Source: Bacteroidales bacterium (GTDB lineage: Bacteria > Bacteroidota > Bacteroidia > Bacteroidales > F082). From it: a stretch of 32,970 nucleotides of DNA. The notes below the pieces were generated by a model. The model worked only from the letters and a program-made list of their open reading frames with translations. It was not told the DNA's origin and ran no database searches. Location of the stretch: NCBI GenBank assembly GCA_027011095.1, contig JALVAQ010000129.1, forward strand, positions 1-32,970. Direction: 5' to 3'. Of the stretch, positions 1 through 32,970 are shown one piece after another. Position 1 is the first letter of the stretch. Each line of letters begins with the position of its first letter. The position numbers and the translations under genes are program-made.

Positions 1-195
1 CCTTCGGGGATTTAACACAGGGTTTTTTTAAGATTATTAACAACTTTGACAAAGTCCCAGGCAACAAAATCCGACAACACTCTATCGGTTCTATAATGGT
101 GTCAGCACATCAAAATAGGAATTAGCCAAAATAATTCTAAATAAACCTTAAAAGAATGGGTGCAATCAAATATCTATTTTAACTACATTTGTTGC
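1..195. other. Leader region with repeat-like debris
   Basis: No gene is supported here. The stretch contains a perfect 13-base inverted repeat, ACTTTG-A-CAAAGT, at 43-55. It also holds a 20-base string (102-121) that recurs in inverted orientation at 21445-21464. Both look more like intergenic repeat debris than coding sequence. The inverted repeat could also be an operator for the copper-type operon downstream, but nothing in the sequence decides this. I see no clear TAnnTTTG promoter element for the downstream gene. Confidence 0.35.
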
Positions 196-2301
196 ATGGA
201 TAAATTTAGCCTGGTATTGCTTTTGATGTTTCTGTTTGTTTCGGTGTTGCCTTTGACAGCTCAACATGATACTATCGCGTTGAAAGAGGTTGAAATAATT
301 GATTTCAAGGGAAATATAACCGGGCATCCTGTGGATAGAATAAATCCTGCCACCATTTTTCAAACCTCCATTACCGATGTTGGAATACTCCTTTCAGCTA
401 TTCCAAACATATCGGGAGTACGAAAAGGGCCAAATGGCTTTGATCCGGTTATAAGAGGATTTAAATACTCCCAGTTGAATGTGTTGTTAAATGGGGCCAC
501 AAAAATAGAAGGAGGGTGTCCCAACAGAATGGATCCTGCCACTACACATGTTGACATCAACTCAATAACAGATATAACGGTTTACAAAGGTCCTTATGCA
601 TTAAAATTTGGCCCTTCTTTCGGCGGGATAATTAACATATCAACATGGCAACCTCAGTTCTCAAATGTCTATACTACACACTTGAAAGGCAATGTGGGTT
701 TGCAAAACAATGGATACGGGTATAACAGCACCCTTAACCTTGAAGGGTCAGGAAAAATGTTTTCGTATGCCATTGTGGGGGGAACAAAAAATTACGGTAA
801 CTATCGTGATGGTGCCGGGAGATGGGTAAACGCTTCCATGCAGCAGTATAATTCCTCGGCTAAGGTGGCTTTTAAAATAGGTGGTAAATCTGTGGTTGAT
901 GCACGAGTTGATTTGTCACAGGGAAGAAACATCGGCTTTCCTGCCTTGTCGATGGATGAAAGACAAGATAAAACCAATATTTATACTATAAATTATAAGG
1001 GAACAAATGTTTCTAAAATTTTCAAACTTGTAAAAATAAATGGTTGGATGTCAGTTGTTAATCATACGATGGACAATAAAAACCGGCCTATTTCTGATAC
1101 GGTAGTGGCTGTTTCAGTTATCGAAGCACATGATGCTGGTGTTCGCGGGTCAGTTAAATTTAACATGAAACAAGGAACATTGGAATCGGGATTGGATTAC
1201 GAACATATCTATAAAGATGGCAAGCGTACCAAATCAATGATAAAACAACCCGGATTACCCGTAAAAAATGAATCCATTTGGAGTAATGCAGTAATTGACA
1301 ACATGGGTATTTACGGTGAATATCTACTTGAACGAAAAGCCATAAACTGGATCGTATCCGGAAGGGTGGATTTCAACAGCGCCAACTCTAATCCCATGGA
1401 ACGGTTAGGAATAAATGACTTGCCTTTTTACTTTGAAGACAGTACGTCAAGTAAATACCTGAACTTTAGTTTTAGTGCCGGGTTAACATGGAAACTCAAT
1501 GTCAACAATCGCATTATATTTTCGCTGGGGCATGGCGTACGAAGCCCTGACATGACAGAAAGATTTATTGTTTTGCTACCCGTTGGGTACGACAGGTATG
1601 ATTATCTGGGAAATCCCGGGTTAAAACCGGAAGCAAACAATGAACTTGATGTTGAATTCAAACATTATTCAAAAAGCAATTGGTATTTCGATGGAAACAT
1701 CTTTTTATCCTATGTAACCCATTTTATTGGTAGTAAAAGGGTGCCGTCCTCCATTGCCAGGCCTCAAACAAAAGGGGTGTTGGGGGTAAAGCAGTTTGTG
1801 AATTTTCCGGCAGTATGGCTTACGGGGTTTGAAGCATCGCTGGAGTCGCCTGCTGAAAAACAATGGCATCTTAGTATAAATGCCGCCTATACCTACGGTG
1901 TTAATCCAACTGCACCGGGTTATAAAATTGAAAATGGGCAGGTAGTTGACGAATATGTAATAAAAAATGACCCACTACCTGAAATCTCCCCGTTTGAAAC
2001 CAATGTTAGTTTTCAATACAAGTTTTTTAATGGCAAGTTGGTTTCTATGGTTAATTGGCGATGGGTAGCAGCACAAAAGGCCATTTCGGTGTCGTACGGA
2101 GAGCAAACAAGTAAATCGTTTCAGGTTATTAATATTAAAATCAACTATAAATTCAGCTCTAATCTGACAGTTTGGGGTGGTGTAAACAATGTTTTTAATA
2201 AAACCTACTTTGAACACCTTAACCGAAATATCATTGGTTCGTCTGCACCACTTTACGAACCGGGACGTAATTACTTTGTTAATTTTATCTTTAATTTTTA
2301 A
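196..2301 (+). CDS. TonB-dependent receptor, OprC/NosA-like copper receptor
   Basis: Outer-membrane beta-barrel receptor predicted to import copper or a copper complex using TonB energy. I chose the ATG at 196 over the track's GTG at 160 because it starts a clean signal peptide ending near LPLTAQ, giving 701 residues. A plug domain follows (about residues 45-165, with VYKGPYALKFGPS near its end), then the barrel, ending in NYFVNFIFNF with a terminal Phe as is usual for outer-membrane barrels. The plug holds GGCPNRMDP, a CxxxM motif (C108, M112), and the barrel holds NHTMDN, an HxM motif (H290, M292). These are the two copper-binding motifs known from Pseudomonas OprC. There is no N-terminal carboxypeptidase-like domain, so it is not a SusC-type receptor. 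It is the first gene of a four-gene operon with MbnP and MbnH homologues, which supports a copper role. The receptor family is near certain; the copper substrate is an inference from motifs and context. Confidence 0.88.
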   Translation: MDKFSLVLLLMFLFVSVLPLTAQHDTIALKEVEIIDFKGNITGHPVDRINPATIFQTSITDVGILLSAIPNISGVRKGPNGFDPVIRGFKYSQLNVLLNGATKIEGGCPNRMDPATTHVDINSITDITVYKGPYALKFGPSFGGIINISTWQPQFSNVYTTHLKGNVGLQNNGYGYNSTLNLEGSGKMFSYAIVGGTKNYGNYRDGAGRWVNASMQQYNSSAKVAFKIGGKSVVDARVDLSQGRNIGFPALSMDERQDKTNIYTINYKGTNVSKIFKLVKINGWMSVVNHTMDNKNRPISDTVVAVSVIEAHDAGVRGSVKFNMKQGTLESGLDYEHIYKDGKRTKSMIKQPGLPVKNESIWSNAVIDNMGIYGEYLLERKAINWIVSGRVDFNSANSNPMERLGINDLPFYFEDSTSSKYLNFSFSAGLTWKLNVNNRIIFSLGHGVRSPDMTERFIVLLPVGYDRYDYLGNPGLKPEANNELDVEFKHYSKSNWYFDGNIFLSYVTHFIGSKRVPSSIARPQTKGVLGVKQFVNFPAVWLTGFEASLESPAEKQWHLSINAAYTYGVNPTAPGYKIENGQVVDEYVIKNDPLPEISPFETNVSFQYKFFNGKLVSMVNWRWVAAQKAISVSYGEQTSKSFQVINIKINYKFSSNLTVWGGVNNVFNKTYFEHLNRNIIGSSAPLYEPGRNYFVNFIFNF

Positions 2302-2302
2302 A

Positions 2303-2662
2303 ATGAAAAAACTCACACCATATTTAATACTCGTCGTATTGCTCTTCCAGGCATGCGTAAAACAGCAGGAGGTAAGCGTAATTTACGAAGCATCACAGGC
2401 TGTTTCGGCTTTTAGTGTAAGTTATCAAAATGAATACGGACTTCTTGTTGACACAATAATCAATCCGCAGAGTAACCAGGATATTTGGCGTTATAAGATG
2501 TTTCTGTCGAAGGGTGATATTGTGTATCTGTCAGGAAAATATGATGATATTAATAGTGGACTAAAGCTTTCAATTATAATTGACGGAAAAGTATTTAAAG
2601 AACAATACAGCCTTGGTGATACCGTTAACTACTTAATCGTTAGTGGAACCATACCTTATTAG
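2303..2662 (+). CDS. Small lipoprotein of unknown function
   Basis: I do not recognise this 119-residue protein. The track ORF begins at 2189 inside the receptor gene. The ATG at 2303 is the real start: it lies one base after the receptor stop and opens a lipoprotein signal, MKKLTPYLILVVLLFQAC, with the lipid-modified cysteine at position 18. The mature part of about 100 residues is rich in beta-prone stretches (for example VSVIYEAS, KLSIIIDGKVF) and has no cysteine or histidine cluster that would suggest metal binding. It resembles in size and layout small Bacteroidota lipoproteins that follow TonB receptors. Its place between the copper-type receptor and the MbnP gene suggests an accessory role in the same envelope process, but that is inference only. 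Confidence 0.8.
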   Translation: MKKLTPYLILVVLLFQACVKQQEVSVIYEASQAVSAFSVSYQNEYGLLVDTIINPQSNQDIWRYKMFLSKGDIVYLSGKYDDINSGLKLSIIIDGKVFKEQYSLGDTVNYLIVSGTIPY

Positions 2663-2716
2663 TTTGGGAACAATTATTGCATGTTATAAACGATTAAAAG
2701 TTAAAATAGATTTACA

Positions 2717-3523
2717 ATGAATATCTCAAAACTGTACATTTCACCCTTATTGATAGCTGCTGCCATTGTTGTTTTATTGCAGGCGGCCTGTTGTAACGGA
2801 AAGCCACCCGAACCGGTACCTCCCGCCGGTGAAATAGCATTTTCATTTCAGCATGTTGTTGACGACAAGCCTGTAATGTTTGATTCAATGACTTATGAGA
2901 ATGCTGCCGGAAACCCATATATGGTAAATGAAATACAATATTTTTTATCTGATTTCACCCTTTGGAGAGGCGGTAAGGGGTTAGTGCTGGATAAATGGGA
3001 GGATATTCATTACATCGATACGGATTTGCCAAATACCATGCTATATAACCCTGCCGACGAAATTGAAGAAGGAACATACGACAGCATTACTTTTGTGTTT
3101 GGGATTACAGAAGAAAAAAACCGGTCGTTTATGTTTGTAAATCCTCCCGAATCGTATATGTTTTGGCCGGAACATCTCGGAGGTGGTTATCATTACATGA
3201 AGTTAAACGGTAAATGGCGTGATACCAATGATGTGGTTCAGCCATTTAATTTCCATCTTGGCATTGGGCAAACCTATGATGATCAGGGAAATATTACCGG
3301 ATTTGTTCAAAATTATTTTACCGTTCATTTACGGGCTTCCTCATTTAAAATAGTGAATGGTTTAACCACAAAAGCGGTTATTACCATGCATGTTGACGAG
3401 TGGTTTAAAGACCCCAACACATTTGATTTTAATTACTGGGGTGGCCATATTATGGAAAACCAGCAAGCCATGCGTGCAGCCATTGAAAACGGACACAACG
3501 TGTTTTCCATAAAATTTGAATAA
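2717..3523 (+). CDS. MbnP-family copper-binding lipoprotein
   Basis: Periplasm-facing lipoprotein of the MbnP family (268 residues). It has a lipobox ending LQAAC (C25). The family pattern is clear: an opening strand EIAFSFQHVVDDKPV, then NEIQYFLSDFTL, then the signature FWPEHLGGGYHYMKLNGKW (about 139-157) and FNFHLGIG (about 157-164). MbnP is known from methanobactin operons, where it binds copper through a site that includes a kynurenine made from tryptophan by its partner MbnH. This protein has several candidate tryptophans, including W140 and W157; I cannot tell which, if any, is modified. It starts 54 bases after the small lipoprotein, and the peroxidase begins one base after its stop codon, so the MbnP-MbnH pairing is preserved. 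Family membership is secure from the pattern. Copper binding here is inferred from the family. Confidence 0.87.
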   Translation: MNISKLYISPLLIAAAIVVLLQAACCNGKPPEPVPPAGEIAFSFQHVVDDKPVMFDSMTYENAAGNPYMVNEIQYFLSDFTLWRGGKGLVLDKWEDIHYIDTDLPNTMLYNPADEIEEGTYDSITFVFGITEEKNRSFMFVNPPESYMFWPEHLGGGYHYMKLNGKWRDTNDVVQPFNFHLGIGQTYDDQGNITGFVQNYFTVHLRASSFKIVNGLTTKAVITMHVDEWFKDPNTFDFNYWGGHIMENQQAMRAAIENGHNVFSIKFE

Positions 3524-3524
3524 A

Positions 3525-4676
3525 ATGTCTCGATTAAAAGTTATTATACCGGTATTTTTGTTGTTATCGGTTTTGTTTTGGGGTTGCCCCAACACGAATC
3601 CTGTTGAGCCTTATCAGCCAACGCCATACACCATTGATATTCCCAAAGGATTTCCAACCCGGCTTAATATTCCCAAAGATAACCCAATGACCGTGGAAGG
3701 AGTTGAGCTGGGCAGATATCTGTTTTACGACGGCAGACTTTCGGGTCGTACTCAGCCCGACTCGTTAATGAGTTGTTCCACCTGCCATGTGCAGTCCAGT
3801 TCGTTTGAAGCTGGCATAAACAATCCGCGTTTTCCCGGAGGAATTGTAAAAGGCTTAAACGGAGTAGCAACCCATCATGTGATGCTGCCCATGATTAATT
3901 TGGTATGGAACGCCAGCGGATATGGTTGGAACGGCTATATATGGCCTGAAAATCCGAATCCTAATTTGCGAAACATTGAAGACATGGTATATGCAGCCGT
4001 TACGGCCAAAAACGAAATTGATGGTGACACTACGCGAATAAAAACTTTGTTTCAGTCGATTAGTGGCTATCCCGAACTGTTTGGCCGTGCCTTTGGTAGT
4101 GATAAGGTTACCTTTAAAAATATTGAAAAAGCCATTGCCCAGTTTGTACGTACGTTGATTTCGGCCAACTCGAAGTTTGATAAATATTTAAGAGGAGAGG
4201 AGCAGTTAAATCAGTCGGAACTACATGGTTACGTTTTGTTTACTACCGAGCAGGGTGCCGACTGTTTTCATTGTCATGGTGGGGCGGGTAATCCGCTGTT
4301 TACCACGCATCTGTTTTATAACAATGGAAAAGATACTCTGTTTACGGATCCCATGGACAGATATGCCATTACCGGTAAAGAGCGTGACATAGGAGCCTAT
4401 AAAGCAACCACATTGCGCAACATTGAGTTTCAGGCACCGTACATGCACGACGGACGTTTTAAAACACTGGAAGAGGTGATTGATTTTTATTCGGAAGGCC
4501 TGCACAACAGCCCATATGTTAATCCGTTGATGCACCATGTGGCTGACGGAGGGGTTCACCTTACACCCACTGAAAAAACAGATTTGATAAATTTTATTAA
4601 AACGTTGAGAGACGATAGTTTTCTCACCAACCCTGCTTTTTCAAAACCCGACAGGTTTCCCGACGATTACAAATAG
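3525..4676 (+). CDS. Di-haem cytochrome c peroxidase/MauG family protein, MbnH-like
   Basis: Di-haem c-type cytochrome of 383 residues, anchored as a lipoprotein (C21 in LFWGC). The track's TTG start at 3516 lies inside the preceding gene; the ATG at 3525 is better. Two haem-binding motifs are visible, CSTCH (84-88) and CFHCH (247-251). A Met in APYMHDGRF (M307) sits where CcpA-type peroxidases place the distal ligand of the second haem. The family includes hydrogen peroxide-reducing peroxidases, MauG, and MbnH, which oxidises a tryptophan of its partner MbnP. Direct linkage to an MbnP gene favours the MbnH role over general peroxide defence, though sequence alone cannot separate these. The gene ends in a 10-base tail-to-tail overlap with the histidine kinase gene on the other strand. 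Confidence 0.9.
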   Translation: MSRLKVIIPVFLLLSVLFWGCPNTNPVEPYQPTPYTIDIPKGFPTRLNIPKDNPMTVEGVELGRYLFYDGRLSGRTQPDSLMSCSTCHVQSSSFEAGINNPRFPGGIVKGLNGVATHHVMLPMINLVWNASGYGWNGYIWPENPNPNLRNIEDMVYAAVTAKNEIDGDTTRIKTLFQSISGYPELFGRAFGSDKVTFKNIEKAIAQFVRTLISANSKFDKYLRGEEQLNQSELHGYVLFTTEQGADCFHCHGGAGNPLFTTHLFYNNGKDTLFTDPMDRYAITGKERDIGAYKATTLRNIEFQAPYMHDGRFKTLEEVIDFYSEGLHNSPYVNPLMHHVADGGVHLTPTEKTDLINFIKTLRDDSFLTNPAFSKPDRFPDDYK

Positions 4677-7600
4677 TTACGAAGGATAGAAATTAATTTT
4701 CCTTTGGCAATGGGTTTCGAAATATAATCGTCACACCCTGCCTCCAATGCTTTGGCTTTGTCATCGGAAAAAGCATAGGCAGTTTGTGCTATAATAGGTA
4801 TGGTTGGCTGTGCTTTTTTTATAATTCTGGTAGCTTCGTAGCCATCCATTATCGGCATTTTAATGTCCATAAAAATAATGTCGATTTCATCAGCCTTTTC
4901 GTCGGCAATCTCCACAGCCTCTTTGCCCGAAAATGCATGTAACACCTTAGCCCCAAGTTTGGTAAAAAAGGCTTCAAAAAACTGATAATTTCTCTCTTCA
5001 TCTTCGGCTACCAATATTACTTTGCCATCAAGCCTGAAGTCATCGGAAATTCTGACATTACTGTAGCTAAATGCAGTTTCCTCGGTTTTTTCCAAAGGAA
5101 TGGTAAAATAAAAAGTGGTGCCTTTTCCTTTTTCGGAAGAAAGCCAGATGTCGCCATTCATTTTTTCGATAAATGCCTTGGAAATGCTTAAACCCAACCC
5201 TGTTCCGGGATAAACCTTCTTGCCATCGGTATCCCAGGTTATTTTGTTAAAACGCTCAAAAACAAGGTGGTGATTTTCCCTGCTAATACCAATACCGGAG
5301 TCCTTTACATAAAATTCAATTTCTTTTTCCATTATCCGATAGCCCATTTCAACATAGCCATTGTCGGTAAATTTTATGGCGTTGTTTATCAGGTTAACAA
5401 GTATCTGTTTTACCTTTGTTTCATCAAGCATAACTGCCTGTTCGTTATAAAATGTATCTGGAGTAAGGCGCAATTCAATATTTTTTTTGTTGGCAGTAAG
5501 CAGGTGCTGGTTGTAAACTGCTTTCATTAACTGATTAACATCCGTTGGCTTTTTGTGAAGGCTGATTTGCCCCGCTTCAATTTTCGACATTTCAATTATA
5601 TCGTTAATAATCTCAAGAAGTGAATAGCCACTGGTATTAATAATATCGACAAACTGTTTCCGCTCATCGTTGCCAATTTCTTCATCCTGCAACAGCGCGC
5701 CAAAGCCCAGTATTGCATTCATTGGAGTTCTGATTTCGTGACTCATGTTGGCAAGAAATGCCGATTTTAATTTGTCACTCTCTTCGGCTTTGTTTTTGGC
5801 TTCTACCAGCTCTTTTTGAACCTTAATTTTATCGGATATGTCGTGAATAACCGAGTAAAATACTTCTTTCTTCTTGCTGTTTAAAACGCCGGTATATAGT
5901 TCCACATCTTTTACAATACCGTTTTTTAGTTTATGCTGAAACAGAAAATGATTTTGCTCCCCGGTTCTCACTTTATTAAGAAGTGTTTTTAGTTCGTCAG
6001 TGTTTTTAATATTAAACTCAAACACCGATTTTTTTATAATCTCGGTATTGGTGTATCCGTAAAAATCGCAGGCTGCCTGATTGGCTTCCAAAATATTACC
6101 ATTAACAGGATCGAATATCAGCATAATCGACTTGTTTTCGTAAAACAATGACTTAAAGCGGTTTTCACTTTCAATCAGTTTTTCTTCAGCCTCACGCTTT
6201 TTGGTTATATCCTCCTTTATTCCAACATAGTTAACAATATTACCCGATTTGTCTTTTATGGGTACAATTAAACCCGACTCGATGTAAGTTTCACCACTTT
6301 TTCGTTTATTGATAAACTCGCCTGTCCATGTTTCTCCTTGCGAAAGGTTTTTCCACATTTCGATGTAAGTATGGAACGGTGTTAATCCGGATTGTAAAAT
6401 TCTTGGGTTTTTCCCAATGAGTTCTTTTTCGCTATAGCCGGTAACTTTTTGAAAAAACGGATTCACATATTCAATGTTTCCTTTTAGGTTAGTAATGATA
6501 ATTGAAATAGGACTCTGCTCAACAATGGTTGAAAGTTTTCGAATCTCCTTTTCGCGTGCAACGCGCTTTGATATGTCAATCCAAACAACGTGTATCACCT
6601 CTTTTCCATTGATTATCAGCAGGGTAAGGGTTACGTGAAGATAAATATTTTTGCCGTTTTTTGTGGTGTGTATCCAGTCAAAACTGACCGGCCCTTTTTC
6701 AATAGCCTGTGTAACATAGTTGCTTACAGCTTCATGGGATGGAATTCCGCTTTCCTGAAATTCGGGTGATATGTCGCCGGGTGTTTTACTTATTATTTCA
6801 CTTTTGTCGTTATAGCCAAGCAGAACTGCCGCTGCCAGATTACAGTCGATAAATTTAAGTTCTTTCGACAGAAGTAACTGAGGAGTAAGTGATTCGTTAA
6901 AGATGCGCCTGAATTTATCTTCACTCTCTTTTAGTTCTTTTTCGGCTTTTCTTTTCCCGGTAACATCTTCGATGGATGCCAAAAATGCAATTACGTTACC
7001 TTCATCGTCCAATTGAGGAATGTATTTGGTTATGGTAATAATTTTTTGGCCGTCAGGGCTTATGCGTTCATTTTCAAATTCAATAAGTTCGCCTTTTTTA
7101 ACAAGGTCTAATTTATCTTTAATGGAGTTGTAATATTCAACAGGTAAAACATCTTTTGCATTTTTTCTGATAAAAAAGCTATAATCCTTACCGTAAAAGT
7201 CAGCATATTTTCTGTTTACATATAAAAATTCATTTTCTTTCGAAACATAGGCCAATAACGCCGGTACTTTGTCAATAATCAACCGGAGCAATGCCCGTTG
7301 TTGTTTAATGTGATATTGATACTCTTTTTCCTTGGAAATATCAACAATAATGAGCTGATGGCAGGCCTCTCCATCGAAGATAACTCTTTCGGCATATATT
7401 TTAACCGGAAGCCTGACACCTTTATCATTTATTAAAACTTCCTCAACGGGATATTGTATTTCTTCGCCATTTTCAAACCGTATCATCCTGTCGAGGTTTC
7501 TTTCCCGTAATTCGGGGGGAATAAATTCAAAAATGTTTTTTCCGATTACATCCCTGAACCTTTTGCTGTTGGTAAGCTTTTTGCCCGTTTGATTTATAAA

Positions 7601-8518
7601 CCTTATATACCCGTCTTTATGGATTATTAAAATGAAAGGCAGTTGATGAATTAACGTTTGGTATTTATTTTCGCTTTCATCCAACAAATCGCGGGTAATT
7701 CGTTCTTCGGTAACATCTTTTAAAATAATAGCGCGAAAGTTGTTATCGGCAACTACCGATTTTAACCTGACCCAGATAAGCTTTTCCTTGGTGTGAAAGC
7801 GAACGGTTACTTCATTTGCTTCACCTCTTCTTGTTTTTTTCTGAAACCGGCGAAGTTTTTTATAATCGGCTTTTGAAACCAGTTTTTCATAAAAAAACAG
7901 GTCTTTTGAAAACACTTCGGGATTAATATTGAAAAGTTGAAAAAAGTTAGGGCTTACATAGATAGGTTGCTCCGAACCTCTATTGTAAATTAGATATGCC
8001 TCAAAGCTTTGAGAGATAACCTCAGGAAAGACAGCTGATAGGGGATGGTCTTGATTCTTTTGCTTTTCAGGAACAATTTTAAATACACCTTCTATTTTTT
8101 CTCGTTGCCCGTTTTTTTCAAAGAGCCATGCCGTGTGCATAATTTCAACAATTTCCCCATTGGGAATATTTATTGTGTTTTTAAATATTTTGCCGTTATT
8201 TTCTTTTGGGAAATCAATATATGTTGAAAGGAAATCCTGATAATTGCTGTTTCTTGCAAGATTTATCAGGTTTTCAAGCGTACTGTTGTTACCTACCGGT
8301 AAACCGAATTGCTTGTATAAAAAGTCGATGCCCGTAATGGTTTTCTCTTTGGCATTGTACAACCACCGGTACACATCTCCAAGAAAATCTTCGGAAGAAA
8401 GTATTTTTTGCCAGGATGCTACCTCTTTAAGATATTCAATTTCTGTTTCAATGGGTTTATTGTCAGATGTGTTGCTTTTATTCAAACCTGTTTTTTTCAT
8501 GGTTCCCATGTTTTCCAT
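4667..8518 (-). CDS. Multi-PAS hybrid histidine kinase with C-terminal receiver
   Basis: Hybrid sensor kinase of 1283 residues. No signal peptide or membrane helix is visible, so it is probably a soluble cytoplasmic sensor. About six PAS domains can be picked out, near residues 170-275, 285-400, 408-525, 532-655, 665-780 and 788-905, plus a possible degenerate one before residue 150. Several end in the typical D(I/V)(S/T) linker, for example DITKKREAEEKL. The HisKA domain has the phospho-acceptor His927 in SHEIRTP. The ATPase domain has an N-box (NLINNAIKF), a G1 box (DSGIGIS) and a G2 box (GTGLGLSIS). A receiver domain follows with Asp1218 in FMDIKMPIMDG. There is no DNA-binding output, so it must signal onward through phosphotransfer or a separate regulator; none is nearby. 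Three in-frame ATGs lie at the N terminus, and I kept the first. The ligand is unknown. Confidence 0.93.
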   Translation of the reverse strand: MENMGTMKKTGLNKSNTSDNKPIETEIEYLKEVASWQKILSSEDFLGDVYRWLYNAKEKTITGIDFLYKQFGLPVGNNSTLENLINLARNSNYQDFLSTYIDFPKENNGKIFKNTINIPNGEIVEIMHTAWLFEKNGQREKIEGVFKIVPEKQKNQDHPLSAVFPEVISQSFEAYLIYNRGSEQPIYVSPNFFQLFNINPEVFSKDLFFYEKLVSKADYKKLRRFQKKTRRGEANEVTVRFHTKEKLIWVRLKSVVADNNFRAIILKDVTEERITRDLLDESENKYQTLIHQLPFILIIHKDGYIRFINQTGKKLTNSKRFRDVIGKNIFEFIPPELRERNLDRMIRFENGEEIQYPVEEVLINDKGVRLPVKIYAERVIFDGEACHQLIIVDISKEKEYQYHIKQQRALLRLIIDKVPALLAYVSKENEFLYVNRKYADFYGKDYSFFIRKNAKDVLPVEYYNSIKDKLDLVKKGELIEFENERISPDGQKIITITKYIPQLDDEGNVIAFLASIEDVTGKRKAEKELKESEDKFRRIFNESLTPQLLLSKELKFIDCNLAAAVLLGYNDKSEIISKTPGDISPEFQESGIPSHEAVSNYVTQAIEKGPVSFDWIHTTKNGKNIYLHVTLTLLIINGKEVIHVVWIDISKRVAREKEIRKLSTIVEQSPISIIITNLKGNIEYVNPFFQKVTGYSEKELIGKNPRILQSGLTPFHTYIEMWKNLSQGETWTGEFINKRKSGETYIESGLIVPIKDKSGNIVNYVGIKEDITKKREAEEKLIESENRFKSLFYENKSIMLIFDPVNGNILEANQAACDFYGYTNTEIIKKSVFEFNIKNTDELKTLLNKVRTGEQNHFLFQHKLKNGIVKDVELYTGVLNSKKKEVFYSVIHDISDKIKVQKELVEAKNKAEESDKLKSAFLANMSHEIRTPMNAILGFGALLQDEEIGNDERKQFVDIINTSGYSLLEIINDIIEMSKIEAGQISLHKKPTDVNQLMKAVYNQHLLTANKKNIELRLTPDTFYNEQAVMLDETKVKQILVNLINNAIKFTDNGYVEMGYRIMEKEIEFYVKDSGIGISRENHHLVFERFNKITWDTDGKKVYPGTGLGLSISKAFIEKMNGDIWLSSEKGKGTTFYFTIPLEKTEETAFSYSNVRISDDFRLDGKVILVAEDEERNYQFFEAFFTKLGAKVLHAFSGKEAVEIADEKADEIDIIFMDIKMPIMDGYEATRIIKKAQPTIPIIAQTAYAFSDDKAKALEAGCDDYISKPIAKGKLISILRNYL

Positions 8519-8608
8519 TTATAGATTTAATCCCAAATCTGGATAAAATTTGGATTTTTAAAAGTATAAAAAAATGGGAAACAACCGGCTTTTTTAATAA
8601 AATATCTT

Positions 8609-11044
8609 TTATTTAACCGAAACAGGGTCGTTAACCTTTTGGTTTAAAAGCGCATAGTCAATAACATCCAACAGCTTGTTAATATATTTAAACTCAAGGC
8701 CTTTAATATATTCTTCCTTAATTTCCTCAATATCCTTCCGGTTTTCATCCGATAGAATAATGGTATTTATTTTAGCTTGTTTGGCAGCCAGTATTTTCTC
8801 TTTTATACCTCCAACAGGCAACACCTTGCCACGTAAGGTAATTTCGCCTGTCATGGCAATTTTTGACTTGACTTTACGCTGTGTAAAGGCCGAAACCAGT
8901 GCTGTAAACATGGTAATTCCGGCTGAAGGGCCGTCTTTTGGTGTTGCTCCTTCGGGAACATGAATGTGAACATTCCACTTTTCAAATACTTCCGGTTTAA
9001 TGTCAAGTTTATTGGCATGCGCTTTCAGGTACTCAAGGGCTATGATGGCTGATTCTTTCATCACGTCGCCAAGGTTTCCGGTAAGTTTAAGGTTTCCTTT
9101 TCCGGGACTCAGGCTTACTTCAATAAAGAGTATTTCTCCACCAACGGGTGTCCAGGCCAATCCTGTAACCACACCTGCCACATCGTTTGATATGTCGCGG
9201 TCGCGTTGAAATTTTTTTACGCCAAGGATTTTACGTAGGTCTTCTTGTGTAATTGTTAGGTTATAAGGCTCCTCCATGGCAATATATCGTGCTCTGTTAC
9301 GAATCACCTTTGCAATACGCTTTTCGAGCCATCGTACACCTGCTTCACGGGTATAATCTTCAATAATAGTTTGCAGTATAGGTTTGCTGAATTTTAGCTG
9401 ATTTTTTTTAACGCCATGAGCCTCCAACTGTTTGGGCAATAAATGACGCTTTGCTATTTCTACCTTTTCTTCCGTAAGATATCCGCTAAGCTCAATTATC
9501 TCCATACGGTCGCGGAGGGCGGGATGGATGGTTGACAGGGTGTTTGCAGTAGCAATAAACAGGATGTGCGACAGGTCGAAGTTTACTTCGAGATAGTTGT
9601 CGTAAAAGGCCGAGTTTTGTTCAGGGTCGAGTATTTCAAGCAGTGCTGCCTGCGGGTCGCCGCTGTAGTTGTTGCCACTTACCTTATCTATTTCGTCCAA
9701 CATAAACAGCGGGTTGGCCGATTTAACCTTTTTAAGACTTTGAATGATGCGCCCGGGCATGGCGCCAATGTACGTTTTGCGGTGCCCGCGCAGTTCGGCC
9801 TCATCCCGAACACCGCCCAACGACATCCTGATGTATTTTCGTCCCAACGATTTGGCAATGGATTTGCCGAGTGAGGTTTTACCCACTCCGGGAGGGCCTA
9901 CAAAGCAAAGGATAGGTGCTTTCATATCCTTTTTAAGCTTTAATACAGCTAAAAATTCCAGTATCCGTTCTTTAATGTCTTCCAGTCCGTAATGGTCGGC
10001 TTCTAATACTTCTTTGGCATGTTTTAAGTCGAGGTTGTCGGTAGTAAACTCATTCCAAGGTAGTTCAACCAACAGGTCGAGGTAGTTTAGCTGGATTGAA
10101 TATTCGGCTGCAGCAGGGTTCATCCGCTTTAGCCGGGCCATCTCGTTTTTAAACACTTCGGCTACCTCATCCGACCATTGTTTTTTGTCGGCTTTCTCTT
10201 TTAACTCATTAATTTCCGTTTCGTGCGGACTGCCGCCAAGTTCTTCCTGGATAGTTTTAAGTTGCTGGTTTAAAAGGTAATCGCGCTGCTGCTTATCCAT
10301 GTCAACCTTTACCTTTTTTTGGATTTGGTTTTTAAGTTCCAGCATCTGCAACTCTTTGGTAAGGTGTTCCAACACCTTTTGTGCTCTGGCTTCGATGTTG
10401 GTCATCTCCAACAGCTCCTGCTTTTGGTTGTTATCGACCGATAAATTGGAAGAGACAAAGTTTACAAGAAAAACAGGACTTTCGATGTTTCGCAGGGCGA
10501 AGGCACTTTCCGAAGGCAGGTTGGGCGATTTGTCAACAATTTGAATAGCAATATCCTTCACCGAGTCGATGAGTGCTACAAAATCTTTTGTGCCGGGGTT
10601 TTCTTTTTTGGGTTCATAATTACTGACTGCTGCTTTTATATACGGGTCAAGTTGCGTAACCGCATCAATTTGAAACCTTTTTTTACCTTGAATAATGGCA
10701 GTAGTGTTGCCGTCGGGCATTTGTAATATTTTAATAATACGGGCAACAGTACCAACTTTATGCAGGTCATCTTCAACCGGTTCTTCCACTTCGGGATCTT
10801 TTTGAGCCACAACACCGATGGTTTTATCGCCGGCATAGGCATCACGAATTAGTTTGATGGATTTATCACGGCCAACGGTAATGGGAATAACCACTCCGGG
10901 AAAAAGCACTGTGTTTCGCAAGGGAAGAATAGGTAATTCTTCAGGAATCACCTCCTCATTCATCACTTCCTCGTCTTCGGCAGAAAGAAGTGGGAAAAAT
11001 TCGGTATCGCCATCTATTATATCAGAAAAAAGTATTTCGCTCAT
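8609..11044 (-). CDS. lon: ATP-dependent Lon protease
   Basis: Cytoplasmic ATP-dependent serine protease that degrades misfolded and regulatory proteins. It is 811 residues, the normal size for bacterial LonA. The N-terminal substrate-binding domain starts at ELPILPLRNTVLFPGVV (about residue 37). A central coiled region leads to the AAA+ module with Walker A GPPGVGKT (383-390) and Walker B LFMLDEID. The C-terminal protease domain has the catalytic Ser707 in KDGPSAG and, 43 residues on as in E. coli Lon, Lys750 in GGIKEK. All catalytic motifs are intact. A short acidic N-terminal extension precedes the LON domain. The 149-base gap upstream contains a stable hairpin that would lie in the leader of this mRNA. 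The kinase gene follows 90 bases downstream on the same strand. Confidence 0.98.
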   Translation of the reverse strand: MSEILFSDIIDGDTEFFPLLSAEDEEVMNEEVIPEELPILPLRNTVLFPGVVIPITVGRDKSIKLIRDAYAGDKTIGVVAQKDPEVEEPVEDDLHKVGTVARIIKILQMPDGNTTAIIQGKKRFQIDAVTQLDPYIKAAVSNYEPKKENPGTKDFVALIDSVKDIAIQIVDKSPNLPSESAFALRNIESPVFLVNFVSSNLSVDNNQKQELLEMTNIEARAQKVLEHLTKELQMLELKNQIQKKVKVDMDKQQRDYLLNQQLKTIQEELGGSPHETEINELKEKADKKQWSDEVAEVFKNEMARLKRMNPAAAEYSIQLNYLDLLVELPWNEFTTDNLDLKHAKEVLEADHYGLEDIKERILEFLAVLKLKKDMKAPILCFVGPPGVGKTSLGKSIAKSLGRKYIRMSLGGVRDEAELRGHRKTYIGAMPGRIIQSLKKVKSANPLFMLDEIDKVSGNNYSGDPQAALLEILDPEQNSAFYDNYLEVNFDLSHILFIATANTLSTIHPALRDRMEIIELSGYLTEEKVEIAKRHLLPKQLEAHGVKKNQLKFSKPILQTIIEDYTREAGVRWLEKRIAKVIRNRARYIAMEEPYNLTITQEDLRKILGVKKFQRDRDISNDVAGVVTGLAWTPVGGEILFIEVSLSPGKGNLKLTGNLGDVMKESAIIALEYLKAHANKLDIKPEVFEKWNVHIHVPEGATPKDGPSAGITMFTALVSAFTQRKVKSKIAMTGEITLRGKVLPVGGIKEKILAAKQAKINTIILSDENRKDIEEIKEEYIKGLEFKYINKLLDVIDYALLNQKVNDPVSVK

Positions 11045-11093
11045 ATTTTTACGTCAATTTGTCAGTATAAAAAAATATAATTCATTCATGTCA

Positions 11094-11126
11094 AACGCAT
11101 CTTGCTAATAGACAGTAAGATGCGTT
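11094..11126 (-). promoter_or_regulatory. Hairpin upstream of lon
   Basis: A 13-bp stem (AACGCATCTTGCT against AGTAAGATGCGTT, one G-T wobble) closes a 7-base loop. It lies 50 bases upstream of the lon start codon and about 70 bases past the end of the glmU-like gene. No T-run follows on the minus strand, so it is not a standard intrinsic terminator. It could be a leader structure of lon, an operator, or a 3' processing or stability hairpin for the upstream transcript. It does not match the CIRCE heat-shock element. Confidence 0.45.
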
Positions 11127-11193
11127 GTCATATATAAATTATTATTACAATTTGGTTTAACAGGTCAATTAATATGCCAAACAGTAGAAAACG

Positions 11194-12378
11194 CTAACGA
11201 AAACGTTTTTTTGCCGAATCTTCAAAAACATGGGTAAGGATGTTTTTGTCGGCTTGGCTTAAGCTAAGGCCACGGCGAGCCATAACAGCTTCCGCAACCT
11301 TAAAGGCACGGTCGATATGGTATGTTTGAAATCCGCGTGTTCCTCCCCAGCTGAAACTTGGGATAAAATTACGTTGATATCCGGCCCCAAAAATATTTGA
11401 TGATACCCCCACAACCGTGCCCGTGTTAAACATGGTGTTGATACCGCATTTTGAGTGGTCGCCTAACATCAGCCCGCAAAATTGAAGGCCTGTATTAACA
11501 AACGATTCTTCTTCGTACGACCATAAGCGTACCGAATCGTAGGTGTTTTTCAGGTTAGAGGTGTTTGTGTCGGCACCAATGTTACACCATTCGCCCATTA
11601 CACTGTTGCCCATAAATCCGTCGTGTGCTTTGTTGCTATAACCAAAAACCACAACATTGTTAATTTCGCCACCCACCTTGCTGTGAGGACCAATGGTAGT
11701 TGCTCCATAAATTTTAGCATCCATTTTTACCACACTATACTCACAAAGGGCAAAGGGGCCGCGAATTTTTGCCCCCTCCATAATTTCAGCATCTTTACCT
11801 ATGTAAACGGGGCCGTTGGTAGTATTGATAAAGGCGTACTCAACTTTTGCACCCTCTTCAAGAAAAATTAATTCCCTGTTGCCGGTAACAAAGTTTGTGT
11901 TGCTAACAGGCTGCGATTTTCGGTTGTGGGTTAACAATTCAAAGTCTGCCACAAGGGCACTGCCATTATAGCGATAAATGTCCCAATTATTTTCAATTTG
12001 GATAAACTCCAAATCTGTTTGAACGGTTTTGTCGGATTCGGATGTGTTTACATTTTCAACATCGTCCGAACCCAACCACATGGCTATTACAAAATCACCC
12101 TTTGCCAGCGTTTCACCTTGTTGTAACTTATTAATAGCATCAGCAAGCTCTTTAGTGGGTAGAATGGAGCCGTTGATTAAAATATTTTCCTTGTCTTTTA
12201 TCAAGGGGTATTTTATACTCAAATAGTCTTCGGTAAGTGTAGAGGTTTTAGCGTTTAAAAGTTTTTCCCATTTCTCTCTGATGGTTAATATTCCAACCCT
12301 GATATCGGCCACAGGCCGTGTATATACAAATGGAAGCAGTTTGTTACGGTTAAAGCTGTCAAAAAGTATGTAGTTCAT
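11194..12378 (-). CDS. Alternative GlmU-family sugar nucleotidyltransferase/acetyltransferase
   Basis: This 394-residue protein matches the Bacteroidota alternative GlmU type, thought to make UDP-N-acetylglucosamine for peptidoglycan and surface sugars. The start MNYILFDSFNRNKLLPFVYTRPVADIR is characteristic. The region DIRVGILTIREKWE follows, and it lacks the usual GlmU loop LAAGxGTRM. The C-terminal half, from about residue 170, is a left-handed beta-helix of hexapeptide repeats (for example VYIGKDAEIMEGAKI, MGNSVMGEWCNIGADT) as in acetyltransferases. It lies 24 bases after the acyl-CoA dehydrogenase on the same strand and may be co-transcribed. Both enzymatic steps of classical GlmU are assigned to the family by homology only. 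Family membership is confident; the exact substrates are less so. Confidence 0.85.
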   Translation of the reverse strand: MNYILFDSFNRNKLLPFVYTRPVADIRVGILTIREKWEKLLNAKTSTLTEDYLSIKYPLIKDKENILINGSILPTKELADAINKLQQGETLAKGDFVIAMWLGSDDVENVNTSESDKTVQTDLEFIQIENNWDIYRYNGSALVADFELLTHNRKSQPVSNTNFVTGNRELIFLEEGAKVEYAFINTTNGPVYIGKDAEIMEGAKIRGPFALCEYSVVKMDAKIYGATTIGPHSKVGGEINNVVVFGYSNKAHDGFMGNSVMGEWCNIGADTNTSNLKNTYDSVRLWSYEEESFVNTGLQFCGLMLGDHSKCGINTMFNTGTVVGVSSNIFGAGYQRNFIPSFSWGGTRGFQTYHIDRAFKVAEAVMARRGLSLSQADKNILTHVFEDSAKKRFR

Positions 12379-12402
12379 TTTACTTTGAATAATAGAATGA
12401 AA

Positions 12403-14175
12403 TTAAAAATTATAAAAGTTATCGTCAATAAGCTTGTCGGCAACCCGTCTGCGAGCCTCTTTAATGTTGAAAGGTTTTATTCTTACAAAACTTTCAAAAT
12501 GAGACAACAGGTTCTCCTGCTCATCGCCTTCGGTAAACGAACCAATGGCTTCGTAACCTGCCTGATAGATTTCGCCGGCAAGCGTTTGGGTTAAGATGTC
12601 GAGGATATCTTTATAGACTGAAATATCACTTTTCAGGCCTTTGTTGTCAAGTTTTTCAACGCGGAGAAGGGTTGATTCCAAAACATAAACATTCATCATC
12701 ATGTCGGCCAGTTTCATTAATATCTCTTCTTCAAACATAAGCTTACGGCCAAATTTTTCCTGAACGATGGGGATAAGATAGAGCAGGATATTTTTAAGGT
12801 TATCAACTATTGCATGTTTGTCGGAGTAGTAATCGCCGGTAAGCTTATCAGGTGAAAGGTTTTGTTTTATTTCGTCAATTTTCTCGTAGAGGTCAATTTT
12901 ATGTTTTTTACCTTTTTTAGTAATGGAATCTATCACAATCATGCGATTAATTTCGTTGGTTCCTTCAAAAATCCGGTTAATCCTTGAGTCGCGATAACCA
13001 CGTTCAATGGGAGTTTCGGCTGAATATCCCATCCCTCCGTGAATTTGAACCCCTTCGTCAACAATAAAGTCGAGAGCCTCGGAACCGTAAACTTTCAGCA
13101 TGGCGCATTCGGGTTCGTATTCGGCAATTCCTTCAATATTGGCGGCACCATAAGGTTTTTCCTGTTCTTTATACGACTCAATGGTGTCTTCGATGTCTTT
13201 GCTGGCACGATAAACTGCCGATTCGGTTGAAAAGGCTTTTACAACCTGATCAGCCAGCTTTTGTTTAATGGCGCCGAAATTAGCAAGTTGCGAACCAAAC
13301 TGTTTGCGTTCGTTGGCGTAGTTTACCGACTGTTTAATGGCGCGTCGCATGCTGCCAATTACGGTTGCCCCGAGTTTTATTCTGCCCACATGCAAAATAT
13401 TCAGGGCAATGCGAAAGCCTTCGCCACGACGTCCCAGCAGGTTTTCAACCGGAACTTTTACATCGTTAAAGAAAATCTGGCGAGTGGAAGAGCCTTTAAT
13501 ACCCATTTTATTTTCTTCGGGGTTCATGGTAATACCCTCGCTGTGCGCTTCAACCAAAAAGGCGCTTAAAACGCGGTCGTTGTCAATTTTAGCAAAAACG
13601 GTTAGCAAATCAGCAAATCCGGCATTGGTAATCCACATTTTTTGTCCGTTAAGAATATAGTGTTTGCCGTCATCGCTTAAAACAGCTTTGGTGGAACCGG
13701 CATTGGCATCGGAGCCTGCACCCGGTTCGGTTAAGCAGTACGATGCAAGCCATTCGCCGGTAGCCAACTTGGGAAGGTATTTTTGGTGTTGCGACTGATT
13801 TCCATAATAGAGCAGGGGCAGGGTGCCAATTCCGGTGTGTGCCATAAAGGCAACCGAAAAGGAATAGCCGGAGCCTATGGCTTCGTTGGCTTTCATATTG
13901 GTTAAAAACGACTGGCCAAAACCGTCATACTCTTCGGGAACGGAAATTCCCAGAAGGCCAAGCTCTCCGGCCTGTTTAAGCAACATGGGCATAACACCCT
14001 CTTTATGCTTATCTAAATCATCAAAATATTGTTCTACCTGGGTTTCAATAAAATCCTCGCATGTTTGGGCAATCATCTGTTGCTCTTCGTCAAACTCTTC
14101 AGGAATAAAAACATCGTTAACGTTTACGTTTTTAATAAGGAATTCTCCTCCTTTTAATGCGGCTTTAGTATCCAT
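12403..14175 (-). CDS. Acyl-CoA dehydrogenase, long-chain (VLCAD-like) type
   Basis: FAD-dependent enzyme catalysing the first step of fatty acid beta-oxidation, with electrons passed on through electron-transfer flavoprotein. At 590 residues it is longer than short- and medium-chain dehydrogenases and has a C-terminal extension like VLCAD. The signatures are intact: LTEPGAGSDANAGS (FAD/substrate binding, about 150-165), KMWITNAGFAD, and QIHGGMGYSAETPIERGYRDSR. Glu404, in RIFEGTNEINR, is at the position of the catalytic base in VLCAD and MCAD. The C-terminal part (about 420-590) is helical. A perfect Bacteroidota -7 element on the minus strand lies 29 bases before the start codon. It seems to head a transcript with the glmU-like gene. 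Redox partners are not in the window. Confidence 0.95.
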   Translation of the reverse strand: MDTKAALKGGEFLIKNVNVNDVFIPEEFDEEQQMIAQTCEDFIETQVEQYFDDLDKHKEGVMPMLLKQAGELGLLGISVPEEYDGFGQSFLTNMKANEAIGSGYSFSVAFMAHTGIGTLPLLYYGNQSQHQKYLPKLATGEWLASYCLTEPGAGSDANAGSTKAVLSDDGKHYILNGQKMWITNAGFADLLTVFAKIDNDRVLSAFLVEAHSEGITMNPEENKMGIKGSSTRQIFFNDVKVPVENLLGRRGEGFRIALNILHVGRIKLGATVIGSMRRAIKQSVNYANERKQFGSQLANFGAIKQKLADQVVKAFSTESAVYRASKDIEDTIESYKEQEKPYGAANIEGIAEYEPECAMLKVYGSEALDFIVDEGVQIHGGMGYSAETPIERGYRDSRINRIFEGTNEINRMIVIDSITKKGKKHKIDLYEKIDEIKQNLSPDKLTGDYYSDKHAIVDNLKNILLYLIPIVQEKFGRKLMFEEEILMKLADMMMNVYVLESTLLRVEKLDNKGLKSDISVYKDILDILTQTLAGEIYQAGYEAIGSFTEGDEQENLLSHFESFVRIKPFNIKEARRRVADKLIDDNFYNF

Positions 14176-14203
14176 AAAAATAGGTTTAAAAATTTATACG
14201 CGT

Positions 14204-14211
14204 CAAAGATA
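14204..14211 (-). promoter_or_regulatory. -7 promoter element for acyl-CoA dehydrogenase
   Basis: On the minus strand this reads TATCTTTG, an exact match to the Bacteroidota primary sigma factor -7 consensus TAnnTTTG. It lies 29 bases upstream of the ATG. No convincing -33 TTG is visible at 19-21 bases spacing. Confidence 0.6.
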
Positions 14212-14263
14212 TACTATGTAACGAAAAGAGAAAGGCTTAAAGGGAAATTTTTATTCAACAAAA

Positions 14264-14292
14264 AACCCCGCCACGAATCTCGTGGCGGGGTT
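14264..14292 (-). terminator. Rho-independent terminator for the T9SS cargo operon
   Basis: A perfect 13-bp GC-rich stem (AACCCCGCCACGA) with a 3-base loop. On the minus strand it is followed by a T-run (TTTTTTG). It lies 24 bases past the stop codon of the 75-residue protein and ends the transcript that starts at 20114. The + side lacks a T-run, so it is mainly one-directional. Confidence 0.93.
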
Positions 14293-14315
14293 AGGGTCAG
14301 GTTTCCATAATCGGA

Positions 14316-14543
14316 CTAGTCGTCCAATTCCTTTTTATTCATGTTATAAACTTTTTTACCACCATAGGCAGCGCCTAGACCGAGGAGAATAAATAATCCT
14401 CCGCCAATGGGCGCCCCGCCACCAATGGGCTGGCCTTGCGGACTTCCGTCAGGGTCGGAAGGTCCCATAACCTGTGCGGTTGATAACAATGGTAAAACTG
14501 TCAGGAAGCTTATTACAATTAATGTTTTGAATATATTTTTCAT
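14316..14543 (-). CDS. Small secreted protein with glycine-rich C-terminal sorting-like tail
   Basis: A 75-residue protein with an N-terminal signal peptide (MKNIFKTLIVISFLTVLPLLSTAQ) and a short Pro/Gly-rich spacer with the repeat PIGGGAPIGGG. A hydrophobic segment, LFILLGLGAAYGGKK, leads to a charged tail. This layout (motif, helix, basic end) resembles the PID-CTERM type of putative C-terminal sorting signal in Bacteroidota, although the motif here reads PIGGG rather than PID. The mature part before the tail is only about 20 residues, so the protein is little more than a sorting signal. It follows the 1850-residue secreted protein by 18 bases and shares its terminator, so it is probably co-expressed with that adhesin-like protein. 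The PID-CTERM link is from memory of the family pattern and is tentative. Confidence 0.75.
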   Translation of the reverse strand: MKNIFKTLIVISFLTVLPLLSTAQVMGPSDPDGSPQGQPIGGGAPIGGGLFILLGLGAAYGGKKVYNMNKKELDD

Positions 14544-14561
14544 TTTTTTATCCTTTCTTTA

Positions 14562-17500
14562 TTATTTAATGAAAACTTTGGTTGTATAAACTTCTCCGTT
14601 GCTGATAACCCTTACCACTACGTAAGCGTTGGAAGCATTTACCGGAACTCTTACAATATCTCCCGGTGGTAGTGTTTTATTTACCAACGTTCGTCCGGTT
14701 ATGTCATAAATGGTTAGAACTTTGTTCTCATTGGCAAGTGCTTTGCTGCTTAAAACATACACATTCTTCTCATACGCATAGGCGCGTATGGCCGAATGGG
14801 TATTGTTGTTATCAATTCCTGTAACCGAACGATTGAAGTGTAACCTGAACCGGTCGGGGTTTTGATAAGTTGTTGCCTCGAATGTATAAACCGGATTGTT
14901 GTTCAGGTTTTGAATTTTATTCAGTTTAAGGTCTTCAAGCACAACATCTGTTTCAGGCAGGCTGCTTAAGTCGGCAACAAGTGTTTGAGTTCCATTTACA
15001 CCGGCTTTGTAACCAACGGCAACGGTTCTTTCGTCACCGGGGTTGAGAGCAGGCAGGCTGTTTTGACTCAGCTCCTCTTCAGGAATAATAGCATATACCT
15101 GTGGTGCATCACCGCTAAAGGCAAACATCTTACGAGTGTCACGACTTTCAAATAGTTCATCGGCACCATTAATAAACAGGATGTTCAACTCATCATAGTT
15201 GTCATTTCCAAACATGGCTTTGAGTTTCATCATGTCCAAATTATTTGAACGGGTGCTTTTGTAATAAGCCTGTGATGAATGAACTCTGGCAGCCAAAGGA
15301 ATGGTAATGGTTGGGCTTGCAGCGTTGGCATGGATAAAGAATCCCTGTCCCATAGGAATGATACCACCTGATAATGCACCTGTTTTTGTTGTAGTATTAT
15401 AATCTTTGTACAAAGTATTACTCCATACCCAGAAAGTACTGTCCACATTGGCCATGTTCCAGGCACCTGAGTCAAGGGCAATGGGGCTGGCAAACGGGTT
15501 ACCAATTAAGTTGTAGCCCAGCGGGTCAGCCCCTGTATAACTTAAGGCGGGGGTACTGGCAGTAGTAAGCGCAACATCGGCACGGTTTAAGGTACCGGTG
15601 AAATTAAATGTCTGTGCAGCAGAACCGCCAACCCATAACTCATAACCGGCTCCTACATCTAAGGGGTCAGTCAGGGTAGTCATATAAGTTCTTGAATTGT
15701 CAGGCTCATTATAGTGCGTAATCCAAACATCAGGCGAACCTCCCAAATATAAATTATTCAGGGTTTGGCCTTGTACAGGAGACGAATAATCGTGCCATAC
15801 ACCGGCTGTGGTGTAACGCTGAATGGTGGCGTGGCCGGAAACGATTAACAGTCCGTCATTTAAAATAGAGGCGTCTCCGGAGGCATCCGATTCAATAACC
15901 AGACTGTCAATGGTAGTTGCACTATTAAGGGTTGGGTAATTTGTTAATCCTGTGGGGATGGTTACCACAGATGTTGACGATGGTAATCCGGGGTTCCAGT
16001 TTCCGGTTGTATCCCAATCATTGCCTGAGGCACCGGTCCAGGTGGCTGTGGCCACTACTTCAACAACTTTAATATCGTCAACATATAGATTAAATTGATC
16101 AGCATCACTATAACCGTGGAAGCCAATATAAATGGTTTCTGATGATGTTGGCGTAAAGGTTCCTGTACCCATAAACCAACTTGTGTTGGTAACATTGCTA
16201 TTGTCAAATATGGGTGTCCCTGACATGGAGGTTGAGGCGGGTGAGCTACCCCAGTCAACAGCCAGTTTTTCAGGAAAGCTGGGGCTGGCAGCTCTATAAG
16301 CAAATGAAACTTCATAGGTTACCCCGGCAGTTAAATTAAGCCCTCTTGTAAAGAACCAGTCATTCATAGCTGCATTTGAATTCCAACGAATCTTAGCAGC
16401 GTTTGGCGCACTTAAGCCATCTGTTGATGTTTCCCATGTATAAGCATCACCGTTGGTATTTTCTACGGTCATACAGAATGGAAAATCAGGAGCTGTTACA
16501 GCATCAAAGTTTTGGAAGTAGGGTACAGAGGTTGCATCACATTCTGTTGAAAAACTCCATTCAGTTCCTGCAACGGTATCACTTGTACCATTGTACACCG
16601 TGCTTACCGTCCAAAAATATTGAGCGCTGTAATCCCAGTTTGAACCACGTTTATAGAGGGTGTCGGTAAGACTGTAATTGGCAAGCACATCACTTCCACC
16701 GGAAGTTGTTCCAATATTTAGTAGATATTTGGTAGCATTATCTACAGGATTCCATGCTAAAGTATCTGATGAAACTAATATTTTTGAACTACCATCAGCA
16801 GGGTAAGGACCTGTTGCCAATCCGTTGGCGGTTGTGAACGGGGTAGCTGATTTAACCCACACACTATTTGAGCCACTACCGCAGGATGCACGAACATACC
16901 ATTCGTAAGCAGTAGAAGCTAACAGTGTATCAACGGTTAAAAAGGTGTCAGCGGTCACAGTATAATAGGCGGCACCGGTAGTATCAAATCCTGTTTCGCC
17001 AATTCTGACATTCCATGTGGTTGCCGAACCGGATTCTTTCCAGTGCATTTTAACCGAATTTAATTTGATACTATCTTCAGTTAGTGATAGAGGCTCAGGA
17101 CAGGCAGGAGGAACTCTTACCTTAAAGTTGTCAATAAAAATGTCGTTGTCTTTGTTGGTAATAGAAGATGATCCGTAAAAACCAATCTTCACTGTTGAGG
17201 AGTAAGCTGTTAAGTCGATGGTAACATGCTCTCCTGTGTTGGAAATAATTTCAGGATAAGTCCACACTTCTAATGTATCTTTAATACTCCATGTTGCACC
17301 ATTATCTGTTGAAATAACAACAGCAAGTGTATCATCAGGCCCTAAAGTATCGGCATTTGTAGTACCATAGTGCGTTAATGCTAAATCAAATTCCAACTGA
17401 TAAGCATCACTACTTAAGTCAATTGAAGGTGAAATTAGCCAATCTTTTTTAGTGGTACCATAAAGATCGAGCTTGGCACTTTTGCCGTTTGCAGAAACAT

Positions 17501-20114
17501 TGGCAAAATCATCCTGTATCCATGCAGATGATGTACCTGATAAGATTGAAGGATTACTAAGATACCCGGTTGTCTCTGTCCAGCAAATGGGTAAATAATC
17601 AGCAAAATCCTGTGTGTATTCGGGTGTATATACACCACATTCGGTGGTGAAGTCCCATTCAGTACCGCTAACAGTATCGCTGGTTCCGTTGTATACGGTA
17701 CTTACCGTCCAAAAATATTGAGTACTATAATCCCATGGGTTGCCGGCTACATAAATAGTGTCAGCAATGCTGTAATTAGACAGCACATCGTTTCCGCCTG
17801 TAGTTGTTCCAATATTTAGCAGGTATTTTGTTGCATTGTCAACAGGATTCCATTTTAAGGTATCAGACGAAACAAGCACGGGGTCTGTTCCATCGGCCGG
17901 ATAAGGACCTGTAGCCTTTCCGGTTGTGGTTGTAAAGCTGTGAGAGCCAATCCAGTCGCTGTAATCGCCCCCTCCACAGGATGCTCTTACATACCAGTCG
18001 TAAGTAGTGGAAGCAAGCAGGGTGTCAACAGTGATGGTATCGTTGGTAACAACTGAATAGCTTGTTCCGGTAGTATCAAAACCGGAAGTACCGATTCGAA
18101 TGTTCCACTCGGTGGCAGAACCATTTTCTGTCCAGCTCAATTGAGCACTGTTCAATTTTAAGCTGTCTTCAACCTGAGCTGTAGGAGTAGGACATGTAGG
18201 TGCTTCTCTAACATTAATTGTGTCTATAGCCATATCGGATGTATAACCGGAACCGGTTATTCCCCAAATTTTCAAATACACATTGCTGTTTCCGCCATAG
18301 CCATTCAAATAAATAAAGTCTGTATTCCATTGGTTTCCTTGGTCACCAGATACTGACCATATAGTATCCCATGTTACACCATTATCTGTTGAGGCTTCAA
18401 ATTGTAAAGTTCCCATAGTTGAACCATACATGTGGTAAGCAAAACTTACTTGCGGAATGGTTAATGAACTAAAGTCAAATGACAACAATAAACCTGCTGT
18501 TTTGTCCGGATTATTAGGAGAGGAAGATTCTGTATATATGTAGTAGGAACCTGAGTAGGCACCTGAAGGCCCTGTGCTCCCTGACGGGGTACCTCCTGTT
18601 CGCCGTGTCCAGTCAAAGTCATCGCTAGCCATTTGTTTCCACTGTCCAAAGTCAGTTTCAAAACTTTCATTATATGGGAAGGTTGATACAGTATTGGGGA
18701 CAATTTCAGTAGTAAATGTGCTTGGTCCTGTCCATGTGCTTGAGTCTCCTGCACCGCAAATATCTCTCACATACCAATCGTAGGAAGTGGAGCTGGATAA
18801 ACCTGTAAGCGTATAAGGATTGCTGGTGGTAGTCACAAAATGACCTGTACCCTGAACAAATCCTGCAGTATCCCATTCAATTTGCCAATTATTTGAGCCA
18901 CCGGTTGTCCATCCAAGGTTAGCCTGAGAGTTTGTAATATTGCTTTCTGTTTGGGCTGTAGGAGCCGGGCAAGCAGCACATGAAGTTAATCCCGAAGGAA
19001 CAGCAGGATCCCCAATATCTCCTGGAGTAGCTCCACCAGCACCTTCGTCACCTACCATATTACCACCTTCATCGTACACCTGATATTCGTTCTCTGTTGA
19101 ATAACTTCCTGCAGTATAATCAAATGACAAAACATCACCTATGTCAGTAGGGATACTATGTGATTCAGGTCCAGCCCCATTTGATAATGTTAAATCGTCA
19201 TAATATAAAGTACCATTTACATATACATCAAGTACGCCACCATTCCATCCATCACCATATGAATCAATTAGATCCACATGCCAAACACCACAAGTTCCGG
19301 CAGTAGAAAAAGTAGTTGGTCCTGTCCACGTACTTCCACAACCATTTTGTACATAAGCATCATATGTTGTTTTTGAGGTTAATCCTGTAGCTGTTGCGGT
19401 AGTGTCGTTCCCAGCTGTTGTGCTGCCTGAAGAAACAGCAGTTCCTGTACCCGGTGTGCCACCTGAGGCAACAATTTCCCAGTTATAGCCCGAAGAACCT
19501 GAAACTTGTGTCCAGGTAAGATCTGTCGTAGTAGTTGTCGCATTGGAAACCGTTAGTGTGGTGGGGGCAGGGCAACTTATACCTTCAATAACAAATTTAT
19601 CTACAAAAGTATTTTTCAACCCATAATCACTAGTTGCTGTAAGTTTAACCTTTACAACATCATTTCCGATGATATGAGAATAGTGTACCCAGGTAGTAGC
19701 ACCACTTCCATAGGTTTGTATGGTTTCGAGCAGTGACCATGCACTTCCGTCAATTGAAGTGTAAACATCAATGGTTGCCGGCGTTGAGCTGCCGTCATTA
19801 TTCCACCAATAAAAACTGAGTGTTGGATTTGTTTCAGACGACACATCAAACACAGGAGTAATTAAGTCGCCCGTTGTACCGCTGGAATAATCATAATTAT
19901 TAAACATGGCGGCATAACTTCCATCATAAATATTGGCAGAACCGGGTCCATGAGTATCTCCGTCATCTTGTACCCAGGTACCATCTCCAGAAGAAGGGTC
20001 TAATGTCCACCCTGTTGGTGGCCAGGTTTCAAAACTCTCGTCAATGACCTGACTGATTGCAATACTACTAAACACAATAATGCTTAGTGCTAACAATAGT
20101 AATTTTCTTTTCAT
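14562..20114 (-). CDS. Giant modular surface protein with T9SS type A sorting domain
   Basis: A 1850-residue secreted protein exported by Sec and then T9SS; probably an adhesin or structural surface protein, as no catalytic domain is visible. The signal peptide is MKRKLLLLALSIIVFSSIAISQ. Approximate layout: choice-of-anchor/MAM-like domain 22-178; FN3 179-272; a DSYGDGWNGG domain 275-375; FN3 380-467; MAM 468-633; FN3 pair 641-825; choice-of-anchor J-like 825-1003; FN3 pair 1005-1188; a third anchor-type domain 1188-1355; a WTGASGNDWDTTGNW segment and beta-rich region to about 1770; type A sorting domain 1773-1850 ending TTKVFIK. FN3 units commonly open with CPxP. A block of about 365 residues is duplicated. 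It is low in lysine and rich in Thr, Ser, Gly and Asp, as is common for secreted Bacteroidota proteins. The next gene is 18 bases downstream. Domain borders are estimated by eye. Confidence 0.92.
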   Translation of the reverse strand: MKRKLLLLALSIIVFSSIAISQVIDESFETWPPTGWTLDPSSGDGTWVQDDGDTHGPGSANIYDGSYAAMFNNYDYSSGTTGDLITPVFDVSSETNPTLSFYWWNNDGSSTPATIDVYTSIDGSAWSLLETIQTYGSGATTWVHYSHIIGNDVVKVKLTATSDYGLKNTFVDKFVIEGISCPAPTTLTVSNATTTTTDLTWTQVSGSSGYNWEIVASGGTPGTGTAVSSGSTTAGNDTTATATGLTSKTTYDAYVQNGCGSTWTGPTTFSTAGTCGVWHVDLIDSYGDGWNGGVLDVYVNGTLYYDDLTLSNGAGPESHSIPTDIGDVLSFDYTAGSYSTENEYQVYDEGGNMVGDEGAGGATPGDIGDPAVPSGLTSCAACPAPTAQTESNITNSQANLGWTTGGSNNWQIEWDTAGFVQGTGHFVTTTSNPYTLTGLSSSTSYDWYVRDICGAGDSSTWTGPSTFTTEIVPNTVSTFPYNESFETDFGQWKQMASDDFDWTRRTGGTPSGSTGPSGAYSGSYYIYTESSSPNNPDKTAGLLLSFDFSSLTIPQVSFAYHMYGSTMGTLQFEASTDNGVTWDTIWSVSGDQGNQWNTDFIYLNGYGGNSNVYLKIWGITGSGYTSDMAIDTINVREAPTCPTPTAQVEDSLKLNSAQLSWTENGSATEWNIRIGTSGFDTTGTSYSVVTNDTITVDTLLASTTYDWYVRASCGGGDYSDWIGSHSFTTTTGKATGPYPADGTDPVLVSSDTLKWNPVDNATKYLLNIGTTTGGNDVLSNYSIADTIYVAGNPWDYSTQYFWTVSTVYNGTSDTVSGTEWDFTTECGVYTPEYTQDFADYLPICWTETTGYLSNPSILSGTSSAWIQDDFANVSANGKSAKLDLYGTTKKDWLISPSIDLSSDAYQLEFDLALTHYGTTNADTLGPDDTLAVVISTDNGATWSIKDTLEVWTYPEIISNTGEHVTIDLTAYSSTVKIGFYGSSSITNKDNDIFIDNFKVRVPPACPEPLSLTEDSIKLNSVKMHWKESGSATTWNVRIGETGFDTTGAAYYTVTADTFLTVDTLLASTAYEWYVRASCGSGSNSVWVKSATPFTTANGLATGPYPADGSSKILVSSDTLAWNPVDNATKYLLNIGTTSGGSDVLANYSLTDTLYKRGSNWDYSAQYFWTVSTVYNGTSDTVAGTEWSFSTECDATSVPYFQNFDAVTAPDFPFCMTVENTNGDAYTWETSTDGLSAPNAAKIRWNSNAAMNDWFFTRGLNLTAGVTYEVSFAYRAASPSFPEKLAVDWGSSPASTSMSGTPIFDNSNVTNTSWFMGTGTFTPTSSETIYIGFHGYSDADQFNLYVDDIKVVEVVATATWTGASGNDWDTTGNWNPGLPSSTSVVTIPTGLTNYPTLNSATTIDSLVIESDASGDASILNDGLLIVSGHATIQRYTTAGVWHDYSSPVQGQTLNNLYLGGSPDVWITHYNEPDNSRTYMTTLTDPLDVGAGYELWVGGSAAQTFNFTGTLNRADVALTTASTPALSYTGADPLGYNLIGNPFASPIALDSGAWNMANVDSTFWVWSNTLYKDYNTTTKTGALSGGIIPMGQGFFIHANAASPTITIPLAARVHSSQAYYKSTRSNNLDMMKLKAMFGNDNYDELNILFINGADELFESRDTRKMFAFSGDAPQVYAIIPEEELSQNSLPALNPGDERTVAVGYKAGVNGTQTLVADLSSLPETDVVLEDLKLNKIQNLNNNPVYTFEATTYQNPDRFRLHFNRSVTGIDNNNTHSAIRAYAYEKNVYVLSSKALANENKVLTIYDITGRTLVNKTLPPGDIVRVPVNASNAYVVVRVISNGEVYTTKVFIK
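16541..17102 (-). repeat. Intragenic repeat copy B of FN3 pair
   Basis: Codes for two FN3-like units (about residues 1005-1190) and is matched by copy A at 17638-18194. The two share long near-identical protein runs such as LLASTxYxWYVRASCG and WNPVDNATKYLLNIGTT. At DNA level the exact run CTTACCGTCCAAAAATATTG occurs at 16603 and 17701, an offset of 1098 bases. Confidence 0.85.
17638..18194 (-). repeat. Intragenic repeat copy A of FN3 pair
   Basis: Partner of the copy at 16541-17102. It covers about residues 641-825 of the large secreted protein. The copies differ by a few small indels and many synonymous changes, so the duplication is not very recent, but shared exact runs of 20 bases remain. 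Confidence 0.85.
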
Positions 20115-20343
20115 AATTAATAGATATTTAGTTAAAAAATATAAAATTTCTTTATTTAAGAGGTGCTAAAATTAGGTAAAGAAAATTGATTAACGGAAGT
20201 TTTGTTTTGTGAGTTTATAAGTGGTATTGTTTAATTTATAAGTGGGATTTTTTTGCTGGATATCTGCTTTATCTCTATCCGACTATTTTATATTGAATAT
20301 TGCATTATTAAAACAATGCAAAATTGATTATGGTACAGGGAAT
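20115..20343. other. AT-rich intergenic stretch
   Basis: This lies between the end of the LacI-type gene and the start of the large secreted protein, both read on the minus strand. I see no gene and no strong promoter. The closest match to a -7 element for the secreted protein is TAATTTTA on the minus strand at 20067+100 (20167-20174), one base off consensus and without a good -33 element. Confidence 0.3.
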
Positions 20344-21408
20344 CTAAATTCGTATGGCAGATTGTTTTAAAATAAAATCGGCAGGAATAACAACCGTTCT
20401 GTTAAGCGTTTCTTCGCCGTTAATTTGCGAAAACAATAGCTTTGCGGCTTCTACCCCCATTTTAAAGGCAGGAATTTTTAACGTGGAGATTCCTGAAGTC
20501 AGATTTTGTAACGAACAATCGGAACCAACTCCAATGAGCATCAGATCATCGGGTATAGCCATCCCTTTTTTTTGCGCAAAAGTGTAAAATTCGAGGGTGG
20601 ATGTCATATCTTTTACAACAAAAGCCATGTCCTGTCCGGTATTTTGCAGCAATGTTTCAATTTGCCTGTCAGCCTCACCTGGATAAATTACAGTAAGGTC
20701 GTTTAGGTTTAAACCAAGGTTGTCAAATACCATTTCAAAGGTGGAAACAAGGTTGTTGTCAACAGGATTATTTTCATCCTTTAACAGCATCGTTATTTTG
20801 AAAGTATTGTTGGCTTTAAGATGGTTTACAATTCTGCTTACGCCTTTAAACAAATCGGGGACTACGCGGCAGGTGTTTAAATCGCTCTCCGTATCGAACA
20901 GGGTAACCAAAGGGATGTTATCTTTTTGAACGGCAGCATAAAAACCGGCAGGCAACAAACGGTTTGAATTAACATGAACAATTCCACTGATGCCATATTT
21001 TCGAAAGGTTTTAAAAAAAGCACTTTCCTGCGTTTCATCGCCATTTAAGTTTACAATAATCGCCCGGTATCCTTCCTTTTCAATTTCATCGGTAACCCCG
21101 TCAATTATTTTTCGGTTAACACACGACTCAATGGATGGAACCACAATGGCAACAGCATTGGTTTTGTCGGGGGTCATCAGTTCGGGAATTCCGGGAAAGT
21201 ACCCCAGTTTGGTTGCTGCCCGGCGTACGCGTTCTTTTGTTCGTTTACTAATACGCGGATGGTTGTTTAGTGCCCTTGATACGGTTGATACCGAAACGTT
21301 TAACTCCCTGGCAATGTGAGTAAGCCCGATTTTATCCTTATTTATTTCTTCTTTCAAAATAGCTGTTAAATGTATTTTACTAAAAAAATACAAGTATAGT
21401 AAAAACAA
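20344..21408 (-). CDS. LacI-family transcriptional regulator
   Basis: DNA-binding regulator of the LacI/GalR family, usually responding to a sugar or nucleoside. The helix-turn-helix is textbook: LTHIARELNVSVSTVSRALNNHPRIS, followed by the hinge helix region. A periplasmic-binding-protein-like ligand domain (about 80-354) starts at NAVAIVVPSIESCVNRKIIDGV and ends in VVIPADFILKQSAIRI. The track start (ATG, 21408) adds an unusual hydrophobic N-terminus, MFLLYLYFFSK, before the DNA-binding domain. LacI proteins normally begin only a few residues before the first helix, so a TTG at 21357 (337 residues, MLKEEINKDKIGL) may be the true start. No sugar-use operon lies beside it, so its target is unknown; self-regulation or control of the neighbouring secreted protein is possible. 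Confidence 0.9.
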   Translation of the reverse strand: MFLLYLYFFSKIHLTAILKEEINKDKIGLTHIARELNVSVSTVSRALNNHPRISKRTKERVRRAATKLGYFPGIPELMTPDKTNAVAIVVPSIESCVNRKIIDGVTDEIEKEGYRAIIVNLNGDETQESAFFKTFRKYGISGIVHVNSNRLLPAGFYAAVQKDNIPLVTLFDTESDLNTCRVVPDLFKGVSRIVNHLKANNTFKITMLLKDENNPVDNNLVSTFEMVFDNLGLNLNDLTVIYPGEADRQIETLLQNTGQDMAFVVKDMTSTLEFYTFAQKKGMAIPDDLMLIGVGSDCSLQNLTSGISTLKIPAFKMGVEAAKLLFSQINGEETLNRTVVIPADFILKQSAIRI

Positions 21409-21444
21409 TTGTATCCTGAATAAAATTGCAACTAATTCTGTTAT

Positions 21445-21464
21445 TTCCTATTTTGATGTGCTGA
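21445..21464 (+). repeat. 20-base dispersed repeat, inverted copy of 102-121
   Basis: TTCCTATTTTGATGTGCTGA here equals the reverse complement of 102-121 exactly. Both copies lie in intergenic DNA. A 20-base match is unlikely by chance in a window of this size, although AT-richness makes it less improbable. Confidence 0.7.
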
Positions 21465-21597
21465 TTTATTCAGAGACATATTGCTTGATGTTGCGTTAGT
21501 TGTTCATAACGGGATTCCACACTACTCTGCTCCCACACAACCTGATAACATGTTTGGACGGGTAATCTGAAAAATGTCACAAATAAGTTTGGGGTAG

Positions 21598-21695
21598 CTC
21601 CGGGCTTAACCCCGGAGGAGTGTAGAAGGGTCTTGATTTCATCCTCTCTCACCCGATAGCTCCGATAGCTATCGGAGGAGGGGTTTAGCCCGGAG
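21598..21695. repeat. Palindromic intergenic element (REP- or MITE-like)
   Basis: Outer arms CTCCGGGCTTAACCCC (21598-21613) and GGGGTTTAGCCCGGAG (21680-21695) form a 16-bp inverted repeat with one mismatch. Between them lies a perfect 18-base palindrome, CTCCGATAGCTATCGGAG (21660-21677), beside a partial direct repeat of CCGATAGCT. The element is GC-rich against AT-rich surroundings, which suggests a mobile or repetitive origin. No transposase gene is present. Confidence 0.65.
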
Positions 21696-21842
21696 AATGT
21701 AACAGGCAGTTGTCTTTTGTATTAATTGCTATTAGTCATTCATATCCTTTGGAAATAGCAGCATTGAAATGTAAAGATGAATAACCTCCTCTAATTACAA
21801 AAGAAAAATATTTTATTTGTGCGCAAATCCTGCAACAATGTT

Positions 21843-21850
21843 TATATTTG
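21843..21850 (+). promoter_or_regulatory. -7 promoter element for the acetyltransferase-galE-rfbB operon
   Basis: TATATTTG matches TAnnTTTG exactly and lies 38 bases before the ATG at 21889. A TTTG at 21816-21819 could be the -33 element, though the 23-base spacing is slightly long. Confidence 0.6.
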
Positions 21851-21888
21851 TGAAAAAATATAGTAAACTATAAATTATTTTGCACTAC

Positions 21889-22467
21889 ATGGAAAGAAAA
21901 TATTTTGCACACGAAACGGCAGTTATCGACGAAGGGTGTACCATAGGAGAGGGGACAAAAATCTGGCATTTTTCACATATTATGAGCGATTGTATTTTGG
22001 GAGAGAATTGCAACATCGGCCAAAATGTGGTGGTGTCGCCGCAGGTTGTTCTTGGAAAAAATGTTAAGGTTCAAAACAATGTATCCATCTATACCGGTGT
22101 AACTTGTGAGGATGATGTGTTTTTAGGACCCTCTATGGTTTTTACCAATGTGGTTAATCCGCGCAGCAATGTAAACAGGCGAGGACAATATACTAAAACC
22201 GTTGTTAAGCGTGGAGTGAGCATTGGCGCCAATGCAACCATTGTTTGCGGGCACGATATAGGCGAGTTTGCTTTTATTGGTGCCGGTGCCGTTGTTACCA
22301 AAGAGGTGCCGGCTTATGCGCTGGTAGTGGGAAATCCTGCACGGCAAATAGGTTGGATGAGCGAATATGGCCACCGGCTTAATTTCGATGAAAATAACCT
22401 GGCAACCTGCCCCGAAAGCGGCGAAAAATATAAATTGGAAAATAATTCAGTAACTAAAATAAAATAA
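21889..22467 (+). CDS. WbpD/WlbB-like sugar N-acetyltransferase
   Basis: Left-handed beta-helix acetyltransferase that uses acetyl-CoA to acetylate an amino group on a nucleotide sugar. The 192 residues from the ATG at 21889 (the track's TTG at 21880 is three codons earlier) show continuous hexapeptide repeats. They include signatures of the WbpD/WlbB group: EGTKIWHFSHIM, IGQNVVVSPQVVLG, VQNNVSIYTGV, GPSMVFTNVVNPRS, KRGVSIGANATIVCG and VVGNPARQIGWM. In that group the substrate is UDP-2-acetamido-3-amino-2,3-dideoxyglucuronate. The dehydrogenase and aminotransferase that make this substrate are not in the window, so the substrate here is uncertain. Its stop is two bases before galE, so the genes are almost surely co-transcribed. 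Confidence 0.88.
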   Translation: MERKYFAHETAVIDEGCTIGEGTKIWHFSHIMSDCILGENCNIGQNVVVSPQVVLGKNVKVQNNVSIYTGVTCEDDVFLGPSMVFTNVVNPRSNVNRRGQYTKTVVKRGVSIGANATIVCGHDIGEFAFIGAGAVVTKEVPAYALVVGNPARQIGWMSEYGHRLNFDENNLATCPESGEKYKLENNSVTKIK

Positions 22468-22469
22468 TT

Positions 22470-23498
22470 ATGAAGATACTTGTAACGGGCGGTACAGGCT
22501 ATATCGGCTCGCACACCGTGGTGGAACTGCAAAACAAAGGTTTTGAAGTGGTAATTGTTGATAACCTTTCCAACTCGAAAAAGGAGGTGGTTGATAGTAT
22601 TGAAAAAATTACCGGAACCAAACCCGTGTTGGAAGTTTTTGATTTGGTTGACCGTGATAAGACAGCCGATTTTTTTAAGCGCCACAACGACATAAAAGGG
22701 GTTATCCATTTTGCAGCCTATAAAGCTGTTGGTGAGAGTGTTCAAAAACCGCTGATGTACTATCGGAATAATCTGGTTTCGTTGATGAATGTGATGGAAA
22801 GCATGATTGAAAACAAAATTGAAAATCTTGTTTTCTCTTCATCCTGTACGGTTTACGGACAGCCCGATGAGCTGCCGGTATCTGAAAATGCGCCCATTAA
22901 AAAAGCCGAATCGCCCTATGGCAACACCAAGCAAATTGCGGAAGAAATTATTGCCGATACGGTAAATGTTGAACCTGTAAAAACCATTGCCCTGCGGTAT
23001 TTTAATCCCATTGGGGCACACGATAGCGCACTCATTGGAGAACTTCCGCTCGGTGTTCCCAACAATCTGGTTCCTTTTATTACCCAAACTGCCATTGGCA
23101 TCAGGGAGCAGTTGAGTGTTTTTGGTGAGGATTACAACACACCTGATGGTACGGCCATTCGCGATTATATTCATGTTGTTGACCTGGCAAAAGCCCATGT
23201 TATAGCCGTTAACAGAATGATTGAAGGTAACATGAAGAAAGATTTTGAGGTGTTTAACCTTGGTACCGGAAACGGATATTCGGTGTTGGAAGTTATTAAG
23301 TCGTTCGAAAAAGTAAGCGGGCAAAAGCTGAATTACAAAATTGTTGATCGCCGTCCCGGTGACATCGAAAAAGTTTGGGCTAATCCTGATTTCTCTAATC
23401 GTGAGTTGGGATGGAAAGCCGAACGCGGGCTTGACGAAATGACCCTCTCGGCATGGAAATGGGAAAAAGCCCTTAGAAACAATAATCAAAAATGGTGA
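22470..23498 (+). CDS. galE: UDP-glucose 4-epimerase
   Basis: Extended short-chain dehydrogenase that interconverts UDP-glucose and UDP-galactose (or the N-acetyl forms), feeding galactose metabolism and surface glycan synthesis. The 342 residues are a normal length. The NAD-binding motif is TGGTGYIGSHT (residues 6-16). The active site has SSSCTVYG and YGNTK (the Tyr-x-x-x-Lys pair), and IRDYIHVVDLAKAH lies in the substrate region. The start is fixed by the 2-base gap after the acetyltransferase gene. The middle gene of a three-gene sugar-nucleotide operon. Confidence 0.96.
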   Translation: MKILVTGGTGYIGSHTVVELQNKGFEVVIVDNLSNSKKEVVDSIEKITGTKPVLEVFDLVDRDKTADFFKRHNDIKGVIHFAAYKAVGESVQKPLMYYRNNLVSLMNVMESMIENKIENLVFSSSCTVYGQPDELPVSENAPIKKAESPYGNTKQIAEEIIADTVNVEPVKTIALRYFNPIGAHDSALIGELPLGVPNNLVPFITQTAIGIREQLSVFGEDYNTPDGTAIRDYIHVVDLAKAHVIAVNRMIEGNMKKDFEVFNLGTGNGYSVLEVIKSFEKVSGQKLNYKIVDRRPGDIEKVWANPDFSNRELGWKAERGLDEMTLSAWKWEKALRNNNQKW

Positions 23499-23549
23499 CA
23501 AAACAAAAACATAAAAAAGGATTCCAATTATCTATAAAATTATATTTAA

Positions 23550-24602
23550 ATGAAAAAAATCTTAATTACGGGCGGCGCCGGTTTTATAGGCTCGCATGTT
23601 GTACGCCTCTTTGTAAATAAATATCCCGATTATCATATTTACAACCTCGACAAATTAACCTATGCAGGCAACCTGCTTAACCTTACCGATGTTGAAAATA
23701 AACCGAACTACACCTTTATTAAAGGTGATATTGTGGATGGCGATTTAATGCTCAACCTTTTTAAAACACATCAATTTGACGGGGTTATCCATCTTGCTGC
23801 CGAGTCGCATGTTGACCGCTCCATTGAAAATCCCATGGAGTTTGTAATGACCAATGTAGTGGGAACAGTTAATTTGCTTAATGCTGCCAAAGCTGTTTGG
23901 AAGGATAGTTGGGAGGGCAAGCGCTTTTACCATGTTTCAACCGATGAGGTTTACGGTGCGCTGGGTCACGAAGGTTTTTTTACCGAAGAAACGGCCTACG
24001 ATCCTCATAGCCCCTATTCAGCTTCAAAAGCAAGCTCCGACCATTTTGTAAGAGCCTACCACGATACCTACGGTCTGCCAACCATTATTTCGAACTGTTC
24101 CAATAATTACGGGCCAAATCAGTTTCCTGAAAAGCTTATTCCCTTGTTTTTAAATAATATACGAAACAATAAACCCCTGCCTGTTTACGGGAAAGGTGAA
24201 AACGTTCGCGACTGGCTCTATGTTATCGACCATGCTGCTGCAATTGATGTAATCTACCATAAAGGGCCTGACGGTGAAACCTATAATATTGGCGGCCACA
24301 ATGAGTGGAAAAACATAGACCTTATTAAGGTGATGATAAAAGCCATGGATAAAAAACTGGGACGCGAACCCGGTTCTTCCGAAAAACTGATTACCTATGT
24401 TACCGACCGCGCCGGCCATGATTTACGCTATGCCATCGATTCGTCAAAATTGCAAAATGAACTGGGCTGGAAACCGTCGCTTCAGTTTGAAGAGGGCATT
24501 GAAAAAACCATCGACTGGTACTTTAACAACGAGGATTGGCTCGACAGCACCACTTCAGGCGATTATCAAAAGTATTACGATAAAATGTACGGAAACAGAT
24601 AA
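23550..24602 (+). CDS. rfbB: dTDP-glucose 4,6-dehydratase
   Basis: NAD-dependent dehydratase making dTDP-4-keto-6-deoxyglucose, the second step toward dTDP-rhamnose and other deoxysugars. It is 350 residues long, with TGGAGFIGSH near the N terminus, the RmlB-type NLDKLTYAGN, HLAAESHVDRSI, the active-site STDEVYG and YSASK, and VYGKGENVRDWLYV. These are all typical of RfbB/RmlB. It begins 51 bases after galE. The usual partners rfbA, rfbC and rfbD are not beside it, so they must lie elsewhere or the intermediate is used for another sugar. Confidence 0.96.
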   Translation: MKKILITGGAGFIGSHVVRLFVNKYPDYHIYNLDKLTYAGNLLNLTDVENKPNYTFIKGDIVDGDLMLNLFKTHQFDGVIHLAAESHVDRSIENPMEFVMTNVVGTVNLLNAAKAVWKDSWEGKRFYHVSTDEVYGALGHEGFFTEETAYDPHSPYSASKASSDHFVRAYHDTYGLPTIISNCSNNYGPNQFPEKLIPLFLNNIRNNKPLPVYGKGENVRDWLYVIDHAAAIDVIYHKGPDGETYNIGGHNEWKNIDLIKVMIKAMDKKLGREPGSSEKLITYVTDRAGHDLRYAIDSSKLQNELGWKPSLQFEEGIEKTIDWYFNNEDWLDSTTSGDYQKYYDKMYGNR

Positions 24603-24732
24603 CTGTTATTGATTTAGAATATTTAGGCAGGTATTTTATGGTTTAACAATCTAAAAACAGGAATTGTTGCCCGTAATCTGATTTTATTAACAACAAATTG
24701 TTATTTCTTTTTTGTTTAAAAAAGCATAAATA

Positions 24733-24765
24733 GTTGCGTTTTTAACTGATTTATTGATACTTTTG
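24733..24765 (+). promoter_or_regulatory. Promoter of rpmB
   Basis: A -33-like GTTG (24733-24736), a 21-base spacer, and TACTTTTG (24758-24765), an exact TAnnTTTG -7 element. It lies about 95 bases before the rpmB ATG, leaving an AU-rich leader. Confidence 0.65.
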
Positions 24766-24860
24766 CCGCGAAATAAAAATATGGGGATTTGCTTGAATAT
24801 TTAAAAAAATAATACGTTCTTTGCACTCCCTTTTTAAAAACGACTTAAAAACACGGAACG

Positions 24861-25100
24861 ATGTCAAGAATTTGTCAGATTACAGGAAAAAAAGTGATTA
24901 CAGGAAACCACGTTTCGCATTCACATATTAAAACAAGAAGAAGATTTCATCCTAATCTTCACACCAAGCGGTTTTTTATCCCAGAAAGCAATGAATGGGT
25001 AACACTGCGTGTTTCTGCAGCCGGTATCCGGGTTATCAATAAAAAAGGTATTTTTAATGCCATTAAGGATGCCAAGGAGAAGGGCTATTTTAACGCTTAA
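24861..25100 (+). CDS. rpmB: Large ribosomal subunit protein bL28
   Basis: Small basic 79-residue ribosomal protein of the 50S subunit. MSRICQITGKKVITGNHVSH and the following RRRFHPNLHTKRFF are the standard bL28 pattern, with the C-terminal IRVINKKGIFNAIKDA. It has its own promoter upstream and a strong terminator 20 bases after the stop, so it is a single-gene unit. In many Bacteroidia rpmB is followed by rpmG and a small conserved ORF; those are absent here. Confidence 0.98.
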   Translation: MSRICQITGKKVITGNHVSHSHIKTRRRFHPNLHTKRFFIPESNEWVTLRVSAAGIRVINKKGIFNAIKDAKEKGYFNA

Positions 25101-25120
25101 ATTCCTAAATTAAAAAACAA

Positions 25121-25154
25121 AAAAAACGCTGCATCGTTTGATGCGGCGTTTTTT
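25121..25154 (+). terminator. Terminator after rpmB
   Basis: A 15-bp stem (AAAAAACGCTGCATC against GATGCGGCGTTTTTT, one T-G wobble) with a GTTT loop. Its A/T flanks supply a U-run in both directions, though it best fits the end of rpmB. Confidence 0.92.
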
Positions 25155-25178
25155 GTTTGTCTATGAAATCATTTGTTT

Positions 25179-25232
25179 AATCCGTGTAATTTGATGATAA
25201 AAATCATCGAATTACACGGATTACACGAATTA
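25179..25232. repeat. Long hairpin with ATTACACGR tandem units
   Basis: A 19-bp stem, AATCCGTGTAATTTGATGA against TCATCGAATTACACGGATT with one wobble, closes a 6-base loop (25179-25222). The right arm runs into a partial tandem of ATTACACGG/ATTACACGA up to 25232. It sits between the convergent ends of rpmB and the adenylate kinase gene. Without a T-run it is not a standard terminator; it resembles the AATTCGTGTAATCCG-type intergenic repeats often seen in Bacteroidota. A small TATGCC-TTT-GGCATA hairpin lies at 25244-25258. Confidence 0.7.
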
Positions 25233-25321
25233 AGGTTTTTCTCTATGCCTTTGGCATAAAGGTAAACCGTTTAACAAATATTTTGCTCTCATTAACATCA
25301 GGTTAACTTTAAACAACCTTA

Positions 25322-26491
25322 TTAATAATTTTCCTTAATTATTTGAGCGACAAGCTTGTTAAGCTTTTCAAAAACTTCCTGCTCCGAGCCTGTGCCGTCA
25401 ATGGCGTAGTATTTGCTTTGTTTCCGGTAATAATCGATAACGGGTTTGGTTTTTTGTTTGTATTGCTCCAGACGGTTTATAATTAATTCAACCGATTTAT
25501 CGTAAGGACGTGCTCTTTTGGTTGCTGCACGGGCATTTAGCCGCTTTAAAGCTGTAATGGTATCTATTTCCATCTCTATTACTGCCGAAACTTTCATGTG
25601 TTCTTTCATTAAAAGCCCGTCAAGTATATACGACTGAATCATGGTACGGGGGAAACCTTTAAAGATAAATCCTTTTGAATCGGGATGGTTTCCAATACGT
25701 TTTTCAATCAGTTTTATGGGGATTTCATCCTCAACAATTTCTCCTTTTTCCATATAAGGCTCAACCTTTTTACCCAACTCTGTTCCGTTGGCGATTTCCA
25801 TACGAAGCATTTTTCCGGTAGAAATATAAACCAGATTATGCTCTTTGGCAATCAGTTGTCCCTGTGTACCTTTACCTGATCCGGGTTTTCCAAGCAACAC
25901 AATATTTGTGTGAATTGTTTTTCGGTGCCCCTCAATAACCGATGTTATTTGCTCAAAAATTTCATCAATTTCGCCAACACCGTTTATTTCGTAATATTTA
26001 CCCCGTTCCTTATAGTAATCGGCAACAGGAGCAGTTTTGTTATGATACTCCTTTATTCTTACCTTAATAACATCCAGGGTATCATCGCTTCGCCCCGAAT
26101 CTTTTGCTCTCGCTAACAACCGCTCGGTTAACACTTCATCAGGAACTTTTAAGGCAATCATCATGTCCAATTGAGTATCCAGCTTAAGCAACAGGCCGTC
26201 AAGAATATACGATTGAACGACTGTTCGTGGGAAGCCATCAAACAGGATACCTTGTTTATCAGATGAATCAATAATGTTTTTTTCAATCATTTGTACTACC
26301 AGCTCGTCCGAAACAAGTCCACCCATTTCAATAACGCCTTTGGCTTCCATTCCTAAAGCTGAACCGGATGCAATTTCCGAACGCAACATGTCGCCCGTAG
26401 AAATATAAGTAAGGTTGTATTTTTCGAGTAATTTTTTCGATTGAGTTCCCTTACCCGCTCCCGGAGGGCCAAAAAGTGCAATGTTTAGCAT
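25322..26491 (-). CDS. adk: Tandem two-module adenylate kinase
   Basis: Two adenylate kinase modules in one 389-residue chain; typical bacterial Adk has one module of about 190-215. Module 1 (1-187) has the full catalytic set: P-loop GPPGAGKGTQ (8-17), STGDMLR (D34), DGFPRT (D85) and GRSDD (133-137). It lacks the long zinc-type LID insert. Module 2 (about 194-389) keeps the P-loop GKPGSGKGTQ and overall fold, but shows STGKMLR (K227 for Asp), KGFPRT (K278 for Asp) and ARPYDK instead of GRSDD. Those changes hit residues that handle Mg-nucleotide and phosphate transfer, so module 2 is probably impaired or regulatory. The gene follows hpt by 11 bases in one operon, tying AMP/ADP balance to purine salvage. 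The reading frame is intact, so it is not a broken pair. Confidence 0.93.
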   Translation of the reverse strand: MLNIALFGPPGAGKGTQSKKLLEKYNLTYISTGDMLRSEIASGSALGMEAKGVIEMGGLVSDELVVQMIEKNIIDSSDKQGILFDGFPRTVVQSYILDGLLLKLDTQLDMMIALKVPDEVLTERLLARAKDSGRSDDTLDVIKVRIKEYHNKTAPVADYYKERGKYYEINGVGEIDEIFEQITSVIEGHRKTIHTNIVLLGKPGSGKGTQGQLIAKEHNLVYISTGKMLRMEIANGTELGKKVEPYMEKGEIVEDEIPIKLIEKRIGNHPDSKGFIFKGFPRTMIQSYILDGLLMKEHMKVSAVIEMEIDTITALKRLNARAATKRARPYDKSVELIINRLEQYKQKTKPVIDYYRKQSKYYAIDGTGSEQEVFEKLNKLVAQIIKENY

Positions 26492-26502
26492 AATCTTAAA
26501 TT

Positions 26503-27042
26503 TTATTGGTCAATTACTTTGTAAATATCTTTTAAATTTCGTCCCTGTTCATAATAATCAAGGCCGTAGCCAACAATAAAGTCGTTGGGAATTTCAATAC
26601 CAATATAATCAATCGGGTAATCTTCCTTAAAAGCTTTTGGTTTAAACAATAAAGTGGCAATTTTAACATCGTCGGCACCCATCGACAACAACTGCCTGAT
26701 TAAGCCGGCAAGGGTAAGGCCGCTGTCAACAATGTCCTCCACAATTACAATGGTTCTTCCTTTAATATCCTGATTAAACCCAATCAACTCCTTTACTTTG
26801 TTGGTGGATTGCGTACCAGAATAGGAGGCAAGCTTAACAAAAGAGATTTCGCAGGGGAAATCGAGCTTTTTCATTAAATCACCTGCAAACATAAACGACC
26901 CGTTCAGGATAACCAGAAATATGGGTGTTTTGTCTTTTATTTCATCGCTAATTGTCACAGCCATTTTTCCAATGGCGGCATCAATTTCTTCGTAGCGAAT
27001 AAAGGTTTCAAATTCCCTGTCTAAAATTTTTATAATACTCAT
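26503..27042 (-). CDS. hpt: Hypoxanthine phosphoribosyltransferase
   Basis: Purine salvage enzyme joining hypoxanthine or guanine to PRPP to make IMP or GMP. The PRPP-binding motif is IVIVEDIVDSGLTL, with FLVILNGSFMFAGDLM and FIVGYGLDYYEQGRNL also typical. The track ORF starts at 27087, but I place the start at the ATG at 27042 (MSIIKILDREFETFI, 179 residues). The extra N-terminus MPYFLYLPFAIKTSV is not typical, and a perfect -7 promoter element (27067-27074) lies inside that extension. First gene of the hpt-adk operon. Confidence 0.96.
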   Translation of the reverse strand: MSIIKILDREFETFIRYEEIDAAIGKMAVTISDEIKDKTPIFLVILNGSFMFAGDLMKKLDFPCEISFVKLASYSGTQSTNKVKELIGFNQDIKGRTIVIVEDIVDSGLTLAGLIRQLLSMGADDVKIATLLFKPKAFKEDYPIDYIGIEIPNDFIVGYGLDYYEQGRNLKDIYKVIDQ

Positions 27043-27066
27043 TACAGATGTTTTAATAGCAAACGG

Positions 27067-27074
27067 CAAATATA
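27067..27074 (-). promoter_or_regulatory. -7 promoter element for hpt-adk
   Basis: Reads TATATTTG on the minus strand, exact to TAnnTTTG, 25 bases before the ATG at 27042. It decides against the longer ORF start at 27087. No convincing -33 TTG at normal spacing. Confidence 0.6.
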
Positions 27075-27152
27075 AAAAATATGGCAACTACTTTTAACCG
27101 GGTTACAATTTTGTTGTCAAACCTTAAATTTTCCAAATATTATCTCCTTCGG

Positions 27153-27183
27153 TTGCTTTTTGTACTTTTTTTTCGTATCTTTA
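27153..27183 (+). promoter_or_regulatory. Promoter for the phosphatase-like/racemase operon
   Basis: TTG at 27153-27155, a 20-base spacer and TATCTTTA (27176-27183), one base off the TAnnTTTG consensus. Transcription would begin roughly 10-15 bases before the ATG, leaving a very short leader that is mostly the ribosome-binding site. Confidence 0.55.
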
Positions 27184-27194
27184 AAACTCAAAAA

Positions 27195-27200
27195 AGGAGG
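27195..27200 (+). promoter_or_regulatory. Strong Shine-Dalgarno site
   Basis: AGGAGG, five bases before the ATG at 27206. Bacteroidota genes mostly lack such sites because the ribosome's anti-Shine-Dalgarno is occluded, so a consensus site here is unusual. No other gene I inspected in this window has one. Confidence 0.75.
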
Positions 27201-27205
27201 AAGTT

Positions 27206-27691
27206 ATGAATGTTTTATTTGTTGATTTACAGAATGTTTGCCGTTCGCCAATGGCAGAAGCAATTTTAAAGAGGAAGTTTTTGGACAATCACATTATCGG
27301 ATTGGTTGATTCGGCAGGTTTCGAATCGTTTAATATTAATGAACCACCTGACCCCAGAGCTGTTAATACAGCCGCCGAATACGGGGTGCTTGTTGACGGA
27401 AGAGCCAGAATTTTTGTCAAAGATGATTTTGACATTTACGACAAGATTTATGTAATGGATACCCAAAACTATTGGGATGTAATGGAGCTTACCAGAAACG
27501 AAAAAGATAAAGCAAAGGTTGACTATTTGCTTAATTTGTTAGAGCCGGGGCTGAACAAAACAGTCCCAAATCCATATAATTCGGGGGTTGCCGATTGTAA
27601 GCAAATTTTCAGGATGCTAAACAAAGCGGCTGATAAAATTGTTGAAATGGTAAAACTTGAAGAGGAGAAAAAAGCCGTTGCCAACAATTAA
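27206..27691 (+). CDS. Low-molecular-weight phosphatase homologue lacking catalytic residues
   Basis: A 161-residue protein that aligns along its full length with low-molecular-weight protein tyrosine phosphatases. The P-loop region reads MNVLFVDLQNVCRSPMAEA where the family has VLFVCLGNICRSPMAEA. Asp7 therefore replaces the nucleophilic Cys, while Cys12 and Arg13 remain. The general-acid motif, normally DPY, reads PNPY, with Asn122 for Asp. Other family landmarks are kept: DSAGFESF, EPPDPRAV, and DKIYVMDTQN. Loss of both nucleophile and acid means ordinary phosphatase chemistry is unlikely; a phosphate- or phosphotyrosine-binding role or a changed reaction is possible. It has its own promoter and a strong Shine-Dalgarno site, and its 3' end overlaps the PLP enzyme gene, so the two are probably translated together. 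The substitutions are direct codon reads (GAT, AAT). Confidence 0.88.
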   Translation: MNVLFVDLQNVCRSPMAEAILKRKFLDNHIIGLVDSAGFESFNINEPPDPRAVNTAAEYGVLVDGRARIFVKDDFDIYDKIYVMDTQNYWDVMELTRNEKDKAKVDYLLNLLEPGLNKTVPNPYNSGVADCKQIFRMLNKAADKIVEMVKLEEEKKAVANN

Positions 27692-28628
27692 AATCCCATC
27701 GAAAAAAGATGTTGTTGAGGCTCATAATCGTATAAAGCCTTACATTCACCACACACCGGTGCTGACATCGGAAACTTTTAACCGGCAGTTCAGCACCCGT
27801 TTTTTCTTTAAATGTGAAAATTTTCAAAAAGTTGGCGCTTTTAAGTCCAGAGGCGCAGTTAATGCTGTTTTTTCATTGTCGGAAAGCGATGCTCAACATG
27901 GTGTTGCCACCCACTCATCGGGCAACCATGCACAAGCGCTGGCTCGTGCTGCTGCACTACGGGGAATAAAAGCTTATATTGTAATGCCCGACAATGCACC
28001 ATCGGTAAAGGTTGATGCAGTAAAAGGATATGGCGGCATAATAACCTTCTGCAAGCCCACTTTACAAGCACGTGAAACAACATTAAATGAGGTTGTGAAA
28101 AAAACAGGTGCTTGTGAAATTCATCCCTACGATAAATTTGAAATTGTATGTGGCCAGGCTACGGGAGCAAAAGAACTTTTGGAAGATATTCCGAACCTTG
28201 ATATCATTCTTGCTCCTGTTGGTGGTGGCGGTTTGCTGGCCGGTACAGCGATGGCAGCCAAATACTTTGGTAATCAAACAAAAGTTATTGCCTGTGAACC
28301 AGCCGGTGCCGACGACGCATTTCGCTCGTTTAATGCAGGCAGGATTATTCCCTCCGTGAATCCCCAAACCATTGCTGACGGTCTGCTGACATCACTTGGT
28401 GTGCTTAACTTTGAGATTATTAAGAATGAGGTTGCCGATATTGTAACTGTTTCGGAGAAAAGCATTAAACAGGCCATGAAACTGATTTGGGAACGTATGA
28501 AAATTATTATTGAACCCTCTTCGGCAGTTCCCTTTGCCGCGGTTCTGGAAAACAAGGTTGATGTCAAAAACAAAAACGTCGGAATTATTATCTCAGGCGG
28601 CAATGTTGATTTGAAAGCATTTTTGTAA
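27657..28628 (+). CDS. Serine racemase/threonine dehydratase-like PLP enzyme
   Basis: PLP-dependent fold-type II enzyme of about 323 residues without the C-terminal ACT regulatory domain of biosynthetic IlvA. The PLP lysine is K63 in GAFKSRGA. The motif HSSGNHAQAL carries Ser88 at the position of the second catalytic base of serine racemase (threonine dehydratases tend to have Ala there), which favours a racemase or serine dehydratase. The glycine loop GGGGLLAG binds the PLP phosphate. The start is uncertain: only TTG codons are available, at 27657 or 27678, both inside the end of the phosphatase-like gene (stop at 27691). That overlap implies translational coupling. The likely reactions are L-serine to D-serine and/or pyruvate. 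Why it is paired with a pseudophosphatase is unknown. Confidence 0.9.
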   Translation: MKRRKKPLPTIKIPSKKDVVEAHNRIKPYIHHTPVLTSETFNRQFSTRFFFKCENFQKVGAFKSRGAVNAVFSLSESDAQHGVATHSSGNHAQALARAAALRGIKAYIVMPDNAPSVKVDAVKGYGGIITFCKPTLQARETTLNEVVKKTGACEIHPYDKFEIVCGQATGAKELLEDIPNLDIILAPVGGGGLLAGTAMAAKYFGNQTKVIACEPAGADDAFRSFNAGRIIPSVNPQTIADGLLTSLGVLNFEIIKNEVADIVTVSEKSIKQAMKLIWERMKIIIEPSSAVPFAAVLENKVDVKNKNVGIIISGGNVDLKAFL

Positions 28629-28692
28629 CATCTTTATTTATTTAGGAAGATAACCGTACATCTTCAAAGAGCATCATAATTATCAATAAACC

Positions 28693-28700
28693 TATCTTTG
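28693..28700 (+). promoter_or_regulatory. -7 promoter element for tex
   Basis: TATCTTTG, exact to TAnnTTTG, 14 bases before the TTG start codon of tex. This implies a very short leader and supports the TTG start at 28715. The -33 region has no clear TTG. Confidence 0.6.
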
Positions 28701-28714
28701 CAGAAAAAAATATT

Positions 28715-30844
28715 TTGGAAGACACGATTAAAAAAATTGCCGGTAAGCTGAATAAAGCATCATGGCAAATAAACAATGCGCTAACTTTGCTGAAAGAGGG
28801 TGCTACCATTCCGTTTATTGCCCGGTATCGTAAGGAAAGAACCGGTAATCTTGCCGACTTTGAGTTGTTGGAGATAGAAAAACTTTGGAAACAAGCGTTG
28901 TTGCTTTCCGACCGGAAAAAGGCTGTTTTAAAAAGTTTACAGGAGCAGCAACTGCTTACGGATGCATTAAAAACTCAAATTGAAAAGGCTGAAACCATTA
29001 ACGATGTTGAAGACATCTATCTTCCTTACAAACCCAAGCGAAAAACACGAGCCACCATAGCCAAAGCAAAAGGCCTTGAACCGCTTGCAAAAATGATCTA
29101 TTCCGAAAATGTTGTTTCCATCGATTCAGCAGCATCTAAATTTATAAGTGCCCAAAATGAGGTCAACACCCTTGAAGAGGCATTGCAGGTGGCACGCGAC
29201 ATTATTGCCGAATGGATAAATGAAAATGTTAAAGTGCGAAACATTGTAAGACACCTTTTTAATAAAGAGGCAAACATCGTTTCAAAGGTTGTTAAAGGCA
29301 AAGAGCAGGAGGGTATAAAATACAAAGCGTGGTTTGACTGGAGCGAAATAGCTTCGCGGGCGCCCTCACATAGGATATTAGCCATGTTCAGGGCTGAAAA
29401 GGAGGGAATTATAAAACTCAAAATAATTCCTGGTAAGCAACGAACGTTTGAAAAACTTGAACGCTTGATTGTCAGATATCATGGTGAGGCTTCCGAAGAA
29501 AAGCAAAAAGCCCTTAAAGACAGCATTCAAAGATTGTTGTTTCCATCCATCGAAACCGAATTTCGTCACCAGTTAAAACAAAAAGCCGACGAAGAAGCCA
29601 TCAGGGTTTTTGCCGACAACCTGAAACAATTGTTGCTGGCACCGCCACTGGGGCAGAAAAACGTGTTGGCCATTGATCCGGGATTTAGAACAGGCTGTAA
29701 GGTAGTTTGCTTAGATTCAAATGGCAACCTTGTTCACAATGAAACCATTTTTCCGCATCCTCCTCAAAATGAAAAGGGGATGGCTATGAAAAAAATCAGC
29801 AGCCTTGTTGATGCCTATAAAATTGAGGCAATAGCCATTGGAAACGGTACCGCCGGACGCGAAACCGAAGAGCTGATTAGCAGAATGAAATTTAATAAAG
29901 ATATTGTCGCAGTAATGGTCAACGAAAACGGTGCTTCCGTTTATTCTGCTTCGGCAACGGCTCGCGAAGAGTTTCCTGATTATGATGTTACCGTGCGCGG
30001 TGCTGTGTCCATCGGACGAAGGTTAATGGACCCGCTTTCGGAACTGGTTAAAATCGACCCCAAATCAATTGGCGTGGGACAGTATCAGCACGATGTAAAT
30101 CAAAAACTTCTGAACGAAAGTTTACAGACAACGGTTGAATTTTGTGTGAATTCCGTTGGTGTTGACCTCAATACCGCTGGCAAGGAGCTACTTACCTATG
30201 TGTCAGGAATCGGCCCTGTTTTGGCTTCTGCGATTGTGGAATACAGGAAAGGCAATGGTGATTTTAATAATCGCGAATCACTTAAAAAAGTAAAAGGCAT
30301 GGGAGCAAAATCGTTTGAGCAGTCAGCCGGCTTTTTACGAATAAAAAACGGTACCAATCCGCTTGACAGAAGTGCCGTGCACCCTGAGAGTTACCATATC
30401 GTCAGGCAAATAGCTGCCACACTAAAGGTGAAACCTGATGAGCTGATTGGAAACAAAAAACTGTTGGAAAAGGTAAATCCTCAGGCGTTTGTTACGGAAG
30501 AAACAGGGTTGCCAACTATTTTGGATATTTTAAAAGAGTTGGAAAAACCCGGGCGCGATCCCCGAAAACAGTTTAAGCTTTTTGAGTTTGATAAAAATAT
30601 CAGAACCATTAACGACCTTAAAGAGGGAATGGTTGTAAACGGTATTGTAATTAACCTGACCAATTTTGGTGCTTTTGTTGATTTGGGCATAAAAGAAAAC
30701 GGACTCATCCATAAAAGTCAAATTGCCGATGAATATGTTTCAGACCCGGGGAATCACCTCAAATTAAACCAGCAGGTCAGGGTTAAAGTACTTGAAGTGG
30801 ATTATACAAGAAAAAGAATTGCATTAACCTTGAGAGGTTTCTAG
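28715..30844 (+). CDS. tex: Tex-family RNA-binding transcription accessory protein
   Basis: A 709-residue cytoplasmic nucleic-acid-binding protein of the Tex family, which is linked to transcription and RNA metabolism. The N-terminal helical domain includes KEGATIPFIARYRKERTGNL. The YqgF/RNase H-like domain starts at LAIDPGFRTGCKV (Asp321). Helix-hairpin-helix motifs follow (for example LLTYVSGIGPVLASAIVEYR). The C-terminal S1 domain covers about residues 635-709, with GMVVNGIVINLTNFGAFVDLG and ENGLIHKSQIA. The start is a TTG, and no in-frame ATG lies before the conserved N-terminal region; an upstream promoter element 14 bases away supports it. Length and domain order are normal for the family. 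It is a separate transcript from the preceding racemase-like gene, with 86 bases between. Confidence 0.96.
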   Translation: MEDTIKKIAGKLNKASWQINNALTLLKEGATIPFIARYRKERTGNLADFELLEIEKLWKQALLLSDRKKAVLKSLQEQQLLTDALKTQIEKAETINDVEDIYLPYKPKRKTRATIAKAKGLEPLAKMIYSENVVSIDSAASKFISAQNEVNTLEEALQVARDIIAEWINENVKVRNIVRHLFNKEANIVSKVVKGKEQEGIKYKAWFDWSEIASRAPSHRILAMFRAEKEGIIKLKIIPGKQRTFEKLERLIVRYHGEASEEKQKALKDSIQRLLFPSIETEFRHQLKQKADEEAIRVFADNLKQLLLAPPLGQKNVLAIDPGFRTGCKVVCLDSNGNLVHNETIFPHPPQNEKGMAMKKISSLVDAYKIEAIAIGNGTAGRETEELISRMKFNKDIVAVMVNENGASVYSASATAREEFPDYDVTVRGAVSIGRRLMDPLSELVKIDPKSIGVGQYQHDVNQKLLNESLQTTVEFCVNSVGVDLNTAGKELLTYVSGIGPVLASAIVEYRKGNGDFNNRESLKKVKGMGAKSFEQSAGFLRIKNGTNPLDRSAVHPESYHIVRQIAATLKVKPDELIGNKKLLEKVNPQAFVTEETGLPTILDILKELEKPGRDPRKQFKLFEFDKNIRTINDLKEGMVVNGIVINLTNFGAFVDLGIKENGLIHKSQIADEYVSDPGNHLKLNQQVRVKVLEVDYTRKRIALTLRGF

Positions 30845-31128
30845 CAGAATGAATAGTGTCATTATGATTGTCGGGTAAATGGAACATTGATAACGATTGG
30901 TGTTCCACCCCCTAAAGCATCAATTCTTGAAAGTGCCTGCTACAACATAAATAAGGCTGTGTCCGTTGATTATGTCTGAATTTAAGTTAGTTTCGTAAAC
31001 AGAAAAAAACGTGAATTTTATTTACGTTTTTGAAAAGTCAAAACATAAATTATGCAAAAGGAATAAAAGTGAAGTCAAGGAATTGAAAATTTAGTAACTT
31101 GCCCAAAAATTAAACCAAGGCCACAGCT
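30845..31128. other. Intergenic stretch after tex
   Basis: About 285 bases without a supported gene. It has a weak TGGAACA/TGTTCCA hairpin (30880-30907) and a possible A/T-flanked terminator (31005-31031). AT-rich sequence leads into the hairpin before the sensor gene. Confidence 0.4.
31005..31031 (+). terminator. Possible weak terminator after tex
   Basis: AAAAACGT and ACGTTTTT form an 8-bp stem with an 11-base loop, and T residues end the right arm. It is 160 bases past the tex stop and of low stability, so this is tentative. Confidence 0.35.
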
Positions 31129-31199
31129 AGAAAAGTTATTCTGAAGTTTTTTTTGGACACTTTCAAAGGCCTAAAAAAAATCTTCGAAATAACTTTTCT
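31129..31199 (+). promoter_or_regulatory. Long hairpin directly before the sensor gene
   Basis: AGAAAAGTTATTCTGAAG (31129-31146) and CTTCGAAATAACTTTTCT (31182-31199) form an 18-bp stem with two central mismatches. The stem extends inward through a T8/A8 pair and GG/CC. It ends seven bases before the ATG at 31207, so as RNA it would sit at the ribosome entry site. It could be a translational control element, an attenuator or a DNA operator. Confidence 0.55.
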
Positions 31200-31206
31200 C
31201 AAGGAA

Positions 31207-32970
31207 ATGAACAAAATAATTAAACAAAAAAAGGTCAACATATTTCGGTATAATTTACTATTTCAACACAATACACTGAGGTTTAATACAGTCTTTTCAA
31301 TCTTCAATATTGCTTTAGCAAAAGCATTTATTTTTATCTTGTTGTTGTCGGGCTTGCAGGCTGGCAGCCAATCATTCCCCAAAACAATTAAACTCGATGT
31401 TCAAGATGGCCTAATACAAAATACTATATGGGGTATTGAGGAAGATGCAAGCCACCGAATTTGGATAGGGACACCGGGAGGCTTACAGATTTATGATGGT
31501 TTTGAACTCATCACCATACCGAAAATAGAAGGGACTATCTTACGCTTACAAAAACACGATTCTTCCATTTATTGTATTACTATCAGTAACTTGTATAAAT
31601 TTAACCCAACAGATTTAAGCTTCTCAAAAACAACTTTTCCAAGAACTTATTTCTATTTATCCGAGTTTTCGGAAAAAGGAATTATACTGTCAGCAGATAA
31701 AGATAGTTTGTTGTTTTTTTACGATTACAATCTTCGTAAAACAACCAGACATTCACAAATAAAAAAAAATGCTTCCCGCTTATTTGAATTTACACTATCC
31801 GGAATACCGTTTTTTGGGGGTGTAAATGGCTTGTTCGTAAATGACTCTATTCCCATTTCTAAATCTTATTGTAAACAATACGTTAAATATAACCTGCATC
31901 GCGCATTTATTGCATCGCATAAAGGCCTGCTTGAGCTTTTGGTAACTAATGGCAAATTGCAGGTAAAGCGTCATTTTAAGGATTTGAGAATTACGCATTT
32001 ACTTGTCGATTTTAATAAGAATTTATGGGTGGCAACTGCCGACAATGGTATTTTTATGATTCACGGAAACTCGTTAAAATCGGAGTTTTTCCCAAAAACA
32101 AAACCTGACGGAAATCCATTAAGTTGTTGGAGGTTCAGCAAAATTGGCGGACAACTTTACGTTAATACAGCTTATGGGTTGGTGTCTGTCAATGAAAAAA
32201 ACTGGCAAAACGAAAAGGTTCATCAAATTACTAAAAACCTGGCCTGCAACACTGCCGTTGAAGGTGATGATTTTATTTTGATAGGCAGCAGAAGTAATGG
32301 TATTTATCGATTGAAGAGTAATAAGTTAGAGCAGGTTTTCGTAAATAATTCCGAACAACTGGATAATATAATCGTTCAAATTGAAAAGAACAAAAAAGGT
32401 TTTTTGGCTTCTTCCAAATATTCATTTATTCAGCTTGACAAAAAGGGAAATTTTATCTCCCGGAGACTTAGCGATTTCGATGATGTATTTGGCTATACCA
32501 TGGAGTTTTTACAATTTCCTAACGGAATAATGAACTCCCGGACAACCGGTGTAGTTGAGTTAGATTCAAATTTGAAAGTGGTAGGGAACTTCAAAGGCGA
32601 TTCCATTCAGGTGGTTTCGATGATGCGCAAATATCAAAATGAATGGTGGGGCGTTTCCATGGATGCCGGCTTAATAAAACTGGAACACAAACAATTGGTT
32701 AAACAAATATTTCCCGACAAACATTTGTTTACTTTGAATAATTGGAACGACAGCACACTTTGGATTAGTGGAATTCATGGCGTTTATCAATATGCCGATA
32801 ATTATATCCGTCCTTTTAAACCACAAAATGGCTTCCCCTTAAAAGAGTATAACCAAAATGCAGTTTATAAAGACTCGTTGGGATTTTTATACTATGCAGG
32901 AGTTGGGGGAATTCAAAAATTTCATCCCGACAGTTTGACTTTTTTTCCAAATCCCCCAACGGTTGTAATC
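31207..32970 (+). CDS. Two-component propeller sensor, 5' part only
   Basis: An open frame of 588 codons running off the window end, so it is absent from the ORF track. An N-terminal hydrophobic segment (AKAFIFILLLSG, near residue 45) serves as signal peptide or anchor, after an unusually long polar N-region; a later start is possible. It then reads TIKLDVQDGLIQNTIWGIEEDASHRIWIGTPGGL, the typical first blades of a reg_prop beta-propeller. Further repeats follow (for example NLWVATADNGIF). The last residues, FFPNPPTVVI, mark the junction between propeller and Y_Y_Y domain. Such proteins are usually periplasmic sensors, often of glycan pieces, with a membrane helix and a cytoplasmic output (histidine kinase, hybrid kinase or LuxR-type), which lies outside the window. 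The output type and ligand cannot be told. Confidence 0.87.
   Translation, partial: MNKIIKQKKVNIFRYNLLFQHNTLRFNTVFSIFNIALAKAFIFILLLSGLQAGSQSFPKTIKLDVQDGLIQNTIWGIEEDASHRIWIGTPGGLQIYDGFELITIPKIEGTILRLQKHDSSIYCITISNLYKFNPTDLSFSKTTFPRTYFYLSEFSEKGIILSADKDSLLFFYDYNLRKTTRHSQIKKNASRLFEFTLSGIPFFGGVNGLFVNDSIPISKSYCKQYVKYNLHRAFIASHKGLLELLVTNGKLQVKRHFKDLRITHLLVDFNKNLWVATADNGIFMIHGNSLKSEFFPKTKPDGNPLSCWRFSKIGGQLYVNTAYGLVSVNEKNWQNEKVHQITKNLACNTAVEGDDFILIGSRSNGIYRLKSNKLEQVFVNNSEQLDNIIVQIEKNKKGFLASSKYSFIQLDKKGNFISRRLSDFDDVFGYTMEFLQFPNGIMNSRTTGVVELDSNLKVVGNFKGDSIQVVSMMRKYQNEWWGVSMDAGLIKLEHKQLVKQIFPDKHLFTLNNWNDSTLWISGIHGVYQYADNYIRPFKPQNGFPLKEYNQNAVYKDSLGFLYYAGVGGIQKFHPDSLTFFPNPPTVVI

Follow-up and report, generated by a model that had tools for sequence, protein, structure and literature searches.

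PID-CTERM mini-protein genes are paired with RemA/RemZ-module T9SS cargo genes across Bacteroidota

The window analysed here (the whole stretch of 32,970 nucleotides from a Bacteroidales bacterium) carries a gene for a giant T9SS cargo and, directly after it, a gene for a mini-protein of 75 residues. The present study reveals that this pairing is not local but recurs across Bacteroidota. Furthermore, the partner cargo belongs to a particular class recognisable by its RemA/RemZ-like module, a point that the initial annotation had missed. Cargo and mini-protein very probably form one functional unit. We see about an even chance that the mini-protein is a dedicated membrane-anchored accessory in the secretion or placement of the RemA-module, type A-like T9SS cargo.

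The gene pair and its products

The features of the locus, in the order in which they are transcribed, are as follows.

14562-20114, minus strand: T9SS cargo gene, ORF of 1850 aa
14811-15644, minus strand: module of ~280 aa that immediately precedes the CTD and ends in RFRLHF; defined by profile HMM and shared with RemA/RemZ
14565-14789, minus strand: T9SS type A-like CTD of the cargo, a seven-stranded Ig fold without the YPNP motif
14544-14561, minus strand: gap of 18 nt between cargo and mini-protein genes, containing the ribosome-binding-like sequence AAAGAAAGGA
14316-14543, minus strand: mini-protein gene, ORF of 75 aa
14475-14543, minus strand: mini-protein signal peptide MKNIFKTLIVISFLTVLPLLSTA, modelled as helix 2-20, with K2 and Q24 nearly invariant
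14415-14474, minus strand: Pro/Gly-rich linker of ~20 aa (family composition 29% G, 23% P)
14346-14414, minus strand: PID-CTERM segment APIGGGLFILLGLGAAYGGKKVY, a transmembrane helix plus basic pair
14319-14345, minus strand: nine-residue tail NMNKKELDD past the basic cluster; its acidic end is conserved in the family
14292-14264, minus strand: strong intrinsic terminator common to both genes, 13-bp stem and T tail, 3' of the mini-protein gene

The initial annotation had placed the mini-gene 18 bases after the T9SS cargo with a terminator in common, and the ORFs and the terminator confirm this layout. The short gap and its AAAGAAAGGA sequence suggest a single transcript for both genes. Among the pairs of the window's family, the median gap between cargo and mini-gene is 20.5 nt.

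The structure model of the mini-protein comprises a signal-peptide helix (residues 2-20), a disordered linker and a second helix (residues 48-74). The NCBIfam profile NF046080 (PID_CTERM) matches residues 45-67 with an E value of 3.4e-5 and 23.6 bits, just below the curated cut-off of 26. Two paralogs in the same genome exceed this cut-off (31 and 29.5 bits), and 74 of the 77 members of the mini-protein family match at E <= 0.01. The mini-protein is related by homology to PID_CTERM, though alone it scores below the cut-off, and the earlier PID-CTERM reading of its tail is borne out. Its dN/dS of 0.075-0.085 (against two relatives) indicates a real protein under purifying selection. Strong conservation in the family is confined to the membrane segment. 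In most members, YGxK is followed by 11-15 residues with an acidic end; the last eight residues are net acidic in 59/77 mini-proteins, and the final residue is E or D in 54/77.

The cargo consists of a signal peptide, fn3 and MAM domains (Pfam E values of 4.6e-13 and 7e-28, respectively), the RemA-like module and the type A-like CTD. By sequence, this CTD is weak: TIGR04183 scores it at 18.1 bits in the whole protein and at 23.2 bits in the tail alone, the cut-off being 23. The CTD model shows seven strands (pLDDT 90), and its best PDB match is the RemA CTD bound to T9SS (8gl6_D, TM 0.81 on target). A profile search gave no type B CTD match in the cargo, and the partner is a single-helix protein of 75 aa, not a PorP/SprF barrel. 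A type C CTD was rejected for the cargos, as every match fell below the 40-bit cut-off. The YPNP motif at the CTD start, a common but perhaps dispensable feature of type A CTDs, is absent from this cargo and from 68/70 paired cargos of the family. As a mark of pairing, the YPNP-less CTD holds within the family (YPNP in 2/70 paired cargos versus 33/42 otherwise), but it was discarded because pairs elsewhere in the phylum have YPNP. Its absence in paired cargos is therefore clade-specific.

Recurrence of the pair and the module that marks its cargo

The coupling to a T9SS cargo proposed in the initial annotation holds well beyond the window, as similar small genes follow other T9SS cargos in the genome, the family and the phylum. 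The genome has ten copies of the mini-gene, the window's included, nine of which follow a T9SS CTD gene. Seven of these stand behind a readable CTD gene and two lie at contig starts behind the last CTD codons; one of the two remnants is identical to the tail of the cargo at the end of contig C134. The tenth copy is downstream of an XrtH-like exosortase gene. In the family sample, PID_CTERM matches occur in 96/119 genomes, and 66 of 68 scanned upstream tails match TIGR04183 at E <= 0.1. The two non-CTD tails belong to the neighbour of the exosortase-linked PID gene and to its counterpart in the exosortase operon of a sister genome. Automatic pairing placed 80 of 88 PID genes behind a CTD gene on the named contigs, a set of 80 genome contigs that are nearly all of uncultured Bacteroidales type and partly overlap the family sample. 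The eight misses comprise two contig edges, two CTDs missed by the filter, one tandem copy, one gene behind a broken module and two true exceptions. In the phylum sample, 42/248 genomes match PID_CTERM at the strict threshold, and the same arrangement is seen at 23/28 readable loci; none of these belongs to the window's family, and many lie in other classes. The possibility that the gene pair is not conserved was examined, and the outcome clearly favours a conserved pair.

Some loci depart from the simple two-gene layout. Tandem PID-CTERM genes are present at L092, L060, L105 and L043, mostly visibly behind a single T9SS cargo. In two frames of ~600 aa (L036 and L047, genus g14), the PID helix continues in frame, with no intervening stop, into a lipoprotein-type signal (LLLGMTQC) followed by a large domain; these frames represent a fusion or an unusual membrane protein.

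The module of the cargo carries the motif string GWxLxGNPFxSxIDWD ... QGFFV ... DAxKL ... PQ ... LxINxLP ... RFxLxF. It matched no Pfam or NCBIfam entry, and sequence matches were found to RemA (E 1e-38) and RemZ (8e-37) of Flavobacterium johnsoniae and, more weakly, to Mfa5 (3e-8). RemZ is a type A substrate that was found trapped in the translocon (PMC10994853). The module HMM is present in 69/70 paired family cargos versus 1/39 unpaired CTD proteins of this genome (Fisher 5e-27) and is positive in all 23 pairs outside the window's family, elsewhere in the phylum. Since most family pairs went into the profile, the unpaired set and the other families are the fair tests. A whole-genome search returned 12 copies of the module, eight with an adjacent PID gene and four without. 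No readable paired cargo of this genome is without the module (Fisher 9e-11 for the association of module and pairing), and among about 150 CTD genes, pairing is restricted to the module-bearing ones. The four RemA-module cargos without a downstream PID gene lie on genome contigs C11, C186, C170 and C315. In several genomes of other families (e.g., f6 of the sample), the module is present and no PID gene was found. Where there is a small PID gene, there is nearly always a module cargo; the reverse is not true. The mini-protein is therefore not a universal requirement of module cargos.

These data bear on whether the mini-protein might act on its own in the inner membrane or at the cell surface, for instance as a regulator or stress sensor, its gene position serving co-expression only. 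The confinement of strong conservation to the membrane segment, the tandem copies and the modules without a mini-gene all fit such a role. Nevertheless, we regard it as decidedly unlikely, considering the restriction of pairing to module-bearing cargos, its recurrence throughout the phylum and the co-divergence of the mini-protein with the CTD.

With the module held fixed, mini-protein and CTD distances gave a partial r of 0.385 (p 3e-4; 0.48 in a thinned set), whereas mini-protein and module distances, with the CTD held fixed, gave 0.12 (p 0.026); these statistics are limited by noise in the distances and by the non-independence of related sequences. The comparison is suggestive only, in that the CTD, the secretion signal, may be a likelier contact point of the mini-protein than the module. 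A correlation gradient inside the module toward the CTD side was looked for and none was found. Linkage alone would give a rise toward the CTD within the module; the observation therefore counts against simple linkage. It also speaks against a spread of the pairs as functionally uncoupled two-gene cassettes through duplication and transfer, which we consider very improbable. Up to about ten pairs per genome and the joint divergence of neighbours would fit such cassettes, but the pairing is kept over class-level divergence, with very short gaps and a dN/dS near 0.08.

Sorting enzymes and the role of the mini-protein

The initial annotation had read the pair as two different sorting systems in one operon. 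This claim is unsupported, since at least 13 PID-carrying genomes lack an exosortase above the cut-off, the rhombosortase search gave none above its cut-off, and the tail does not form the extreme C-terminus. Its further suggestion, that the small protein may help to anchor or process the large one, is plausible. The search for a matching sorting enzyme covered both types. TIGR04178 was absent over its cut-off in the 13 genomes, several of them >= 93% complete, while positive controls were found in the same search; one exosortase-less genome has eight PID matches in 30 contigs. For rhombosortase (TIGR03902), no match exceeded 84 bits, the best being 63 bits in ten genomes, with weaker matches in every control genome. 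Rhombosortase was rejected as the enzyme of the PID tail because no match passes the cut-off. XrtX and XrtH were likewise rejected as obligate partners, given the 13 genomes and the XrtX-like genes in genomes without PID matches. Thus, a second-sorting-system reading of the mini-protein is weak. Literature searches on PID-CTERM, on XrtX and on T9SS with CTERM and a small protein returned no relevant paper.

An exosortase link nonetheless keeps some probability, as this genome and a sister genome each have a PID gene on the downstream side of an exosortase operon. On contig C6 (L014:552-2533 and L014:29-268), a PVSNWAI-tailed secreted protein, the XrtH-like exosortase and a 176-aa membrane protein precede the PID-CTERM gene, which has no T9SS cargo; this order is repeated in L087 and L137. 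The PVSNWAI tail resembles an exosortase signal and has no name in the libraries searched. A second protein with such a C-terminal tail (IPVSNWAI; L012:3571-5430) adjoins a PID/T9SS pair in the same genome.

Alternatively, an exosortase-type or other intramembrane sorting protease could act on the mini-protein, cutting it at API(G/D)GG; the short Pro/Gly peptide would then be released or attached to the surface, anchoring the cargo there. Its motif, helix and basic pair resemble CTERM signals, and NCBIfam names the domain PID-CTERM. This genome has an XrtX-like exosortase (L032:1272-1853, contig C62; 89 bits against a cut-off of 170) besides the XrtH-like one, XrtX-like matches occur in 84/119 family genomes, and CTERM tails are also sorted by other enzyme families (PMC3237569, PMC11980579). 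However, known CTERM signals either occur together with their enzymes or are missing along with them, and their basic cluster is at the C-terminus (PMC3237569), whereas here about nine residues more follow, with an acidic end. Together with the enzyme distribution described above, this renders the protease substrate rather unlikely.

The breadth of the pairing, the restriction to module cargos, the purifying selection and the co-divergence with the CTD favour the accessory role instead. The signal peptide would bring the mini-protein into the envelope, and the C-terminal helix would seat it in the inner membrane, probably with the linker in the periplasm and the acidic tail in the cytoplasm. 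It would be made next to, and probably in step with, the RemA-module cargo if the two genes are co-transcribed. There, it may hold the cargo at the inner membrane, hand it to T9SS or set its surface placement or attachment. We infer both a physical contact with the cargo and the step that is served. Given its tiny size and probable inner-membrane location, the partner would act ahead of or during handover to the translocon, or else at the final placement step. Type B cargos provide a precedent, as they need an SprF-like protein encoded just downstream, with a presumed requirement for matching amounts of cargo and shuttle (PMC12618676). On the other hand, the type A CTDs examined to date depend on PorV (PMC12618676), and some PID helices have another setting, either an exosortase operon or a reading frame shared with a lipoprotein-like domain; both points count against an accessory.

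Comparison with known systems

The question of how T9SS distinguishes its cargos and fixes their final place is open (PMC10202324). Should the mini-protein serve the neighbouring cargo, it would be a cargo-specific part of T9SS for type A cargos, and a domain annotated only as a sorting tail would become a testable secretion partner. Besides, the pairing ties the unnamed RemA/RemZ module to a partner protein. More tentatively, and on the doubtful side, PID-CTERM mini-proteins may be unrecognised phylum-wide T9SS accessories that, from the side of the inner membrane, read the CTDs of RemA-module cargos; this would add a third cargo-specific route to those of PorV and the SprF-like shuttles.

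The closest parallel in gene arrangement is the T9SS type B cargo with its PorP/SprF-like shuttle (SprB-SprF, Fjoh_3952-Fjoh_3951), which likewise has a dedicated partner gene immediately downstream, probably matching the amounts of the two products. In contrast to that system, the window's pair combines a type A-like CTD with a single-helix partner of 75 aa and has no outer-membrane barrel. The cargo itself resembles RemA and RemZ, the type A T9SS adhesins of F. johnsoniae, in which the same ~280-aa module precedes a type A CTD, and its CTD fold matches that of RemA; module copies in several sampled families, however, have no downstream PID gene.

NCBIfam treats the NF046080 domain as a protein-sorting tail. 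In our study, it mostly forms a mini-protein of its own that goes with a single class of cargo, and further residues follow the basic cluster. The PEP-CTERM/exosortase and GlyGly-CTERM/rhombosortase systems share with the mini-protein a signal peptide, a short motif, a helix and basic residues. Unlike those signals, the mini-protein is not co-distributed with either enzyme and is no suffix on diverse proteins, and its tail is not the extreme C-terminus.

Follow-up and report, generated by a model that had tools for sequence, protein, structure and literature searches.

Adenylate kinase balances ATP, ADP, and AMP, and the textbook enzyme is single-domain, unregulated, and essential, as well as a standard model of protein dynamics. 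The stretch of Bacteroidales DNA analyzed here (32,970 nucleotides, hereafter the window) carries an ORF that an initial annotation, made from its letters alone, had read as two such enzymes in one chain, the second of them degenerate. What could a cell gain from an adenylate kinase tied to a defective copy of itself, and is that copy being kept or lost?

Two adenylate kinase modules share one reading frame

The 389-aa ORF runs from 26491 to 25322 on the minus strand without an internal stop and joins module 1 (M1, aa 1–195; 25907..26491, minus strand) to module 2 (M2, aa 196–389; 25322..25906, minus strand). The protein produced two PF00406 matches, each a complete adenylate kinase module, confirming the in-frame fusion. 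Both modules also pass the cut-off of 187 bits of the NF001381 profile, M1 with 229.0 bits and M2 with 189.8. An ORF of the same length recurs in many independent assemblies, which rules out an annotation or frame artefact; such tandems are hidden at present because annotation models name both halves 'adenylate kinase'. A check for another standard adk, which the initial annotation had recommended, found none in a search of the whole genome (~95% complete). Because the tandem is the only adk found, M1 must supply the adenylate kinase of the cell, unless the missing few per cent of the genome hide another.

To compare the modules we mapped residue numbers to E. coli Adk, whose sequence served only for numbering and for one row of the tree below. 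M1 contains K14, D34, R37, D85, R89, Q93, R124, R128, R134, D136, D137, and R145, the equivalents of E. coli K13, D33, R36, D84, R88, Q92, R119, R123, R156, D158, D159, and R167. It thus has the P-loop Lys, the Walker B Asp, the AMP-site and lid arginines, and the RxDD motif of an adenylate kinase, in keeping with the claim that its catalytic residues are all present. The corresponding residues of M2 are K207, K227, R230, K278, R282, Q286, R317, R321, R328, Y330, D331, and R340, and so M2 lacks the complete catalytic set: D84 is replaced by K278, D33 by K227, and RxDD by RPYD. The two lysines stand exactly where they had been reported, K278 (codon 25658..25660) in the last position of the Walker B strand (GFLLD in the D84 form) and K227 (25811..25813) at the position of D33. 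The P-loop had been described as retained, and its Walker A lysine, K207, is indeed in place (25871..25873), as are the phosphate-binding arginines R230, R282, R317, R321, R328, and R340. The P-loop of M2 (GKPGSGKGT) contains an extra lysine, K202 (25886..25888). The reported loss of RxDD was partly correct, as the lid motif has changed from RSDD in M1 to R328-P-Y330-D331 in M2 (Y330-D331 codons, 25499..25504), but D331 remains; because an additional residue separates RxYD from R340 in M2, Y330 can be aligned in more than one way. All of these codons lie on the minus strand.

The D84-type carboxylate is conserved in P-loop NTPases, where it hydrogen-bonds a Mg-bound water (PMC9599734), and Mg2+ accelerates the E. 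coli Adk reaction more than 44,000-fold (PMC10399197). Since Adk catalysis depends on Mg2+, replacing the Mg-site Asp by lysine would be expected to leave M2 incapable of useful phosphoryl transfer.

Every M2 examined lacks the complete catalytic set

We located 62 tandems by HMM, without using a motif, in 41 relatives, in 109 genomes of the order, and in a further family, whose six tandems were found with an M2 alignment and added to the set. Tandems occurred in 22 of the 41 relatives (29 tandems). Not one of the 62 M2s has a complete catalytic set. The Walker B position is K in 59, N in one (L152), and D in two (L156 and L157), and both M2s that keep D have lost RxDD and the arginine of FPR, which is S in one and I in the other. 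The initial annotation had asked whether the fusion and its lysines recur elsewhere, naming homologs with normal motifs in both halves as the finding that would count against it; the fusion and K278 are widespread, and the search, free of motif bias, returned no such homolog (0/62). Seen in 62 tandems whose discovery did not depend on the motif, the M2 pattern is neither chance nor private degeneration. K227 fared less well: the position varies (K/S/A/Q/H) among the type A tandems to which that of the window belongs.

A set of 99 unique tandems gave the same picture. This set was picked by a pattern demanding K, so the invariance of K within it holds by construction; we replaced an earlier claim of invariance with the result from the 62 HMM-located tandems, which showed the three exceptions. 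Within the 99, the only fixed differences between M1 and M2, start Met aside, are D84-to-K and the lid Tyr. For the 99, among them the 29 tandems from relatives, a table of the M1 catalytic residues shows none missing; in the 33 later tandems, we read the M1 P-loop and DGFPR motifs, which were normal.

In type A M2s, the P-loop Lys, the equivalents of R36, R88, R119, R123, and R167, and the RxYD Arg are nearly all kept. Of 85 type A sequences, 48 have all three of K202, K227, and K278, and the net charge of type A M2 is about +6.7 vs −2.1 for M1.

Some M2s have also lost nucleotide-binding residues

A second, more degenerate tandem, type B, has the M2 P-loop GxPGxGR (L034, L041–L046, L135–L138, and L140–L142). 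In its M2, Arg has replaced the P-loop Lys, and R36 and the lid Arg are gone too, with K278 and YD kept. Several genomes with type B also have a type A tandem or a normal adk; in one genome (G236), type B is the only adk found. The P-loop Lys is also missing from L154, L162, and L181, all outside the type B clade; this lysine was thus lost to Arg at least twice independently while K278 and YD persisted. R36, R88, or the lid Arg has been lost in several M2 lineages.

Two other arrangements of adk came to light. In four genomes, a separate, third single-domain adk adjoins the tandem (L157 in G835, L164 in G784, L165 in G801, and L166 in G853). A member of another family of the same order carries an in-frame hpt-adk fusion of 377 aa (L048:1988-3119, G027).

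Tandems are spread through the Bacteroidota

Of 198 genomes from the order, 34 carry the signature FKG[FY]PRT..Q[AS]YILDG, and they are scattered over many families; a second class of the phylum has it in 6 of 149. Scanning the genomes of 84,980 species produced 548 related stretches, some of them matches to module 1. The best 80 of the 548 were all labeled Bacteroidota except two labeled Chlorobiota, and the one of these two that we put in a tree was placed among Bacteroidota sequences. Where a genome has type A alone, it usually has no Adk besides the tandem.

In the window, an hpt-like phosphoribosyltransferase gene (26503..27087, minus strand; start codon uncertain) lies 11 bp upstream of the tandem (25322-26491) as a separate ORF, and the two probably share an operon; hpt is upstream of the tandem in 61 of the 85 type A relatives examined. 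We considered a conserved neighborhood as a clue to function and set it aside, as type A usually follows hpt and type B has no constant neighbor. In one genome, inspected by eye, type B directly follows genes resembling a Pit-type phosphate transporter and DUF47 (L041:868-2714, G018). Elsewhere, the window encodes a protein of 1850 aa that contains MAM and fibronectin type III domains (14562-20114, minus strand) and a hybrid histidine kinase of 1283 aa that combines several PAS domains with a receiver domain (4667-8518, minus strand).

One duplication produced all tandems and selection maintains M2

In a maximum-likelihood tree, all M2s formed one clade (100/100) and all M1s another (98/92), the latter also containing three single-domain Adks of the family; a single duplication therefore accounts for all tandems. 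When the exceptions from the unbiased search were added, L157 and then L156, which both keep D84, branched first within M2, indicating that D-to-K arose once, on the branch leading to all others. The M1 and M2 trees are broadly parallel. Between pairs of close relatives, dN/dS was 0.01–0.11 for M2 and 0.01–0.08 for M1. Purifying selection on M2 is thus as strong as that on M1, and M2 is being maintained rather than decaying.

The three single-domain Adks that group with M1 (L017, L037, and L039) read FPRN in place of FPRT and keep a segment YI[I/L]TG. They may possibly reflect secondary loss of M2; an AU test (p = 0.38) found this reading and that of singles predating the duplication both compatible with the data.

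M2 may serve as a built-in partner of M1

These observations establish the fusion and its single origin, and they show that every M2 has lost the catalytic set and that M2 is under purifying selection. As an explanation, we consider it fairly likely that the cell's adenylate kinase, M1, is tethered to a conserved pseudo-adenylate-kinase, M2, forming a pseudodimer that stabilizes or tunes M1. One adk would have been duplicated in tandem, in frame, early in the Bacteroidota. M2 would then have lost catalysis stepwise, with catalytic lid and AMP-site residues going first and the Walker B Asp, which helps hold Mg2+, changing to Lys afterwards, once on the main branch, and purifying selection would have preserved M2 from then on. 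Such an M2 would perform no useful phosphoryl transfer; it may pack on M1 as an internal pseudodimer and thereby stabilize M1 or tune its opening and closing.

A candidate surface for such packing is a helix segment after FPRT, YIL[D/E]G, that both modules share (YILDG at aa 95–99 of M1, 26195..26209, and at aa 288–292 of M2, 25616..25630, minus strand). Single-domain Adks from other families of the order lack this segment; the three that cluster with M1 have it in the form YI[I/L]TG. Judging from this pattern, it could be an ancestral dimer surface that now lies between the modules. AlphaFold predicted confident Adk folds for both modules of the full protein (mean pLDDT 88.7), but the relative placement of the modules was weak (pTM 0.60 for the window and 0.64 for type B), and we set these models aside for the interface as too uncertain. 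Against this explanation, the close relatives L017, L037, and L039 manage with a single M1-like Adk, so that either M2 is dispensable there or their genes predate the duplication.

The main alternative is that M2 is a sensor, binding ATP, AMP, or an Ap4A-like polyphosphate nucleotide without Mg2+ and switching M1 allosterically according to energy charge or stress. We regard this as possible but doubtful. Type A M2s keep nearly all nucleotide-site residues and have added lysines at the phosphate and Mg sites, and E. coli Adk binds Ap4A with a turnover of only about 5e-6 per s (PMC10399197). Against a sensor, Arg has replaced the P-loop Lys on at least two occasions, and several lineages have lost R36, R88, or the lid Arg while keeping K278 and YD. 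Because the P-loop Lys and AMP-binding arginines are gone from some M2s, nucleotide binding is not the general reason for M2 retention; with these residues repeatedly lost and the fold, K278, and YD kept, the common role would be structural or allosteric, acting through M1–M2 contact. A structural, pseudodimer role therefore appears to suit the whole family better than nucleotide binding.

Within the lineage of the window, nucleotide sensing by M2 is plausible. Here M2 retains the P-loop Lys together with every phosphate-binding arginine, and as many as three lysines have been added near the phosphate site. Since the pocket is intact for phosphate and unusually positive, Mg-free nucleotide binding is reasonable as an added role: M2 probably still binds Mg-free adenine nucleotide and may relay that state to M1. 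A broader version, in which whole Bacteroidota lineages have a built-in, Mg-free nucleotide-sensing pseudo-Adk domain that governs how active the catalytic domain is, according to adenylate or alarmone levels, seems unlikely to us. To our knowledge, such nucleotide-sensing regulation of Adk has not been described in bacteria.

M2 could also still be an enzyme, using another phosphate donor or acceptor or working independently of Mg2+ with lysines replacing the metal. Its full fold is kept under strong purifying selection, and type A M2s retain all phosphate-binding side chains; the absence of a complete catalytic set from all 62 M2s, and of the P-loop Lys and R36 from the type B M2s, makes this improbable. 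It is more improbable still that M2 is a plain duplication in decay and heading for loss, for although some relatives have a single M1-like gene, M2 matches M1 in its low dN/dS, its substitutions are common to many families, and the M1 and M2 trees are broadly parallel. The initial annotation had favored a structural, allosteric, or sensing module over a simple duplication. It was right that M2 is no simple duplication, in that shared losses and strong purifying selection mark a long-conserved, non-standard module rather than a fresh copy; the retained P-loop to which it pointed is not general, as at least two other lineages of M2 have Arg in place of the Lys.

If the pseudodimer reading is right, a sole Adk with a conserved inactivated twin would illustrate how control or stability can be built in through domain duplication. 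The series found among M2s (D kept with R88 lost, then K gained, then the P-loop lost) offers a test case for an enzyme domain becoming a regulator.

Comparison with known adenylate kinases and P-loop pairs

M1 shares the fold and every catalytic motif of the bacterial short-form adenylate kinase (PF00406; PDB 8pvw, 2cdn), and M2 has the same fold and scores as an adenylate kinase. Unlike that enzyme, the tandem has two copies per chain, and in M2 neither the Walker B Asp nor RxDD is present. Our searches of the open-access literature for tandem or pseudo adenylate kinases in bacteria yielded nothing on a bacterial Adk joined to an inactivated one. Another Adk fusion of the Bacteroidota, the HGPRT-adenylate kinase of Zobellia galactanivorans, joins one biochemically active Adk domain to HGPRT (PMC7326950). 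It recalls the hpt-like gene directly upstream of our tandem, in which Adk is joined to a second Adk rather than to HGPRT; the hpt-adk fusion of L048 (G027) resembles the Zobellia protein.

Degenerate partners are familiar among P-loop NTPases, where consensus and degenerate sites pair, as in asymmetric ABC ATPases. The tandem appears analogous in setting a putatively inactive module with an altered Walker B beside an active twin. It is not a member of that group, having the NMP kinase fold and no known composite site. M2 also matched the phage profile phrog_255 (E 1e-5), which we discounted as probably just the shared P-loop fold.

Tandem Adks are known in eukaryotes (AK5, AK8, and AK9), which likewise have several Adk domains per chain, and the M2 profile matches AK9 chains. 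The best PDB match spanning both modules was 9fqr_G8, a 475-residue chain of the bovine sperm axoneme that we take, from its length, to be the tandem Adk AK8 (rmsd 16.7 Å). Across eukaryotic multi-domain Adks, rmsd over the two-domain alignment was 14.5–16.7 Å with a model of pTM 0.60, and a common arrangement is not evident. The bacterial tandem is separate in origin, the product of its own single duplication.
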